The notes under the pieces were generated by a model. It searched no databases and was not told the origin of the DNA. It saw only the letters and a list, made by a program, of their open reading frames with translations. A stretch of 62,269 bases of DNA from Dethiobacter sp. (GTDB taxonomy: Bacteria > Bacillota > Dethiobacteria > DTU022 > UBA8154). The stretch lies in contig QZJM01000057.1 of the NCBI GenBank assembly GCA_003605065.1, forward strand, positions 1 through 62,269. The letters run 5' to 3'. Positions 1 through 62,269 of this stretch are shown in pieces; the stretch's first letter is position 1, and every line of letters starts with the position of its first letter. The position numbers were made by a program, and so were the translations under genes.

Positions 1-187
1 CGGGCCCTCTATCCATCTCTACTTTTTTACTCTCAGACTCCCGACGCACACACTCGGAATATTGCCTTTTAATTATGACAAATTAAGCTGGATTCAACAC
101 TAAGAAGTTATTTTTAAACGGAAGGTTTTTAAAAAAGCATAAATCTGTTAAAATATAGGAGATAATTATCTTAAAGGAGAGTTGGGC

Positions 188-910
188 TTGGAAGAGTTTT
201 TACTGCAACTTACGAATACTTTCAATGTACTTTTGAATAAATATGGCGCCTGGGGCCTGTGGATCAGCATGTTTGCTGAAAGCATCGGTATTCCATTTTC
301 TTCCACATTTTTTATTATGACAGCATGGACTCTCCTCTTAAAAGGAACACTGTCCATCTGGGAAATAGTTGGCATCGCTACACTGGGGATTACCTCAGGA
401 AGTGTCATTAGTTATGCGGCCGGATACTACAGTAAGAAACTTGGGAAAGTGCTCTGGCTTCGGCTCCGGAATCATTTAACGATTGATAATCAGCGGATAT
501 CGGGGCCTCAAGATAATCAAAGCCGTTTTCACAAAATTAACAGTTATATAAAAAAGTACGGCCTTTTATCGGTCTTACTGGCGCAGCTTTTTGGTTTTAC
601 GCGCACTTTTATCTCCTTCCCGGCTGGACTCCTGGGAATTAACTTCTGGCATTTTTTAATATTCACTGCAGTAGGTGGAGCTGCCTTTTCCTTTCTGGCC
701 ATTCTGGGAAGTATGATCCTGACAAAATTTATGTCCTACCTGGCATCTTATTCATATATACTTCTTTTGATCATTATTGGAGCTGTCATTGCAGGCATAA
801 TCTTTTATATCAAATTTTCCGCCGGCAACAATGAACCGGGCCAAGAGAGCCGGGCTGGTTCCCCCCCTGCCGGGGAACAAGAAAGCTCACCACCGGATCA
901 TTGCTCCTAA
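188..910 (+). CDS. DedA/VTT-family membrane protein
   Basis: Integral membrane protein of the DedA (SNARE-associated, VTT domain) family, whose characterised members act in envelope lipid homeostasis as flippase-like proteins. About 240 residues, normal for the family. Hydrophobic segments lie roughly at residues 23-55, 61-82, 128-183 and 190-212. The acidic residue in FAESIGIP (about residue 31-38) and the arginine in FGFTRTFISFPAG (about 137-149) match the conserved re-entrant motifs. The C-terminal 30 residues are polar and low in complexity. Two in-frame TTG codons exist at 182 and 188. I chose 188 because the GGAG at 176-179 is then about 8 bases away rather than 2. It stands alone upstream of a tRNA gene. 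Substrate unknown. Confidence 0.85.
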   Translation: MEEFLLQLTNTFNVLLNKYGAWGLWISMFAESIGIPFSSTFFIMTAWTLLLKGTLSIWEIVGIATLGITSGSVISYAAGYYSKKLGKVLWLRLRNHLTIDNQRISGPQDNQSRFHKINSYIKKYGLLSVLLAQLFGFTRTFISFPAGLLGINFWHFLIFTAVGGAAFSFLAILGSMILTKFMSYLASYSYILLLIIIGAVIAGIIFYIKFSAGNNEPGQESRAGSPPAGEQESSPPDHCS

Positions 911-916
911 TTCTCC

Positions 917-945
917 TTGACATCTCTACGACAAAGCTTTATAAT
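917..945 (+). promoter_or_regulatory. Consensus sigma-A promoter for tRNA-Val
   Basis: TTGACA at 917-922 and TATAAT at 940-945 are separated by exactly 17 bases, a perfect match to the vegetative consensus. The predicted start is near 952, about 22 bases before the tRNA. Confidence 0.85.
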
Positions 946-973
946 TTTTTATACACAATCACTTTTTAAATAT

Positions 974-1048
974 GGGGCTGTAGCTCAGGGGGAGAGCGCT
1001 TGACTCACATTCAAGAGGTCCAGGGTTCAAATCCCTGCAGCCCCACCA
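974..1048 (+). tRNA. tRNA-Val (anticodon CAC), CCA encoded
   Basis: Full cloverleaf read by eye. The acceptor stem is GGGGCTG (974-980) with CAGCCCC (1038-1044). The D stem is GCTC/GAGC. The anticodon stem is CTTGA/TCAAG around the loop CTCACAT (1004-1010), giving anticodon CAC, which reads GUG valine codons. The T stem is CAGGG/CCCTG with loop TTCAAAT. Discriminator A (1045) and the 3' CCA (1046-1048) are encoded. The adjacent downstream DNA is full of phage and restriction-modification remnants, so the tRNA may mark an old insertion boundary. Confidence 0.95.
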
Positions 1049-1250
1049 CCCAAAACATCGGTATCCGTGAAGGATAGAGGAAAGAGAAAAACAAGTCAAA
1101 AAGCCCGAATTGACAACAAAGTTACAACAACCGGAAGCAGTACAACAAAAAACCGGGGATGGTCCCCCCGGCTGGCTGATGAAAAACCGTATTATTTCTT
1201 CTCCAGGCAGGAGTTCAGCAAGTTCCCAATTTTACTTGTTGCCTCCTGCT
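1049..1250. other. Non-coding stretch after tRNA-Val
   Basis: No convincing gene. A plus-strand open frame beginning at 1067 has no ribosome-binding site, no recognisable family, and overlaps a minus-strand coding remnant, so I do not call it. A short GC-rich inverted repeat (CCGGGG/CCCCGG, about 1153-1170) is not followed by a T run and is a poor terminator candidate. Confidence 0.4.
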
Positions 1251-1600
1251 TCATTCTTTTAGTAACCCCTGAATATATCCCTCTTTCCTTAGTTTCTGAA
1301 AACCCTCCTCTTGAACAGAAACTGGTATAAAATAAAAACCCCCGCTACCTCCCCAATTAGTTCTAACAAAAATTACATCAGTCCCAGGGTAAACAAATTT
1401 GTATTTCAGGAGTGCGATAACAATGTTCTCCCTTCTTTACAATAAACTTTATTCAAATGCTCCAAAGGGAAAGAATTTATCTTATCGTGTGTTTCCTTTG
1501 TATCGCTCTCGTGGCTATTATATAATTTACTATTATAGAATCGAGAAGAATCGTGCCCTTCTCTCTTAGAAACACCAAAACTACTTGTTTGTGTAGCCAA
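1251..1600 (-). pseudogene. Restriction-modification remnant: methylase N-terminus fused to an endonuclease-like C-terminus
   Basis: A TTG at 1600 with AGGAGG 8 bases upstream starts a frame whose first 60 residues resemble the N-terminus of beta-class (N4-cytosine/N6-adenine) site-specific DNA methyltransferases, including FGVSKREGHDSSRFYNSKLY and then LNKVYCKEG. It stops at about 1406, before the TSPPY catalytic motif. A second frame overlaps and continues to the stop at 1251-1253, reading KYKFVYPGTDVIFVRTNWGG and then GGFYFIPVSVQ. That looks like the C-terminal part of a different protein, plausibly the partner restriction endonuclease. The simplest reading is that most of a methylase gene and the front of an adjacent nuclease gene were deleted. 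The methylase call is from family memory. The nuclease call is inference. Confidence 0.55.
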
Positions 1601-1612
1601 TCTACCAACCTC

Positions 1613-1739
1613 CTATTTACAAATATGCTTTTTTAGTTTACAACGAACTCTACTTAAAGCATTGTCTATACTTTTTGTTGGTATGTCTAATTTTTCGGCA
1701 ATTTCTAAATAACTAAAATCCTTATTCAGTATATATTAA
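1613..1739 (-). pseudogene. Sigma-factor region 4-like HTH remnant
   Basis: The minus-strand frame ending at the TAG at 1613-1615 encodes about 40 residues including DFSYLEIAEKLDIPTKSIDN followed by ALSRVRCKLKK. This closely follows the region 4.2 helix-turn-helix of SigH-like sigma factors (EIA...VKSIDNAL.R...KL). A stop lies just upstream in frame near 1737-1739, so only the tail survives. Its stop codon overlaps the Shine-Dalgarno of the methylase remnant. It could be the tail of a phage or restriction-associated sigma-like regulator rather than of SigH itself. Confidence 0.5.
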
Positions 1740-2040
1740 CATTTCCATAATTATTTTGATATTCCTGCTCTTAGATGTCCCAAACGATAAGGGCTTTATT
1801 CTCGCATCTATGGCCCGCATAACCTGATCATGACTGAAAACCTGGTCAACGGTCTCCACAAATTCGCAAAGGTATTCCTGCTTAAACCACCATTCTCCCA
1901 GGGCCTGCCGTTCTTCTTCCAAAAACTCCTTGGAAATGCGGGGGCAGGTATCAGCAGGTATCTCTATCCGCTCCCAGGACGGGCCTCCCTCTGTCCACTC
2001 CCTGAAATTGATTTACAAAAATCGGCTGGGCCTGCTACCT
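1722..2040 (-). pseudogene. Phage terminase large subunit, C-terminal remnant
   Basis: The minus-strand frame reads EWTEGGPSWERIEIPA, then CPRISKEFLEEERQALG, then WWFKQEYLCEFVETVDQVFS, and ends in HDQVMRAIDARIKPL before trailing into unrelated sequence. This matches the end of the nuclease half of phage terminase large subunits, where such a glycine/tryptophan strand, a PRIS..FL..ER..LG segment and a W(F)(R/K)QEY.CEF segment occur. No ATPase half is present, and an in-frame stop lies about 2027. There is no start with a ribosome-binding site, so I treat it as a dead prophage fragment. Confidence 0.65.
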
Positions 2041-2065
2041 GTGTACTTGTATCTGTCGAGGCAAT

Positions 2066-2896
2066 TTATTTAACAACGATAAGGGAATTGACAGATTTGC
2101 CCTTGATTATTGTTGGCAGGCTGGTAAAAAATAACTTAATTACTTTATGATCTAAAATCTCATTGATGGTGGAAAATGTTAACCCATATGACAGAGAAGG
2201 CCTCTTGATAATCACAATAGGAAGCCCCAGCTGTTCAGCTGCCTTGACCTTCTCCTTTAAACCTCCTGTTTTACCGCTTTCTTTTGTTACCACTACGCCT
2301 GCCCTGGCATGGAGAAACATCTCCCTGTTTAACTCTGTAGAAAAAGGGCCCTGCATGGCGATAATGTTTGCAGGGCTGATCCCCACTTCCTCACAGTTAC
2401 GAAGTGACTGGAGCGTAGGTAAAACTCTGGCAATAATTCTTTCCGCCCCCAGTTTCCGGGTAAATGTTTCTAGACCGCTGCTCCCCGTTGTGAGAAAGAC
2501 CTTTTCGTACTCTTTTACGGCTAAAACAGCCGCTTCCAGGTGCTCGACCCATATTGTTTTTTCATAGCCCCTGTCAGAATCATCCCACTGGATAGATTCT
2601 CTCTCAAAACGTAAAAGAGGAATGTTCAGGCGGGTACAGGCTGCCATAACATTACGGGAAGCGTTGACGGCAAAGGGGTGTGTGGCGTCAATCACCAGTT
2701 TGACATGGTTTTCAACCATGACCCGGGCCAGGTTCTCCTCGTCAAGTCCCCCTGATAGAATCATCCCGTGAAGGTTTTGACGAAGGAGCAGGGAACCATA
2801 GGAAGAAACGGCCGTAGCAAGGACGGGGAAACCGGCTTCTTCCAGGGATCCGGCTATTTTTCTGCCTTCTTTGGTGCCCGCGAGAACCATGATCAT
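2066..2896 (-). CDS. cbiJ: Cobalt-precorrin-6A reductase
   Basis: CbiJ/CobK family enzyme that reduces the corrin macrocycle at the precorrin-6A stage using a nicotinamide cofactor. 276 residues, typical length. It opens with the Rossmann-type segment MVLAGTKEGRKIA. Family hallmarks include VIDATHPFA (about residue 90) and TTGSSGLETF near the middle. Its start ATGA overlaps the stop of cbiH, so it is translationally coupled and is the last gene of the B12 transcription unit. No clear terminator is seen downstream. Confidence 0.9.
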   Translation of the reverse strand: MIMVLAGTKEGRKIAGSLEEAGFPVLATAVSSYGSLLLRQNLHGMILSGGLDEENLARVMVENHVKLVIDATHPFAVNASRNVMAACTRLNIPLLRFERESIQWDDSDRGYEKTIWVEHLEAAVLAVKEYEKVFLTTGSSGLETFTRKLGAERIIARVLPTLQSLRNCEEVGISPANIIAMQGPFSTELNREMFLHARAGVVVTKESGKTGGLKEKVKAAEQLGLPIVIIKRPSLSYGLTFSTINEILDHKVIKLFFTSLPTIIKGKSVNSLIVVK

Positions 2897-3630
2897 AACC
2901 GGTACCCCCTGGGAGTCACGATATAGCCATCCCTGGTATAACTCTGACTGTTACCGACGATGACGGTAGTCGTCATATGTATATCGCATTCCAGCATCTT
3001 TTCCAGTGTGGATATTGTCTTTTTTTCACCTCTTCTTCCGGCATCCCGGACAATTCCGACAGGGGTTTCAGCGCTCCTGTAACAAAGAAGAATATCCCGG
3101 GCTTTTTGGATCTGGGTTTTCCGGTGGTGGCTTCTGGGGTTGTAGAGAACAACGACGAAATCCCCTTCGCCCGCTGACCTGAGTCTCTTCTCTATAAGCT
3201 CCCGGGGCGTTAAAAGGTCACTCAGGCTGATAACAGCAAAGTCGTGCATCAGCGGGGCTCCAAGCACAGAAGCCGCTGAACTGGCAGCAGTAACACCGGG
3301 GATAATATCCACTTCCGGGGGCAGACCCTTCTTCTCCATAACCTGCAGGACAATACCGGCCATGCCGTAAATACCTGCATCACCACTGCTGATGAGGGAA
3401 ACGGTTTTTCCCTTTGCTCCTTCCTCAACAGCCAGCCGGCACCGTTCGATCTCGCCTCGCATCCCGGACGAATAGACTTTTTTCCCCTGGGTCAAGTTTT
3501 CCAGCAGTTGAACGTAGAGAGTATATCCAATGATAACGTCAGATTCCCTGATTGCTTCTGCCGCCCTGAAGGTCATATCTCCCCGGTTTCCCGGCCCTAT
3601 CCCCACAACGTAAAGTTTTCCCCTGTTCAT
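2893..3630 (-). CDS. cbiH: Cobalt-precorrin-3B C17-methyltransferase
   Basis: SAM-dependent tetrapyrrole methylase (CbiH/CobJ) that methylates C17 and drives ring contraction. About 245 residues from the ATG at 3630. A longer open frame runs upstream to 3702 but would overlap cbiG and precede the conserved first strand. The family N-terminus KLYVVGIGPG begins right after the chosen start, and the cbiG stop is two bases before it. The ISSGDAGIYGMAG segment and the IPGVTAASSAASVLGAPL segment are the SAM/substrate loops of this family. Confidence 0.92.
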   Translation of the reverse strand: MNRGKLYVVGIGPGNRGDMTFRAAEAIRESDVIIGYTLYVQLLENLTQGKKVYSSGMRGEIERCRLAVEEGAKGKTVSLISSGDAGIYGMAGIVLQVMEKKGLPPEVDIIPGVTAASSAASVLGAPLMHDFAVISLSDLLTPRELIEKRLRSAGEGDFVVVLYNPRSHHRKTQIQKARDILLCYRSAETPVGIVRDAGRRGEKKTISTLEKMLECDIHMTTTVIVGNSQSYTRDGYIVTPRGYRL

Positions 3631-3631
3631 C

Positions 3632-4780
3632 TTACCAGTCCCCAGGCCTTTCTTTGTTATTTTTTTCTTCTCTCGCCCACCTGAAAGAGAGCAGCCTCTC
3701 ACCCAGGGCCACTGTAATACCTGAAAATGTTGTTTTCTCCAAAATCATCTCTCCCCGGCTGCTGCCAAGAAAGGCACAGGGTTCCGCAACGGAACCACAT
3801 CCGGTCTGTTTCCTTACAAAAGCCGATTCCCTGAAGAAATGCTCAACTTCCCGGATCTTCTCATTTCTGCAAATTTTCAGGGGGACGTCAAAATGACCTG
3901 CCGCCTCTTTTAAACCGGGTTCCTCGCTCTTCAGTTCTGCAGTAACCATCCCCTGAAGGCTGGAAATTTCCCGTCCGCAACGGTTAAAGGCTTCCTGAAC
4001 GGCATTTACAACATCTCCCCCCGCCACCCCTCGCCGGCAGCCAACTCCGGCCCAGATATTTCGCGGCCTCATGATAATAAACGGCTTGCCCTGAGGGGAC
4101 CGGGGAAGATCTCTCCGATTGCTGACAAACACTATTCCCTGAGGATCCCTATGGTTAATTTCATCATTGGAGCGGGCCACAGAAATCCGCCCAAGAAACG
4201 GTATAGTTGTTTCCTTTCCCAGAGCAGCTTCTCTCTTAGGAGACACCACCTGAATGGTCTCATCGGGAAAGATCACAATTTCTTTCCCTTCTACCTGGAA
4301 CGCGCTGATCTTCTTGAGGTCCTCTTCATGTTCAATGATCCAGTTCATACGCCTGGCCAGGAGGTCAAAAGCCAGGACGCCGTGGCGGTCCGTAGAGGTG
4401 GTAATGACGGGAAACGCACCGATCTTCCAGGCAATCTCTTCTGCCAGCCAGTTGGCCCCTCCCAGGTGACCGGAAAGAAGACTGATGGTAAACAGTCCGG
4501 TATCGTCTACCACAACGACCGCAGGGTCCGTTTTTTTGTTCTCCAGGTACGGAGCGATAACCCGCACGGCAATCCCTGCTGCCATGATCATTACAATGCC
4601 CTCAAATTTCCGAAAAAGCTTCCCCACAAACGTCTTCAGGTCTTCCCCAAAAACATGTTCTCCGCTTCTCGTTTTTTCCAGTCTTATATGGGCAAAAAGG
4701 CAGGCACCGGGAAAAAAATGCTGAATTTGCCGGGCCACCCGGAGGCCCGGCCGGGAAAGTGCAATAATAGCTATCTTCAC
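3632..4780 (-). CDS. cbiG: Cobalt-precorrin-5A hydrolase
   Basis: CbiG opens the delta-lactone of cobalt-precorrin-5A, releasing acetaldehyde, a step specific to the anaerobic B12 route. 382 residues, normal. The N-terminal domain contains DDTGLFTISLLSGHLGGANW, the classic CbiG signature. The central GVGCRRG and the C-terminal AFLGSSRGE-type segment belong to the CbiG C-terminal domain. Its start overlaps the cbiF stop by four bases (ATGA). Confidence 0.93.
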   Translation of the reverse strand: MKIAIIALSRPGLRVARQIQHFFPGACLFAHIRLEKTRSGEHVFGEDLKTFVGKLFRKFEGIVMIMAAGIAVRVIAPYLENKKTDPAVVVVDDTGLFTISLLSGHLGGANWLAEEIAWKIGAFPVITTSTDRHGVLAFDLLARRMNWIIEHEEDLKKISAFQVEGKEIVIFPDETIQVVSPKREAALGKETTIPFLGRISVARSNDEINHRDPQGIVFVSNRRDLPRSPQGKPFIIMRPRNIWAGVGCRRGVAGGDVVNAVQEAFNRCGREISSLQGMVTAELKSEEPGLKEAAGHFDVPLKICRNEKIREVEHFFRESAFVRKQTGCGSVAEPCAFLGSSRGEMILEKTTFSGITVALGERLLSFRWAREEKNNKERPGDW

Positions 4781-5547
4781 TTTTCACCCTCCCGGTAACC
4801 ATGGGAAAAAGCCTTGTCGTAAAGCCGGGACAATTCGTATTCATCCCCAAGGAAGCGTCCAATAAGGATGAGTGCCGTCCTGTCAATCTTTGCTTCTTTT
4901 ACCCGGGAAGCAATATCCATCAGGGTGCCGGTAATTACCTTCTCTTCCGGCCAGGATGCCCTCTGGACTACGGCTACAGGGGTGTCTTTCTCATAGCCGA
5001 AAAGAAGTTCCTCCACGACCTTCTCGATCATCTGAACACTTAAAAAGATGACCATGGAAGCACCGTGTCCGGCGAGATCCCGTAACTTTTCCCCCTGGGG
5101 TACGGGCGTTCTGCCTTCCACCCGTGTGAGGATAACGGTCTGGGAAACTCCCGGAAGCGTATATTCCTTTCCCAGTGAGGCTGCGGCGGAAAGGAAAGAG
5201 CTGACACCGGGAACAATTTCATAAGAGATCTCCTGAGACTCGAGTATATCCACCTGTTCCCTGACAGCTCCGTAGATGGATGGATCACCGGTATGGACCC
5301 TGGCAACAGTTTCCCCCCGTTCTACCGCACGCAGGATAATCTCCATCACCTCTTCAAGGGTCATCCCGGAACTGTCATAAAGGGAACACCCTTCTTTTAA
5401 TTGACCAACTACCCGGGGATTGACCAGGGAACCCGTATAGATGACCGTATCGGCTTCCCGGATTATCCTGGCCCCTTTTACAGTAATCAATTCAGGGTCT
5501 CCGGGCCCTGCCCCGATAAAGTATACCGTCTTTTTTACCTTTTCCAT
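4777..5547 (-). CDS. cbiF: Cobalt-precorrin-4 C11-methyltransferase
   Basis: Tetrapyrrole methylase CbiF/CobM, 256 residues. The SAM-binding loop FIGAGPGDPELITVKG lies at residues 10-25, and YTGSLV, VHTGDPSIYGAVREQ and IVPGVSSFLSAAASLGKE are characteristic of the C11 subfamily. It methylates C11 of cobalt-precorrin-4. The start shares one base with the cbiL stop (TGATG), and its end overlaps cbiG, so it sits in a fully coupled string of corrin-ring genes. Confidence 0.94.
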   Translation of the reverse strand: MEKVKKTVYFIGAGPGDPELITVKGARIIREADTVIYTGSLVNPRVVGQLKEGCSLYDSSGMTLEEVMEIILRAVERGETVARVHTGDPSIYGAVREQVDILESQEISYEIVPGVSSFLSAAASLGKEYTLPGVSQTVILTRVEGRTPVPQGEKLRDLAGHGASMVIFLSVQMIEKVVEELLFGYEKDTPVAVVQRASWPEEKVITGTLMDIASRVKEAKIDRTALILIGRFLGDEYELSRLYDKAFSHGYREGEK

Positions 5548-6251
5548 CAGCTCTCCTCCTTCCTGGCCAGGATGAGGGAAAAATAATCAACATTCCTCTC
5601 TTCCAGGGCAGAGAGGTCCGTCTCGATATGTTCATTATCATGACCGCAGCGGCTCACCAGAATACCCTTCCTGAAAAAGCCCCCTTCCCGGATCAGCTGA
5701 AGAACGCCAGTTAAATCACTGGAAACCTTTAGGAAAACAGCACATGAAAAAGGATCCAGAGATTCCGCTGAAAGGGATTCCCCTGCGTTCCACGGGATAA
5801 TAGCAATTTTCTCATCCCCTTCTCCCAGGGGCAAACCCGCTGCGCTGGCGGCCGCACAGAACGAAGGCACTCCCGGAACTGTCTGTACGGAATAGCCGGC
5901 CGTTTTGATCCTGGAAAAAAGATAAATGTACGTGCTGTAGAGCATTGGATCCCCCACGGTAAGAAATACAGTATTCCGCCCCTGGTCCAGGTGCTCAGCT
6001 ATTTCCAGGGATACATGATCCCAGGCTTTTTCCAGCTTCTCTTTATCCCTTGTCATTGGTAAAAAAACGGGACTCAATGTGCAGCCTTCCGGGATGTAAT
6101 CCTTGGCGATAGCCAGGGCAATACTCTCCTTTCCTCTTCCTGTAGAGGGAAAAAGAACTACTTCTGCTCTTTTTAACACCTTTATGGCTTTTAAGGTGAC
6201 CAAATCAGGATCTCCCGGGCCTACTCCAACCCCGTAAAATGTCCCCCTCAA
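5547..6251 (-). CDS. cbiL: Cobalt-precorrin-2 C20-methyltransferase
   Basis: CbiL/CobI tetrapyrrole methylase, 234 residues. The SAM loop GVGVGPGDPDLVTLKA is at about residues 7-22, and LTVGDPMLYSTYIYLF and VPGVPSFCAAASAAGLPL follow, as expected for the C20 enzyme. It acts on the cobalt-containing product of the CbiX/precorrin-2 dehydrogenase route and therefore performs the first dedicated corrin methylation here. Six bases separate it from cbiT upstream. Confidence 0.93.
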   Translation of the reverse strand: MRGTFYGVGVGPGDPDLVTLKAIKVLKRAEVVLFPSTGRGKESIALAIAKDYIPEGCTLSPVFLPMTRDKEKLEKAWDHVSLEIAEHLDQGRNTVFLTVGDPMLYSTYIYLFSRIKTAGYSVQTVPGVPSFCAAASAAGLPLGEGDEKIAIIPWNAGESLSAESLDPFSCAVFLKVSSDLTGVLQLIREGGFFRKGILVSRCGHDNEHIETDLSALEERNVDYFSLILARKEES

Positions 6252-6257
6252 CCGGCT

Positions 6258-6929
6258 TCACCCTCTCTTTTTTGTGGTAACAATGAAAACGGGGTTCAGG
6301 GGACGGAGCACAGTTCCATTCCCCAGGCTTTCCCCCCGGGCAATTTGAAGGGAGAGAATCTCCGGTGAAGTAAAGCCCGTGTCCCCCAGGAGATGAAGGC
6401 ATCCAGCCATGCTTTCCAGCAGAATACAGTTAAGGACCATGATTCCTCCTGGAAGAAGCAGATCGCGGCATGTTTGGAAGATCTCCTTCATTTTTCCTCC
6501 AGTGCCCCCAACCACAATCCTGTCAACAGGATTGATCTTCTCAAGGGCTTCCGGTGCAAAATCATGGATAATCTCCACGTTCCTTACCCCAAAAAGCCGG
6601 GTATTTTCCCTGATGATTTCTATCGCTTTTTCATCCTTCTCCACCGCAAATACACAGCCTCTTTTTAGCATAAGTGCGCATTCGATGGAGATAGAACCCG
6701 TCCCCGCGCCTACATCGACAACCCGGTGGTCGGTTTTAAGCCTGAGCCTGGAAAGGGTCAGGGAGCGGACCTCCCCTTTCGTCATAGGAACGTTCCCCCT
6801 GGCAAACAGTTCATCAGGTATCCCCGGTGTTGCGTACGGCCATCTTGACGGGGCGGGTATCTTTTCGGAACGCTTCTCTTCGTGATCTTTTGTATCCAGG
6901 TGGTCTTTTGTATCCAGGTTTTTTTTCAT
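6258..6929 (-). CDS. cbiT: Cobalt-precorrin-6B C15-methyltransferase (decarboxylating)
   Basis: Rossmann-fold SAM methyltransferase CbiT, which methylates C15 and decarboxylates the C12 acetate. 223 residues. PGIPDELF and PMTKGEVRSL match the CbiT start. Motif I, VVDVGAGTGSISIE, lies at about residues 69-82, and RIVVGGTGGK is the substrate-side loop. The first 16 residues are an unusual charged extension containing LDTKDH twice, caused by an 18-base tandem duplication at 6883-6918. cbiE, upstream, completes the CobL-equivalent pair as a separate protein. Confidence 0.92.
   Translation of the reverse strand: MKKNLDTKDHLDTKDHEEKRSEKIPAPSRWPYATPGIPDELFARGNVPMTKGEVRSLTLSRLRLKTDHRVVDVGAGTGSISIECALMLKRGCVFAVEKDEKAIEIIRENTRLFGVRNVEIIHDFAPEALEKINPVDRIVVGGTGGKMKEIFQTCRDLLLPGGIMVLNCILLESMAGCLHLLGDTGFTSPEILSLQIARGESLGNGTVLRPLNPVFIVTTKKRG
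6883..6918. repeat. 18-bp tandem duplication in cbiT
   Basis: Two adjacent 18-base units (6883-6900 and 6901-6918) differ at one position and encode the duplicated LDTKDH at the CbiT N-terminus. Confidence 0.85.
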
Positions 6930-6978
6930 TTTCCTCTTTATTTCCTCCCGATTCCCTCATGCACTATTTTCGGGCATT

Positions 6979-7635
6979 TTAAAAAAGGGACGTTTCCCGT
7001 TTTTTTAAAAGTTCTTCCTGCAAAACGGCCAGAACATTTAATTCGCTGAACTGCAGGTTGTTTAAGTTTTCCAGAGGACTGATCCGGATTTTTTCCTCCG
7101 GGTAGGAAAGGTTTTCCCCGATAACCACTTTTTTCCCCCTGATGCCTTCTCGCAGAAGCAGGTGGCAGATGCCGGCAGGGGTATTCTTTTTATCCGTAAA
7201 AATGGCCACCTTTGGATTATCCCTGACAATCGCGGCCAGGTCTTTTTCTTCCTTTCCATGAAGGCTGAGGATTACGCAATCGTGCCAGGAAAGCCTGAGC
7301 TTAGCAAACAGGTACTGGATGGAACTGATACCGGGAATTACCTCCAGGTTTTCCAGAGGAAAAGACCGTCTGATTGCATTTAAGAGGCTGAACAGCCCGG
7401 GATCCCCCGATACCAGGATCCCCAGTTTTTTTGTTTCAGCTCTCTGCCTGATAAAATCCAGCAGGGAGGGGATATCCCCCCCGATCTCAATCTTTTCCTG
7501 GGGAAAACCGGCAACCAGCTCCAGGTTTCTCTTTCCTCCAAGGAGGATATCACACGTGCGGGCGGTCTCCATTACCAGTGGAGAAACATAACTGGAATTG
7601 CCCGGGCCCATCCCCAGAATATAAATTTTGTTCAA
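6979..7635 (-). CDS. cbiE: Cobalt-precorrin-7 C5-methyltransferase
   Basis: Tetrapyrrole methylase CbiE, 218 residues. The N-terminal loop YILGMGPGNSSYVSP, the LVSGDPGLFSLL segment at about residues 75-86 and the IPGISSIQYLFAKL segment identify the subfamily. CbiE methylates C5 in concert with CbiT, which lies immediately downstream after 49 bases. cbiD ends three bases before its start. Confidence 0.92.
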   Translation of the reverse strand: MNKIYILGMGPGNSSYVSPLVMETARTCDILLGGKRNLELVAGFPQEKIEIGGDIPSLLDFIRQRAETKKLGILVSGDPGLFSLLNAIRRSFPLENLEVIPGISSIQYLFAKLRLSWHDCVILSLHGKEEKDLAAIVRDNPKVAIFTDKKNTPAGICHLLLREGIRGKKVVIGENLSYPEEKIRISPLENLNNLQFSELNVLAVLQEELLKKRETSLF

Positions 7636-7638
7636 GAT

Positions 7639-8751
7639 TCATTCCCCCAAAAGCATTTTCGCCTTGCTGTCCATCCCCAGGACCCCTTTTTTTAAGCTGA
7701 AAAGAACGGTCCCTGCAGAAATCTGGTTGCCCGTGTACTCTTCTACCCGTAAAGAAACCCTGGCTGCCAGGTAATTGAAGAAATCCTCCATTCCCGGAAT
7801 GTCCAAAACAGCCGTCATCTCTTCAGCCGTCGCACAGCAGGATAGTTTTCTGATGGTTTCCCGATCCGCCCCCAGTAAAGACGCATGGGCGGCAAAGGTT
7901 TCAAAACGGGCATCGGCTACATGGCTGTGTGTGTGGAATATGCCCGCCGCCACTTTAAACAATTTTCCTATATGTCCGGCCAGCAGCACCTTTTGTACCC
8001 CCTGCTCCAGGCATTTATCCAGAATAAAACCTACAAAATTTCCCATTTTAAAAATTTTTTCCGCAGGAAGAGAAAACGTTTCCCGGACAAGTTTCTTTCC
8101 AATATTGCCGGGAACGAGGACAAGGCAGTCCTGTTTCTCCGGCACCGGCAGCAGCTTCAGCTCCAGAGCCAGGGTCTCCTTAAACGCTTCTTCAGACATA
8201 GGTTCGACAATGCCCGTTGTCCCCAGGATAGAAAGGCCCCCCATGATGCCAAGTTTGGGGTTAAACGTTTTGCGGGCCAGTTCCTCACCCCCCGGAATAC
8301 TGATTACAACCCGTACTCCTTTTCCAGGAAGTAACACTTTGTTCACCTCACCGAGAATCATGGACATGGGAACCGGATTAATAGCGATCTCCCCTTCAGG
8401 TACCTGCAGCCCCGGCCTGGTCACCACTCCCACTCCTTCGCCGCCGGCAATTTCAACAACCGCCTCCTCTTTTTCTTCTGCTGACGCAAAGACATGAATC
8501 CCATCCGTAATATCGGGATCGTCACCGCTGAACTTTTTAACAGAGCAGGACACCCTCTTACCGTCTCTGGAAATATTGTGCAAATCCAATTCCAGGAGAA
8601 CCCCTGCGGGAGTAAGAATAGAGATTTTGTCCAGCTTTTCGCCGCTGAAGAGCATTTTAACCGCGGCTTTGGCCGCTCCTGCCGCGCAGGATCCTGTCGT
8701 GTAGCCCCGCTTTAACTTTTTCCCCCTGAATATGGTGTATTCCCAGGACAT
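7639..8751 (-). CDS. cbiD: Cobalt-precorrin-5B C1-methyltransferase
   Basis: CbiD, the C1-methyltransferase found only in the anaerobic pathway. 370 residues, typical. The signature LKRGYTTGSCAAGAAKAA occurs at about residues 13-30, and GGEGVGVVTRPGL and the INPVPM segment are conserved family positions. The GHIGKLFKVAAGIFHTHS segment near residue 265 is the usual C-terminal hallmark. Start is an ATG after a GGGGGAAG Shine-Dalgarno. The 83-base gap to cbiC upstream is one of the widest in this unit and holds a small CCCGC/GCGGG hairpin just before the Shine-Dalgarno. Confidence 0.94.
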   Translation of the reverse strand: MSWEYTIFRGKKLKRGYTTGSCAAGAAKAAVKMLFSGEKLDKISILTPAGVLLELDLHNISRDGKRVSCSVKKFSGDDPDITDGIHVFASAEEKEEAVVEIAGGEGVGVVTRPGLQVPEGEIAINPVPMSMILGEVNKVLLPGKGVRVVISIPGGEELARKTFNPKLGIMGGLSILGTTGIVEPMSEEAFKETLALELKLLPVPEKQDCLVLVPGNIGKKLVRETFSLPAEKIFKMGNFVGFILDKCLEQGVQKVLLAGHIGKLFKVAAGIFHTHSHVADARFETFAAHASLLGADRETIRKLSCCATAEEMTAVLDIPGMEDFFNYLAARVSLRVEEYTGNQISAGTVLFSLKKGVLGMDSKAKMLLGE

Positions 8752-8834
8752 TTTTCTTCCCCCGATCCCCGCTGCGCGGGTTTTTCCTGTTTAAAGAAAA
8801 AACTCTTTTCCTGAAAGAGAAGCGCTAACGAGAA

Positions 8835-9476
8835 TTAATTCCCTTGTTCCTTCAGGAATATGTTGAGTAGGGCATGGAGTATAGCAACGGCTACGGTACT
8901 GCCTCCCTTTCTTCCCCTGGTGCATATAAAGGGCAAATCTGATTTCATCAGTTCCTCTTTTGACTCTGCCGCACCCACAAAACCCACCGGGACGCCAATA
9001 ACCAGGGCGGGGTGGATTTTTCCGGCTTCCACCAGGTTAAGCACCTCGTAGAGGGCCGTAGGCGCGTTTCCGATAAGATAAATTCCTTCCCTGTTGTACC
9101 CGGCGGAAACCCTTATATTCGCCATGGAACGGGTAATCCCGCAGTCCGCGGCTATGTTTCGGACCTCCTCGTCGTCCACGAAGCATTCCAGACGTGCTCC
9201 CAGCTTTTTCAGGAGCCCCTTGTTTGCCCCGGAGACGATCATCCGGGTATCCGCCGAAAGGAGGCAATTGCCGCCCTGCAGGGCCTGCCGGGCGCTTTTC
9301 ACAGCTCCGCGGGATATAACCGTAATCCCGGCAAAATCAAAATCTGCCGTGGCATGAATGATCCTCTTGATAATTTTTTCTTCCTCCGGGCCGAAAACCT
9401 TATCTCCCAGGAGCTCTGTAATGATTTTCATGCTTTGCGCTTCTATTTCCCCGGGATCTGTTAAAAACTCTCTCAT
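8835..9476 (-). CDS. cbiC: Cobalt-precorrin-8 methylmutase
   Basis: CbiC/CobH moves the C11 methyl group to C12, giving cobyrinate. 213 residues. The catalytic histidine lies in IIHATADFDFAG (about residues 45-56), and PVGFVGAAESKE and the C-terminal RGRKGGSTVAVA loop are family signatures. The start overlaps the cbiA stop by four bases (ATGA). Confidence 0.94.
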   Translation of the reverse strand: MREFLTDPGEIEAQSMKIITELLGDKVFGPEEEKIIKRIIHATADFDFAGITVISRGAVKSARQALQGGNCLLSADTRMIVSGANKGLLKKLGARLECFVDDEEVRNIAADCGITRSMANIRVSAGYNREGIYLIGNAPTALYEVLNLVEAGKIHPALVIGVPVGFVGAAESKEELMKSDLPFICTRGRKGGSTVAVAILHALLNIFLKEQGN

Positions 9477-10870
9477 CGCTTTTCAGCACTTCTCCTTTGT
9501 TTGTATTCCCGGCATTTATATACCAGGGAAGAGGGCACGGACAAATTGGCATAAAAATGCAGGTGGGGATAAGAGGCCAGCATATTCATTCTTTTGATCC
9601 CACACTCCCAGGTAGCGGTAACCTCCCCATCCCTGATCTTTTTTACCCGGAAGCTGTACTCATGGCCCCCTTCGTCAACCAGGAGGGAGTGGTGGAATTC
9701 ATGGGCTCTAACGCGCTCCCCTTTTTTCCCCAGGATATTACCTGACTGCAGCTCTACCTCCACATAACCGAATCTCTGCAGCCTTTTTGTCATTTTTACC
9801 GTCCCCGGAAAGGCTCCTGTCATTGCAAAAAAGTCCCCCTGATTGTCCACAATTCCCCCGGATAAATACATCAAGCCCCCGCATTCTCCATAAACCGGCA
9901 ATTCTTCCGGGATCCTGGCGCCTATTTCCTTCCTCAGGGCAACATTGGCCTCCAGCTCCCGGGCAAAGACTTCAGGGAATCCCCCTCCCAGCAGAAGGCC
10001 ATCGATATTTCCTGGCAGTTTTTCTTCCTCCATGGGACTAAAGAAAACCAGCTCCGCTCCCAGCTCCTCTAGAAGATCAAGATTATCCCGGTAGTAGAAA
10101 TTAAAAGCCTGATCATAGGCAACAGCCAACCTCACTTCGGCAATTTTCTCCGGAGTAGGGCGGGAAAAGCCAAAGGGTGGGGTATACTCCCCGGCAATGC
10201 GTAAAAACGCCTGGAGGTCAATTGTGGCCCTGACCATATCTCCCAGGCGTTCCAGTTTCTGCTGCAATTCTTCAATTTCACCTCTGGGAACCAGTCCCAG
10301 GTGCCTGCTGGGGAGGCGGATCTCTTCGTTTGCAGGCAGGTAACCGACAACCTTGACGCCGGTATCCCTTTCCACGGCCTCCTTGAGGAGGCGGTAATGG
10401 TTTTCCCCTTTGACATTATTAATGATTACTCCCCGGATCTTGACCATGGGATCGTACTGCTGGTAACCGAGAACCATCGCTGCCGCGCTGGCAGCCATCC
10501 CTTTGCCGTCCAGCACCAGCACGACGGGAACATTCAGGATTTTGGCAATATGAGCAGTGCTCCCCTGATCTTTACCAGTTCCTGCCCCGTCATAAAGGCC
10601 CATAACCCCTTCAATCACACAGATTTCCGCCAGGGAGCCGTTTTTAAGGAAAAGATATTTCAGGGTATCTTCTTCCAGCAGCCATCCATCCAGGTTCCGG
10701 CAATGACGGCCTGTAATATGCGTGTGAAAGGCAGGGTCGATATAATCCGGCCCTACTTTATAGGGCTGTACATGCATAAAACGGGTGAGAACATGCATGA
10801 TGCCCATGGAAATCGTCGTTTTCCCCACTCCACTATGGGTTCCGGCCAGGATAATGCTGGGAACAGGCAA
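9473..10870 (-). CDS. cbiA: Cobyrinate a,c-diamide synthase
   Basis: ATP- and glutamine-dependent amidation of the a and c side chains of cobyrinate. 465 residues with two domains. The N-terminal ATPase of the dethiobiotin-synthetase type has P-loop AGTHSGVGKTT at about residues 9-19, and the C-terminal class I glutamine amidotransferase has its nucleophile cysteine in PVYGECGGLMYLSGG. The histidine needed for glutaminase activity is near HEFHHS. It lies three bases downstream of cbiP. Confidence 0.95.
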   Translation of the reverse strand: MPVPSIILAGTHSGVGKTTISMGIMHVLTRFMHVQPYKVGPDYIDPAFHTHITGRHCRNLDGWLLEEDTLKYLFLKNGSLAEICVIEGVMGLYDGAGTGKDQGSTAHIAKILNVPVVLVLDGKGMAASAAAMVLGYQQYDPMVKIRGVIINNVKGENHYRLLKEAVERDTGVKVVGYLPANEEIRLPSRHLGLVPRGEIEELQQKLERLGDMVRATIDLQAFLRIAGEYTPPFGFSRPTPEKIAEVRLAVAYDQAFNFYYRDNLDLLEELGAELVFFSPMEEEKLPGNIDGLLLGGGFPEVFARELEANVALRKEIGARIPEELPVYGECGGLMYLSGGIVDNQGDFFAMTGAFPGTVKMTKRLQRFGYVEVELQSGNILGKKGERVRAHEFHHSLLVDEGGHEYSFRVKKIRDGEVTATWECGIKRMNMLASYPHLHFYANLSVPSSLVYKCREYKQRRSAEKR

Positions 10871-10873
10871 ACG

Positions 10874-12409
10874 CTACACTTCCTTTCCGATACCAATAAT
10901 TTGGTACAGGCGTTCGAGATCCAGGTGCTGGCTTAAGATAGAGGCCAGGCGGTCATAGCTTTCTTCCCGTTGTTTTCTCATGTTGATTAAATTTTCCTTT
11001 TCCGCGAGGGGAGGCAGGCTGCGGCGGGCACGCAGGGTATTCAGCCAGCGCCGCCGAAAGAGATCGTTGTAAAAAAGGTCATGCAAATAGGTGCCAAAAA
11101 CCTGTGTGCCTGGTGAAGCCAGTCCGATCAACTCTTCTTCCTCCCCGGAAAGAGCAGTGATACAGGGCATATCTTCCCTCGCACGGCTTTTACCGTGCCT
11201 GATTTCATAACCCTCCAGCTCGAGACCCGCCATCTCTCCCCAGGCACTGTGGAGAGAAACCCTGGCCTTTACCTGCCGAGTTAATTTCCGGGGACTAAAA
11301 GTAGTGCTCATGGGTAAAAGCCCCAGGCCTTTGATGGACGAAAGGTCACTGCTTTCTGTCCCGACCGGATCGTGCAGATCTTCTCCCAGCATCTGGAAGC
11401 CGCCGCAGATGCCTACCACGGGTGTCCCCCCGGCGTTGAGCTTTAGGATATGTTCTGCCAGTCCGGATGAATATAAAAAGAGCAGGTCAGCAGTTGTATT
11501 TTTGGTTCCCGGTAGGATAACGGCATCAGGGGTCCCCAGTTCTTCTACCCGGTCCAGGTAACGCAGTGTTACGTCCGCTTCCGCCTCCAGCGGGGCAAAA
11601 TCAGTATAATTGGAGATGCGGGGCATCTTGATCACGACAATATCCAGCAAGCCACCTGTACCTTTCATCTCTTTTTTATCCTGGAGGGCTACAGAGTCTT
11701 CCTCCTCTATACCCGGATTCCTGATAAAGGGCACCACGCCAAGCACCGGCAAACCGGTGCGCTCTTCCAGAAAGTCCAGCCCGGGCTTTAAGAGCCCCAG
11801 ATCACCCCTGAACTTGTTGATGATAAAACCGGATACCAGCTCCCTTTCCCGTGGAGCTAAAAGTTCCAGGGTTCCCAGTAGGGAGGCAAAGACACCTCCC
11901 CGGTCAATATCAGCCACCAAGAGAACAGGGGCTTCCGCCAGAAGGGCGATTTCCATGTTGGCAATGTCCCTGTCCCTTAAATTTACCTCGGCGGGACTTC
12001 CGGCCCCTTCGATGACAATAACCTGGTAGGCAGAGCGTAGTTTAAAGAGGGCTTCTTTAACAATTTCCAGGCCCCTGGGAACAAATTCGTTCCGGTACCC
12101 CCTGGCGCTCATATCAGAAAAAGGTTTGCCCAGGACAATGACCTGTGCCATCATATCTTCCTTGGGTTTCAGCAGGATAGGGTTCATTTCTGCAGTGGCT
12201 GTTATTCCCGCAGCTTCGGCCTGAACCCCCTGTGCCCTTCCAATTTCACGCCCGTCCACCGTAACATAGGAATTTAAGGCCATATTCTGAGCTTTAAAAG
12301 GAGCCACCTCCAGGCCCTTCCGGTAAAGTAGACGGCAGAGACCGGCAACCAGAAGGCTTTTGCCCACGTGGGACGAAGTGCCCTGGATCATAAGACATTT
12401 CGCCAGCAT
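10874..12409 (-). CDS. cbiP: Cobyric acid synthase
   Basis: Amidates the b, d, e and g side chains of adenosylcobyrinate diamide. About 511 residues from the ATG at 12409, which has AAGGTGG upstream and places LMIQGTSSHVGKS, the P-loop, next to the start. A longer frame from a TTG at 12475 would overlap hemL by four bases and add 22 residues absent from the family. The glutaminase nucleophile is in PVVGICGGFQMLG, and the histidine is in GTYLHDLF. Confidence 0.94.
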   Translation of the reverse strand: MLAKCLMIQGTSSHVGKSLLVAGLCRLLYRKGLEVAPFKAQNMALNSYVTVDGREIGRAQGVQAEAAGITATAEMNPILLKPKEDMMAQVIVLGKPFSDMSARGYRNEFVPRGLEIVKEALFKLRSAYQVIVIEGAGSPAEVNLRDRDIANMEIALLAEAPVLLVADIDRGGVFASLLGTLELLAPRERELVSGFIINKFRGDLGLLKPGLDFLEERTGLPVLGVVPFIRNPGIEEEDSVALQDKKEMKGTGGLLDIVVIKMPRISNYTDFAPLEAEADVTLRYLDRVEELGTPDAVILPGTKNTTADLLFLYSSGLAEHILKLNAGGTPVVGICGGFQMLGEDLHDPVGTESSDLSSIKGLGLLPMSTTFSPRKLTRQVKARVSLHSAWGEMAGLELEGYEIRHGKSRAREDMPCITALSGEEEELIGLASPGTQVFGTYLHDLFYNDLFRRRWLNTLRARRSLPPLAEKENLINMRKQREESYDRLASILSQHLDLERLYQIIGIGKEV

Positions 12410-12471
12410 ATTGTTCCCACCTTTCCCTGAATGCAAACTCATCAGATGCGGTTTAAAAAACATCTTTCTAT

Positions 12472-13767
12472 TCAACCTAATCTTTTTTTAACAGCGGCAA
12501 ATGCTTTTTCTGCGGCAGTAATGGTCTTTTTAATATCTTCATCTCCGTGGACCAGGGATACAAAACCCGCTTCAAACTGGGAAGGAGCAATATAGACACC
12601 GTTTTCAAGGAGCGTGTGAAAGAACACGTTAAAGCTCATTACGTCCGAGGCCGCGGCTGAGCGGAAATCAGTCACTTCTTCCCGGGAAAAATACGTACAG
12701 AACATGGAACCGGCCCTCTTAAAACAAATGTCTACATGATGTATCTCGGCAGCATTTTCCAGTCCCCTTGCAAGCTGGGCTGACTTTTTTTCCAGTTTTT
12801 CATACGTGCCCGGTTCTTTTAATATGGTCAGTGTCTCAATCCCGGCAGCCATAGCCAGGGGATTTCCGGAAAGGGTTCCCGCCTGGTAAACAGCTCCGGA
12901 TGGTGCCACCTGTTCCATAATCTCCTTCTTCCCGCCATAAGCTCCCACAGGGAGTCCCCCCCCTATAATCTTCCCCAGGGTAGTCAGGTCCGGGAAAACC
13001 TGAAACCGTTCCTGAGCGCCTCCGTACGAGAGACGAAAGCCGGTCATAACTTCATCAAAGATAAGCAGGGCGCCATAACGGCGGGTAATCTCCCGCAAAC
13101 CCTCCAGGAACCCCTTTTCCGGTAGGACAAGGCCCATGTTCCCTGCAACCGGTTCCACAATAATACCGGCAATTTCTTCGCCTGCCAGCTCAAAAACCTC
13201 TTTCACAGCCGGAAGATCATTATAAGAGACTACGATGATATCCCCGGCAGTGCCGCTGGTCACTCCCGGACTGTCGGGAAGGCCCAGGGTCGACACCCCG
13301 GATCCCGCTTTGATCAGGAGGCTGTCCCCGTGGCCGTGATAACACCCTGCAAATTTCACTATCTTTTCACGACCGGTATAGCCACGGGCCAACCGGATCG
13401 CGCTCATAACGGCTTCGGTTCCTGAATTAACCATGCGCACCATTTCCACGGAAGGGACCGCTTCAACCACCAGGCGGGCCATCTCCGTTTCCAGCGAAGT
13501 GGGTGCTCCAAAGCTGGTTCCCCGTGCCGCAGTCCGGCTGATAACTTCCACAACGGGCGGATAAGCATGGCCCAGAATCAGGGGCCCCCAGGAGCAGACG
13601 TAATCAATATATTCGTTTCCGTCCACGTCAACAATCCTGCAGCCTTCTCCTTTCTGCAAAAAAAAGGGTTCCCCCCCCACGGCCTTAAATGCCCTGACCG
13701 GGCTGTTCACACCACCGGGAAGGTACTGTTTCGCCTCGGAAAAAAGGGCCCGGGATTTAGAAAGCAT
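12472..13767 (-). CDS. hemL: Glutamate-1-semialdehyde 2,1-aminomutase
   Basis: PLP enzyme converting glutamate-1-semialdehyde to 5-aminolevulinate, the second step of the C5 tetrapyrrole route. 431 residues from the ATG at 13767 (AGAGGTG about 8 bases upstream). Signatures are [31 protein letters not shown] and the PLP lysine in [17 protein letters not shown]. It cooperates with hemA, encoded at 27289 on the opposite strand behind the second riboswitch. Confidence 0.96.
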
Positions 13768-13841
13768 ATTCCTGTTCACCTCTTAAAAAATGATAAGCAG
13801 CAATCGGGACCGATAGTATCTTTTCATTCTCGTAAATAAGT

Positions 13842-14825
13842 TCAGTCCACACCCTCCATCAGCCAACGTGCCGCTTCCCTGGCATGATAGGTGATAATCA
13901 GATCAGCTCCCGCCCGCTTAATAGAGAGAAGCTGTTCCAAAACAACACTCTTTTCATCAATCCACCCCCTGGAGGCAGCGGCTTTTACCATGGAGTATTC
14001 TCCACTCACATTAAAGGCGGCAACGGGAGTACAGGTGTTTTCTTTCACAGCGCGTACTATATCCAGGTATGACAGCGCAGGTTTTACCATTACTATATCC
14101 GCACCTTCCATCAGGTCCTGGGATACTTCCCGAAGTGCTTCCCGGGAGTTGGCAGGATTCATCTGGTAAGACCTCCGGTCTCCAAACCGGGGGGCGGAAC
14201 CGGCTGCTTCCCGGAAAGGCCCGTAAAAGGTCGACGCATATTTGACCGTATAGGACATGATCAGCGCGTGCTCAAAGTTTTCCCGGTCCAGGGCGCTTCG
14301 CAGGGCAGCAACCCTGCCGTCCATCATATCGGAGGGTGCGACAATATCAGCTCCCGCTGAAACATGGGAAACGGCAATTTTCGCCAAAACTTCCAGAGAA
14401 GAATCGTTAACTATTTCACCATCCCTGATAATCCCGCAGTGGCCGTGATCGGTATATTCGCAAAGACAGACGTCAGTGATCACGATGACTTCCGGCCATT
14501 TCTCCTTAATAGCCCTGGCAGAACGCTGGACCGCTTCACCTGGATCATAGGCCGACGTCCCCACCGCATCTTTGTAGGCAGGAATACCAAAAAGAATCAC
14601 CGCAGGAATGCCAAGTGCCCGGATTTCTTTCATCTCTTTCAATACATTATCAACAGATAACTGGTAAACTCCTGGCATGGAGTCAATGGGTTTTTTTACA
14701 TTCCTGCCATTTACAACAAAAAGAGGATAAATCAAATCAGTCACCGCCAGACGGATCTCCTGGACCATCCGGCGCAAAGTCCCGGTCCGCCGCAGGCGAC
14801 GGGGCCTCTCCTGGGGAAAACCCAT
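13842..14825 (-). CDS. hemB: Delta-aminolevulinic acid dehydratase (porphobilinogen synthase)
   Basis: Condenses two 5-aminolevulinates to porphobilinogen. 327 residues. The cysteine-rich metal site [14 protein letters not shown] (about residues 120-133) indicates the zinc-type enzyme. The Schiff-base lysines are in SYTVKYAS and [10 protein letters not shown]. The start shares one base with the stop of the cobA-hemD fusion. It forms a hemC-cobA/hemD-hemB-hemL block within the B12 transcription unit. Confidence 0.96.
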
Positions 14826-16381
14826 TAGAACGTCCCCCCTGTCAATGTGTTTTCTTCAAAAAATTCACGGACAGCTTTTATGAGACCGTCAATCGTGTAT
14901 TCGCCTGCCTCCACGCTGATCTCAAGTCCCATTTCCCTGGCCGTCCCGGAAGTTACCGGTCCGATACTGGCCAGCACAACCCCACAGAGGAGCTCTTTAA
15001 AATCACTGCCCAGGAGTTGAATAAAATTGCGGACCGTGGAAGAACTGGTAAAGGTGACCATATGGATCATCCCACCGGCTAACATCTCTCGCAAAAGCCT
15101 TGTATCCCCATCACCCTGAACAGTACGGTACACTTCCACATTATCAACGATGGCCCCCCTGGATAAAAGAGTAGAGGGGAGTACTTCGCGAGCTAGATCC
15201 GCCCGGGGCAGAAGGACCCTTTCTCCGGGTTTCAGAACCCCGGCAAGCTGTTTAAGAACCGCTTCGGCCCGGTATTCAGCCGGGACATAATCCACCAGGA
15301 GGCCTTTTTCCCGCAGCGCATCCCTGGTCCGCGGACCAATGGCACAGAGACGCAGCCCTTTTAAATCCCTGATATCCCTCCCCCGGTCTCGCAGTCGTCG
15401 GAAAAAGAAATCTACTCCATTAACGCTTGTAAAAATCAACCAGTCATACCCGGCAATCCTCTCCATGGCCCTGTCCAGGGAAGTATAGTCAGCAGGGGGA
15501 ACAATCCTGATGGCGGGAAATTCCAAAGGCTCTCCCCCCAGTTCTTCAATTTTATCTGACAGGTCTCCGGCCTGTTCCCGGGAGCGGGTAACAACAATCC
15601 GTTTTCCGAAAAGGGGCTTTCGTTCAAACCATCCCAATTTTTTATGTAACGATACAACGTCCCCTACAACAATAACAGCCGGTGATGGTATCTGAAAGGA
15701 CTGGACTTTTAAAACAATATCCTGCAGGTTTCCGGTCAGGGTTTGCTGTTCCGGCCGTGTGCCCCAGGATATAACGGCAACGGGGGTTGCAGGAGAACAC
15801 CCGTTTATCAGAAGCTGCCGTGTGATAAGGGGGAGATTTTGCATCCCCATCAAAAAGACCAGCGTATCCACTCCGGCGGCCAATTTGTCCCAGGCAATGC
15901 TGCTCTGGTTTTTACCGGGTTCCTCATGGCCTGTGATCACAGCAAAACTTGAACTCATCCCCCGGTGGGTTACGGGAATACCGGCATAAGCAGGGACGGA
16001 GACGGCCGAGGTCACCCCGGGAACAATCTCAAAGGGTATCCCGTTTTCAGCCAGAAGTGCAGCCTCTTCCCCCCCCCTTCCGAAAATGAAGGGATCCCCG
16101 CCTTTTAACCGTGTTACAATATGGCCTTCCAAAGCTTTTTCCACCAGGAGCATCCCGATGGCATCCTGGTCCAGGGTATGACAACCGGGTTCTTTCCCTG
16201 CATAAATTAACTCGGCCCCGGGGCGGGCGTAGCTTAAAAGCCGTTCGTTTACCAGGCGGTCATAAACCAGGACTTCTGCAAGGGAGAGAACCCGCAATCC
16301 TTTCAGGGTGATAAGTCCGGGGTCCCCGGGCCCTGCACCTACCAGGTAAACCTTACCGTTTTTTTTACTCTTGTTCTTCAT
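14825..16381 (-). CDS. cobA-hemD: Uroporphyrinogen-III C-methyltransferase / uroporphyrinogen-III synthase fusion
   Basis: Bifunctional fusion of 518 residues. Residues about 10-250 are the SUMT domain ([54 protein letters not shown]) making precorrin-2. Residues about 258-510 are HemD ([33 protein letters not shown]), which closes uroporphyrinogen III. The fusion channels uroporphyrinogen III straight to precorrin-2, favouring corrinoid/siroheme over haem. Start overlaps hemC by 17 bases. Such fusions are common in Clostridia. Confidence 0.95.
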
Positions 16382-17312
16382 GAATGTTAAACTCCCGTCT
16401 TACCTGTTCCAGAATAGCTGCGCCCCCGCGGGAAATCAGGTCCCGGGCCAGGTTTACACCCATTTCCCCTGCAGAAACTACAGAACCGCTTCTTTCACCT
16501 CGCAGGAGATCTCTCCCATCCATGGAGCAAATAACCCCCTGAAGGAATACCCGGTCCCCCATTGTTTCTCCCAGCACTCCAACGGGAACCTGGCACCCCC
16601 CCTCCACTTCCCGTAGAAAAGCCCTTTCCGCCTCCAAAGAAATCCGCGTCGGTCCATGATCAAGCCGGGATACCATTTCCTCAATTTCCCTGTCCCCTTC
16701 ACGGATCTCGACACCCAGGGCCCCCTGCCCTGCTGCGGGAAGGCAGACCCCTGTAGGGATAACTTCGGAAACGTGTTCCAGCCACCCCATACGCCTGACA
16801 CCGGCAAAAGCTAAAATAAGGGCAGAAAAATCTTCCTCAAAAAGTTTTCGCATCCGGGTGTCCACATTCCCCCTTAGAGAGAGAAAAACGAGGTCCGGAC
16901 GGAAGTGTTTTAACTGGGCAATACGGCGCAGGCTGCCGGTCGCTACCGCTGCTCCGGGTGGGAGCTCGTGTAATTTGTTGTCCCCCCGGCAGATAAGAAC
17001 ATCCCGGGGATCCTCCCGTTGCAGGATAGCGCCCATCTTTAACCCTTCCGGAATAAAAGTGGGAACATCCTTCATGCTGTGGACAGCCAGGTCAATCTTC
17101 CCTTCCAAAAGGGCCTGCTCTATTTCCTTGACAAAAAAGCCCTTCCCTTCCACCTTTGCCAGGGGTACTTCCGAAATCAGATCCCCCCTGGTCCTGATTT
17201 TTTGGAGGACAAATTCCCGGTGGGGAGCTATTTTTTGAAGTAATGAAATAACATGCTCCGCCTGATGCATGGCCAGCCGGCTTCCCCGGGTACCTACAAC
17301 CACTCTTTTCAT
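16365..17312 (-). CDS. hemC: Porphobilinogen deaminase (hydroxymethylbilane synthase)
   Basis: Polymerises four porphobilinogens to hydroxymethylbilane. 315 residues. GTRGSRLAMHQAEHVI is the N-terminal signature. LAVHSMKDVPT is the active-site loop with its aspartate. The dipyrromethane cofactor is held by the cysteine of GGCQVPVG (about residue 239). Twenty bases separate it from the precorrin-2 dehydrogenase gene upstream. Confidence 0.96.
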   Translation of the reverse strand: MKRVVVGTRGSRLAMHQAEHVISLLQKIAPHREFVLQKIRTRGDLISEVPLAKVEGKGFFVKEIEQALLEGKIDLAVHSMKDVPTFIPEGLKMGAILQREDPRDVLICRGDNKLHELPPGAAVATGSLRRIAQLKHFRPDLVFLSLRGNVDTRMRKLFEEDFSALILAFAGVRRMGWLEHVSEVIPTGVCLPAAGQGALGVEIREGDREIEEMVSRLDHGPTRISLEAERAFLREVEGGCQVPVGVLGETMGDRVFLQGVICSMDGRDLLRGERSGSVVSAGEMGVNLARDLISRGGAAILEQVRREFNIHEEQE

Positions 17313-17332
17313 CGTCCATTCTCCTCATACCT

Positions 17333-18016
17333 CTACTTCTCCGAAGGTTCCACATCCGCAGACGTCCGGTGTTCGTCCAGAATTTTCCTGAGTTCCTGAT
17401 CCAACTCGTGAGAGGTCAGTACCCTGAACTGGTGAAAAAAATCTTCTCCCGCCAGCTTTAAAAAAAGCTTCTTTCTTATGCTGTGATCCATCACTTTCTG
17501 GAGAATGAGGGGGCGAAGCTCTCCGAGGTAAAACAGGAATTCACCCCACTCTTTCTCCATCTGCCGCTCCAGTTTTTCCCGCAGCAGGCGGGCAAAAGCC
17601 GGGCTTTTGCCCCCTGTTGATATGGAGATGCTCAACGGTCCCTGCCTGGCTACAGAAGGAAAAAAGAAGCTGCACTGGGACGGGTTATCCACAATATTAA
17701 CAGGAATATTGCGGGAATGGCAGTCCTCTGCTATCCTGGAGTTTGTCTTTTCATCTCCTGTCGCTCCTACGGCCAGAAATACCCCCTTTAAATGATCAGG
17801 GTGATAGTACTCCTGCATGTAATTAATTTTACCTCTGGCCGCTTGGCTCTCCAGTTCCGGGATCAGGGCAGGGCTGACTACCAGTACGGAAGAAGCAGCG
17901 GAAAGGAGGATATTTACCTTGCGAAGGGCAACCCTGCCCCCACCAACCACAAGGCAATTTTTATCCTCCAGCTTCAAAAGGAGAGGATAAAAACTGTTCC
18001 GGAAACCCCTGTTCAT
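17333..18016 (-). CDS. Precorrin-2 dehydrogenase (siroheme synthase N-domain)
   Basis: NAD-dependent enzyme of the Met8/CysG-N family oxidising precorrin-2 to sirohydrochlorin. 227 residues. The nucleotide loop CLVVGGGRVALRKV is at about residues 19-32, and NIVDNPSQCSFFFPSVARQG is the family hallmark with the conserved aspartate. The chelatase is supplied separately by cbiX at 24121, giving cobalt-sirohydrochlorin for the anaerobic route. The C-terminal helical part is longer than in minimal homologues. Confidence 0.9.
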   Translation of the reverse strand: MNRGFRNSFYPLLLKLEDKNCLVVGGGRVALRKVNILLSAASSVLVVSPALIPELESQAARGKINYMQEYYHPDHLKGVFLAVGATGDEKTNSRIAEDCHSRNIPVNIVDNPSQCSFFFPSVARQGPLSISISTGGKSPAFARLLREKLERQMEKEWGEFLFYLGELRPLILQKVMDHSIRKKLFLKLAGEDFFHQFRVLTSHELDQELRKILDEHRTSADVEPSEK

Positions 18017-18028
18017 GTCTTTTCCTCC

Positions 18029-18637
18029 TTAATCCTCCAGGTGACTAAGATCATTGACAAACACCACTTCAACCCTGGCTTTACTCTTATTAAGAAGACT
18101 CACCGACGTATTTTCTATGGTCAGATCCCATATTTTTTCGGCCGCCAGCCCCATGTAATGATGGAGAACAGAGCGGATGGCCCCCCCGTGGCTCACAAGA
18201 ACAATCGAACCATTATTTTCAGACGAAATGGGGAGGAAAGTCAGAAATTGCTCCATCCGTGAATAAACCTGCATCAGGGACTCCCCGCCGGGAGGGGAAT
18301 ACTGGAAAGGATTATCAAACCACCGACGCATTTCATCCTCCGAGAAATTCATAATTTCCCCGTATGTAAGGCCTTCCCAATCTCCAAAATGGATCTCCCT
18401 GAGCATTGAAGTTGTTACCGGCTTCAGTCCATGTCTTTTTCCGATAATCTCCGCTGTCTTTACGGCCCGGGTCAGATCACTGCTGTACAGGGCGGTAAAG
18501 GGCTCGGAAATAAACCGGTGGGCAAGTTTTTCGGCCTGCCTGTATCCCTGGGGGGAAAGATCCACGTCTTTCCACCCCACATAGCGCTTTTCCTTATTGG
18601 AGCTTGTCAGACCGTGCCGGACCAGGTATATTTTCAT
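18029..18637 (-). CDS. cobC: Alpha-ribazole phosphatase (histidine phosphatase family)
   Basis: Phosphoglycerate-mutase-like phosphatase with the catalytic LVRHGLTSSN at about residues 5-14 and the second histidine in LVSHGGAIRSVLHH. 202 residues. The position between cobT and the tetrapyrrole genes supports dephosphorylation of alpha-ribazole-5'-phosphate or adenosylcobalamin-5'-phosphate. The family alone would not prove that substrate. It overlaps the 3' end of cobT by 44 bases, unusually long for this unit. Confidence 0.83.
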   Translation of the reverse strand: MKIYLVRHGLTSSNKEKRYVGWKDVDLSPQGYRQAEKLAHRFISEPFTALYSSDLTRAVKTAEIIGKRHGLKPVTTSMLREIHFGDWEGLTYGEIMNFSEDEMRRWFDNPFQYSPPGGESLMQVYSRMEQFLTFLPISSENNGSIVLVSHGGAIRSVLHHYMGLAAEKIWDLTIENTSVSLLNKSKARVEVVFVNDLSHLED

Positions 18638-19709
18638 TTACAGTATCCTCTTCCTTACCGCTGACTCCTGCTTCACTAAAGGTTGCCATCTCCGCCAGGA
18701 TGCGGGCTGAAGCTTCCACCAGCTGCATGGCCAGGACTGCCCCTGTCCCCTCGCCCAGCCTCATGTTAAGGTGCAGGTACGGCTTTAGTTCCATATATTC
18801 CAGTAGAAGAGCGTGCCCGGGTTCCTGGGAAAGGTGCGACGGAATCAGGTAATTTAATACCCGCGGGTTCATTTTTACGGCCACCAGGGCAGAAACGGAG
18901 GAGATAAATCCATCAATTATCACAGGGCATCTCCCGGCAGCGGCTCCTAAAATCAAACCGGTCAGGCCGGCAATCTCCAGCCCCCCAACCTTGCTCAGGA
19001 CATCCAGGGGATCTGTGGGATCAGGCCTGTGAAAAGCAAGGGCTTTCTCTACAATGGCGACTTTATGGGCCAGCTCCCTGTCCTCCAGCCCCGTTCCCCT
19101 CCCGACAACGGAAGCGGCGGGATAGCCTGTTAACGCGGCCATGACCGCGCTGCTGGCCGTCGTATTACCGATCCCCATTTCTCCTGTTGCCAGAACCCTG
19201 GCACCCATCTGTATCTCATCCCCGGCAATTGACAACCCCAGCAGAATGGCTTTTTCCGCTTCCTGACGGCTCATAGCCTTTACTCTGGCAAAATTTCCGG
19301 TCCCCGTTCGCACTTTTGCCCTCGTGATTTCCACCATCTCCAATTCCCCGGCAACACCTATATCCACGATTCTCACTTCTGCACCACAGAGCCGGGATAA
19401 AACGTTGATAGCTGCACCACCGTTGACAAAATTTGCCACCATTTGTGCTGTCACTTCCCGGGGATATGCACTGACTCCTTCCTCCGTCACTCCGTGATCA
19501 GCAGCCATAACCACCACTTTCTTCTTCGACCCCGGTAAAAAGCTCCCCCCTGTAATCCCCGCCAGCTGGATGGCCAGCTCCTCCAGCCGCCCCAGGCTGC
19601 CCTGGGGCTTGGTTAACATGTCCAGTCTCTCCCGTACCTTCTGAGAAGCAGCCATATCCAGGGGGCCTATTTTCCATAATACCTCGCTGAGCTCTTTTCC
19701 TATCTCCAT
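18594..19709 (-). CDS. cobT: Nicotinate-nucleotide-dimethylbenzimidazole phosphoribosyltransferase
   Basis: Activates the lower-ligand base by transferring phosphoribose from nicotinate mononucleotide. About 371 residues from the ATG at 19709 (GAAGGTGGTG upstream). A longer frame reaches 19748 but has no better site. Conserved segments are LTKPQGSLGRLEELA, VVMAADHGVTEEGVSAYP, the FVNGGAAINVL loop, GEMGIGNTTAS and the C-terminal catalytic glutamate in MRLGEGTGA. No bluB or bza lower-ligand genes are in the window, so the base it activates cannot be read here. Confidence 0.94.
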   Translation of the reverse strand: MEIGKELSEVLWKIGPLDMAASQKVRERLDMLTKPQGSLGRLEELAIQLAGITGGSFLPGSKKKVVVMAADHGVTEEGVSAYPREVTAQMVANFVNGGAAINVLSRLCGAEVRIVDIGVAGELEMVEITRAKVRTGTGNFARVKAMSRQEAEKAILLGLSIAGDEIQMGARVLATGEMGIGNTTASSAVMAALTGYPAASVVGRGTGLEDRELAHKVAIVEKALAFHRPDPTDPLDVLSKVGGLEIAGLTGLILGAAAGRCPVIIDGFISSVSALVAVKMNPRVLNYLIPSHLSQEPGHALLLEYMELKPYLHLNMRLGEGTGAVLAMQLVEASARILAEMATFSEAGVSGKEEDTVNENIPGPARSDKLQ

Positions 19710-19782
19710 AATTACACCACCTTCACCATATTCGCAACATTTATCCATCCTTTATACTCATGTTTACCAGATGAGCACCCCC

Positions 19783-20961
19783 TTACAGAAGCCCGTCAAA
19801 ATACTGCCTCAATCCATCCAACAGGCGGATGTTCTCATTCCGGCAGCGTACCGCTACCCGAAAGTAACGGTCATCCAGGAAGGGAAAGTTTGCCGCATTG
19901 CGGATTAAGATACCCCTTGAGGCCATAAAGCGGTAAAGGCCTGTACTGGAAAAACCGCTTTTTTCGCCCCTGAGAAGAAAGAAATTGGCTTCTCCCCAAA
20001 AAACCATCAACCCCTGGATGCCTTTGAACTCCCGCCAGAGATATTCTTTTTCCTCCCGGATCAATTCCAGGGTTCTGCGGAGGTAATTACTGTCCCCAAG
20101 GGAGTAAAGGCCCGCCCTCTGTGCAAGGGCGTTCACCCTCCAGGGATCCCCGTTTCTTGTAAGTTCTTCAAACTTTTTTCCAGAACCGTAAAGATACCCC
20201 AGGCGGAGACCTGGCAGTGCCCATAATTTGGTCAGGGAGGTTACTACCCAGAGATTGGCGGACTTATGCCTGGAGAAGCTTTCGGAAGAGGGCCTCCCGG
20301 TTAGAGAAAAAAAGCTCTCATCCACCAGAACATCTATTTCTTTTTTCCCGGACTCACGGATAATCTCTTCCAGGGAATCAGGAGGAATAAAAGAACCGGT
20401 GGGATTATTGGGATTACAAAATACCAGCGCTCCTGGTCCGGAAAGCTGTTTAACCATGGCATCAGGATCCAGAAGAGCCCCCGGATGAAGAGGATATCTT
20501 ATGATCCTGGCTCCCCCTATCCGGGCAGCCCTTTCGTACTCTGAAAAAGAAGGAGCAGGGATATAAGCATTCCTCGGCCTCAGCCAGAGAAAAAAGAGGT
20601 GTATAAGCTCACTGGCTCCGTTTCCCAAAAGCAGCCTCTCTTCCGGCAAATCCAGATGCCGGGCCAGCGAGCAGCGAAAGTCCCTGGCCTGGGGAGTTGG
20701 ATAACGGCAAAGATCCCATCCCAGGTGCTGTTTTAATTCCTCCTCCAGCCCCTGCGGAGGTCCAAGGGGGTTAATATTACTGCTAAAATCACAGAAATCC
20801 TCCGCCCGAATACCAAATTCCAGCGCCGCTGCCTGCAGGTCGCCGCCATGGCCTCCTGTCTCCGCACGTTTATTCCCGGATAAACCACTCCTGGCCACTT
20901 TTCCCCCACCGGAAGAGGACCATTTTTCACCCTTTAGATTTGTGAGATTAACCCCAACCAT
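19783..20961 (-). CDS. cobD: Threonine-phosphate decarboxylase
   Basis: Fold-type I PLP enzyme making (R)-1-amino-2-propanol phosphate, the aminopropanol linker of cobalamin. FSSNINPLGPP and LLGNGASELIHLFFL are CobD signatures, FCNPNNPTGSF follows, and the PLP lysine is in SLTKLWALPGLRLGY. The ATG at 20961 overlaps the end of cobS by 28 bases. A GTG at 20898 with GGTGGGGG close upstream is a credible alternative, and the first 20 residues are not conserved in the family, so the true start is uncertain. Confidence 0.9.
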   Translation of the reverse strand: MVGVNLTNLKGEKWSSSGGGKVARSGLSGNKRAETGGHGGDLQAAALEFGIRAEDFCDFSSNINPLGPPQGLEEELKQHLGWDLCRYPTPQARDFRCSLARHLDLPEERLLLGNGASELIHLFFLWLRPRNAYIPAPSFSEYERAARIGGARIIRYPLHPGALLDPDAMVKQLSGPGALVFCNPNNPTGSFIPPDSLEEIIRESGKKEIDVLVDESFFSLTGRPSSESFSRHKSANLWVVTSLTKLWALPGLRLGYLYGSGKKFEELTRNGDPWRVNALAQRAGLYSLGDSNYLRRTLELIREEKEYLWREFKGIQGLMVFWGEANFFLLRGEKSGFSSTGLYRFMASRGILIRNAANFPFLDDRYFRVAVRCRNENIRLLDGLRQYFDGLL

Positions 20962-21707
20962 AAAATCGCCCCCAGAACAAAAGTCGCCTCTGCCGTTTCA
21001 TTTACCGCACCAAGAATATCCCCCGTTATCCCCCCCAGAAAACGGGAAGCCAGAAAAGAAAGTAACAGTGCAGCTGCAAAAGCGAAGATAACCCCGGCCA
21101 GAACAGGAAATATAAACCCTGCCCCCCCATAAAAGACAGTTAGTGCCAAAAGTACGCCGCCCATTAAAGAGGATTTGAGGAACTGACGCCATCCCAACCC
21201 GCTTATAAATTGGTAACCGAGGCCCCCCTCCCTGGCCGGGGGATAAGACGCCCCGGAAAGGACCATACTCCATCTGCCGCAGACAGGCATGGCAAAAAAC
21301 AGCAGGGGTATAAACTCTGCGCCAGCAGAGTTTATCGCCGCATATTTGAAAAGGTAAATCAGAAAGACAGCACCGGCCCCCATGGGCCCGATTGCACTAT
21401 CATGCATAATCGCCAGGGCACGTTCTTTTTTCATTCCTCCAAGCAAACCATCGGCCGTATCGGCAAGCCCGTCAACATGGAGACCCCGGGTAAGTATAAA
21501 AGTACCCATAAAGAGAAGAACAATAACAGGCCCGGGAGGAATCAGAAGGAGGAAGTAAAAGGCTGTAACTGCAAAAACAATCCCGATCAATCCACCCACC
21601 AGGGGAAAAAACACGGCAGCATCCGACAGTTCCCTGGGATTTCTAAAAACCCCTACGTTAACGGGGATAATAGTTAAAAAGCTGAGTGCCACGCTTAATT
21701 TTCTCAC
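20934..21707 (-). CDS. cobS: Adenosylcobinamide-GDP ribazoletransferase (cobalamin synthase)
   Basis: Membrane enzyme joining adenosylcobinamide-GDP to alpha-ribazole. 257 residues starting at the GTG at 21707, whose GTGA overlaps the cbiB stop, placing SVALSFLTIIPV at the N-terminus as is usual. An upstream frame to 21797 lies wholly inside cbiB and is discarded. RGLHVDGLADTADGL (about residues 75-89) is the metal-binding signature, and five to six hydrophobic segments follow. Confidence 0.92.
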   Translation of the reverse strand: MRKLSVALSFLTIIPVNVGVFRNPRELSDAAVFFPLVGGLIGIVFAVTAFYFLLLIPPGPVIVLLFMGTFILTRGLHVDGLADTADGLLGGMKKERALAIMHDSAIGPMGAGAVFLIYLFKYAAINSAGAEFIPLLFFAMPVCGRWSMVLSGASYPPAREGGLGYQFISGLGWRQFLKSSLMGGVLLALTVFYGGAGFIFPVLAGVIFAFAAALLLSFLASRFLGGITGDILGAVNETAEATFVLGAILWLGLISQI

Positions 21708-22720
21708 CAAAAAACACCTGCTCCCGGGCAAAAATATGTAACTGTGAAACGTACCCCCAGTGCAAGAAGGATCATTCCGCAAAACGTAAGAAAACAAACC
21801 TGGTAAAAAAGGCTGATGGCTGGTTTTAAATCATCCTGCCGGGGGGCTCTTCCCTCCTCGTTCAACAGGGGTCTCTCTACTGCCATCCCGTCGTGAAAAT
21901 CCAAACCCCCGAGGCGAACTCCGAGAACCCCTGCAGCTGCGGCCTCAGGCCAGGCACTGTTGGGGCTTTCGTGCTTCCTCCCGTCCCGGCACAACAACGG
22001 CCAGATTTCTTTCCACCGGCGTCCTTGCAGGCTGCCCACGGCCAGGTAGGCCAGGGCGGAAAGCCGTGCCGGAATAAAACTGAGTAAATCATCGCAGCGG
22101 GCGGCGGCCCATCCCAGGTAAAGGTAGCGGGGGCTTTTATAACCCAGCATGGAATCCAGGGTATTTATGGATTTGTATAAAACCAAAAGGGCAGGACCCC
22201 CCAGGGCAGCGTAAAAAAGCGGCGCCACTACCCCATCTGCGGTATTTTCAAACAGGCTTTCCAGGGCGGCCCTGGATATTTCATCCTGAGAAAGCTTATC
22301 CGTGTCCCGGCTTACAATGAACCCCACATACTTCCTGGCCTGGTTCAGGTCGTTTTTTTCAAGAGACAATTTAATCTCCTCAACATGGGAAACCATATCC
22401 TTCACAGCAATCATGACGTAATAAATATATACAGCCAGGACAAACCCCAGGGCCGGGTGAAGCAGGGTCGTCAGTTTCAAAGCCAAAAGAGTTGTTATGA
22501 AGGCCCCGCCTGCGATCAGAAAAACAATGGCGACCCCGGCAAATCTCTCTCCTGCCGGCCTCTTGAAAAAAAGGCGGAGGAGACTTTCCAGGGAAGCGAT
22601 AGCCCTGCCGATTCCTCTCACCGGGTGTGGAAGCCAGCGGGGATCACCCAAAAGAATGTCAAACCCGTAACCAGCGGAAAGAGCCAAAACCGACAGCCAA
22701 ACTACTGTCTTCTCCAGCAA
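21704..22720 (-). CDS. cbiB: Adenosylcobinamide-phosphate synthase
   Basis: Membrane protein attaching aminopropanol phosphate to adenosylcobyric acid. 338 residues, starting with TTG at 22720. GDPRWLPHPVRGIG (about residues 26-39) is the family signature, and SRDTDKLSQDEISRAALESL and ENTADGVVAPLFYAALGG in the middle are strongly diagnostic. Hydrophobic segments are spread throughout. It ends in a GTGA overlap with cobS and starts 30 bases after cobU. Confidence 0.94.
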   Translation of the reverse strand: MLEKTVVWLSVLALSAGYGFDILLGDPRWLPHPVRGIGRAIASLESLLRLFFKRPAGERFAGVAIVFLIAGGAFITTLLALKLTTLLHPALGFVLAVYIYYVMIAVKDMVSHVEEIKLSLEKNDLNQARKYVGFIVSRDTDKLSQDEISRAALESLFENTADGVVAPLFYAALGGPALLVLYKSINTLDSMLGYKSPRYLYLGWAAARCDDLLSFIPARLSALAYLAVGSLQGRRWKEIWPLLCRDGRKHESPNSAWPEAAAAGVLGVRLGGLDFHDGMAVERPLLNEEGRAPRQDDLKPAISLFYQVCFLTFCGMILLALGVRFTVTYFCPGAGVFW

Positions 22721-22750
22721 AAACGATCCCCTGCCTCTTGTTTCTTTACT

Positions 22751-23323
22751 TTATTTAATCCTCATCTCAATACCGCTTACCAGCAGCCATACCTCATCAG
22801 CGCCAGCCGCAACGAGCTGGTTGGCCTTTCCGGCAAGGTCCCGGAAAAAACGCCCCAGGGATGAAGTGGGAACCACCCCCGAGCCAACTTCGTTAGTCAC
22901 TACCAGAACATCGGAGGGAATGGAACGCATCTGAGCGGAAAGCTTTGACGTGTAATCCAGGACTTCTTCCGCTTTTTTCTGCATAATAACGTTATTTTCT
23001 CCTATATCCCCCTCCTTCAGAATCAGGTTAGTCAAAAGAAGGGTCAGGCAATCGAGCAGAAAAAACGTGTTTTCTCCTCTTTCCCTTTCAAAAATGAGAT
23101 GTGGATAAAAAGGCTCTTCCACTGTTACAAAGCTTGAAGGGCGCCTTTCACGGTGGGCCCTGACCCGGGCTTGCATCTCATCATCTTCCACGGTGGCTGT
23201 AGCAATATAAACAACTCTTTTTCCGCTGCTGTCGGCATATCTTTCTGCAAAAGAACTTTTACCGCTCCTTGCTCCTCCAGTAACAAGGATCAGCTTTCCA
23301 CGGTCTTTTTTCCGCGTTTCCAT
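22751..23323 (-). CDS. cobU: Adenosylcobinamide kinase / guanylyltransferase
   Basis: Bifunctional CobU, which phosphorylates adenosylcobinamide and transfers GMP. 190 residues. The P-loop GGARSGKS is at residues 16-23, ATATVEDDEM is the family strand, and the histidine that carries GMP is probably His57 in VRAHRERRP. VVTNEVGSGVVP is the second conserved loop. It is the first gene downstream of the minus-strand cobalamin riboswitch, so the late steps of B12 assembly are at the front of the transcript. Confidence 0.94.
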   Translation of the reverse strand: METRKKDRGKLILVTGGARSGKSSFAERYADSSGKRVVYIATATVEDDEMQARVRAHRERRPSSFVTVEEPFYPHLIFERERGENTFFLLDCLTLLLTNLILKEGDIGENNVIMQKKAEEVLDYTSKLSAQMRSIPSDVLVVTNEVGSGVVPTSSLGRFFRDLAGKANQLVAAGADEVWLLVSGIEMRIK

Positions 23324-23403
23324 TTTGCCCCGCTCCCCTTTTTCATTCGAATATCCTTTAAATTAAAAACTCCAGCCTCACGAAGGATAAGCTGAAGCAA
23401 CTT

Positions 23404-23433
23404 ACAAAAAAACCACGGGGAAATACCTCGTGG
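23404..23433 (-). terminator. Riboswitch-linked intrinsic terminator upstream of cobU
   Basis: On the minus strand an 8-bp stem CCACGAGG/CCCCGTGG (one G-U type pair) with a five-base loop is followed by seven T residues. Just upstream the sequence GTGGCATGCCAC (23428-23439) is a perfect palindrome sharing bases with the stem, so the two structures exclude each other, as expected for a transcription-attenuating expression platform. Confidence 0.8.
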
Positions 23434-23469
23434 CATGCCACTGGACTTACCCTTTCACCCGAAGGGGAT

Positions 23470-23637
23470 TCCTGAACAACCGGGCAGGTCTCCTGGCTCG
23501 TGAGTCATTGCTTCCTCCACCTTCCCGGCCATGATAGCCAGTGGCTTTTTAGGAGGCAAACTCTTCACTTACAGTGGCGGGACCGCGCCGGACTTTCACC
23601 GGCTTCCCTCTTTAAGAAAAACACCTGGTTGCGCCCT
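23470..23637 (-). promoter_or_regulatory. Cobalamin riboswitch controlling the cobU-cbiJ unit
   Basis: Reading the minus strand, the order GGTG, then GGGAA, then GCCGGTGAAAGTCCGGC, then CCCGCCACTGTAAG, then GAGCCAGGAGACCTGCC reproduces the conserved core of the B12-sensing RNA (B12 box near 23478-23500). A terminator follows at 23404-23433, so B12 should cause premature termination before cobU. No other strong terminator is seen until beyond cbiJ, so this single element probably governs all 22 genes. Confidence 0.93.
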
Positions 23638-23667
23638 TAATATATTCAGTTTCTAAGATTACAAATT

Positions 23668-23696
23668 ATAATATCACAAGAAAAATAGTTTGTCTA
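23668..23696 (-). promoter_or_regulatory. Probable promoter of the minus-strand B12 unit
   Basis: TAGACA (23696-23691) and TATTAT (23673-23668) are 17 bases apart on the minus strand, about 30 bases before the riboswitch core. Confidence 0.55.
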
Positions 23697-23759
23697 TTTA
23701 ATTTTTATATTTTCTATTAATTTTGTTTCCGGCAGTATTCTAAAAATTTCTAAAAGAGG

Positions 23760-23788
23760 TTGCTTCTTTCATTTTCCAGTGTTAAAAT
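23760..23788 (+). promoter_or_regulatory. Probable promoter of the cbiX-cbiMNQO-hemA unit
   Basis: TTGCTT (23760-23765) and TAAAAT (23783-23788) are spaced by 17 bases, and the riboswitch begins about 25 bases downstream. Together with the minus-strand promoter this makes a compact divergent control region. Confidence 0.55.
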
Positions 23789-23813
23789 AAGATCAATTGA
23801 ATACTTTTTTAAA

Positions 23814-23976
23814 AGGGTGCCCATGGTGGGATAATTGGGAAAGGGGTGAAAATCCCCTGCAGCCCCCGCTACTGTGAGCGAAAGATAATCCTGCGATAAC
23901 CACTGGATGTTTTTTCCGGGAAGGGGCAGGATCGTAAAATGAAGCGCAAGCCAGGAAACCAGCCCTTTTAGCTGCA
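23814..23976 (+). promoter_or_regulatory. Cobalamin riboswitch controlling cbiX-cbiMNQO-hemA
   Basis: The plus strand carries GGTG, TTGGGAA, GGGGTGAAAATCCCC, CCCCCGCTACTGTGAGCG, then CCACTGG and the B12 box AAGCCAGGAAACCAGCC (about 23948-23968). This is a second full cobalamin riboswitch, facing away from the first. A terminator hairpin lies at 24069-24100 before cbiX. Confidence 0.93.
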
Positions 23977-24068
23977 TGTTTTTCCTTCGGAGGGAAGGTT
24001 GATGTGGGCTTATGAAAATTTGTCCCTACCCTTCAGGTAGGGCAAGCTTTTTTAGGGCCAAATGTTAA

Positions 24069-24100
24069 AAGGCTTCCCCCGGGGAAGCCTTTAGCTTTTC
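24069..24100 (+). terminator. Intrinsic terminator downstream of plus-strand riboswitch
   Basis: A stem AAGGCTTCC.../...GGAAGCCTT with a C/G-rich loop is followed by TTTAGCTTTT. A smaller hairpin CTACCC/GGGTAG at 24026-24042 precedes it and may be an alternative pairing partner. The cbiX Shine-Dalgarno (24107-24111) lies just past the terminator. Confidence 0.7.
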
Positions 24101-24120
24101 AGTTAAGGAGGTATGCGCCT

Positions 24121-24552
24121 TTGAAGAGTAAAGAAATGCCTGCAAAGAGAGCAGTTATCGTGTTATCCCACGGCAGCCGGATTGCTGAAGCCAACGATGA
24201 TGTTTTAAAACTGTCTGCACTAATGCAGGAAAATACCCACCAGGGGGATGAAATCAAAGTTAGCACCGCTTTTTTACAGTTCGGAAAGCCTTCACTGGAA
24301 GAGTCTATTAAGAACCTGGTGGAAAGAGGATACGAGGAGGTGCTGTTAGCACCCCTGTTTTTAACGCCGGGCGTACACATTACCCAGGATATACCAGAAA
24401 TCATTTCCGGGGCACAGGATCTTTTTCACGGGGTCCAGTTTAAGCTGTGCCGTCACCTGGGATGTGATCACAGGCTGATCCCCATTTTATGGGACAGGAT
24501 TAATGAACACATGAATAATAACGGGGGTGAAAAAGATGATTCCGAAGTGTAA
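24121..24552 (+). CDS. cbiX: Short-form sirohydrochlorin cobaltochelatase
   Basis: CbiX-S/SirB-type chelatase, 143 residues, half the size of two-domain CbiX and therefore probably a homodimer. It inserts cobalt into sirohydrochlorin. Metal-site histidines are in VLSHGSR (His17) and in LAPLFLTPGVHITQD (His86). The TTG start at 24121 has GGAGG nine bases upstream, and the later ATG at 24136 is too far from it. Its placement with cobalt uptake genes under a B12 riboswitch supports cobalt rather than iron or nickel as the metal. The end overlaps the cbiM leader by a few codons. Confidence 0.88.
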   Translation: MKSKEMPAKRAVIVLSHGSRIAEANDDVLKLSALMQENTHQGDEIKVSTAFLQFGKPSLEESIKNLVERGYEEVLLAPLFLTPGVHITQDIPEIISGAQDLFHGVQFKLCRHLGCDHRLIPILWDRINEHMNNNGGEKDDSEV

Positions 24553-25300
24553 TGTAAGAAAAACGTTTTTCCTGGCCGGTTTTATTGTAATCTTTTGGCT
24601 TCTTCCAAAAAGCGCTTCGGCTATGCACATTATGGAGGGCTTTCTGCCCTGGAACTGGGCTCTTATGTGGACCCTTGTAACGCTGCCTTTCCTGATCTGG
24701 GGGTTTAAATCCATTTCAAAGATTTTTAACGAAAAACCAGAATACAAAATGCTGCTGGCCATGGCGGGCGCTTTTGTGTTTGTCATTTCTGCCCTTAAAA
24801 TGCCATCAGTAACCGGCAGCTGCTCCCATCCTACAGGTGTGGCACTGGGAGCCGTACTTTTCGGTCCGGTGGCCATGACAGTAATCAGCAGTATTGTCCT
24901 TCTGTTCCAGGCTCTGCTCCTGGCCCACGGGGGAATTACTACCCTTGGAGCTAATATTTTTTCCATGGGAGTTGCCGGCCCTCTTCTGGCCTTTGCCGTG
25001 TATAAGTTGGGCCAAAAAGGAGGTTTTCCCCGGTGGTTATCGGTTTTCCTGGCCGCATTTTTGGCCAACATGGGAACTTACCTCGTTACCTCCCTGCAGT
25101 TGGCCCTGGCCTTCCCCATGGAAACCGGGGGCGTAGCCGCCTCTTTTGTGAAGTTTTCCAGCATTTTTGCGATAACCCAGATCCCCCTGGCTGCCAGCGA
25201 AGGAATCCTGACCATTATCGTCTTTAATCTCCTTTTTAATTATAACCGCCAGGAGCTCCAGGGGCTTCTGCATTTCTCTGAGGAGGTGCATTCCCAGTGA
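24536..25300 (+). CDS. cbiM: Cobalt ECF importer, substrate-capture component
   Basis: S-component of the CbiMNQO cobalt transporter, about 254 residues. The ATG at 24536 has GGGGGTG six bases upstream. A GTG at 24527 is the alternative. An N-terminal hydrophobic signal ends at ...SASA, so cleavage would expose MHIMEGFLP, whose second-position histidine coordinates the metal in this family. SVTGSCSHPTGVALGAV and LLLAHGGITTLGANIFSMGV are the other conserved metal-site segments. Six to seven membrane segments are visible. Confidence 0.95.
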   Translation: MIPKCNVRKTFFLAGFIVIFWLLPKSASAMHIMEGFLPWNWALMWTLVTLPFLIWGFKSISKIFNEKPEYKMLLAMAGAFVFVISALKMPSVTGSCSHPTGVALGAVLFGPVAMTVISSIVLLFQALLLAHGGITTLGANIFSMGVAGPLLAFAVYKLGQKGGFPRWLSVFLAAFLANMGTYLVTSLQLALAFPMETGGVAASFVKFSSIFAITQIPLAASEGILTIIVFNLLFNYNRQELQGLLHFSEEVHSQ

Positions 25301-25578
25301 AAAAATGGCATTATATCCTCTTAATCTGTATCCTGGCAGCTCTGATAACAGCGCCCGTGCTGCTCATGCCGGACAGGGATTATGAAGGGGCTGATAACAT
25401 TGCGGAAGAGGTTATTATGGCTATAAATCCACTCTACGATCCGTGGATTGAACCTGTATGGGAACCGCCCAGTAAGGAAATTGAAAGCTTTCTTTTCGCC
25501 TTCCAGGCGGCTGCAGGGAGCGCTTTTATCGGTTTCTACCTCGGAAAGATAACTACACGTAGAAAAAACAGGGGTTGA
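25297..25578 (+). CDS. cbiN: Cobalt ECF importer, CbiN subunit
   Basis: Small membrane subunit of 93 residues with hydrophobic helices at about residues 5-22 and 65-82 and the extracytoplasmic GADNIAEEVI...YDPWIEPVWEPPS segment typical of CbiN. CbiN loads or gates CbiM. Four-base overlap with cbiM (GTGA). Confidence 0.93.
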   Translation: MKKWHYILLICILAALITAPVLLMPDRDYEGADNIAEEVIMAINPLYDPWIEPVWEPPSKEIESFLFAFQAAAGSAFIGFYLGKITTRRKNRG

Positions 25579-25587
25579 TGAAAGAAA

Positions 25588-26358
25588 GTGTTCCTGTTGG
25601 ACTGGTACGCCAATAACAGCGGGTTTCGAAACGTACATCCTGGAGAAAAGGTTCTTTTTACCCTTGTCTGCCTGTTTCTTACCATTTTTTTCTCCCGGAC
25701 CGGGGTTTCAGTCAGCGTCCTTATTCTAACAAGCGTTCTTTTACTGCTTGCGGCCAGGATTCCGCCCCGTTATTATGCACGCTTGCTCCTGCTGCCCTTT
25801 TCCTTCCTGCTTGTAGGGAGCCTGGCCGTTGCGCTGGAAAACTCACCTTCCGGTTCCCATGCGCTCCTGTCAATAAACCTGGGATGGGTATACCTGGGCA
25901 TTAGCCGGAACAGCCTTAACCTGGCCTTTTCCCTAATGTTAAGATCCCTGGCCTCTGTTTCCAGCTTGTATTTTCTTGCCCTGACCACCCCTTTTTCAGA
26001 GCTGGGTTGGCTTTTGAGGAAAATAAAAGTCCCTCCCCTTGTAATAGAACTGGCAGCGCTGACCTACCGGTTTATTTTCCTCCTGGCGGAGACATCCGGT
26101 CAGATTTACACCGCCCAGGCATCACGACTGGGTTACTCCAGCTGGAAAAATGCCTTTAAGTCGCTGGGAACCCTGTTAGCAAGCCTGTATATAAAATCCT
26201 TTCACCGTTCACAGATGTTTCACCTTGCCATGCTCTCCCGATGCTACGACGGGGAATTCAGGGCCCTGGAAATGCGATACAAAGTTTCACCGGCAAACTG
26301 GCTCCTGATCACGGGCATGACATTTTTCCTTATTTCCATAGGTCGTATCTTTCCTTAA
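25588..26358 (+). CDS. cbiQ: Cobalt ECF importer, transmembrane coupling component
   Basis: T-component of the transporter, 256 residues, starting at GTG 25588. Membrane helices dominate the first 190 residues, and two arginine-containing coupling helices are visible: ASRLGYSSWKNAFKSLG and the later MLSRCYDGEFRA motif. These contact the ATPase grooves. Nine bases downstream of cbiN. Confidence 0.92.
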   Translation: MFLLDWYANNSGFRNVHPGEKVLFTLVCLFLTIFFSRTGVSVSVLILTSVLLLLAARIPPRYYARLLLLPFSFLLVGSLAVALENSPSGSHALLSINLGWVYLGISRNSLNLAFSLMLRSLASVSSLYFLALTTPFSELGWLLRKIKVPPLVIELAALTYRFIFLLAETSGQIYTAQASRLGYSSWKNAFKSLGTLLASLYIKSFHRSQMFHLAMLSRCYDGEFRALEMRYKVSPANWLLITGMTFFLISIGRIFP

Positions 26359-26376
26359 AATAATGGGGGGTTCTAT

Positions 26377-27228
26377 TTGGCCGGAACAATTATTCAAGTG
26401 GAAGAAGTCACTTTTACCTACCCTGACGGGACAAGGGCCTTGAACGAAATTTCCCTGGAAATTAAGGCGGGGGAGAAAATCGCCGTTTTAGGAGCCAACG
26501 GCTCGGGCAAGACATCTTTGTTCCTCTGTTTTAACGGAATTTTAAAACCTCAGAGAGGGAAAATTTTCTACCGGGGGAAACCCCTTCTCTATGACCGTCG
26601 ATCACTCCAGGTGCTGCGAAGTAAACTGGGTATTGTTTTTCAGGACCCGGATATTCAACTTTTCTCTGCCAGCGTCCTCCAGGAAATCGCTTTCGGACCC
26701 TTAAACCTGGGGTTAAGCCAGGAAGATGTACTGGCCCGAGTAGAAACCGCGATGAATGTTACAGGTATTTCTGATCTGATGGAAAAATCCACCCACCTTT
26801 TAAGCTACGGACAGAAAAAAAGGGTCTCCATCGCGGACATCCTGGCCATGGAGCCGGAAGTAGTCATCAGCGATGAACCCACCGCCTGGTTGGACCAGGA
26901 ACATTCGGAAAAAATCATGAACCTTTTTAACGAAATAAATAACCGGGGAACTACCGTTATTATTTCCACTCATGATTCCGACCTGGCGTACAGCTGGGCC
27001 AACAAGGTTATTATTTTACAGGAGGGGAAAGTGCTAACCAAAGGGGACCCTGCAGAAGTTTTTGGCATTGAGAATGTGCTGGCAAAAGCAGGGATAAAAA
27101 AGCCTTTTCTTCTTGAGGTTTTTTCCAGGCTGCAGAAAAAAGGTTTTCTCATAGAAGAAAAAGTTCCGCCGAAAACAATAGGCGAACTTGAAGAAATGCT
27201 GCCCCAATTTTCAGCTAAGTTTATTTGA
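26377..27228 (+). CDS. cbiO: Cobalt ECF importer, ATPase
   Basis: ABC ATPase of 283 residues. Walker A GANGSGKT is at residues 39-46, the Q-loop VFQDPDIQLFS about 88-97, the signature LSYGQ at 142-146 and Walker B VVISDEPT at 162-169, with the H-loop in ISTHDSDLA. Start is TTG at 26377 after GGGGGGT. The C-terminal 60 residues extend the nucleotide-binding fold. One ATPase gene implies a homodimer in the complex. Confidence 0.94.
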   Translation: MAGTIIQVEEVTFTYPDGTRALNEISLEIKAGEKIAVLGANGSGKTSLFLCFNGILKPQRGKIFYRGKPLLYDRRSLQVLRSKLGIVFQDPDIQLFSASVLQEIAFGPLNLGLSQEDVLARVETAMNVTGISDLMEKSTHLLSYGQKKRVSIADILAMEPEVVISDEPTAWLDQEHSEKIMNLFNEINNRGTTVIISTHDSDLAYSWANKVIILQEGKVLTKGDPAEVFGIENVLAKAGIKKPFLLEVFSRLQKKGFLIEEKVPPKTIGELEEMLPQFSAKFI

Positions 27229-27288
27229 GCCGCTCATAACCGGTTCATCGTAAATCAGGGTATTCTGAAATGAGGTGTTTCTGGAGGT

Positions 27289-28584
27289 ATGCCTCTCGTT
27301 CTTATTGGTATCAATCACAAGCAGGCTTGCCTGGAACTCCGGGAAAAGTTTTCCCTGGAAAAGAAGGAAATTGATCAGGCGCTGAATTATCTTTTAGCTG
27401 ACGGCGAGATAAGAGAATGCTTCCTTCTTTCTACCTGTAACCGGACCGAACTCTATGCCATTTGTAATGATCATTATAACCTGCAATATCATTTTTTTAA
27501 ACTGTTCCGGAAAGCCGACAATGAACTTTTTGACCAGGATTTTGAGCGGTTTTTTTACGTTATGAAAGAAGAAGATGCCGTCAGACACCTTTTTCAGGTC
27601 GCCTGCGGACTGGATTCCATGGTTCTTGGGGAAACCCAGATCCTTGGGCAGCTGAAGGATGCTTACAACCAGTGCAAAACCGCCGGTTCTACAGGGATTC
27701 TTCTTCACAGCCTCTGCCAGAAAGCACTCTCTACGGGGAAAAAAGTACACACGCAGACATCCCTGGGAGAACACGCGGTTTCTTTCGGTTATGCAACCGT
27801 AGAAATCGCCCGGCGTGTTTTCCAATCCCTTGAAAATCATACCCTGATGGTTATAGGAACAGGTGAAATGGCCAAGCTCACCCTGCAGAACCTTTTCGAC
27901 CTGGGTGCCGGAGATGTCATTGTGGCTTCCCGCCGTAAGGAGAGAGGAAAAGCTCTGGCAGCCAGGTTTAAGGGAAAAGTCCTGAATTTCACCCGGTTGG
28001 AGGAAGGGTTGCGCAAATCGGACGTTATTATCTGTGCCACCAATGCACCCCACTACATCATCACCCTGGAAAAGTTGGCCCCTATCCTTGAGGAAAAGAA
28101 AACACGTCCCCAGTTAATAATTGACCTGGGAGTCCCCCGTAACGTTGAACCGGCCGTAGATTCCCTTGAAGGTGTCTACCTGTACAACCTGGATGACCTG
28201 GAATCCCTCATCGCCGAGAATATAAGAGCGCGGGAACAGGAGGCGAAAAAAGCGGGAATAATTGTCAACGATCAGGTCGTGGATTTTATTCGCTGGTACA
28301 GGCGCCAACGAGTGATCCCCTTTGTTACTTCTCTCCATAAAAAAGCCGAGTCAATCCGCCAGGAGAAATTGCAGCAGTTTTCAGGGGTTTCCCGATTGAC
28401 AGAAAAAGAACAGCAGCTTGTTGATAAGCTGACTCGAAGCCTGGTAAACAGCTTGATTAGAGACCCGGTATTCGGCATGAAGGATTTCTCCCTTCAAGCG
28501 GATTTCGAAACAGCGGAGCATTACGCATACCGGCTTTTTGGACTGGAGAAAGACTCTTCCTTTGATCAGAGCGTGAAAGAATAG
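27289..28584 (+). CDS. hemA: Glutamyl-tRNA reductase
   Basis: First enzyme of the C5 tetrapyrrole route, reducing glutamyl-tRNA to glutamate-1-semialdehyde. 431 residues. The nucleophile is Cys50 in LSTCNRTELYA, and VACGLDSMVLGETQILGQ, the NADPH loop VIGTGEMA and the C-terminal dimerisation helix are present. It follows cbiO by 60 bases with no terminator between, so it should also be repressed by B12 through the plus-strand riboswitch. Good TGGAGGT Shine-Dalgarno. Confidence 0.96.
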   Translation: MPLVLIGINHKQACLELREKFSLEKKEIDQALNYLLADGEIRECFLLSTCNRTELYAICNDHYNLQYHFFKLFRKADNELFDQDFERFFYVMKEEDAVRHLFQVACGLDSMVLGETQILGQLKDAYNQCKTAGSTGILLHSLCQKALSTGKKVHTQTSLGEHAVSFGYATVEIARRVFQSLENHTLMVIGTGEMAKLTLQNLFDLGAGDVIVASRRKERGKALAARFKGKVLNFTRLEEGLRKSDVIICATNAPHYIITLEKLAPILEEKKTRPQLIIDLGVPRNVEPAVDSLEGVYLYNLDDLESLIAENIRAREQEAKKAGIIVNDQVVDFIRWYRRQRVIPFVTSLHKKAESIRQEKLQQFSGVSRLTEKEQQLVDKLTRSLVNSLIRDPVFGMKDFSLQADFETAEHYAYRLFGLEKDSSFDQSVKE

Positions 28585-28754
28585 TTCTTTTGAGCGCCGG
28601 ATTTCATTTCTCGAAGAATATTCCTGACCGTTTTTTGCCGAAGTCCAAGGGACGGTGTATTTCTTAACAACCTGCTGGGATTATAAGAAACTGTAACTTT
28701 TTCGTTATTATCCAACTATAATATGTTACACTTTTTACATCACAGATGCTCTAA

Positions 28755-29651
28755 TCAGTAGTTAAGAACCAGTACTTCCGGGACAGGCCCGCGTCCACCG
28801 GCCTTGCAGTTTATAGTTCTTTTAGCCATGATCTTTTCCAAACGGTAACCCTTATAGAGGTCCAAGACAGGCTGGAGATAAGAGTTGCTGAGCATGACCT
28901 TACACCCCCGTTTGTCCAGGTCCCGGAAAGTTTGAGCCAGCCGCACCTGGTCTGCATAGGAAAAATTGTCCTCCGTGTAGCTGGTAAAAAAAGCACTGGA
29001 GCTGACGGGGTGATAGGGAGGATCAAAGTAGATAAAATCCCCTTCCCGGGCAGTTGCAACTGCCAGCCGGAAATCCTGGCAGGACAGCTTTACACCGGAT
29101 AAGGCCCCGCTGGCAGCTCTTAAATTGGCCTCGTCCAGGATACGGGGAGATTTATATTTTCCAAAAGGGACATTAAATTGTCCTTTTTTGTTCACACGAT
29201 ACAGCCCGTTAAAGCAGGTCTTATTGAGAAAAAGTGTGCGCGCCGCCCTTTCCAGCGGGTGCAGATTAAGAAAAAAGGCAGCGTCCCTGTCCCAGTTGCG
29301 GATATGATCATAATAATCTCTGCTCAGCTTATTGTTTTCGTGATTTCGTAATGCCTCTATTAGCTGCTCACAATCATCCCTGATAGAGAGATACAGGTTA
29401 ACAAGCTCGCTGTTGCTATCATTCAGATATGCACTGCTAATTTTACTTTCATTAAATAAAAAAAAGAAGAAGGCGCCCCCTCCCACAAAGGGTTCAAAAT
29501 AGTTATTAAACGCTTTGGGCAGAAAAGAAAGATAAGAGGAAAGAAGCTGGTTCTTTCCTCCGGCCCATTTGACAAACGGGGCGGCAGGCATTCTACAGCT
29601 ACGACCGGCTCCGGCTTTAAAGACTGTATTTTCACCGCATCTTTTTAACAT
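28755..29651 (-). CDS. Orphan D12-class DNA adenine methylase (Dam family)
   Basis: N6-adenine methyltransferase of the alpha (D12) class, 298 residues. FVKWAGGKNQLL (residues 26-37), FEPFVGGGAFFF (52-63, SAM motif I) and DPPY (210-213, catalytic motif IV) are intact, and TCFNGLYRVNKKGQFNVPFG is the conserved middle. No cognate endonuclease is nearby, so it is an orphan methylase, perhaps of phage origin given the holin-like and amidase genes that follow. Target sequence cannot be inferred. Confidence 0.9.
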   Translation of the reverse strand: MLKRCGENTVFKAGAGRSCRMPAAPFVKWAGGKNQLLSSYLSFLPKAFNNYFEPFVGGGAFFFFLFNESKISSAYLNDSNSELVNLYLSIRDDCEQLIEALRNHENNKLSRDYYDHIRNWDRDAAFFLNLHPLERAARTLFLNKTCFNGLYRVNKKGQFNVPFGKYKSPRILDEANLRAASGALSGVKLSCQDFRLAVATAREGDFIYFDPPYHPVSSSAFFTSYTEDNFSYADQVRLAQTFRDLDKRGCKVMLSNSYLQPVLDLYKGYRLEKIMAKRTINCKAGGRGPVPEVLVLNY

Positions 29652-29732
29652 AGAATTTTCCGCTCCGGTGAATAATTAAAATTAACTGCATTTGACAATC
29701 GGTTTACAGAAACAGACCCAAAAGTACCATAT

Positions 29733-29999
29733 TTATTTCTTTTGGCGAAAAGACTCTATGGTCTCCTTGGTGCCGGTATAAAGACCAATGGCACTAAGAC
29801 CGAGTACAAGGCCTACTATGACTGATTCATACCACATCTGGTCGCTGTAAAAATGGTAACCGACAGAAGCCAGCAGCCCCAGGGCCACTGTCAAAAGAGA
29901 AGCATACTTTTCACTCAAACCAAGCATCCTGGCAAGCTGCACCAAACCCAGAATAATGGCGATGGCGGAAACGCCGCCAATAAGTTCCACGTCGGTCAT
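29733..29999 (-). CDS. Holin-like small membrane protein
   Basis: 88 residues from the ATG at 29999 (GGGAG eight bases upstream), with an alternative start nine bases earlier. Three hydrophobic stretches (about residues 4-23, 34-48 and 59-77) and a charged C-terminus (KETIESFRQKK) give a holin-like profile. I do not recognise an exact family. A dam-like gene upstream and a signal-less amidase downstream on the same strand support a lysis-module origin, but the function is inferred. Confidence 0.6.
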   Translation of the reverse strand: MTDVELIGGVSAIAIILGLVQLARMLGLSEKYASLLTVALGLLASVGYHFYSDQMWYESVIVGLVLGLSAIGLYTGTKETIESFRQKK

Positions 30000-30082
30000 A
30001 AAAATCACTCCCGGTTATAAAGGTATAGGGAAAAATAGATGTAAATTATCTGTACCAGATTATGAAGCTCAACCTGGTTTTG

Positions 30083-30790
30083 TTAACATTTAAAATCGTA
30101 ATTACTTGCAGGCTCTAAAAAAACAGTCATAATATAATTCCTTTTTTCTTTTGCTCTATAGAGGGCTTCATCAGCAATTCTAATAAATTGGTCGGTGCCT
30201 ACATCTACCCCTTCTTTTGTTGAGGCTATACCGATACTCACAGTAATTTTGCAAGTGATATTATCATACGAAAAAATGTGATTTTCTACTATCATTCTAA
30301 TTCTATCGGCAATTTTAAAAGCTTCTTCGGTGTCAGTTTGGGGAAGAATTAACGCAAATTCTTCCCCGCCCCATCGGGCGATTATATCGTTTCTTCTCGT
30401 ATTGCCTCGTAGAATTTCCGCAAATTGTTTTAGTACCTGGTCGCCGGCAATGTGCCCGTATGTGTCGTTTACTTTTTTGAAATTATCTAGATCTAGCAGA
30501 ATTAGTGAAACTGGAGCTTTGTTTTGCTGTTCGGATAATTTTGTATAAAAATATTCCCTGTTGCGCAGGCCAGTCAGCACATCAGTATGTGCCCGTCGGT
30601 ACAATTTTTTAATTAAAATGCCACAAATTGTGCTTATTAACACCTGAATTATCACAAAGGTCATCCATACCAGACCTTGATTATGGTTGTAATGTCTATC
30701 TATCAAAAGTGTGATAAGCCATAAAATTAGCCCGCCTGACAATAAAATTGCAGGAGCATATTTATACATTTTTTCTTTAATCGAAACCAC
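30083..30790 (-). CDS. Membrane-anchored diguanylate cyclase (GGDEF)
   Basis: About 235 residues. Two N-terminal membrane helices (about residues 14-31 and 42-60 from the chosen start) are followed by a GGDEF domain with LTGLRNR, LLDLDNFKKVND, the active-site GGEEF (about 141-145) and an RRND inhibitory site exactly five residues before it, so product feedback by c-di-GMP is expected. The chosen start is the GTG at 30790, with AAGGTGGAGG eight bases upstream and a 14-base overlap with the small gene before it. A TTG at 30847 is the alternative. Confidence 0.85.
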   Translation of the reverse strand: MVSIKEKMYKYAPAILLSGGLILWLITLLIDRHYNHNQGLVWMTFVIIQVLISTICGILIKKLYRRAHTDVLTGLRNREYFYTKLSEQQNKAPVSLILLDLDNFKKVNDTYGHIAGDQVLKQFAEILRGNTRRNDIIARWGGEEFALILPQTDTEEAFKIADRIRMIVENHIFSYDNITCKITVSIGIASTKEGVDVGTDQFIRIADEALYRAKEKRNYIMTVFLEPASNYDFKC

Positions 30791-30938
30791 CCTTTTGACC
30801 TCCACCTTTGCAATAATACTCAACAATATACTTATCAATTTTTTCACTTATTTTAAGAAGAATTTCCTTGCTTATGTTTATTTTTACCGCATTATTAAGG
30901 ATATTTCTTGCTATTTTTATTTTATCTTTTTCGTTCAC
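30777..30938 (-). CDS. Spo0E-like aspartyl-phosphate phosphatase candidate
   Basis: 53 residues from the GTG at 30938. The tail ISEKIDKYIVEYY resembles the SQ-x-LD...I..Y helix of Spo0E-family phosphatases, which dephosphorylate Spo0A~P and delay sporulation, although the canonical SQELD reads SEKID here. A first helix rich in K/I/N precedes it, giving the expected helical hairpin. GGGGTG lies six bases before the start, and a promoter at 30974-31002 would exclude the longer frame. The 3' end overlaps the diguanylate cyclase start, so the two are coupled. Family assignment is tentative. Confidence 0.5.
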   Translation of the reverse strand: MNEKDKIKIARNILNNAVKINISKEILLKISEKIDKYIVEYYCKGGGQKGGFD

Positions 30939-30973
30939 TCCGTTCACCCCATGTAAAAATAACCACAAACATA

Positions 30974-31002
30974 ATTTTACATCAAATATTAGCTTATTGC
31001 AA
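30974..31002 (-). promoter_or_regulatory. Promoter of the Spo0E-like/GGDEF pair
   Basis: Minus-strand TTGCAA (31002-30997) and TAAAAT (30979-30974) are separated by 17 bases. Predicted transcription starts near 30967, 29 bases before the GTG at 30938. Confidence 0.55.
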
Positions 31003-31081
31003 ATAATAATGATATGCACACAGCAAATTCAGATACGGCTTAAAGTCAGATAAAGTATTTAAAAGTAGGGAGTGAACGAAA

Positions 31082-31468
31082 ATGGAGAAAAAAGTTGAGA
31101 TAGATAACAAGGCCATCGGGCAGAGAATACGGGAAGAAAGGGAAAAGCTCCAGCTTTCGCGGGAAGAGTTTGCAGAAATCATAGGACTTTCGGACTACTA
31201 TATCGGGCAACTGGAGCGGGGAGAGAGGCAGATGAGTCTCCCCGTTTTGGTTAAAATCGTCAATTGTTTACACGTGTCTTTAGATTACCTGATTTTCGGA
31301 GAAACTGCTCATAATGTTTATGTTCACGATGCCCATAATATTTATGATACCTGTGGCAGTAATAAAGACAGGGATGTAAAAAGTTTACTCAACAAGTGCT
31401 CGCCGAAAGAATTAGAGTTAGTCAAAAAACTTATAAGAACTATTCTTCCTTATTTAGGCAAAAACTAA
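31082..31468 (+). CDS. XRE-family transcriptional regulator
   Basis: 128 residues. A Cro/C1-type helix-turn-helix spans about residues 12-70 (IGQRIREEREKLQLSREEFA, LSDYYIGQLERGERQMSL, then LDYLIFG). A short linker holds the near-repeat AHNVY...AHNIY (76-88) with three histidines, two aspartates and a cysteine, which might bind metal. The C-terminal helix SPKELELVKKLIRTILPYL resembles dimerisation helices of small repressors. AGGGAGTGA precedes the ATG. It is divergent from the Spo0E-like/GGDEF pair and is its obvious candidate regulator (inference). Confidence 0.85.
   Translation: MEKKVEIDNKAIGQRIREEREKLQLSREEFAEIIGLSDYYIGQLERGERQMSLPVLVKIVNCLHVSLDYLIFGETAHNVYVHDAHNIYDTCGSNKDRDVKSLLNKCSPKELELVKKLIRTILPYLGKN
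31310..31346. repeat. Short imperfect direct repeat in the XRE gene
   Basis: CATAATGTTTATG at 31310-31322 and CATAATATTTATG at 31334-31346, 24 bases apart in register, encode the duplicated HNVY/HNIY motif. Confidence 0.6.
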
Positions 31469-31478
31469 AAGAGCTATT

Positions 31479-32243
31479 TTATTCACTGAGGTTATGATAT
31501 GCATTTGGATCGATCCTCCTCTTCTTTTTATCCTTTTTTTTGAGGCTCTTATTAGTATAAGGTTTTTTAAGCAGGAAGAGATAAAAACGTCTTAAGACCA
31601 CTGCCGTCTGCGCCCTGGTCAGCGGTTCATCAGGATAAAATTTGCCGTCACTTTTCCCTGCCATAAGCCTGTTGTCTTTTACAAATCTAATCCCTTCCGC
31701 CGCCCAGTGATTGGCGGGTACATCCGGAAAGATATTCTCCCCTAAATTTTGTTTTACAGCAGTAAGAAATTGATCCCAACCATTTAGCCTGCCGCGCAGC
31801 ACCCGCGGACAATTCTTGCCGCTCCACCGGTTGTGCTGCACAACCTGGTTAATATCCAACCCGAATTTTTGCAAGAGATCCGCTACCAGCCAGGCTGCAT
31901 TGGCCTCTGCTTTCTGCCTGTTTCCATCCTGGTTCTCACATATTTCGATACCGATACTGCTCCGGTTCCCTGGTCCGTTCAGCCCGTCACCGGCATGCCA
32001 GCCTACCTCGTTGAGGGGAAGGTGTTGGACGATTTGTTTATCATCAACGGTAAAATGCCAGGAAACAGGTAGTTTGGCTGCTTCATCCCCTTTGAGGTAC
32101 CGGGCGTGCGCCAGGGCGTCCGCCCCTGCCCTGGTGTTTGCCGTGTCGTGAACCGTAATCCACTTCGGACCGGAGAGCTTCAGGCTTGACCTGTTCGGCC
32201 TCCCTGACGGGATAAAATCCTCTATGATTTGTGGAAATACCAC
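31479..32243 (-). CDS. N-acetylmuramoyl-L-alanine amidase with SLH repeat
   Basis: 254 residues. The amidase_2 (T7 lysozyme-like) domain has zinc ligands His32 (ITVHDTAN), His137 (VVQHNRW) and Cys145 (KNCPR), plus the IGIEICEN strand. It cleaves the amide bond between N-acetylmuramate and the stem peptide. A single S-layer homology repeat at about 171-220 (FPDVPANHWAAEGI, FYPDEPLTRAQTAVVL) would bind secondary wall polymer. A basic KKKDKKKRR patch follows. There is no signal peptide, so export would need a holin, as for phage endolysins. GTG start with GAGGTGAT upstream. Confidence 0.88.
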   Translation of the reverse strand: MVFPQIIEDFIPSGRPNRSSLKLSGPKWITVHDTANTRAGADALAHARYLKGDEAAKLPVSWHFTVDDKQIVQHLPLNEVGWHAGDGLNGPGNRSSIGIEICENQDGNRQKAEANAAWLVADLLQKFGLDINQVVQHNRWSGKNCPRVLRGRLNGWDQFLTAVKQNLGENIFPDVPANHWAAEGIRFVKDNRLMAGKSDGKFYPDEPLTRAQTAVVLRRFYLFLLKKPYTNKSLKKKDKKKRRIDPNAYHNLSE

Positions 32244-32445
32244 CCTACATCACCTCTGTATATCTAATTCTCTCATTCTCTCTATATAATTTATTAAGAT
32301 CCCCTCCTGTTGGTGCCAATTTCCACTGAGAAAAGTGTCGCTACAGTTTAACAGGTGTTTAGTACACTGCCTGTCAGGAGTTACAATAGTCAGATCTTCA
32401 GGTTGTCCTGACCCGGAAAAGCTGGTTAAAAAGGTGATGTAGCTT
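32244..32445. other. Intergenic stretch between amidase and mfd
   Basis: No gene seen. It is AT-rich next to the amidase start. GTCAGGAG near 32375 and GTCCTGAC near 32405 form a weak interrupted inverted repeat that might terminate the mfd transcript, but no T run follows. Confidence 0.3.
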
Positions 32446-35400
32446 TCAGCTCACTTCCTCCAGGATTTGGATAAGAAACTTGAGATACTGCTTTTCCTGT
32501 CCCTCTAAGTCCTTTATTTTAAGGGAAACACCTTTCCCGGCATGCAGCGAAAGGTTACGGCGGTAACGGCTCACCAGCTGCCAGAGCTGTTCACTCTGGA
32601 AATTTTTTTCCTTCTGGAACTTTATAATGGTCTGGTTTTTCTGCTGTTCGATACTTTCCACACCCTTTTGCCGGGCCAGCTGGCGCAGGCGCATAACCAG
32701 AAGCAGGTTTTCTACCGGCGGCTGGAGACGCCCGTAACGATCCTTTAACTCCACCACCATATCCCGCAATTCCTCCCTGTTCTCCAGTGTGGCGATACGC
32801 CGGTATAATTCGATTTTCTGCTGCTGGTTAGTTACATAGGAGGAAGGCAGGTAAGCATTGATATTTAAGTCAATCCTGGGTTCAAATTCCCGGGGCGTGC
32901 CTGGCTTTTTGCCCTTCATCGTTTCGATGGCCTGATCAAGCAGGCGGCAGTACAGTTCGTACCCCACGGCCATCATATAACCATGCTGCTCCGGGCCGAG
33001 CATATTACCTGCTCCCCTGATTTCCAGGTCTCGCAGGGCAATTTTAAAACCGGAGCCCAGGTCCGTAAATTCTTTAATGGCCTGAAGCCTTTTGACAGCG
33101 TCCTCAGTCATAACCTTATCTTTCCTGTAAGTCAGGTAACAGTAAGCCAGGCGGTTAGAGCGGCCCACACGGCCCCTGAGCTGGTAAAGCTGGGCCAGGC
33201 CGAAATGATCGGCGTCGTATACTACCATGGTGTTTACATTGGGAATGTCGAGGCCTGCCTCTACAATGGTTGTACTTACCAGGAGATCATACTCCCGGTG
33301 CAAAAACTTGTGCATCACTTCCGACAGTTCCTGTTCAGGCATCTGGCCATGAGCCACTATAATTTTCGCCTCCGGAATAAGTTCCCGTAACCTGGCAGCC
33401 CATTTTTCAATAGTCCGGACACGGTTATAGATAAAATAGACCTGGCCCCCGCGGTTTAGCTCCCTCTGGATAGCCTCTTTTATCAGGCTGTCCGAATACT
33501 CCACCACGTAAGTTTGTACCGGATAACGGTTTTCAGGGGGCGTATCGATGACGCTCAAATCCCTGGCGCCGGAAAGGGCCATGTGCAGGGTACGGGGTAT
33601 AGGGGTGGCTGTCATGCTCAGGACATCTACTTCCTGGCGGAACATTTTAAGCTTCTCCTTGTGACGGACACCAAAACGGTGTTCCTCATCTATAACCAGC
33701 AGCCCCAGGTCTTTAAATTCGATATCTTTGGAGATAAGCCTGTGGGTGCCCACAACAATATCGATAACCCCGGCTTTAAGGCCTTTGATAACCCTTTTTT
33801 GCTCCTTGGCACTGCGAAAGCGGCTTAAAAGCTCAACCTGGACAGGAAAGCCTTTAAACCGTTCCAGGAAATTTTCGTAGTGCTGCTGTGCCAGAATAGT
33901 GGTGGGAACCAGGAAAGCCACCTGTTTACCGTCCGTAATAGCCTTAAAAGCAGCCCGCAGGGCCACCTCTGTTTTTCCGTAGCCAACATCACCGCAAAGA
34001 AGGCGATCCATGGGACGGCTGTTTTCCATGTCAGCTTTAGCTTCCTGGATGGCCCGGAGCTGATCTTGTGTCTCTTCATAGGGGAAGCGATCTTCAAATT
34101 CCAACTGCCAGGCGTGATCGGCGGAAAAAGCATACCCTGTGGTAGCCTCCCGGGCAGCATAAAGGGAAAGCAGTTCCCTGGCCAGATCCTGGACAGATGC
34201 TTTAACACGATTCTTAATACGGACCCATTCCTGTCCCCCCAGGGAGGATACTTTGGGAGGCCGCCCGTCCCCGCCCACATACCTCTGTAAAAAATCGATC
34301 TGATCCACCGGGAGATAAAGTTTATCTTCACCGGCATATTTGATGTACAGGTAGTCACGGGTCACACCGTCTACTTCCATGGTGCGAATACCCATATATC
34401 TCCCAATACCGTGCTGTTCGTGAACAACAAGATCACCTGTCTTCAGTTCCTGGAATTCCCTTAATGAACCCGTTCCCCTGGTTGTGGCCCAGCGCTTCTT
34501 TTTCCTCTGTGCCGGCAAAATTTCCTTGTCCACGAGAATAACCAGGCCCAGGGAGGGAATTATAAACCCGTTTTCCAGCCTTCCCGTAGTAATTTTAATA
34601 ATCTTTTCCGCCTTTTTACCGCCTCTGACCTTTTCTACAGGAAAAGCGATCACTTCGCCTTTTTTATCCAGGGACAATTCCCGTTCACTTTCGGTCATCC
34701 GTAAAAGAACCTGGTGTTCACCGGAATGAGAAACTGTCAAGCCATGTTCAGTAAGAAGCCTTTCCATTTCACCGGCTCTCTTTTCTCCGTCACACATGAG
34801 TAATACTTCATATCCCTGAGACCACCAGGATTTCAGCTCCTCCTGCAGGAGATCCAGGCGCCCCATAAAAGAAGGCACAAGCCGAGCCTGGATATTTATG
34901 GCGCTGGAGACCATTACATAAGGTATATTGCGGGAAAAGGCTGTCAGAGCGATGATATTCAGGTTATTCCTGTGTACGATTTCTCTGAGGTTCCAGCAGA
35001 CTTCCACCTGGCCCGGTAAAATATCTCCCTGCAGCAGCAGTCCTGCCTGGTACTCCTGCAATTCTTTTAAAAGAGAGTCTGCTGCAGAAACAACATTTTC
35101 CGGATCATCCCAGAAGAGCAGCCCTTTCTCCGGAAAATAATCCGTTAAGGCCGCTGGCTCGGGGTAAAAGTAAGAAATATATTGTTCCAGCCCTTCAAAA
35201 TGGCCGGAGTTCCCCAGTTTGGCCAGGTGGTTCTCCACCCTCGTGCGCAGCCTGTCGGCAGCTTCTTCCTGTTTTTTACTTTTAAGCTGTTTGGTGACTT
35301 TCTCCAGCTCTTCGCAAAGAATTTTGCCGCCCTGCTGCAGTGCTTCACCGCTTAAGATAACTTCGTGGGCAGGCAGGATGGAAACGGAAGCAATGGGTTC

Positions 35401-36048
35401 CAGGGAGCGCTGGCTCTCCGGATCAAAATAATTTAGTGTCTCCACTTCTTCGTCGAAAAAAGAGATACGCACAGGCCAGGTTGTATGAAAAGGAAAAATA
35501 TCAACGATATCTCCCCTGACACTGAAAGAGCCTTCACTCTCTGTTAAATCCGCTCTTTCATAACCCATCTCCACAAATTTTCCCAGCAAGGACTTCCACT
35601 CTATCCTGGTACCGGCTTTGATGGCAAGGTGCTGTCCTCTCCAGTATGCTGCCGGGGTTAGTTTGCCCAGCAAAGCGGCAACAGGAGCAATGACGAGGAT
35701 TCGTTTCTTTAAAGCCAGTCTTTCCAAGACCTTAAGGCGCTGCTGCAGGATCTCCCTGCTCTGGGTTAAAACTTCTCCAGTATAGAAGAAATCCTTCCCC
35801 GGGAAGAGATAAACTTCATCGGCGGGCAAAAATCCTTTTATTTCCTCGAAAAGCCTTTCAGCCCTGGCCGTATCGCTGGTCAAAACCAGGGATGCTGCCG
35901 GTGTACTGGCAAACAGGGCCGCTATGAGAAAACTGCGTTGAGAACCTTCCAGACCCGTTACCAGCCGGGCACTGGCTCTTAACTGGGAACTTTGCAGGGA
36001 AACGAACGAAGGATCCTCCTGCCACTTTTCTAACAAGTTGTAAGGCAA
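32446..36048 (-). CDS. mfd: Transcription-repair coupling factor
   Basis: Mfd removes RNA polymerase stalled at lesions and recruits UvrA. 1200 residues, full length. The UvrB-homology module is at the N-terminus. The RNA-polymerase-interacting segment with VVHEQHGIGRYMG is near residue 545, and the RecG-like translocase has Walker A GDVGYGKTE near residue 686 and the DEEH box near 789. The C-terminal autoinhibitory domain contains NAYLPSSYV. Start is TTG at 36048 with AGGAGG eight bases upstream. Gene order with fin and pth matches Bacillus. Confidence 0.97.
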   Translation of the reverse strand: MPYNLLEKWQEDPSFVSLQSSQLRASARLVTGLEGSQRSFLIAALFASTPAASLVLTSDTARAERLFEEIKGFLPADEVYLFPGKDFFYTGEVLTQSREILQQRLKVLERLALKKRILVIAPVAALLGKLTPAAYWRGQHLAIKAGTRIEWKSLLGKFVEMGYERADLTESEGSFSVRGDIVDIFPFHTTWPVRISFFDEEVETLNYFDPESQRSLEPIASVSILPAHEVILSGEALQQGGKILCEELEKVTKQLKSKKQEEAADRLRTRVENHLAKLGNSGHFEGLEQYISYFYPEPAALTDYFPEKGLLFWDDPENVVSAADSLLKELQEYQAGLLLQGDILPGQVEVCWNLREIVHRNNLNIIALTAFSRNIPYVMVSSAINIQARLVPSFMGRLDLLQEELKSWWSQGYEVLLMCDGEKRAGEMERLLTEHGLTVSHSGEHQVLLRMTESERELSLDKKGEVIAFPVEKVRGGKKAEKIIKITTGRLENGFIIPSLGLVILVDKEILPAQRKKKRWATTRGTGSLREFQELKTGDLVVHEQHGIGRYMGIRTMEVDGVTRDYLYIKYAGEDKLYLPVDQIDFLQRYVGGDGRPPKVSSLGGQEWVRIKNRVKASVQDLARELLSLYAAREATTGYAFSADHAWQLEFEDRFPYEETQDQLRAIQEAKADMENSRPMDRLLCGDVGYGKTEVALRAAFKAITDGKQVAFLVPTTILAQQHYENFLERFKGFPVQVELLSRFRSAKEQKRVIKGLKAGVIDIVVGTHRLISKDIEFKDLGLLVIDEEHRFGVRHKEKLKMFRQEVDVLSMTATPIPRTLHMALSGARDLSVIDTPPENRYPVQTYVVEYSDSLIKEAIQRELNRGGQVYFIYNRVRTIEKWAARLRELIPEAKIIVAHGQMPEQELSEVMHKFLHREYDLLVSTTIVEAGLDIPNVNTMVVYDADHFGLAQLYQLRGRVGRSNRLAYCYLTYRKDKVMTEDAVKRLQAIKEFTDLGSGFKIALRDLEIRGAGNMLGPEQHGYMMAVGYELYCRLLDQAIETMKGKKPGTPREFEPRIDLNINAYLPSSYVTNQQQKIELYRRIATLENREELRDMVVELKDRYGRLQPPVENLLLVMRLRQLARQKGVESIEQQKNQTIIKFQKEKNFQSEQLWQLVSRYRRNLSLHAGKGVSLKIKDLEGQEKQYLKFLIQILEEVS

Positions 36049-36235
36049 TGATTAAACCTCCTACAATCAAACATAAACGTTAAGTAGACTTTAACTTTTA
36101 AAACCGGATTAAACGGTTCAAAGTCAAAGCCTGCCTTAAATTGCAATTAATATTTATATTTTTAAAATTATATGACAAATATGCTTTATTAATAACATTA
36201 TTCATCGCTTTAACTATTGGTAAAAAAGGTTGTCT

Positions 36236-36454
36236 TTACAAATCGGACCATCCCGGGCCCTGGACAAACTTTTCTTCAAAACAAGAGGGGCAAAGGGAAT
36301 AGAGCAGCAAACCCTGCTCGTCATTGTATTTTATTATATCTTCCTTCTCCGCGGGAGTCAACGTATTGATGCCCAGTTTTTCTATCTCCACATTATCGAT
36401 TTCCACCGTTTCCTGGGGTTGGCCGCAAAGATCACATATGTACGTAACCTTCAT
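36236..36454 (-). CDS. fin: Anti-sigma-F factor Fin
   Basis: 72 residues with two CxxC pairs (Cys7/Cys10 and Cys55/Cys58) that would bind one zinc, and the central LGINTLTPAEKEDIIKYN matching the Fin family (YabK). In Bacillus subtilis Fin inhibits sigma-F to allow the switch to sigma-G in the forespore. The assignment rests on the zinc-ribbon layout and on its place between pth and mfd, exactly as in Bacillus. 187 bases to mfd. Confidence 0.85.
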   Translation of the reverse strand: MKVTYICDLCGQPQETVEIDNVEIEKLGINTLTPAEKEDIIKYNDEQGLLLYSLCPSCFEEKFVQGPGWSDL

Positions 36455-36554
36455 TATCTTCTACTGCCTTTTACTTAAGTTCCTGTTCATATTTCCAGCC
36501 TGCAATATATTCTAGCCCGAGAACATAAAAATATTCTATTTTTGAAAAAACTCT

Positions 36555-37133
36555 TTACTTTTCCGTGGAGCGGAGAGCGTTATACCTGTTCATAGCCTCA
36601 GCCAGGCCCTGTGTCAGGAAAACTTCGACCGCATCGGCAGCCGTTAGAACCATTTCCAGCATGACCCGTTCCTCTGCAGGAGAAAATGAAGAGAGGACGT
36701 AATCAGCCTCATCGCTTAAATCCGCCGGACGACCTATTCCCAGGCGAAGCCTGGCAAAATCTTCACTTTGTAACAATGTAATAATCGAAGCCATACCTTT
36801 ATGTCCCCCACTTCCTCCCCTGGGGCGCAGGCGGATTTTTCCCAGGGGAAGGTCCAGATCATCATAGACGACGAGCAGGTTCTCCCGGCCCAGGGAAAAA
36901 TATTTTAAAAGAGCGGCAACAGCCAGACCGCTGCGGTTCATAAAGGTTAAGGGCTTGGCCAGAAGCACCTCTTCTCCGGCCAGAAAAGAACGGGCAAGAT
37001 AAGACTGGCAGCTGGCCTCTCTCAACCTGGCCTTGCTGCGCGAAGCCAGTTCGTCTATTACCCAAAAGCCCACGTTATGCCTGGTAAGAGCATACTTTAT
37101 GCCGGGATTCCCCAGCCCCACAAGTAAAAACAA
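36555..37133 (-). CDS. pth: Peptidyl-tRNA hydrolase
   Basis: Releases peptides from peptidyl-tRNA lost by ribosomes. 192 residues. VGLGNPGIKYALTRHNVGF carries the catalytic histidine (His19) and Asn9, LTFMNRSG and VVYDDLDLPLGKIRLRPRGG the remaining active-site residues (aspartate near 92). In Bacillus this gene is also known as spoVC. It lies 100 bases downstream of the L25/Ctc gene. Confidence 0.96.
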   Translation of the reverse strand: MFLLVGLGNPGIKYALTRHNVGFWVIDELASRSKARLREASCQSYLARSFLAGEEVLLAKPLTFMNRSGLAVAALLKYFSLGRENLLVVYDDLDLPLGKIRLRPRGGSGGHKGMASIITLLQSEDFARLRLGIGRPADLSDEADYVLSSFSPAEERVMLEMVLTAADAVEVFLTQGLAEAMNRYNALRSTEK

Positions 37134-37233
37134 ATTATTCCACCTCGATACAACATAACAGCTATCCGGGCAGAAAGGTTCTGGTCCCCCCAGGCTGCCC
37201 GGATCAATGGAAGCTTTAATACTGCTCTTCTTA

Positions 37234-37860
37234 TTATTCTTCCTGCTTTTCTTCTTCCGGTTCCTCTACTCCCTCTTCCCCTTCTTTAGCTTTTTCTCCA
37301 TGCGGCGCTAAAACAGAGGCAATATATTCATTTTCATCTTCCAGCATTTCCATACCTTTGGGCAGTTTAAGATCCGCTACTGTAAGGGCATCACCAATTC
37401 CCAGATTCTCAATGGGGACATCGATATATTCGGGAATATCAGTCGGCAGGCAGCGGACACTGACCTCCCGAAGCTGTACCTGAAAAACTCCACCTTCTTT
37501 AATTCCACCGGGCTCCCCGGTAAAGTTCAGGGGTACCGCTACTTCCAGCTTTTCTTTCAGGGAAATTCGTATTAAATCGGCATGGAGAAGAAAATCCCTC
37601 TGCAGGGGATGCTTCTGCAATTCCTTGACCATAACGGTCTCCGTGGAGGTACCGTTATCACCTTTAATCTGCAAATCAAGGAGAACATTGGATCCTGCTG
37701 TAAGGGCTTTCTTTAAGGTCATCCCCTCGAGAATAATCATCCTGGGTACAACACCACGGCCATATACCACCGCCGGGATCATCCCTTTGCTTCTCAATTG
37801 CCTGCTGTTTCCCTTACTTCTTTTTTCGCGTGGTAAAGCTTCAATTTTAAAGCGCTCCAT
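37234..37860 (-). CDS. rplY: Ribosomal protein bL25, general stress (Ctc) form
   Basis: Two-domain bL25/Ctc of 208 residues. The N-terminal 5S-rRNA-binding domain is at about 1-93 (GMIPAVVYGRG, the HPLQRDFLLHADLI segment) and the C-terminal TL5-like domain has VPLNFTGEPGGIKEGG and DIPEYIDVPIENLGIGD. A glutamate-rich tail ends the protein. The ATG at 37860 is fixed by homology (MERFKIEA), yet the nearest strong Shine-Dalgarno is over 30 bases upstream, beyond a hairpin (separate entry). It lies between prs and pth as in Bacillus. Confidence 0.94.
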   Translation of the reverse strand: MERFKIEALPREKRSKGNSRQLRSKGMIPAVVYGRGVVPRMIILEGMTLKKALTAGSNVLLDLQIKGDNGTSTETVMVKELQKHPLQRDFLLHADLIRISLKEKLEVAVPLNFTGEPGGIKEGGVFQVQLREVSVRCLPTDIPEYIDVPIENLGIGDALTVADLKLPKGMEMLEDENEYIASVLAPHGEKAKEGEEGVEEPEEEKQEE

Positions 37861-37863
37861 AAT

Positions 37864-37900
37864 TTTCCTGGTTTTTAAAAATTCCAGGAAACACCTCCTT
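37864..37900 (-). promoter_or_regulatory. Hairpin between Shine-Dalgarno and start of rplY/ctc
   Basis: On the minus strand AAGGAGGTG (37900-37892) is followed by an 8-bp perfect inverted repeat TTTCCTGG (37891-37884) / CCAGGAAA (37871-37864) with a 12-base A/T loop, then ATT and the ATG. If the hairpin forms, the Shine-Dalgarno is brought to about five bases from the ATG. If melted, spacing is about 33. A CTG at 37887 is the only other start at normal distance. Confidence 0.65.
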
Positions 37901-37913
37901 CGATGTTTAAGTC

Positions 37914-38861
37914 CTAGTCAAATAATTTGCTTACAGAATGCTCCTTGTGGATACTCTTAATGGCATCCCCAATAAGACAGGCTACAGATAAAACAGTTAT
38001 TTTGTCCATTTTCTTCAGGCTGTTATTCAGCGGTATGGTGTTGGTTACCACCAATTCCTTGATGGGTGACTGCAAAATACGTTCCTTGGCGGGACCGGAT
38101 AAAACAGGGTGAGTACAACAGGCATAAATTGCTACGGCGCCCCTCTTTAATAATTCCCCCGCTCCCAGTGTGATAGTACCCGCTGTATCGATAAGGTCAT
38201 CGATCATAATAGTTTCTTTTCCCTGTACATCCCCGATAATGTTCATAATCTCTGTCACATTGGGCTCAGGGCGTCTTTTTTCGATGATCGCCAGGGGCAT
38301 GTGCAGGCGTTCTGCCAGTTCCCTGGCACGTGTTACCCCTCCCAAATCCGGAGAAACCACTACGCCGTTTTTAATCTGTTTCTGCTTAAAATAGCGTGCC
38401 AGGATGGGTATGCTCAGCATATGGTCTACGGGAATGTTAAAAAAACCCTGGATCTGTCCTGCATGAAGGTCCATACAGATAACGCGGTCCGCGCCTGCTG
38501 TGGTCAGCAGATCGGCAATAAGCTTGGCCGTAATAGGATCCCTGGCCCGCATTTTGCGATCCTGCCGCGCATAACCGTAATAGGGGATTACAGCGTTAAT
38601 TCTCCTGGCAGAAGCTCTTTTCATGGCGTCTATAAAAATGAGCAATTCCATCAGGTTGTCGTTAACGGGGTAACAAAGGGGCTGAATAATAAAAACATCA
38701 TCCCCCCTGACGCTTTCCCCAATATATATAGATATTTCTCCATCACTAAAGCGCTTAACCTCACCCAACCCCAGGGGGATCCCCACATAACCGGCCACTT
38801 CTTCTGATAGAGGAAGGTTTGCTGTTCCTGTAAAGACCTTTAGCTCACGCTCTTTTTTCAA
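37914..38861 (-). CDS. prs: Ribose-phosphate pyrophosphokinase
   Basis: PRPP synthetase, 315 residues. [60 protein letters not shown] and the PRPP loop [12 protein letters not shown] are all intact. It supplies PRPP for nucleotides, NAD (compare the nicotinate phosphoribosyltransferase nearby) and histidine. Start is TTG at 38861 with AGGAGGAG upstream. Confidence 0.97.
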
Positions 38862-38945
38862 TGTATTATTCTCCTCCTACACTATATAATAACATGAAAT
38901 AAGTCATAGAAGGTAATAATTCTCTACACGAACTGCTTTTTCCTG

Positions 38946-40322
38946 CTACTTTTCTTTTTTCGTCTCCAGAAACCTCCGGCCGAGCCCTTCTTTATTGTCC
39001 TGCTTAGGACGGGAAATAGCCAGTGAGCCAGGGGGTACATCGCGGCTAACGGTGGAACCTGCGGCAATAAAAGCACCCTTTCCCACCTTCAGGGGAGCGA
39101 TCAAATTACTGTTGCAGCCGATAAAAGCTCCCTCTTCGATACTGGTAACGTGCTTGTGGCGCCCGTCAAAGTTGACCACAATGCTGCCCGCACCCATATT
39201 CACACCGGGCCCCATTTGTGTATCCCCCACATAGCTGAGATGAGGCACCTTGCTGCCCCGCCCGATAGTACTGTTCTTAATCTCCACAAAATCACCAATC
39301 TTTGCCCCGGCCTCTATTGTGCTCCCCGGACGGATATAAGCATATGGGCCTATATTGGCTCCATCCTGGAGAACGCTTTCCATAACCACGGCCTGCCGGC
39401 AGGTAACTTCATCGCCAACTATGGTATCGATTAAGTGCAGCCCCGGGCCCAGCCGGCAGTTTTGGCCCACCCTGGTCTTCCCCTCCATGATGGTCTGGGG
39501 ATAGATAACGGTATCCCTGCCGATCTCCACTCCCATATCCAGATAAGTAGTGGCCGGATCGATCATGGTAACCCCTGAACGCATTAAGGCGGCATTGATC
39601 TTTTCCCGCATACGGGAAGCAGCCCAGGCCAGCTGCAGGCGGTCATTAATACCCAGGGCCTGTTGGGCATCTTCGATTACATAGGCCTCCACCTTGTAAC
39701 CTGCATCTGCCAGGATAGGGATCAGCTCTGTTAGATAATATTCCCCTTTGATTGTATTTTGAGGTAAAGAGGGAAGAAAGCTCTTCAGGGCCTGCAGGTC
39801 GAAGCAGTAGCTCCCGGTATTAATCTCCTGCACCATTTTTTGTTCTGGCGTGAGATGCAGTTCCTCCACTATTTTTTGGACCCGACCCTGTTGATCCCTG
39901 ATGATACGGCCGTAACCGCTGGGATCATTCATGGGAGCCGTCAGGACTGTAGCCGCAGCACCCTGTTGGCGGTGAAAAGAAATTAATTGCTCCAGCACCG
40001 CACTTTCCAGCAGGGGAGTATCACCACAGAGGACAAGGACCTCTCCACTGCCGGGAAGGTATGGTAAAACCTGCTGCAGGGCATGCCCTGTTCCCAGCTG
40101 CTGCTGCTGCTCTACATATGTAAACCCTTCCCCAAAATAGTCCCTTACCTGCTCTGCTCCATGCCCGATTACCAGTACCTGCCCGGCAGTAACGGTTTTG
40201 GCAGACTCCAGAACATACCAGAGCAGGGGCCTGCCGCACAACATGTGCAGTACTTTGGGTAAAGATGATTTCATGCGGGTCCCTTCCCCCGCCGCCAGAA
40301 TAACAGCCCGGGGCTGTTCCAT
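38946..40322 (-). CDS. glmU: Bifunctional N-acetylglucosamine-1-phosphate uridyltransferase / glucosamine-1-phosphate acetyltransferase
   Basis: Makes UDP-N-acetylglucosamine for the cell wall. 458 residues. The N-terminal pyrophosphorylase has LAAGEGTRMKSSLPKVLH at about 10-27 and LCGDTPLL. The C-terminal left-handed beta-helix (about 255-440) has hexapeptide repeats and the acetyltransferase histidine region KVPHLSYVGDTQMGPGVNMG. It is immediately upstream of prs, as in Bacillus. Confidence 0.97.
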   Translation of the reverse strand: MEQPRAVILAAGEGTRMKSSLPKVLHMLCGRPLLWYVLESAKTVTAGQVLVIGHGAEQVRDYFGEGFTYVEQQQQLGTGHALQQVLPYLPGSGEVLVLCGDTPLLESAVLEQLISFHRQQGAAATVLTAPMNDPSGYGRIIRDQQGRVQKIVEELHLTPEQKMVQEINTGSYCFDLQALKSFLPSLPQNTIKGEYYLTELIPILADAGYKVEAYVIEDAQQALGINDRLQLAWAASRMREKINAALMRSGVTMIDPATTYLDMGVEIGRDTVIYPQTIMEGKTRVGQNCRLGPGLHLIDTIVGDEVTCRQAVVMESVLQDGANIGPYAYIRPGSTIEAGAKIGDFVEIKNSTIGRGSKVPHLSYVGDTQMGPGVNMGAGSIVVNFDGRHKHVTSIEEGAFIGCNSNLIAPLKVGKGAFIAAGSTVSRDVPPGSLAISRPKQDNKEGLGRRFLETKKEK

Positions 40323-40385
40323 TTTTCACTTCCTCCTTTTCAAAAAACCTCTTCCGGCAAGTTGTTAAAGATTATTTATAATTCT

Positions 40386-41147
40386 TTAGGAAACATTTTT
40401 ACCGTTAATAACCTGGCGGACCAGCTCCAGATCGCTGGTTTTATCCACATCAAAACCAATTTCGGCATATTCACTGATAACAGCCCGCGCTTTAATATTT
40501 AAAAGGCTGGAAAAGCGTTTTTCTAACAGGGGAATCGTTATTTTTTTGGTCAAAACGCGGAAAACAAACCCCGACCCCAGTAAAGCCACCATTTTCAGCG
40601 GTTTTTTTCTATATTCAATAAACCGGCTTATTACGGGAACAGAAGGTTCAATGGCAGCAGGATTTACCAGGAATACGTTGCCGCCTGTAAAAGTTCCCTC
40701 CACTAAATTAACATAGGTACGTTTTACACCGGGAAATTTTTTTTCGCAGTTTTCCTTGCTGACAATGGGGTAATAAAAATCTGAATCATAGGGAAGGCAC
40801 TTTTCCAGAAAATCCTTAACGGCCTGAGGGTTAAGGAGAGGAATGTCCGCCGTGCTGATGAGAAGATGGTTTTTAGTCTGTAAAAAGCGGTTGGCTTCCA
40901 CAAGGTTTTGTAAGATGGAATCACTTTCGGGGACAAGTTCCACTGAAAATTCCTCCTGTAAAAAAGCAAAGTCCCCTACCGGCCCTACCAGGGCAATACG
41001 CCCGATTTCCTCCACCTGGCGGTAGGCTTCCAGGACATAGCGCACCATTTCCTTGTCATCGATTTTAATTAAGGCCTTGTTGGATATTTCTTCGGAGTTA
41101 TCAAGATCCTTGTTTATACCGCCAGCCAGAATAACACAATCTACCAC
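40386..41147 (-). CDS. MobA-like nucleotidyltransferase
   Basis: 253 residues of the MobA/GlmU-type NTP transferase fold. VILAGGINKDL replaces the usual LAGGxxxRMG loop, keeping the glycines but lacking the arginine, followed by NKALIKIDDKEMVRYVLEAY. LISTADIPLLNP supplies the metal-binding aspartate. The GGNVFLVNPA segment and the C-terminal DVDKTSDLELV also fit. It sits between ispE and glmU, suggesting cell-wall or sugar nucleotide work, but the substrate cannot be read. A nucleotide-sugar or cofactor transferase is equally possible. Confidence 0.75.
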   Translation of the reverse strand: MVDCVILAGGINKDLDNSEEISNKALIKIDDKEMVRYVLEAYRQVEEIGRIALVGPVGDFAFLQEEFSVELVPESDSILQNLVEANRFLQTKNHLLISTADIPLLNPQAVKDFLEKCLPYDSDFYYPIVSKENCEKKFPGVKRTYVNLVEGTFTGGNVFLVNPAAIEPSVPVISRFIEYRKKPLKMVALLGSGFVFRVLTKKITIPLLEKRFSSLLNIKARAVISEYAEIGFDVDKTSDLELVRQVINGKNVS

Positions 41148-41188
41148 CTCAGCATCGCCGTCCTTGTATTTTTTTCTATTATATACTT

Positions 41189-42064
41189 TTATTTCTGAAT
41201 TGTCTCCGTAAAAATAACCCGGTGGCCCTGCAGCGCCAATTCTTTCCCAGCTTCACGAAGGTTTTTTTCATCCCGGGAAAGAGCAAAAACGGTAGGGCCG
41301 CTGCCTGAAACCAGAGCAGCCAGCCCTTTGCTTAAAAGTTGCTCTTTTAAGAAAAAAACGTCTTCCTCCAGGGAAAAAACCGGTGATTCCAGGTGATTAC
41401 AGAGAAGCCTGAGCAGCTCATGGAAAAAATCCTTCCCGGAATTAAGGCTTTCTTCCAAAAGTTCTACAAACCTGTCAGAAACTGTTCTTGCGGGTATTTT
41501 ATCCAAACATAAAGCACTGTAAACCTCGGCGGCAGAAAGGGCTTTCCCTGCGGGTACAGCCAGCAGCACTTTTGCCGGCGGGAAGCAGGGAAGGGGTCTG
41601 ACCTGCTCCCCCCGTCCCTCAGCTAAGGCGGTTCCTCCATAAATAAAAAAAGGAACATCTGAACCCAACACGGCGCCCAGTTCTCCCAAAGTCTCCGCCT
41701 CCAGGGAAAGGTTCCATAATTGATTTAATCCTTTAAGTGCTGCCGCGGCATTACTGCTGCCTCCACCTAATCCCGCCGCTACGGGTATTTTTTTAATCAA
41801 CTCCATCCTGGCCCCTTTATCAGGGGCATAAAGGGATTTTAAAAGCAGGGCCGCCCGGTAGGCCAGGTTGCCTTCTCCCCGCGGCAGAGTTGTGTCATTA
41901 CATAAAAGTTCGAGGCTGCCTGCAGGCAGCTCCTCTAAAAAAAGGGTATCATGAAGCTCTAACTCCTGAAAGACCGTTTTTAACTGGTGATAACCGTCTT
42001 CCCTCCGGAAAAGAACTTCAAGGGTAAGATTAATTTTCGCATGTGATTTTATTTCCAGACGCAC
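41189..42064 (-). CDS. ispE: 4-diphosphocytidyl-2-C-methyl-D-erythritol kinase
   Basis: GHMP kinase of the non-mevalonate isoprenoid pathway. 291 residues from the GTG at 42064, which has GGAGTG about eight bases upstream and gives the usual N-terminus RLEIKSHAKINLTLEV. An upstream TTG at 42088 is less likely. The ATP loop PVAAGLGGGSSNAAAAL lies at about 94-110, and LVSGSGPTVFAL is the third GHMP motif. Confidence 0.94.
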   Translation of the reverse strand: MRLEIKSHAKINLTLEVLFRREDGYHQLKTVFQELELHDTLFLEELPAGSLELLCNDTTLPRGEGNLAYRAALLLKSLYAPDKGARMELIKKIPVAAGLGGGSSNAAAALKGLNQLWNLSLEAETLGELGAVLGSDVPFFIYGGTALAEGRGEQVRPLPCFPPAKVLLAVPAGKALSAAEVYSALCLDKIPARTVSDRFVELLEESLNSGKDFFHELLRLLCNHLESPVFSLEEDVFFLKEQLLSKGLAALVSGSGPTVFALSRDEKNLREAGKELALQGHRVIFTETIQK

Positions 42065-42111
42065 CAGATCACTCCATTTTACCGCCAACCTGTACCTTAA
42101 ATTTTTTTGGA

Positions 42112-43146
42112 TCAGAGATAACGTAACAGCCGGGGATTTGCTGTAATTCCGGGAATACGTCCCCGCTTGGCTATAGGCTGTCCCTTTATTTCTTTTAAAT
42201 CCATGGTCATATCTATGGGACGTGCCGCGGAAATATAACTGCCCACTCCAAAAGCATCAGCACCGGCCTCCGCCAACAGGGGTATACGCTCCACAGTTAT
42301 GCCTCCAGAGACAAGAATGTTTACATGGGCATAACCGGCTTGATCCAGGCGGGCACGGATCTCCCGCACAAGCCCCGGTGTCACACCGCCTCTTTCTACC
42401 GGAGTGTCCAGCCTTACCCCGTATAACTGTTCTTTTAAAGCAGCAGCAACCCTCAGGGTTTCTTCCGCCTCGTCTTTGAAGGTATCAACCAGGATTATAC
42501 GGGGAGAATCAGGGGGCATAATTTTATTATAAAGGAGGGCGGTCTCCACCGTATCACCGATGATCAATATGGCGGCATGCGGGACTGTGCCCACCGGTTC
42601 TTTCCCCAGTAATTTGGCCCCCATAATACAACTGCAATCACGAGCCCCTCCTATAATCGAAGCTCGTTCCATTACCGGGGCCACGGCAGGGTGAACGTGG
42701 CGTGCACCAAAACAAAAAACAGGCTTCTCCCCGGCAGCATCCCGGCAGGTCCGGGCGGCAGTAGCCCAGCCGCTGGCGCTGGCCAGCATCCCCAGGAGAG
42801 CTGTTTCGTACATACCGAATTCGTCGTAGGGGCCGCTGATGCGCATGACCACTTCCTTCCGCTCCACTTCGCTCCCTTCCGGAACAGCCCAGAGAGACAC
42901 TTTCTTGCCTTTTAAAAGGTTAAAAGCCTCCTCCACTCCCACCAGAACCCCCGGCCTGCTGCAAAAAATCTCGGCTACGACAGGAGTATTTTCCTTACCG
43001 GCATGAGCCAGGAGTTCCCTGGTGCGCAAAAAATAAAGATCGGAAGTAGCACCGCTGACAATCTCCTCGTGGGTAGCGCTGTGAAAAACACGCTCTTCTT
43101 CTATTTTAAACTCCCTGACATCATTTACACCCTTTAATTCTTTCAC
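42112..43146 (-). CDS. Nicotinate phosphoribosyltransferase
   Basis: About 344 residues from the GTG at 43146 (GGAGGGGGA upstream), with an alternative ATG at 43179. It belongs to the type II phosphoribosyltransferase fold (NadC/PncB-like). Visible signatures are FHSATHEEI, the FGARHVHPA segment with basic and histidine residues, the VDTFKDEAEE strand and VRLDTPVERGG, and the phosphate-binding VSGGI plus FGVGSYIS. It salvages nicotinate to nicotinate mononucleotide, which is also the donor used by CobT. Neighbour of ispE. Confidence 0.87.
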   Translation of the reverse strand: MKELKGVNDVREFKIEEERVFHSATHEEIVSGATSDLYFLRTRELLAHAGKENTPVVAEIFCSRPGVLVGVEEAFNLLKGKKVSLWAVPEGSEVERKEVVMRISGPYDEFGMYETALLGMLASASGWATAARTCRDAAGEKPVFCFGARHVHPAVAPVMERASIIGGARDCSCIMGAKLLGKEPVGTVPHAAILIIGDTVETALLYNKIMPPDSPRIILVDTFKDEAEETLRVAAALKEQLYGVRLDTPVERGGVTPGLVREIRARLDQAGYAHVNILVSGGITVERIPLLAEAGADAFGVGSYISAARPIDMTMDLKEIKGQPIAKRGRIPGITANPRLLRYL

Positions 43147-43298
43147 TAAATATCCCCCTCTATAAATATGCCTGTCCATCGTAATTTTATGGAAATTATT
43201 GTAATTACCGGATAGTTTTTAAAAACATTATTCTGCAACTGTATAAGAAAATCCTTTTTGAGAATATATTAACTTGCTTTAAAACCTGCCTATTTATG

Positions 43299-43326
43299 AA
43301 AGGGTATACCACTGCTGGTATACCCT
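43299..43326 (-). terminator. Hairpin after the SASP gene
   Basis: A 10-bp inverted repeat AGGGTATACC / GGTATACCCT with a six-base loop lies eight bases past the stop codon of the SASP gene. The minus-strand tail TTTCATAAATA is only moderately T-rich, so termination is likely but not ideal. Confidence 0.6.
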
Positions 43327-43332
43327 GCCACC

Positions 43333-43518
43333 TTACTGCTGCTTCGGAGAGACGGTCCTTTCAGCCCTTTCGATAGCTTTCTTCACCAGGTTACCACAGT
43401 TCCGGGAAGTTACCTCACCAAACCCTTCCCTGCGGGCAATTTCACCGACACCAAGTTCATCTGCCAACTCATACTTCAGAGCATCAGACATCATGCCGGC
43501 ACGCTTTCTTCTAGGCAT
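43333..43518 (-). CDS. Small acid-soluble spore protein, alpha/beta type
   Basis: 61 residues. DALKYELADELGVG matches the germination-protease site region of alpha/beta SASPs (K-E-(I/L)-A..LGV), and GFGEVTSRNCGNLVKK matches the second conserved half (G..TSR..G..V). These proteins coat and protect DNA in the forespore. Good AAGGAG Shine-Dalgarno. The region upstream contains CATATAAT near 43540, similar to a sigma-G -10 element, though the -35 match is weak. The neighbourhood of ispE parallels sspF in Bacillus. Confidence 0.88.
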   Translation of the reverse strand: MPRRKRAGMMSDALKYELADELGVGEIARREGFGEVTSRNCGNLVKKAIERAERTVSPKQQ

Positions 43519-43692
43519 TAAACCTTCAACTCCTTTGAAAAATTATATGTTCAGTGGCTTTAATATTTTATGTGTAATAGAGTAAAATATAGCTGTAAAA
43601 TAATTGTCCTGGTGAACAACATCCACAAATTAAACAATTAAAGTTGGCTTACTCAAAAATTAACATTTTAAAAATAAAGGATAATTAAATCG

Positions 43693-44595
43693 ATGGATTA
43701 TACCCCTTCTTACCTCAAGCTTTCCCTGCAGGAACTGCAGCAAAGGGCTGCCGAAGCAAAAAAACGGCTGGCTTCCTGTTACATTTGCCCCTGGGACTGC
43801 CACGTCAACCGCCCGCAAGGTGAACTGGGGCACTGTCAATCTCCGGCCAACTCCGTGATCTCCAGCTACCACGCCCATTTCGGCGAAGAACCACAGCTTG
43901 TCGGTCGTTTCGGATCCGGAACGATCTTCTTCACCCACTGCAACCTGGACTGTTTTTTCTGCCAGAACTGGGAAATAAGCCACGGAGGTGAAGGCAGGGA
44001 AGTCACAGCGGAAACCCTGGCCGGTATCATGCTGGCCCTGCAGGAAATGAAATGCCACAATATTAACCTGGTCACGCCCACGCCTCATGCCGCCGCCATA
44101 CTGGAAACCATCCCCCTGGCGGTGGAACAGGGCCTTGAAATCCCCTTTGTTTATAACAGCGGGGGTTACGAATCTCTGGAGACACTTAAACTGCTGGAGG
44201 GAATTATAGACATATACATGCCTGATTTTAAGTACTGGGAGGCAGAAACAGCCCGGCGCTGCTCCGGGCCGCCCGACTACCCGGAGTGTACCAGGGAAGC
44301 CCTCAAGGAGATGCAGAGACAGGTGGGCGATTTAAAGACAGATGACAGGGGCATAGCTTACCGTGGCCTGCTGGTCCGCCACCTGGTGCTTCCCGGCAAC
44401 CTGGCGGGGACCAGGGAAGTCGTTCGTTTCCTGGCCAAAGAAATATCCCCCCGTTGTGCCGTAAACATTATGGGCCAGTATTACCCGGCTTATAAAGCAC
44501 ACATGTACACTCCCCTGGATCACCCTTTAAAAAATGAAGAATACCGGGAAGCAAAAAAAATAGCAGCCCGCGCCGGGCTGCAGCTGCTTAAATAA
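43693..44595 (+). CDS. Radical SAM protein, PflA/PflX-like
   Basis: 300 residues. The radical SAM cluster motif is CNLDCFFC (Cys83, Cys87, Cys90), preceded by a cysteine-rich segment with Cys29, Cys32, Cys36 and Cys48 (CYICPWDCHVNR, GELGHC) as in the family annotated as pyruvate-formate-lyase-activating homologues of unknown substrate. NSGGYES and IYMPDFKYW are the family's SAM-binding strands. No glycyl-radical enzyme is nearby, so the partner is unknown. Single gene facing plus between two minus-strand blocks. Confidence 0.85.
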   Translation: MDYTPSYLKLSLQELQQRAAEAKKRLASCYICPWDCHVNRPQGELGHCQSPANSVISSYHAHFGEEPQLVGRFGSGTIFFTHCNLDCFFCQNWEISHGGEGREVTAETLAGIMLALQEMKCHNINLVTPTPHAAAILETIPLAVEQGLEIPFVYNSGGYESLETLKLLEGIIDIYMPDFKYWEAETARRCSGPPDYPECTREALKEMQRQVGDLKTDDRGIAYRGLLVRHLVLPGNLAGTREVVRFLAKEISPRCAVNIMGQYYPAYKAHMYTPLDHPLKNEEYREAKKIAARAGLQLLK

Positions 44596-44688
44596 GGAAA
44601 AAATGATTCCTTGGGAAGTGTCTTTAAAAACTTTAGCTCCTCGTAAAAATTTACAATCATAGCAAGACGCTGTTTTATCAGCAATTTG

Positions 44689-45750
44689 TCAATCATTTTT
44701 AACCGCCTCCTCCAGGTATTCATCCAGGTACCTCTCCAGAAAAGGCCTAAAATCTGCTGCCCTCCTGAGGATGTCTTCTTCGTATGTACCCCGAAACTGT
44801 TCATCCTTGATTTCGTGACAGGCTACAAAATGGCCCTCTTTAATATGCCTTAATTCCGGTTTTTTTTCACAGCCCATGCTGGCCTGAGGACAGCGGGAAT
44901 AAAAACTGCAGCCTGAAGCATGGTCAGGCACGGTCCCCTTTTTGTAATCATCCTTTAACATGGTCCCGTATTTGTTCTCCTGGCCCAATTGTGAAAATGC
45001 CTTTACCAGCATCCTGGTGTAAGGATGCCGGGGATTATCGTATACTGTTTTGGAAGGTCCAATTTCTACTATATCTCCTTTGTACATAATTGCCGTCCTG
45101 TCGCTCATCCAGCACACTACCTCCAGGTCATGGGAGATAAACAAGTAGGCAATATTAAACATTTTTTGAATATCTTTTAGCAGGTTTAAAACCTGGGCCT
45201 GCACAGAAACATCCAGCATGGAAGTAGGTTCATCGGCCACGATAAAGCAGGGCTTTAAGGATAGAATCCGGGCCAGCACCGCCCTTTGAATCTGCCCCCC
45301 ACTTAATTCATGGGGGTATCGATTTAAATGTTCTTTGTTCAGGCCTACCAGGTCAATCAACTCATAAGCCTTTTTTCTTTCTTCCCGTCTGCTGTTATAA
45401 ACCTGCTGAATCTGCATGGGTTCCATAATGCTTTCATAAATTTTCATCCGGGGATTTAGGGCAGACTCGGGGTGCTGAAAGATAATCTGCATTTTTGACC
45501 TGGTGCGCTGCAGTTCCCCAAGCCCTAAAGCCATAAGGTCAACCCTGTCCAGATAAACCTTTCCCTCAGTAGGTTCAAGGAGCCTCAGCATCATTCTCCC
45601 CAGAGTAGATTTACCGCAACCGCTCTCTCCTACCAGCCCCAAGGTCTCTCCCGGTTGAATGTCGATGGATACGCCATTAACGGCATTAACCCGCTTCCTT
45701 TTGAAAACTCCCGTGGAAAAGCTTTTTTTCAGGTTTACAGTTCTGATCAT
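44689..45750 (-). CDS. ABC importer ATPase F (system 2, Opp/Dpp/Nik type)
   Basis: 353 residues. Walker A GESGCGKST is at 41-49, followed by LSGGQIQRAV and Walker B FIVADEPTSMLD. The oligopeptide-family C-terminal domain has cysteines in SGCSFYSRCPQASMGC, which carry an iron-sulfur cluster in some DppF homologues. A 30-residue acidic C-terminal extension (ERYLDEYLEEA) is unusual. It overlaps the preceding ATPase gene by 65 bases but has its own GAGGTG Shine-Dalgarno, so the overlap is probably real. Last gene of the island. Confidence 0.9.
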   Translation of the reverse strand: MIRTVNLKKSFSTGVFKRKRVNAVNGVSIDIQPGETLGLVGESGCGKSTLGRMMLRLLEPTEGKVYLDRVDLMALGLGELQRTRSKMQIIFQHPESALNPRMKIYESIMEPMQIQQVYNSRREERKKAYELIDLVGLNKEHLNRYPHELSGGQIQRAVLARILSLKPCFIVADEPTSMLDVSVQAQVLNLLKDIQKMFNIAYLFISHDLEVVCWMSDRTAIMYKGDIVEIGPSKTVYDNPRHPYTRMLVKAFSQLGQENKYGTMLKDDYKKGTVPDHASGCSFYSRCPQASMGCEKKPELRHIKEGHFVACHEIKDEQFRGTYEEDILRRAADFRPFLERYLDEYLEEAVKND

Positions 45751-46687
45751 TAAAGAGGCACCTCACTTTACAACCATCATCAACTATTTCAAGCCGGGGA
45801 TGTTTCTGGGCACAATCTTTAGCTGCCTGGTTACAGCGGGGATGAAATTTACAGCCGGCAGGCAATTCTATCAGGCTCGGGCTGAGGCCCCTGACCGGGA
45901 CCAGCCCGTTAGAGGGAAGAGAAGCTATCAACCCCCTGGTATAAGGGTGCCTGGGTAAAGATAATATATCTCTTGTTGGACCTGTCTCTATTATTTCCCC
46001 TGCATACATGACGGCTATTTTGTCACAAAGGCAGGAAGCTACTTTTAGATCATGGGTGATAAGGAGCATGGTTGCAGAAGTCCTTAACACCAGCTGCCTT
46101 AAAATTTCCACTACCTGGATACGAATTAAGGCATCCAGGCCCTTGGTCGGTTCATCGGCAATTAACAGGGATGGTTCCCCGGCAATGCCCATGGCCGCCA
46201 GGACCCTTTGTTTCATGCCGCCGCTTAACTGGTGAGGGTACTCTTCTGCCCTTTTACCGGGATCGGGAAAATCAAAAGAACGGAGCATTTCTATGGCGGC
46301 CTGCCGGGCTTTTTTCCAGGGTAACCGCTGCTGCAGGTGAAAGACCTCGGCAACCTGGAAGCCTATTTTTAATACCGGGTTAAGGGAAGTAGAAGGGTTT
46401 TGAGGGATTAAAGCAATTTCTTTTCCCCTGATTTTTCGAATCTCCTTTTCAGGTAATCCCGTTAGATTTAAACCTTTATAAGCTATGGTGCCCTTAACCT
46501 CTGCATTGGTCGGTAACAGGCCCATTATGGATAGGCCGAGAACCGATTTGCCACAGCCTGTTTCCCCTACCAGCCCCATAATCTCCCCTTCTTCAATTAC
46601 CAGGTCAACCCCGTTAACTGCTTTTACCACTCCATCCCCTGTATTAAAGCTTGTCTCCAGGTTTTCTATATTCAACAAGTAACCCAT
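45686..46687 (-). CDS. ABC importer ATPase D (system 2)
   Basis: About 333 residues from the ATG at 46687 (AGGAGG nine bases upstream). Walker A GETGCGKSVLG, Q-loop IPQNPSTSLNP, signature LSGGMKQRV, Walker B LLIADEPTKGLD. The C-terminal region has the cysteine pattern CKFHPRCNQAAKDC typical of DppD/OppD. It pairs with ATPase F to power the two permeases encoded upstream. Confidence 0.91.
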   Translation of the reverse strand: MGYLLNIENLETSFNTGDGVVKAVNGVDLVIEEGEIMGLVGETGCGKSVLGLSIMGLLPTNAEVKGTIAYKGLNLTGLPEKEIRKIRGKEIALIPQNPSTSLNPVLKIGFQVAEVFHLQQRLPWKKARQAAIEMLRSFDFPDPGKRAEEYPHQLSGGMKQRVLAAMGIAGEPSLLIADEPTKGLDALIRIQVVEILRQLVLRTSATMLLITHDLKVASCLCDKIAVMYAGEIIETGPTRDILSLPRHPYTRGLIASLPSNGLVPVRGLSPSLIELPAGCKFHPRCNQAAKDCAQKHPRLEIVDDGCKVRCLFNDQNCKPEKKLFHGSFQKEAG

Positions 46688-46731
46688 TAATATTTTCCTC
46701 CTGTTATCAACAGTCAACTTCAAATTATTGA

Positions 46732-47628
46732 TTAAAATTTTTGAAATAATTTGCTTTTTAATCTGGGATCCATAATGTCCCTCAACCCATCTCCCAAAAA
46801 ATTAAAGGCTAAAACTGTAATCATTATTGCCAATCCAGGGAAAATGGTCAAGTGAGGGGCTCTCCGCATAAAAGGGACTCCCTGGTTTAACATCATTCCC
46901 CATTCTGGAGTTGGCGGCTGAGCTCCCAAACCTAAAAAGCTCAAACCGGCAATTGACAGGATAGCGCCTCCTATGCTGAGAGTCATTATTACAATTACCG
47001 GCCCCATACAGTTTGGTAAAATATGACGGCATAACAGGTAAATATCACTTGCACCAAGGGCCTTTGCGGATTCCACGTATTCCTGTTCTTTTATGGATAA
47101 GACCGAACCCCTTACCACCCTGGCATACTTGGTCCATCCAACGGCAGCCAGGGCTATAATAATGTTTTTCAGGTCCGGACCTAAAACTCCTGCTATCACT
47201 AAAGTCAAAACTATGCTGGGGAAGGATAACACTATATCTGTAATTCTCATTATTAATTCATCCATTATTCCTCCGAAGTATCCCGCCAGCAGCCCGGTAA
47301 AGACTCCAATACCCATGGTTAATACAGCAGAAATCACTCCTGTAGTAAGGGATATTCTTATGCCATAAATAAGCCGGCTGAAAAGGCACCTGCCAAACTG
47401 ATCGGTTCCCATTAAATACTTTTCGTTTGAACCGGTTAAACGAATTTCTAAATTCTGCTCATAGGGGTCACGGAGGGTAATTAAAGGAGCAAATACTGCC
47501 ATTAGGACCAGGACTGATATTATTATTAAACCAACAGCAGCCAGCTTGTTTTCTTTTAAAGCACTAAATGTTCTGTTTAACCTTTTTTTTTGCCAAACAT
47601 ACCGGTCGCCTGTTAATACTCCTCTCAT
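46732..47628 (-). CDS. ABC importer permease C (system 2)
   Basis: 298 residues of the OppC/DppC/NikC family. The N-terminal OppC segment (FSALKENKLAAVGLIIISVL) is followed by HPxG-like MGTDQFGRCLFSRLIYG and the EAA coupling loop EYVESAKALGASDIYLLCRH. About six hydrophobic helices. The start shares one base with the end of permease B. Confidence 0.91.
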   Translation of the reverse strand: MRGVLTGDRYVWQKKRLNRTFSALKENKLAAVGLIIISVLVLMAVFAPLITLRDPYEQNLEIRLTGSNEKYLMGTDQFGRCLFSRLIYGIRISLTTGVISAVLTMGIGVFTGLLAGYFGGIMDELIMRITDIVLSFPSIVLTLVIAGVLGPDLKNIIIALAAVGWTKYARVVRGSVLSIKEQEYVESAKALGASDIYLLCRHILPNCMGPVIVIMTLSIGGAILSIAGLSFLGLGAQPPTPEWGMMLNQGVPFMRRAPHLTIFPGLAIMITVLAFNFLGDGLRDIMDPRLKSKLFQKF

Positions 47629-48578
47629 TATTCCATCCCCTTTTCATACCTGATCCTGGGATTAAGATAAGCGTAAGAAATATCTACTATCAGGTTGGAA
47701 AAAACAAAAACAAGGGCAAAAAATAAAACGCATCCCTGGATTGCTGGAAAATCCCGGGCAAAAACAGATTCATGTAAATATCTTCCAATTCCTGGGCGGG
47801 CAAATATGGATTCTACAATAACTGCCCCTTCAAGAGCCCAGCCCAGCTGGAGCCCAACATATGTTACTACCGGTATCAATGCATTTTTCAGGGCATGTCC
47901 GGTTATGACCCGGTAATAAGGCAGCCCCTTGGCTTTAGCCGTCAATATATAATCCTGGGAAATAATCTCCAACATGCTTGAACGCATCAACCTGGCAACC
48001 ATTGCTGCCATACCGGTCCCAAGGGTAACAGCCGGCAGCACCAGGTACCTGAACCCTCCGTAACCAGCCACCGGTAACAGGCCCAGTTTCAATGAAAAAA
48101 ACATCATGAGAAGGAGGGCCAGCCAAAAATTTGGCATGGAAACTCCCAATAAAGCTCCAATCATGCTAAAAATATCTAAAAATGAATTCCTTTTTACTGC
48201 AGAAATTATTCCGACAGGAACGGCAATACCTAAGGAAATTAAAGTGCTTAAAAGAGCCAGTTCAAGGGTGGCCGGAAACCTGGATAACAGTTCTGTTAAG
48301 ACGGGACGTCCGGTTCGGAAAGAATTACCCAGGTCCCCTTGAATTACTTTTTTCAACCATTTACCGTACTGAACATAAAATGGTATATTTAAACCCATTT
48401 CTTCCCTTAGTTCCTCTACGGCTTGGCGGGGAGGGTCTGCTCCGCCAAGCCGCCCCCTCAATATTAACTCTGCCGGGTCACCGGGTGCCAGGTGCATGGT
48501 AGAGAAAGTAATTAAAGTAACACCCAATAGTATTGGAACCAGCATCAAAATTCGCCGGAGAAGGTACCTTAACATCAA
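47628..48578 (-). CDS. ABC importer permease B (system 2)
   Basis: 316 residues of the OppB/DppB/NikB family. It starts MMLRYLLRRILMLVPILLGV, has the LAPGDPAELILRG loop, the ALYS-like ATLELALLSTLISLGIAVPVG helix and the EAA loop DYILTAKAKGLPYYRVITGH. Six membrane segments expected. Fourteen bases downstream of the binding-protein gene. Confidence 0.91.
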   Translation of the reverse strand: MMLRYLLRRILMLVPILLGVTLITFSTMHLAPGDPAELILRGRLGGADPPRQAVEELREEMGLNIPFYVQYGKWLKKVIQGDLGNSFRTGRPVLTELLSRFPATLELALLSTLISLGIAVPVGIISAVKRNSFLDIFSMIGALLGVSMPNFWLALLLMMFFSLKLGLLPVAGYGGFRYLVLPAVTLGTGMAAMVARLMRSSMLEIISQDYILTAKAKGLPYYRVITGHALKNALIPVVTYVGLQLGWALEGAVIVESIFARPGIGRYLHESVFARDFPAIQGCVLFFALVFVFSNLIVDISYAYLNPRIRYEKGME

Positions 48579-48591
48579 TCAGCATCCTTTT

Positions 48592-50190
48592 CTATTCCCC
48601 TATATAGATATTCTCCAGGTGAAAGCAGGATTCTGTCGGATGTTCGTTATAGCCCTGTACATTGGAACGAACAGCTGTAACATTTACATAGTGATTTAAG
48701 AACATAACGGGAGTCTCATCCACAATTATCTCCTGCAATTTAGCAAAATATTTTTTCCTCTCCTGGAGGTTTGTAGTTCTTTGAGTCAGTTCAATTAATT
48801 CATCTACATGTTTATTATTAAATCCATAGGCTCCCCACCCTTTGCCGCCAGTATTTTTTGAGTGAAAATCTGACATAAGGTAATAACTGGGATCAGGGGC
48901 AAAGCCCAGGTTCCGGGCCAACAGGTACATATCAAACTTGCCTTCTTCCCGTAATGATTGAGCAGCACCTGTTTCAAGAACTTGTATGTTTACCTGTATT
49001 CCTGCCTTTTTCAGCTGGTCCTGGATTACTTCAGCCATGGGGGGCAGTTCTGCCCTGGTGGAATAAGTAATAAGGTCAACGGTAAAGGGTTTACCGTCCT
49101 TTTTAATTATTCCGCTGTTATCGGAATCCTTCCATCCGGCTTCTGCAAGCAGCGTTTTAGCTTTTTCCAAATCATAGGGGTATCCTTGAAGATTTTTATT
49201 AACCCAGGGGGTTGTAGGTGGAAAAGGTCCACTGGCAGCCACGTCAACTCCTGCCATAATGTGCTTCACAATAGACTCCCGGTCAATGGCATGATTTACT
49301 GCCTTTCTAACCCTGAGATCATTAAAAGGCTCTCTTAGCATATTTAATACTATTACACGAGAACGTAAAATAGGTTTAGTATAAACCTTAATCTCAGGAT
49401 TTGCTTCCAGCTGCTCAACTGCATCGGCAGGAAGAATCTGTGCTACATCCAGCTCTTTATTTTCAAGCATCATTATCCTGGTAGCAGCCTCGGGGATTCC
49501 TTTATAAACAACCTTATCCAGGGTAGGGATTTTACCCCAGTAGTCATCATTCCTTACCAACACAGCCTCTTGATCAGGAATCCAGGAAGATAACATAAAC
49601 GGGCCTGTGCCAATTATTTCTTTAAACTCTCCGTTTGCATCCAAAGAATTTTTTGATACGGGGGCTGCTTCACCTTTAGCCAGGATAGCAGCTAAAGGTG
49701 CGAATAGCTCCTCTGTTACAATAGTTAAAGTGTAATCACCCCGGGCTTCTATAGATTTTATGGGCACGTCTTTAAATAAAGTACCTTTTTCCATAACCCT
49801 TTCCAGTGACCACTTTACTGCTTCGGCATTGAGCGGTGTTCCATCGTGAAACTTAACTCCCTCTTCCAGTTTAAAGGTCCACTCCAGCTCATCACTGGAT
49901 ATTTCCCAGGATTTTGCCAATCCTGGTACAAGATTTATATCATAGTCAATAGCAACCAGGGTGTCCACCAGCCCTATCCTTAGAACAAGCCACCCTGCAC
50001 TTACGGGGTCCAGTTCTTTAGGAGTCCAGGGCGATCCTATCACTAGTTCTTGAGGAATTTTCTCTTGAGGACTCTCTCCTTCAGCACTCTTTTCTTGAGG
50101 AACTTTATTGCCCCCACAGCCGCTGATCAATAAACACATTACAAGCAGTAACAATAATAAAACATTTTTACCTGATGTAAGACGAGACAT
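48592..50190 (-). CDS. Extracytoplasmic solute-binding lipoprotein (family 5, system 2)
   Basis: 532 residues. A lipoprotein signal peptide (hydrophobic 10-21, lipobox LISGC, Cys25) precedes a family 5 binding domain. Hallmarks are VPGLAKSWEISSDELEWTFKL, FHDGTPLNAEAVKWSLERV, GTGPFMLSSW, RNDDYWG and FNDLRVRKAVNHAIDRESI. Family 5 proteins bind peptides, nickel complexes or metallophores. The neighbouring DUF4198 and NikA-like genes make a metal complex plausible, but no ligand residue can be assigned. Confidence 0.88.
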   Translation of the reverse strand: MSRLTSGKNVLLLLLLVMCLLISGCGGNKVPQEKSAEGESPQEKIPQELVIGSPWTPKELDPVSAGWLVLRIGLVDTLVAIDYDINLVPGLAKSWEISSDELEWTFKLEEGVKFHDGTPLNAEAVKWSLERVMEKGTLFKDVPIKSIEARGDYTLTIVTEELFAPLAAILAKGEAAPVSKNSLDANGEFKEIIGTGPFMLSSWIPDQEAVLVRNDDYWGKIPTLDKVVYKGIPEAATRIMMLENKELDVAQILPADAVEQLEANPEIKVYTKPILRSRVIVLNMLREPFNDLRVRKAVNHAIDRESIVKHIMAGVDVAASGPFPPTTPWVNKNLQGYPYDLEKAKTLLAEAGWKDSDNSGIIKKDGKPFTVDLITYSTRAELPPMAEVIQDQLKKAGIQVNIQVLETGAAQSLREEGKFDMYLLARNLGFAPDPSYYLMSDFHSKNTGGKGWGAYGFNNKHVDELIELTQRTTNLQERKKYFAKLQEIIVDETPVMFLNHYVNVTAVRSNVQGYNEHPTESCFHLENIYIGE

Positions 50191-50268
50191 TACTATTTCT
50201 CCCTTCTGTAGATATTTAAATTTGTTACATGAAAAAAGGCATATTAAACTCCGGGCGAGCGCAAGAGC

Positions 50269-51039
50269 TTAGCATTTTTCACCTACAACTACGTAGCACA
50301 TAGTATTACTGCAATTTGCCAGTTTATATCCCAGGGGTAAAGCTTTTCTTTGCTCTTTCATTAATTTATTTATCGAAGGGGCAGTAATAATTTCAAGACC
50401 GGCTGCTTCCATTAAAGCTATTATTTTGCTTTGATCTACCCCTCTAAAAGGCAGCTGGCTTTCTAATTCCTTATAACGCCCTTTCCAGTTCCATGCATTT
50501 CGCCTTTCGGTTACAGTAATTATACAGCGACCTAAAAACATCTGTATTTTATTCAAATGATTCATATATTTACCGGTCCAATCACCATCCATTATCATGA
50601 TTTTCCCCCGGGGTTTTAAAACGCGCACCCAATCCCGTATAGCTTTCCCCGGGTTAGGCAAAGTCCAAAGTAAGTGACGGTTAACTACAACATCAAAGGT
50701 TTCATCATCAAAAGGCAATTTTTCTGCGTCTCCATGTATAAAAGTACACCTTAATCCTTTTTTTTCGGCTTTTTCTTCAGCAATTTTTAACATTTCTCTT
50801 GAAATATCAACCCCAAAACATTCGTGTCCTAATTCAGAAATCAGTAAAGCCAGGAAACCTGGTCCTGTTCCAACATCTAGAACCTTAAATGATTTATCCT
50901 TTCCTATAACCTCAGCCAGTATTTCTAACCAGGCCTGCCTTTGTTCGTTAGTTGCCAGGTAATGACCAGCTCTTTCAGTATATTCAGAGGCACGAAGATC
51001 CCATTTTTGAGCAATTATTTCTTTTATTGAAGTTGACAT
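50269..51039 (-). CDS. Class I SAM methyltransferase A (UbiE-like)
   Basis: 256 residues from the ATG at 51039 (GGGAGG seven bases upstream). Motif I VLDVGTGPGFLALL is at about residues 53-66, followed by GVDISREML, the GDAEKLPFDDETFDVV acceptor strand and VVNRHLLWTLPNP, then VLKPRGKIMIMDG. It is paralogous to methyltransferase B at 52416 and lies 78 bases upstream of the system 2 binding protein on the same strand. Substrate unknown. Lipid, quinone or small-ligand methylation all fit the fold. I favour a transported ligand because each importer has its own copy. Confidence 0.87.
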   Translation of the reverse strand: MSTSIKEIIAQKWDLRASEYTERAGHYLATNEQRQAWLEILAEVIGKDKSFKVLDVGTGPGFLALLISELGHECFGVDISREMLKIAEEKAEKKGLRCTFIHGDAEKLPFDDETFDVVVNRHLLWTLPNPGKAIRDWVRVLKPRGKIMIMDGDWTGKYMNHLNKIQMFLGRCIITVTERRNAWNWKGRYKELESQLPFRGVDQSKIIALMEAAGLEIITAPSINKLMKEQRKALPLGYKLANCSNTMCYVVVGEKC

Positions 51040-51333
51040 ATAAAAACCTCCCAAAACTCATATAATTGCATAAAAAATACTTTTAGTTTCTCTCTTCGTG
51101 TATCCCCCCTCTTTAATAAGCTGTTGGTATCTGGAGTTTTATCGTTCATATATGTCGTGCTACTAAATTATATTTCGTGTTATGAAATTCGACATTTTTC
51201 CCACACTTCCTTCTTTTATTTACTATAGCACCCCAATAATTTCCCAGTAGAACTGCTATATCCAGAAGACCGGCTGTTCCAATAATTGTTTATTCAATAT
51301 TGTAAAGGCCCTTATTCATAAGAAGCATCCCGT
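51040..51333 (-). promoter_or_regulatory. Intergenic control region between Gate protein and methyltransferase A
   Basis: About 294 bases without a gene, AT-rich. GTTATGAAATTCG at 51179-51191 shares ten bases with the palindrome upstream of system 1 (58594-58606). The TCGTG pentamer occurs several times (near 51094, 51149 and 51175). I read this as the likely promoter/operator of the methyltransferase A-system 2 half. No convincing -35/-10 pair stood out. Confidence 0.4.
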
Positions 51334-52290
51334 TCACTTTACCATAAAAGCAACAAAAAGATATATTACAAGGGTCATTTCCCAGGCAGCCAATGTAGCC
51401 AGACTGACCCTCCACCCCAGGCGGCCTCCGAATATGGAAATATTGGTGGGAAGAATATGGCTCCAAAATTCATAGAGGTAGTGTAAAATAAAGGCCAGCA
51501 GCAGGGCAACCATCATCTCATGGAGATTAATTGTTCCCGAATGGAACAGGGGCCCGATCAACCCCAGGGCACCGATGGTGCTGACCATTCCCGTAGTAAC
51601 CACCAAAATCAGGGGAGCCGGAAGTCCTAAGTATATTAATGCCGGGTCTATGGGTGCAAATATAACATTTTTTATTTCTGACTCCAGCAGGAGGGTCATG
51701 ATAAAGGTAGCAAACATAAACACCAGGGCAATTCGGCCAAAAAGGGGAAAAGCGCTCTTAAAAGCACCTGTAAGTTTTTCCCTCCATGGGCTCTTTTCAG
51801 GCTCACAGTCCTGACATTTTATTAAACCGCAGTCCGGTTTACTCAACATAACCTTTCCCAGGAAAATGCCCACAATTGATATAACCAGGTACAGGCTCAT
51901 ATAAACGGTCAGGTACAGGGAACCGGCCCTCAGCCCTAAGGAAGCCAGGGCAGCGGGAAGAATAAAGAAAAAAGTATTGTACAGACCGTTGGGAAGAGCG
52001 GCTACTAAAGTGGAAACCACCACCTGGCGAGAATTTACAGTGCCATTTTTATTCAACTGGGCCAGCATAGAATAGGAAGCCATCTGGCCGGCAACGGACA
52101 GGGTAATGGGAGCAGCGCACTCCTCCGGAAGGTTGCCCTGCCGGGCCAGGGGCCGCATAAGAAAGCCCAGCCGCTGTATAAAGGCAGCCCGGGACGAGAA
52201 ACTGCCTAAAAAGCAGCCCACGAAAACATAAGGAAGAACACGCGCCCAAAAGCGAAGCAGACCTGGTAATATTTCTTTAATTAATTGCAA
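51334..52290 (-). CDS. Gate-domain (nucleoside recognition-like) membrane protein
   Basis: 318 residues, about eight hydrophobic segments in two halves joined by a polar loop with Cys154, Cys159 and Cys162 (CGLIKCQDC). Each half resembles the Gate fold found in SpoVM/SpmA-type and nucleoside transporters, with GFLMRPLARQGNLPEECAAPITLSVAG and the ALPNGLYNTFFF segment in the first, and GLGPL-type ALGLIGPLFHSGTINLHE in the second. The cysteine loop might handle metal. TTG start. Located between the two methyltransferases. A transport or export role is inference. Confidence 0.72.
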   Translation of the reverse strand: MQLIKEILPGLLRFWARVLPYVFVGCFLGSFSSRAAFIQRLGFLMRPLARQGNLPEECAAPITLSVAGQMASYSMLAQLNKNGTVNSRQVVVSTLVAALPNGLYNTFFFILPAALASLGLRAGSLYLTVYMSLYLVISIVGIFLGKVMLSKPDCGLIKCQDCEPEKSPWREKLTGAFKSAFPLFGRIALVFMFATFIMTLLLESEIKNVIFAPIDPALIYLGLPAPLILVVTTGMVSTIGALGLIGPLFHSGTINLHEMMVALLLAFILHYLYEFWSHILPTNISIFGGRLGWRVSLATLAAWEMTLVIYLFVAFMVK

Positions 52291-52400
52291 ACAGCATCAA
52301 CCCCCGGGCAATCGTTTTAAACCAAAAAAATATGTTATGTGTTAAGTATACCTGTTACTAAGAAAAAATCGGGATCTCCTCCAATTCTGCTAGTTGAAAT

Positions 52401-52414
52401 GATGAAATAACAAC
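52401..52414. promoter_or_regulatory. Third copy of the island's ATGAAATAAC element
   Basis: GATGAAATAACAAC between the end of methyltransferase B and the Gate gene resembles the palindromic element at 58594-58606 (shared TGAAATAAC). Preceded by a similar GTTGAAAT at 52393. Confidence 0.3.
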
Positions 52415-52415
52415 C

Positions 52416-53171
52416 TTACATCTTTTTTCCTGTAACCACATAACGTTCGTAGTTATATAGAAGTTTTCTATATGGTGGCATTACCTTTTTCTGAGCTCTA
52501 ATAACCCTGTCTAAAGACATGATCTCTACTTCATATAGGCCCATACTATTCATAAGTTGAACCGTCTTATTGGCCTCCAATCCTCCCATAAAAGGCAATG
52601 ACTCCCTAATCTCTTTATCATAGTACTTTTCCCAGGGATTTTTTCTCTCTACCAGAGCAATTAAGCATTTCCCCACGAAGGTCTTTAATTTTAAAAATAT
52701 TGAGTCTGACATCCATTTTCCCTCTATAATAACTAACTTTCCTCCTGGTTTTAAAACTTTTATCCAGTTTTCCATGGCCAATTCGGGATGGGGCAAAGTC
52801 CAGAGAAGATGACGGTTTATTACTATATCAAAAGACCCTTCTTTAAATGAAAGTTGTTCTGCATCCCCATAATGAAAACTGGCCGGCAGTCTATTTTGAA
52901 CAGCTTTTTTCTTCGCCTGGTTTAACATTTTTTCTGAAATATCAATACCAGTACAGTTGTGGCCCAGTTCAGATAGTATAAGGGCCAGAAAACCGGTTCC
53001 GGTGCCAACATCCAGTATATCCAGGTTTTCTGAGCCTACTGCTGCCTTGAGGACTTCTTTCCATGCTTCTTTTTCTTCTAAACTCTTTAAGCCGTGTCCA
53101 AATTGCTCGTCATAATCTTCAGCCCGCTGGTTCCAGGTTTCCATTATCTTTTGTTTTACTGCTACACTCAT
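52416..53171 (-). CDS. Class I SAM methyltransferase B (UbiE-like)
   Basis: 251 residues. Motif I ILDVGTGTGFLALI at about 52-65, GIDISEKML, GDAEQLSFKEGSFDIV and INRHLLWTLPHPELA correspond position by position to methyltransferase A. The C-terminal halves are more divergent, with LPFMGGLEANKTVQLM in place of LPFRGVDQSKIIAL. The last gene of the importer 1 unit, 63 bases after ATPase F. The duplication together with the importers implies that the whole cassette was copied. Substrate unknown. Confidence 0.87.
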   Translation of the reverse strand: MSVAVKQKIMETWNQRAEDYDEQFGHGLKSLEEKEAWKEVLKAAVGSENLDILDVGTGTGFLALILSELGHNCTGIDISEKMLNQAKKKAVQNRLPASFHYGDAEQLSFKEGSFDIVINRHLLWTLPHPELAMENWIKVLKPGGKLVIIEGKWMSDSIFLKLKTFVGKCLIALVERKNPWEKYYDKEIRESLPFMGGLEANKTVQLMNSMGLYEVEIMSLDRVIRAQKKVMPPYRKLLYNYERYVVTGKKM

Positions 53172-53233
53172 TATGCTTTCCTCCCTTTATGAACCAGCCT
53201 GTCTATAGCAGGCCGCGCCGTGGTCTTTTTTCC

Positions 53234-54133
53234 CTATTTTTTTAGAACCGGTTCCTTTTCCTCACAAATCTGTTCCCGGTAATCACATAATTCCTTATAC
53301 TTGCAACCGGTATAATTCCTGTCACTGGTTATTGGAATGTTGCTATCCAGGGGATGCACTGCTTCCGGGTCAGGTATTATTAAGGAATCCAGTAAACCCC
53401 GGGTATAGGGATGAACGGGGTTAGAGAAAATATCTTCGGCATTTCCTTCCTCTAGCATTGTACCTTTATACATTACGGCAATCCTGTCTGCAATACAGCG
53501 GGCAACATGTAAGTCATGGGTAATAAAAAGACAGGAAAGCTGAAACTTTTTTTGTAATTCTTTAAATATGGTTAAAATCTGTGCCTGAACTGATACATCC
53601 AGGGATGAAGTTGGTTCATCGGCAACTATAAAATCAGGTTTTAACAACAAGGCTCTGGCCAGGATAATTCTCTGTAACTGGCCACCGCTTAGTTCAAAGG
53701 GATACCGGTTCAGGTGCTCATGGCTTAACCCTACGGTTTCAATCAGTTCCATTATCCTGTCCCGGCTTTCCTTTCCGTTAGCAAGCCCGTGAATTCTTAA
53801 TGGTTCTGAAAGGCTTTTTTCTATTATCCAGCGAGGGTTTAAAACTGTGTCAGGATCCTGGAATATTATCTGTAACCTGGTTCTGAATTTTTTTAATTCT
53901 TTTGGCCTATATTTAAATATATTTTCTTTCCGGTAAAGAACCATGCCGGAGGTTGGCTTAATCAGGCCTGCAATCATCATTCCTGCAGTAGTTTTTCCAC
54001 ATCCACTTTCTCCCAACAGGCATAGTGTCTCCCCCTTTTTAATTTTAAAAGACACATTTTTTACTGCATCATTTTTATTCCGTTGAAACAGGCCGTAGTA
54101 AAAACTTTTGGAAAGATTAACTGCTTCAAGCAT
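53234..54133 (-). CDS. ABC importer ATPase F (system 1)
   Basis: 299 residues, the usual OppF/NikE size. Walker A GESGCGKTT, signature LSGGQLQRI, Walker B FIVADEPTSSLD and the H-loop ITHDLHVAR. The C-terminal cysteines CKYKELCDYREQIC are close to the family's cluster pattern. It lacks the acidic tail of its system 2 counterpart. It overlaps ATPase D by eight bases. Confidence 0.9.
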   Translation of the reverse strand: MLEAVNLSKSFYYGLFQRNKNDAVKNVSFKIKKGETLCLLGESGCGKTTAGMMIAGLIKPTSGMVLYRKENIFKYRPKELKKFRTRLQIIFQDPDTVLNPRWIIEKSLSEPLRIHGLANGKESRDRIMELIETVGLSHEHLNRYPFELSGGQLQRIILARALLLKPDFIVADEPTSSLDVSVQAQILTIFKELQKKFQLSCLFITHDLHVARCIADRIAVMYKGTMLEEGNAEDIFSNPVHPYTRGLLDSLIIPDPEAVHPLDSNIPITSDRNYTGCKYKELCDYREQICEEKEPVLKK

Positions 54134-55067
54134 AAAAACACCTCACAATATGCTTACCTCCCTTTCTCCCAAACATAGGAACTTCTTTTTGGCAGTCTTT
54201 TTCAGCCCGGCTGCATCGACTAAAAAATTTACATCCTTCAGGCAGATTAATTAATGAAGGGCTGAAACCTTTAATGGGCTTTAAACCTTTGGCCGGGTGA
54301 GAATTCAGCAGGCCTTTCGAATATGGATGGAGGGGGTTTTTAAACACTTCCCTGGTAGGACCGTATTCCACTATTTCTCCTGCGTACATAATTGCCATGC
54401 TATCTGTAAGGGCTGCAGCCACACTTATATCATGGGTAATCAGCAGCATAGACCTCTGCCCCTTGCCATTTTTAATTATGCTGTTTAACAAACCGGCAAT
54501 CTGGTTTTGAACAGTTACATCCAGCCCCCTGGTAGGTTCATCGGCAATATAAAAAAGGGGTTGGCAGGCCAAACAAATTGCAACCATGGCCCTCTGCCTC
54601 ATTCCCCCACTGTACTGGTGAGGGTAATAATGGGCAAATCTTGGAGGCATACCCACCTGGCTCAGTATAGCTTCTGCTTTTTCCCAGGCCTCCTTCTTAT
54701 TCAACCCCTGGTGTTTTTGCACTGTTTCCGCAATCTGCTCCCCTATTTTAAGAGATGGGTTTAAGGAACTGGAAGGGTTCTGAAAAATAAGGGCGATTTC
54801 TTTCCCGCGGATTTTGTTCATCTCCTCTTCTCCAAGTGCCAGGATATTCCTGTTGCCATACCAGATTTCACCGGTAACCCGGGCCGTCTGGGGAAGAATT
54901 TTTATAATTGCCTGTCCCAAAACTGTTTTACCTGAACCCGTCTCACCGATGAGCCCTAGAATTTCTCCAGAATATATTGTTAAGTTCAAATTATTAGCGG
55001 CTTTTACTATGCCATCTTTTGAATTAAAATTAACAGAAAGATCTTTGATCTTTAATACCGACTCCAC
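54126..55067 (-). CDS. ABC importer ATPase D (system 1)
   Basis: 313 residues. Walker A GETGSGKTVLG at about 41-51, Q-loop IFQNPSSSLNP, signature YSGGMRQRA and Walker B FYIADEPTRGLD, with the C-terminal CKFFSRCSRAEKDC cysteine pattern of the oligopeptide/nickel family. Twenty-one bases downstream of permease C. Confidence 0.9.
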   Translation of the reverse strand: MESVLKIKDLSVNFNSKDGIVKAANNLNLTIYSGEILGLIGETGSGKTVLGQAIIKILPQTARVTGEIWYGNRNILALGEEEMNKIRGKEIALIFQNPSSSLNPSLKIGEQIAETVQKHQGLNKKEAWEKAEAILSQVGMPPRFAHYYPHQYSGGMRQRAMVAICLACQPLFYIADEPTRGLDVTVQNQIAGLLNSIIKNGKGQRSMLLITHDISVAAALTDSMAIMYAGEIVEYGPTREVFKNPLHPYSKGLLNSHPAKGLKPIKGFSPSLINLPEGCKFFSRCSRAEKDCQKEVPMFGRKGGKHIVRCFYA

Positions 55068-55088
55068 GATATAACCTCCGGCATATTA

Positions 55089-55925
55089 TTAAGTCTTAAT
55101 AATTTCCTTTGTTCGGGGATCCAGAACATCCCTTAACCCGTCTCCTAACAGGTTAAAAGCAAACACCGCTATGATAATGGCCAGTCCGGGAGAAATGATC
55201 ACGTGTGGGTGAGTAAAAATAAACTGTTTACCTTCACTAAGCATGGATCCCCATTCCGGTGTAGGGATTTGAACTCCCAATCCCAGAAAACTGAGGGCAG
55301 CAATGGACATTATCATGTGCCCCATGTTCAGGGTTGCCAGCACCACCAGGAAAGGAATAATACTGGGTATGACATGCCGGGTTATTATATAAAAGTCTCC
55401 TCCCCCTATGGCTTTTATGGATATAATAAAATCCTGTTCTTTTAAGGACAATACTAACCCCCGGGTTATCCTGGCATAATTAGTCCATCCCAGGGCAACC
55501 AGGGCAAAAACAAGGTTGGGGATAGAAGGTCCGAGTATGCCTATTACCAGCAGGGCAAAAATAATATTGGGAAAAGCCAAAAGAATATCTACCAATCTCA
55601 TGGTTAATTCATCAACAGCCCCCCCGAAAAATCCCGATGCGGTTCCGATGAAAACACCTATGCATAAATTAATCAGCACCACCAGCACTGCCAGGCTTAA
55701 GGAAAACCGTGCCCCAAAAACAATGCGGCTAAAAATATCTCGCCCGTAACCGTCAGTACCCAGGATATTTTTCCCGCCGGGCCTGTTTAACCTGTTTTCT
55801 ACCTCTACATAGTTTGGATCAAAGGGAGCAACGTAGGAAGCCAGGAGTGAAACCATTATTAAAAGGGTAAGTAGAAATAGCCCGAAAATCAGCAGCCTGT
55901 TTTTTGGAAATATCTTTTTTGACAA
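55089..55925 (-). CDS. ABC importer permease C (system 1)
   Basis: 278 residues of the DppC/NikC family. ILGTDGYGRDIFSRIVFGAR and the coupling loop DFIISIKAIGGGDFYIITRH are typical, with FLGLGVQIPTPEWGSML near the C-terminus. TTG start with GGGGAGG upstream, two bases after the permease B stop. Confidence 0.9.
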   Translation of the reverse strand: MSKKIFPKNRLLIFGLFLLTLLIMVSLLASYVAPFDPNYVEVENRLNRPGGKNILGTDGYGRDIFSRIVFGARFSLSLAVLVVLINLCIGVFIGTASGFFGGAVDELTMRLVDILLAFPNIIFALLVIGILGPSIPNLVFALVALGWTNYARITRGLVLSLKEQDFIISIKAIGGGDFYIITRHVIPSIIPFLVVLATLNMGHMIMSIAALSFLGLGVQIPTPEWGSMLSEGKQFIFTHPHVIISPGLAIIIAVFAFNLLGDGLRDVLDPRTKEIIKT

Positions 55926-55927
55926 GG

Positions 55928-56872
55928 TCAGTTCCTCCCCTGTTCAAATCTTATCCGGGGATCCAGGTAAGCATAGGACAGGTCAACCAATAAATTTATT
56001 ACTACGAACATTGCCGCAATAATAAACACAAATCCTTGAATAACCGGATAATCCCGGGCATAAATTGAATCAACCAGGTATTTACCTATGCCCGGCCAGG
56101 AAAATACCGTTTCTATGATTATAGTACCGGCCAGCAGGTGACCAAACTGGGTTCCAATAATAGTTATAACCGGAATCAGGGCATTTCTAAAGGCATGCTT
56201 CCATATTATTAGCGGCCTGTTTAAACCCTTTGACCTGGCCATTTTAATATAATCCAGGTTTAATACCTCCAGCATGCTTGCTCTCATTAGGCGCATTAAA
56301 AGGGCTGACATGCCGGTACTAAGGGTAACGGTAGGCAAAATAAAATGATAAATGGTGCCATAACCAAAGCTGGGCAGCCATTTAAGGGTCAGGGAAAAAA
56401 GCACCATTAACATCAAGCCCAGCCAAAATTCCGGAATGGAAAGAATGCCCAGTCCTATAACCCGGGTTACATGATCGACCACAGAACCCGGCCTGGTAGC
56501 AGCCAAAACGCCCAGGGGAAAAGCAATTAAAACAGCCAGGACTAGAGAAATAACCGCAAGTAAAAAAGTAGCCCCAAACCTGTCCTTAAACTCATGTAAA
56601 ACAGGTTCGCCGGTTCTTACAGAAATGCCTAGATCTCCTTTGCTTAACATGCCAAACCATATGGTAATATTATCCAGCAATGGTATGTTTAAATTTCTGT
56701 TCTCCCTAAATATTTCTATTTCTGCCTGGGTAGGTTCCCGTCCCGTTTGACTTTTTATTATGGACACGGCCGGGTCGCCGGGAGCCATGTAAAGAAAGAA
56801 ATATGAAAGAAAAGAAGCTGCCAGCATAACCAGAATGGATATTACTAATCTTTGGATAATTATTTTGCCCAA
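55928..56872 (-). CDS. ABC importer permease B (system 1)
   Basis: About 314 residues from the TTG at 56872, which has GGGGAGG seven bases upstream. An upstream frame to 56908 lacks a ribosome-binding site. The MAPGDPAVSIIKSQTGREPT loop, the TFLLAVISLVLAVLIAFPLG helix and the EAA loop DYIKMARSKGLNRPLIIWKH are as in NikB/DppB. Confidence 0.9.
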   Translation of the reverse strand: MGKIIIQRLVISILVMLAASFLSYFFLYMAPGDPAVSIIKSQTGREPTQAEIEIFRENRNLNIPLLDNITIWFGMLSKGDLGISVRTGEPVLHEFKDRFGATFLLAVISLVLAVLIAFPLGVLAATRPGSVVDHVTRVIGLGILSIPEFWLGLMLMVLFSLTLKWLPSFGYGTIYHFILPTVTLSTGMSALLMRLMRASMLEVLNLDYIKMARSKGLNRPLIIWKHAFRNALIPVITIIGTQFGHLLAGTIIIETVFSWPGIGKYLVDSIYARDYPVIQGFVFIIAAMFVVINLLVDLSYAYLDPRIRFEQGRN

Positions 56873-56934
56873 AAGAATCCTCCCCTTACCGGGGTTATGT
56901 GTAAACACATAACCCCGGTTTTACTGCAGGTTAT

Positions 56935-58518
56935 CTAGTTTATTTTTATTTCCGAGAAATCCATGTCAAACATGGTTGGTGCCGGTTTAAACCCCGTAAT
57001 ACTTTCCCGATATGCTGAGACTTTTACAATATCGTACAGGGGAATGCAGGGTGCCTCATAGTGCAATATGTCCCATACTTTATTAATCAGCTCTTTTCGT
57101 TTGGATTCATCGGGGGTTAACCAGGCTTCTTCAATAAGCCTGTCAAGTTCCGGGCTGTGGTAAGCTGCAGGCCAGCTGGTGCTTCCGGAATGGTATTTTC
57201 CCCCTATATCTATTCCTCCGGGAACCCAGGGCAGGCAGAAACTATGGTGTACAAACATTTCATATTCCCCCTGCTTGCTTCGGTCCCAGGCCGCCCCGCT
57301 TTCCAGGGTAAGAAGTTTCAATTCTACCCCAATCTTTTTAAGTTCTGACTGGACAAAAATTGCAACTGCATCTGCATTAGCTTCCCCGGCCGGTATAAGC
57401 AATTCTACTTCCAATGGTTTTCCTTCTTTTTCTAATTTGCCGCTGCTGTTCATACTCCACCCCGCCTCTGTCAACAGGCTTTTAGCTTTGTTTAAATCAT
57501 AGTGGAAATATTTACTATTAACTTTTGAAGGACCGTATTTAAACCATGGTGCAGTTATGGTGTATGCAGGCTCAGTTAAACCATGAAATAACTCCCGGAC
57601 CATTTTTTCTTTGTCTATAGCATAGTTAAAAGCCATCCTCACCTTCCGGTCATTAAAAGGTTCCCTCAAGGTATTAAATTCCAACACCTGGTAACGGCCG
57701 TATGATGTTTTATCTACATTAATCCCCGCATCCTCCATGGCAGGTACTTCAACATAAGGCACACTAGAGTGATGTTCTGTAATTCCTATCATGTCTACAT
57801 CTCCTGCTTTCAGGGCTACTATTTGAGCATGAGGGTCAGGTATTGTTTTCCATATAACCCTGTTTATTTCCGACTTTTTGCCCCAGTAATTATCGTTGCG
57901 CACCAGTTCTGCGTCCCGGTCTTTATGATAGGAAACCAGTTTAAAGGGTCCGGTCCCTATGTATTCCGCTAATTTACCCGAGGGATCTCCCTTGGGATCT
58001 ACAGCATCAGGAGAAACCACCAGGTTTTTTGCTAAATCCTGCAAAAAAAGCGGGTAATAATCTTTTAAATATACTTTTACTGTATTCCCGTCGACAGTTT
58101 CTATCTTATCCAGGTATTTTCCCCAGACTGAATTATTTGCATTATACTCCAGAGCAAATTTCGCCAGTGAAGCATCAAATTCGGTTCCGTTATGAAATGT
58201 GACTCCTTCCCTTATTTTAAAAACATATGTTTTGCTATCGCCCGGTATCTCCCATAATTCAGCCAGCATGGGTACCGGATTTCCTTCATGATCAACGCTA
58301 ACCAGATATTCAAAGACCATGTTCCTTCCCTGGGCAGCGCTTTTAAAATCTCTTGCAGCACCCAGTCTTAAAACCTGCTCTTTTTGATCTGAGGGATATG
58401 CTTTTTCTCCAACCTTTTTCGGATCAGAAGCATTACTTCCACATCCGCTTATCATTACAAATAACATCAAGCACAGTAAAACTAACGCCGCTCCTTTATG
58501 AAAAAATTTAAATGTCAT
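56935..58518 (-). CDS. NikA-like solute-binding lipoprotein (family 5, system 1)
   Basis: About 527 residues from the ATG at 58518 (GGGAGG seven bases upstream). Lipoprotein signal with lipobox MISGC (Cys26). The body follows NikA more closely than DppA: FHNGTEFDASLAKFALEYN, KIETVDGNTVKVYLKDYYPL, GTGPFKLVSYH, RNDNYWGKK, IPDPHAQIVALKAGDVDMIG and FNDRKVRMAFNYAIDKEKM. NikA binds nickel as a small-molecule complex, so a metal complex is the likely cargo. This is family-based inference. Confidence 0.88.
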   Translation of the reverse strand: MTFKFFHKGAALVLLCLMLFVMISGCGSNASDPKKVGEKAYPSDQKEQVLRLGAARDFKSAAQGRNMVFEYLVSVDHEGNPVPMLAELWEIPGDSKTYVFKIREGVTFHNGTEFDASLAKFALEYNANNSVWGKYLDKIETVDGNTVKVYLKDYYPLFLQDLAKNLVVSPDAVDPKGDPSGKLAEYIGTGPFKLVSYHKDRDAELVRNDNYWGKKSEINRVIWKTIPDPHAQIVALKAGDVDMIGITEHHSSVPYVEVPAMEDAGINVDKTSYGRYQVLEFNTLREPFNDRKVRMAFNYAIDKEKMVRELFHGLTEPAYTITAPWFKYGPSKVNSKYFHYDLNKAKSLLTEAGWSMNSSGKLEKEGKPLEVELLIPAGEANADAVAIFVQSELKKIGVELKLLTLESGAAWDRSKQGEYEMFVHHSFCLPWVPGGIDIGGKYHSGSTSWPAAYHSPELDRLIEEAWLTPDESKRKELINKVWDILHYEAPCIPLYDIVKVSAYRESITGFKPAPTMFDMDFSEIKIN

Positions 58519-58593
58519 TATTTTGCCTCCCAATGATAAATTTTTTATATTACCTTAAAAACAAAATTGTTTCCAAGGTCTGGAACCGATGGT

Positions 58594-58606
58594 GTTATTT
58601 CATAAC
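58594..58606. promoter_or_regulatory. Perfect palindrome upstream of system 1 binding protein
   Basis: GTTATTTCATAAC is a perfect 13-base inverted repeat (GTTAT-3-ATAAC), 76 bases before the binding-protein start. Its minus-strand reading shares GTTATGAAAT with 51179-51188. An adjacent TTCCA/TGGAA inverted repeat lies at 58571-58585. It is a candidate operator. Confidence 0.45.
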
Positions 58607-58641
58607 GGCTAAAGCTATCCATATATATTTTTCATATTTCA

Positions 58642-58651
58642 CCCCCCCCCC
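58642..58651. repeat. Ten-base C homopolymer (G run on the coding strand)
   Basis: Ten consecutive C residues in the gap between the DUF4198 gene and the system 1 binding-protein gene, in otherwise AT-rich DNA. Long G/C runs in control regions can vary in length by slippage. Confidence 0.8.
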
Positions 58652-58687
58652 ACGTTAATAAAAGCTCTTTGGCTGTTCTTTATTTGT

Positions 58688-59443
58688 CTAATTTACCACG
58701 AAGGTAAATACAGAAGTATAGCTCCTCTTGTCGTATTCACCTTCCAGCTTGTCTTTTTCGTCAACATACCGGGCAATCAGGATGTGTTGGCCCGCCGAAT
58801 CCGGCGTGATGATTAAAGCCCCCTGGCTGTCCGTTCTTTTTGTTTCTGAAAAATAACCGTCTGCCCCCATTCTGGCAATGGTCACTTCTGCTTCCGGCAG
58901 CGGTTCAGCTTTAAATAATATCTTGATATGCAGGTCCTGTCCCACCTGGTAATCGTAGTGATTGAGCTGTAAAACACACAAGTTGCACCCTGTGCAGGCA
59001 GGAATGTCCCGGATAGTGCTTCCAACCTGTGCCGGGCACCAGGCATACTGAGTATACGCTATTGCCTGGTCTGCTTCCGGGTTCTCCTTCCGAGACCCTG
59101 CCAGGTACTTCCCGTCCCTGGTAATGCTGTACATCCCTTCTTTCTGGACCAGTATTTCATAAAAACCAATCTCTTTCGATAAAAAAGACGTTTCATAATA
59201 CAGACCCTCTCCTGGAATAAGGTTTTGGGCGGCCTTTTCACCCGAAGGTCTGGTAATCCAGGCGGACAGTCCTTCAGAAGAACAGAGGCCGTCTGCCTTC
59301 ATGTTATGACCCCATTTAAACTTTGCCTTAACCTTCTCGCCAATATCATAAACATTTTTAGAAATATCCAGCCAGCCTTCATGACCCTCAACCATTAAAT
59401 GGGTCGTGTCCCTGAAGGGGACAATCTTTCTTCCTTTTAACAT
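58688..59443 (-). CDS. DUF4198 (nickel-transport-associated) protein without signal peptide
   Basis: 251 residues. TTHLMVEGHEGWLDISKNVY and the following KVKAKFKWGHNMKADGL fit the DUF4198 domain, usually annotated as a periplasmic component near nickel transporters. No signal peptide or lipobox is visible. It also carries a cysteine cluster CTGCNLC (Cys150, Cys153, Cys156) near Cys136, plus His15, His21 and His46, so it could bind metal. A C-terminal beta-rich Ig-like segment (EAEVTIARMGADGYFSE, TDSQGALIITPDSAGQHIL) follows. AAAGGAGG gives an excellent ribosome-binding site. First gene of the island. Confidence 0.72.
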   Translation of the reverse strand: MLKGRKIVPFRDTTHLMVEGHEGWLDISKNVYDIGEKVKAKFKWGHNMKADGLCSSEGLSAWITRPSGEKAAQNLIPGEGLYYETSFLSKEIGFYEILVQKEGMYSITRDGKYLAGSRKENPEADQAIAYTQYAWCPAQVGSTIRDIPACTGCNLCVLQLNHYDYQVGQDLHIKILFKAEPLPEAEVTIARMGADGYFSETKRTDSQGALIITPDSAGQHILIARYVDEKDKLEGEYDKRSYTSVFTFVVN

Positions 59444-59589
59444 TCTTATACCTCCTTTAATTAAAAGTTTTTTCCCGACTTTCCGGAAACATAAAATTTG
59501 GCTGGAAAAAGAGCGCCAGCACAGGATTATCCCCGAGGCCCTTTTACGCCTTCAGGCCCTAAGGCAGCGTCAGAAGGCCGGTGAAGCCA

Positions 59590-60170
59590 GGTGACCGGTG
59601 AACTTTGTGCCATGCTTTCTGCCTTTGCTTTTTGTTTCAGCCGGAGCGCTGCTTTTAAATGGTTCGTCATTTCGCTTTTCAGGATGATGGTGCGCCTGGA
59701 CCATCATGGTGTCTCTTCTTTTGTACGCTGGCTGCAAGCTGGAACCAGGGTGGTACTGCTGCTTTTTGAACTTTTTCCAGGCCTCTTCCTGGGACCTATC
59801 CGTTCTGTTGCTGCACTGGGTCCGTTTCCTTCAAAAGCAGATACCGCTTTTCTCTTTAAACGGCTCTGTCCTGATGGTCCTGGACGGGATCAAGATCTCC
59901 AAAGAGGGTCTTGGGATGCCCGGAAACAAGAAACTGCACCAGAGTTCGGAGAACTAAGGCCCGGCGCCGTACATCTTCGGCCACCACTTCGGTGTCCTGG
60001 GGTTTCTGGCAGGGCCCCTAAACAAACTTTTTTGTATCCCGGCAGCGGCAGAGCTGCACGAAGGGGTAAAAGAGCTGCGCCGTTTCCAGGGTAAAAAGCC
60101 TCCCCGGGTAAAGGGCAAAGAAATATCCTCCTGTGTTACAATTATCATAATTGTAACACCTGATAGTTAA
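59590..60170 (+). pseudogene. Broken DDE transposase (IS4/PF13546-like)
   Basis: Two frames must be joined to read it. The first (from about 59591) gives FAFCFSRSAAFKWFVISL and MVRLDHHGVSSFVRWL. A frameshift near 59720 leads to a second frame reading LNFFQASSWDLSVLL, SLNGSVLMVLDGIKISKEGL and MPGNKKLHQSSEN. A stop at 59955-59957 is followed in frame by PAPYIFGHHFGVLGFLAGP and AAAELHEGVKELRRF. These are hallmarks of a DDE transposase whose catalytic GDGIK strand reads LDGIK. The C-terminal third and both ends of the element are missing. Inactive. Confidence 0.72.
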
Positions 60171-60409
60171 AAAATAATATGCTGTAGCACATTTTTAAAA
60201 ATTGTAGCAAGTGTTTATTGTTGTATTCTACATTATTATTATAATTCCTTCTCCAAATAAAAAAGTTTTCCCCCGTATATTTTAGAAGTGAATGAGAAGA
60301 ACCCTTCAAGGACCATCCCGACCGCCGCAGAAAAAAGGTTGCAGTACGATAAAAGCCCTGCAGCTTGTTTTATCTATTCGACAAAGGCAGAGCTAGTAAC
60401 TACTAATTT
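60171..60409. other. AT-rich stretch between transposase and ABC-2 remnants
   Basis: No gene recognised. A short direct repeat of GTAGCA (60184 and 60203) is the only structure noticed. The lost 5' half of the ABC ATPase should have been here. Confidence 0.3.
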
Positions 60410-61174
60410 ATGGTAAATCTAAAAAAATTGTTTCAAGGGTGCGTAAGATTAGGTGCAATATACAACCTCCCCGCGGAAGTCAGGAAAAAGCGTATTGCGG
60501 AGGTATTAAAGCTTGTCGGGCTGGAGGAAAGAAGCGGCGACCTGGTAGAGACCTATTCCGGGGGTATGCGTAAAAGGCTGGATATCGCTGCGGGGCTGAT
60601 CCACCGCCCTCGCATTCTTTTCCTGGATGAACCCACCCTGGGGCTTGATATCCAGACGCGGCGGGAAATCTGGCGCTATATCGCCAGGTTAAGGGAAGAA
60701 GAAGGAATTACCATTTTTCTTACCACTCATTACATGGACGAGGCCGACCAAATTTGCGACCATATTGGTATTATCGATCACGGGCGCCTCATTATCATCG
60801 ACACTCCCGCCAACCTGAAAAAATCCCTGGGAGGGGATCTCATTATCTTCAGCTTTACCCCGGAAACACCGCCAGACGCTGCCCTCAGGGCCCTTGAGAA
60901 ACTGCAGGAGCAGCCCTTCATCAAAAAATTATCCCCCCTGATAAAGGACCAGGAAAAGAGCTTTGTTGCCGTAACCGGCAGCGGGGAGGAAACGCTTCCT
61001 CTTTTCTTCACAGCCCTGGAAGGGCTGGACGTAAAGATAGGGAAAATAACGCTGAAAGTCCCTTCCCTGGATGATGTTTTCCTGTATTACACCGGCAGAG
61101 AACTGCGGGAAGAGCGCTCCAGCAAGGAAAAGAGCATCCAGGAGCGTTTTACCATGAGGAGGCTCAGATCGTGA
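60410..61174 (+). pseudogene. ABC-2 exporter ATPase lacking the Walker A half
   Basis: 254 residues that begin in the middle of a DrrA/CcmA-type ATPase. RLGAIYNLP (residues 13-21) corresponds to the segment after the Q-loop. The signature YSGGMRKRLDIA (49-60), Walker B ILFLDEPTLGLD (69-80), H-loop TTHYMDEA and the C-terminal regulatory domain are intact, but no Walker A or Q-loop exists and no Shine-Dalgarno precedes the ATG. A 5' truncation, perhaps tied to the neighbouring transposase, is the simplest reading. It is still coupled to the permease by a GTGA overlap. Confidence 0.75.
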
Positions 61175-61962
61175 AAACAGGTTCGTATTTCAGCGGGGCT
61201 TATTTCGTCTGCTGGAGGGAAATAAAGCGCTTCATGCGGCAAAAAACCCGTATTTTCATGGCCGTTTTCCAGCCGATAGTATGGCTGGTGCTGATGGGAA
61301 ATATGCTGTCCGGCCTTACTGCCAATCCCTATGCGGCAAGATTGCTGGGTGTGGATAATTACCTTATCTTTATGACCCCGGGCGTCATGGCCATGTCTTC
61401 CCTTTTTGGCGGGGTTTTCAGCGGGGTCTCCATTATCTGGGACCGGCGGCTGGGCTTCCTGCAGAAAATGCTCACCTCCCCTATTTCCCGCTTCTGCATT
61501 CCCCTGGGGAAGATGTGGGCCATAATCCTGCAGATCCTGCTGCAAATGGTGATTATCATCGCTATCGCTTATGCCCTGGGGGTGCGTTTTGCCACCGGCC
61601 TACCCGGAGCAGCAGTCATGCTGGTTTTTTGCGCTCTCTTCGGCTCCGCCATGGGAGGCATCTCCCTGGCCATTGCCACTGCCATTAAAACACCGGAAAC
61701 GCTCTTTACGGTGGTAAATTTTTTAACCATGCCTCTTATTTTAACCAGCAACGCCATGTTTCCCAAGAGCGCCATGCCACCCTGGCTGCAGGTAATCGCT
61801 ACTTACAACCCTGTCAGCTACGCCGTTTTGCCCATGCGCTCCCTGGCTACGACAGGATGGCTCTGGCCGGATCTGCTCCTCGGTTTATTCCTGCTGCTGA
61901 TCTTAAACGCCGCGGTCCTTGTCCTGGTCTATAACCGCTTTGAAAAAGGATCCATAATATAA
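61171..61962 (+). CDS. ABC-2 type exporter permease
   Basis: 263 residues with about six hydrophobic segments (about 22-45, 60-80, 105-130, 135-160, 168-190, 225-250). FIKRQ-like EIKRFMRQKTRIFMAVFQPIV at the start and IIWDRRLGFLQKMLTSPISR in the first cytoplasmic loop match DrrB-like ABC-2 permeases for drugs or lipids. The GTG start overlaps the ATPase stop (GTGA). The frame is intact, but with a broken ATPase it is probably inactive unless served by another ATPase. Confidence 0.8.
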   Translation: MKTGSYFSGAYFVCWREIKRFMRQKTRIFMAVFQPIVWLVLMGNMLSGLTANPYAARLLGVDNYLIFMTPGVMAMSSLFGGVFSGVSIIWDRRLGFLQKMLTSPISRFCIPLGKMWAIILQILLQMVIIIAIAYALGVRFATGLPGAAVMLVFCALFGSAMGGISLAIATAIKTPETLFTVVNFLTMPLILTSNAMFPKSAMPPWLQVIATYNPVSYAVLPMRSLATTGWLWPDLLLGLFLLLILNAAVLVLVYNRFEKGSII

Positions 61963-61991
61963 ACAGCTAAAAAGCTTATTAAACTTCTTAA

Positions 61992-62144
61992 TTATGAATT
62001 TACCTTTCTACTTTTTTGCATATGCGGTAGAACACTTTGGCAGCAGTGAAACATCCCCTTCACATGCACGTTCATCATCGAGTTCCAATCACATTCCAAA
62101 ATAATCCCTCTGGAAGCTCCGGTAACAATAGCTGTTTTGTTCAC
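61992..62144 (-). pseudogene. Short-chain dehydrogenase with internal deletion
   Basis: A 50-codon frame from GTG 62144 (GGTGAGGG upstream) starts KTAIVTGASRGI, the nucleotide loop of short-chain dehydrogenases. It then jumps in frame to CDWNSMMNVHVKGMFHCCQS and VLPHMQK, which in intact enzymes lies some 80 residues later. The catalytic Tyr-xxx-Lys half is absent. The gene has lost an internal block and its 3' part. 18 bases downstream of the partial ATPase gene at the window edge. Confidence 0.6.
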
Positions 62145-62162
62145 AGGTCAGCCCTCACCCCT

Positions 62163-62269
62163 TTAAGCGTCTGCCTTTTTTATGCCACAAACAGGACATC
62201 TTTGAAGTGCGAGCGGCAACTCAAGCCCGCATGCCTCCATCAATTCTGCATTTACAAGAATTTCTGAAG
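62163..62269 (-). CDS. C-terminal end of a probable ECF-type (CbiO-like) ATPase, partial
   Basis: The minus-strand frame enters from beyond the window and ends at the TAA at 62163-62165. Visible residues include SEILVNAELMEACGLELPLA followed by LQRCPVCG. The pattern (E/D)(I/V)(L/F)...ELLE..GLELP is common at the end of CbiO/EcfA ATPases, and a CPVCG motif ends this one. Only about 34 residues are available, so the assignment is tentative. Confidence 0.4.
   Translation of the reverse strand, partial: SEILVNAELMEACGLELPLALQRCPVCGIKKADA

Follow-up and report, generated by a model that had tools for sequence, protein, structure and literature searches.

The 62,269-nucleotide stretch of DNA analysed here (contig QZJM01000057.1 of a Dethiobacter sp., hereafter the window) contains an AT-rich block at 30083–31468, in which a gene for an XRE-family regulator is divergent from two overlapping genes, one for a Spo0E-like peptide and one for a membrane GGDEF protein. 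The block is best explained as a cyclase cassette under XRE control, probably gained by lateral transfer and here carrying a Spo0A~P phosphatase as well, which would place two sporulation brakes on one transcript; our confidence in this explanation is about evenly balanced. The core of this cassette would be the cyclase and the XRE regulator, with spo0E as an accessory brake that is intact only in the lineage of the source genome (G000).

Spo0E-like Peptide

An earlier note on this DNA had proposed a 53-residue Spo0E-like peptide, and a profile search against Spo0E gave the match. The minus-strand gene at 30777–30938 encodes 53 aa (GTG start at 30938 and TAA at 30777–30779, read directly from the sequence), and its product matches Pfam PF09388 over residues 4–42 with 28.5 bits and an E-value of 1.5e-6, above the curated cut-off of 23; in the genome-wide PF09388 search it scores 27.7 bits. 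An in-frame GTG at 30947 may be the start instead of 30938. The SxxxD motif is kept as SEKID, with the serine and aspartate common to the window peptide and its aligned Spo0E relatives, while no NCBIfam profile matched the peptide. An AlphaFold model built from the single sequence has helices at residues 3–19 and 24–43 with a mean pLDDT of 77.4; Foldseek of this model against the PDB gave nothing at E ≤ 0.001, 2bzb, a solved protein aspartic acid phosphate phosphatase of the Spo0E type, ranking third with a non-significant E of 3.7, and phmmer of the peptide against PDB sequences gave zero matches. By profile and motif, the window peptide is a member of the Spo0E family, and its activity as a Spo0A~P phosphatase is predicted.

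It has been reported that Spo0E carries an SxxxD motif with a critical aspartate and that C. difficile Spo0E, also of 53 aa, represses sporulation and binds Spo0A and RstA (PMC11115286, available part). The window peptide is like the Spo0E proteins of B. subtilis and C. difficile in size, SxxxD motif, Pfam match and two-helix prediction, and Spo0A is present in its genome (one Spo0A_C place, PF08769, 153 bits, on contig C5). It differs from the family in that its gene overlaps a diguanylate cyclase gene within an AT-rich block of patchy distribution, its sequence is divergent and its phosphatase role is a predicted one. The peptide may instead be a Spo0E-fold adaptor that acts mainly on another partner, such as a regulator or another response regulator, and is no Spo0A~P phosphatase. 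The binding of RstA by C. difficile Spo0E and the Spo0E effects on motility in two species, apparently independent of Spo0A (PMC11115286, available part), agree with such a role, as does the score of the window copy, the weakest of the four Spo0E places in its own genome, all of which lie above the PF09388 cut-off; however, the peptide retains the serine and aspartate of the motif and the genome has Spo0A, and we consider an adaptor improbable. A Spo0A~P phosphatase is preferred.

Cyclase, Overlap and Divergent Regulator

Beside the peptide gene, the same note had placed a membrane GGDEF protein, and this identification holds. The minus-strand frame at 30083–30790 encodes 235 aa from the GTG at 30790 (the longest frame, from the GTG at 30847, has 254 aa) and matches PF00990 with 154.6 bits and an E-value of 2.5e-45, and hydropathy and motif scans found two hydrophobic segments, predicted to span the membrane, together with an intact I-site (RRND) and an intact A-site (GGEEF). 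By profile, this neighbour is a membrane diguanylate cyclase, for which c-di-GMP synthesis is predicted; the genome holds seven GGDEF places above the cut-off and one PilZ domain place, a possible c-di-GMP receptor. The 14-base overlap of the peptide gene with the GGDEF start, also claimed earlier, can be read directly at 30777–30790 on the minus strand. A ribosome-binding site for the cyclase, GGAGG at 30799–30803(-), lies inside the spo0E frame, 8 nt before the GGDEF GTG, and in the three-locus alignment GGAG is kept in the two other genomes that carry the block, G004 from the same genus and G009 from another genus.

The divergent XRE-family regulator at 31082–31468(+) has 128 aa and an HTH_3 match of 48.1 bits, and its identity is 87% in G004 and 77% in G009. 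Between it and spo0E lies the divergent intergenic region at 30939–31081, which has 30.8% GC and is well conserved across the three loci; it contains a promoter-like pair at 31003–30974(-) with 9 of 12 matches, a kind of pair that shuffled sequences hold about as often (9 found versus 5.5 ± 3.0 expected from the shuffles). As a candidate for the single promoter that the earlier note had placed before the two genes, it therefore does not stand out from chance. Control of spo0E and the cyclase by the XRE protein is plausible. A 14-nt inverted repeat (30928–30941 and 31069–31082) covers both translation starts, and its core GTGAAC is partly kept in G004 and not in G009. As an XRE operator this repeat was rejected, being absent in G009 and matched in length by repeats in 526 of 20,000 simulated sequences.

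PMC8653836 (available part) reports that c-di-GMP has a negative effect on early sporulation in C. difficile and leaves the route unidentified. The C. difficile cyclase DccA treated in that paper and the window cyclase both have a GGDEF domain in which A-site and I-site are intact, and a c-di-GMP brake on early sporulation would point in the same direction as Spo0E; unlike DccA, the window cyclase is paired with spo0E and an XRE gene, and two predicted TM helices are its sole input. Similarly, the window locus shares with the C. difficile sin locus (PMC5864091, available part) an HTH_3 regulator close to functions in c-di-GMP and sporulation. Since sinRR' mutants have raised dccA transcript and c-di-GMP, the sin locus offers an earlier case in which a SinR-type regulator lies upstream of a cyclase, direct control being beyond what the available part of that work shows. 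The window XRE differs from the SinR-type regulators of C. difficile as a divergent gene that scores far under the cut-off of the NCBIfam SlrR profile (20.5 of 250 bits).

The cassette would thus consist of the XRE regulator and a divergent operon in which the gene of a Spo0E-like phosphatase precedes that of a diguanylate cyclase with two TM segments. The XRE protein would most likely repress transcription in both directions; once repression is relieved, Spo0E would take the phosphate off Spo0A~P while the cyclase would raise c-di-GMP, and the transcript would keep the cell non-sporulating and surface-attached. Co-transcription, XRE control, the enzymatic activities and the joint effect on sporulation are all what we infer from the sequence and from these precedents.

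Conservation of the Block and of spo0E

The cyclase was sought across 97 genomes of the class, and the XRE–GGDEF block was found in three of them (G000, G004 and G009; cyclase E ≤ 1e-112), the next-best match reaching 49% identity over the GGDEF domain only. Within the genus, the block is present at the DNA level in two of five genomes, and one genome without it is only 62% complete. Among the best 80 of 576 GGDEF relatives (34–45% identity), a scan of genome contigs gave a Spo0E match in 0 of 80 stretches.

The earlier note had staked its proposal on conservation of the small frame, which largely fails here, the frame being intact in one of the three block carriers, G000. In G004 it is a relic that has lost about 53 nt and then 1 nt, and its stop codon is gone too, and in G009 the XRE gene, the intergenic region and the cyclase are kept while spo0E is absent save about 20 nt around the cyclase ribosome-binding site, which may reflect either loss or a gene never acquired. 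Because neither G004 nor G009 has an intact spo0E, the conserved pair is the XRE gene and the cyclase, with spo0E accessory to them. Between G000 and G004, the XRE and GGDEF genes look to be under purifying selection (dN/dS 0.35 and 0.33, respectively); the value of 0.5 for the spo0E remnant covers only 30 codons, too few to weigh.

The translational coupling claimed for the pair did not survive this comparison: an obligate form is unlikely because the cyclase is kept without an intact spo0E in G004 and G009, and the three-locus alignment rules out coupling as a conserved feature. The same loci bear on whether the small frame works mainly as a leader bringing ribosomes to the start of the cyclase gene, as the 14-nt overlap and the ribosome-binding site within the frame might suggest; yet the cyclase is kept where any intact upstream frame is lacking, and resemblance to Spo0E is nothing that a leader requires, which makes this role very unlikely. 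A more serious competitor is that the functional unit is the XRE gene and the cyclase, the Spo0E frame being a passenger on its way to loss with no lasting role. An intact gene in one carrier, a relic in the second and none in the third agree with this, as does the cyclase's own ribosome-binding site, retained in all three carriers, whereas the window frame is intact, with its motif and a profile match above the cut-off, and other genomes of the family retain different spo0E genes that overlap a GGDEF-HD-MEDS gene. We give this explanation a minor but real share of probability, clearly below that of a cassette with Spo0E as accessory brake. By the aligned sequences, a joint function of spo0E and the cyclase at the window locus is not conserved.

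Probable Mobility of the Block

The block has 35.6% GC against 47.5% for the window, the lowest of 305 sliding windows of equal size (mean 47.5%, sd 4.2), and its counterparts in G004 and G009 have 35.5% and 35.6%. The homologous block (30122–31484) sits at another site in G004: on contig C29 of that genome the two flanks of the window locus adjoin, with 283 bp and no block between them, and the block itself lies on contig C15, with a tRNA-Arg gene on either side and a tyrosine integrase about 1 kb away. In G009 it adjoins a Phd/YefM–ParE pair (L372:179-782) and a receiver-domain gene, so that three genomes give three different neighbourhoods. The block looks mobile because no part of the window is richer in AT and because its neighbours differ from genome to genome; it thus stands at unrelated sites and has a foreign composition, as expected of a mobile cassette. 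At the window block no recombinase or terminal repeat was found, a comparison of the ends by eye revealed no common repeat, and the G004 copy alone has a tyrosine integrase in its vicinity.

Cyclase identity is 84% between G000 and G004, 77% between G000 and G009 and 82% between G004 and G009, while a protein next to a different spo0E, judged RecD-like by eye, shows 91% identity within the genus and 74% between genera. Divergence within the genus versus between genera is thus 16% versus 18–23% for the GGDEF protein and 9% versus 26% for the RecD-like protein. The block was probably acquired laterally, to judge from its composition, its changing neighbours and these divergences; vertical inheritance with rearrangement may be an alternative to lateral movement. 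A viral or plasmid source was rejected for want of a close match: viral contigs gave one distant XRE (53% over 57 residues), phages five distant XREs, all under 60%, and plasmids only GGDEFs under 60%.

Other Features of the Window

Near the block, a D12-class adenine methyltransferase lies at 28755–29651(-), with no restriction partner noticed nearby. In addition, two cobalamin riboswitches stand back to back at 23466–23643(-) and 23798–23981(+), between divergent gene groups, and two similar peptide-type ABC transporter clusters (44689–50190 and 53234–58533) each lie beside a SAM-methyltransferase-like frame, these being named by eye.

Second Spo0E–GGDEF Pair and Its Distribution

Another Spo0E frame of the same genome also overlaps a gene for a c-di-GMP enzyme. 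On contig C35 (L086:1432-3757), the gene for a 716-aa enzyme with GGDEF, HD_5 and MEDS domains shares 23 nt at its end with that of a 65-aa Spo0E (31.9 bits). Unlike the window pair, the C35 pair has the enzyme first and the added HD and MEDS domains and is spread over five genera of the family; with the earliest starts, overlaps of this type measure 11 to 50 nt in seven genomes. If about one gene per kb is assumed, the chance that two of four Spo0E genes adjoin one of seven GGDEF genes is about 2e-4.

The survey of relatives covered 65 Spo0E places in 60 relatives (60 + 4 scanned, with the window as the 65th), using GGDEF, MEDS and Spo0E script profiles built from few sequences, which can miss weak members. 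Seven of the 65, namely the window, G015 and five others, have a GGDEF domain in reach, in each case on the strand of spo0E, and in an eighth, G006, spo0E overlaps the end of a GGDEF-HD-MEDS protein at the contig edge; the pairing occurs at 8 of 41 places inside the family and at none of the 24 places in other families. Meanwhile, the class has 12 places with a match reaching the MEDS part, of which six adjoin spo0E, five have none adjacent (G012, G020, G017, G007 and a fragment in G003) and one runs off the contig end. The link of Spo0E with a c-di-GMP enzyme, as the earlier note had drawn it, is better supported by the C35-type pair (seven genomes, five genera) than by the window pair, which is intact in one genome and fails as a conserved unit.

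Wider Bacillota Sample and MEDS Fusions

Spo0E occurs in 226 of 398 genomes of the phylum. Among 90 Spo0E stretches examined, 30 of them covered with 1.5 kb per side only, three contain a GGDEF domain and none has it overlapping on the same strand, so within the sample the coupling is a feature of the source family. MEDS occurs in 54 of the 398 genomes, and at 4 of 56 MEDS places outside the source genome Spo0E lies in the same polypeptide, always above the Pfam cut-off. These fusions (L224, L226, L264 and L275), from four genomes of three other Bacillota families, link Spo0E to MEDS apart from GGDEF. Spo0E matches were also seen inside longer frames of about 240–280 aa (L355, L048, L055 and L080), which are possible further fusions.

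Significance

A search of the open-licence literature by title found no paper on Spo0E paired with a diguanylate cyclase, MEDS or c-di-GMP. How c-di-GMP feeds into clostridial sporulation is a pathway still to be identified according to the available part of PMC8653836, and a Spo0A~P phosphatase in one transcript with a c-di-GMP enzyme would be a direct candidate route. The stronger leads to such a route are the C35 pair and the Spo0E–MEDS fusions; the window pair suggests that couplings of this kind can also arise and decay within moving blocks. More tentatively, and at a likelihood well short of even, Spo0E phosphatases may be a recurring output arm of c-di-GMP/MEDS sensory modules, occurring as MEDS fusions in some Bacillota, as overlaps with GGDEF-HD-MEDS genes in the source family and, independently, beside a membrane cyclase in a mobile XRE cassette. 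If this is true, an acquired element could keep its host from sporulating.
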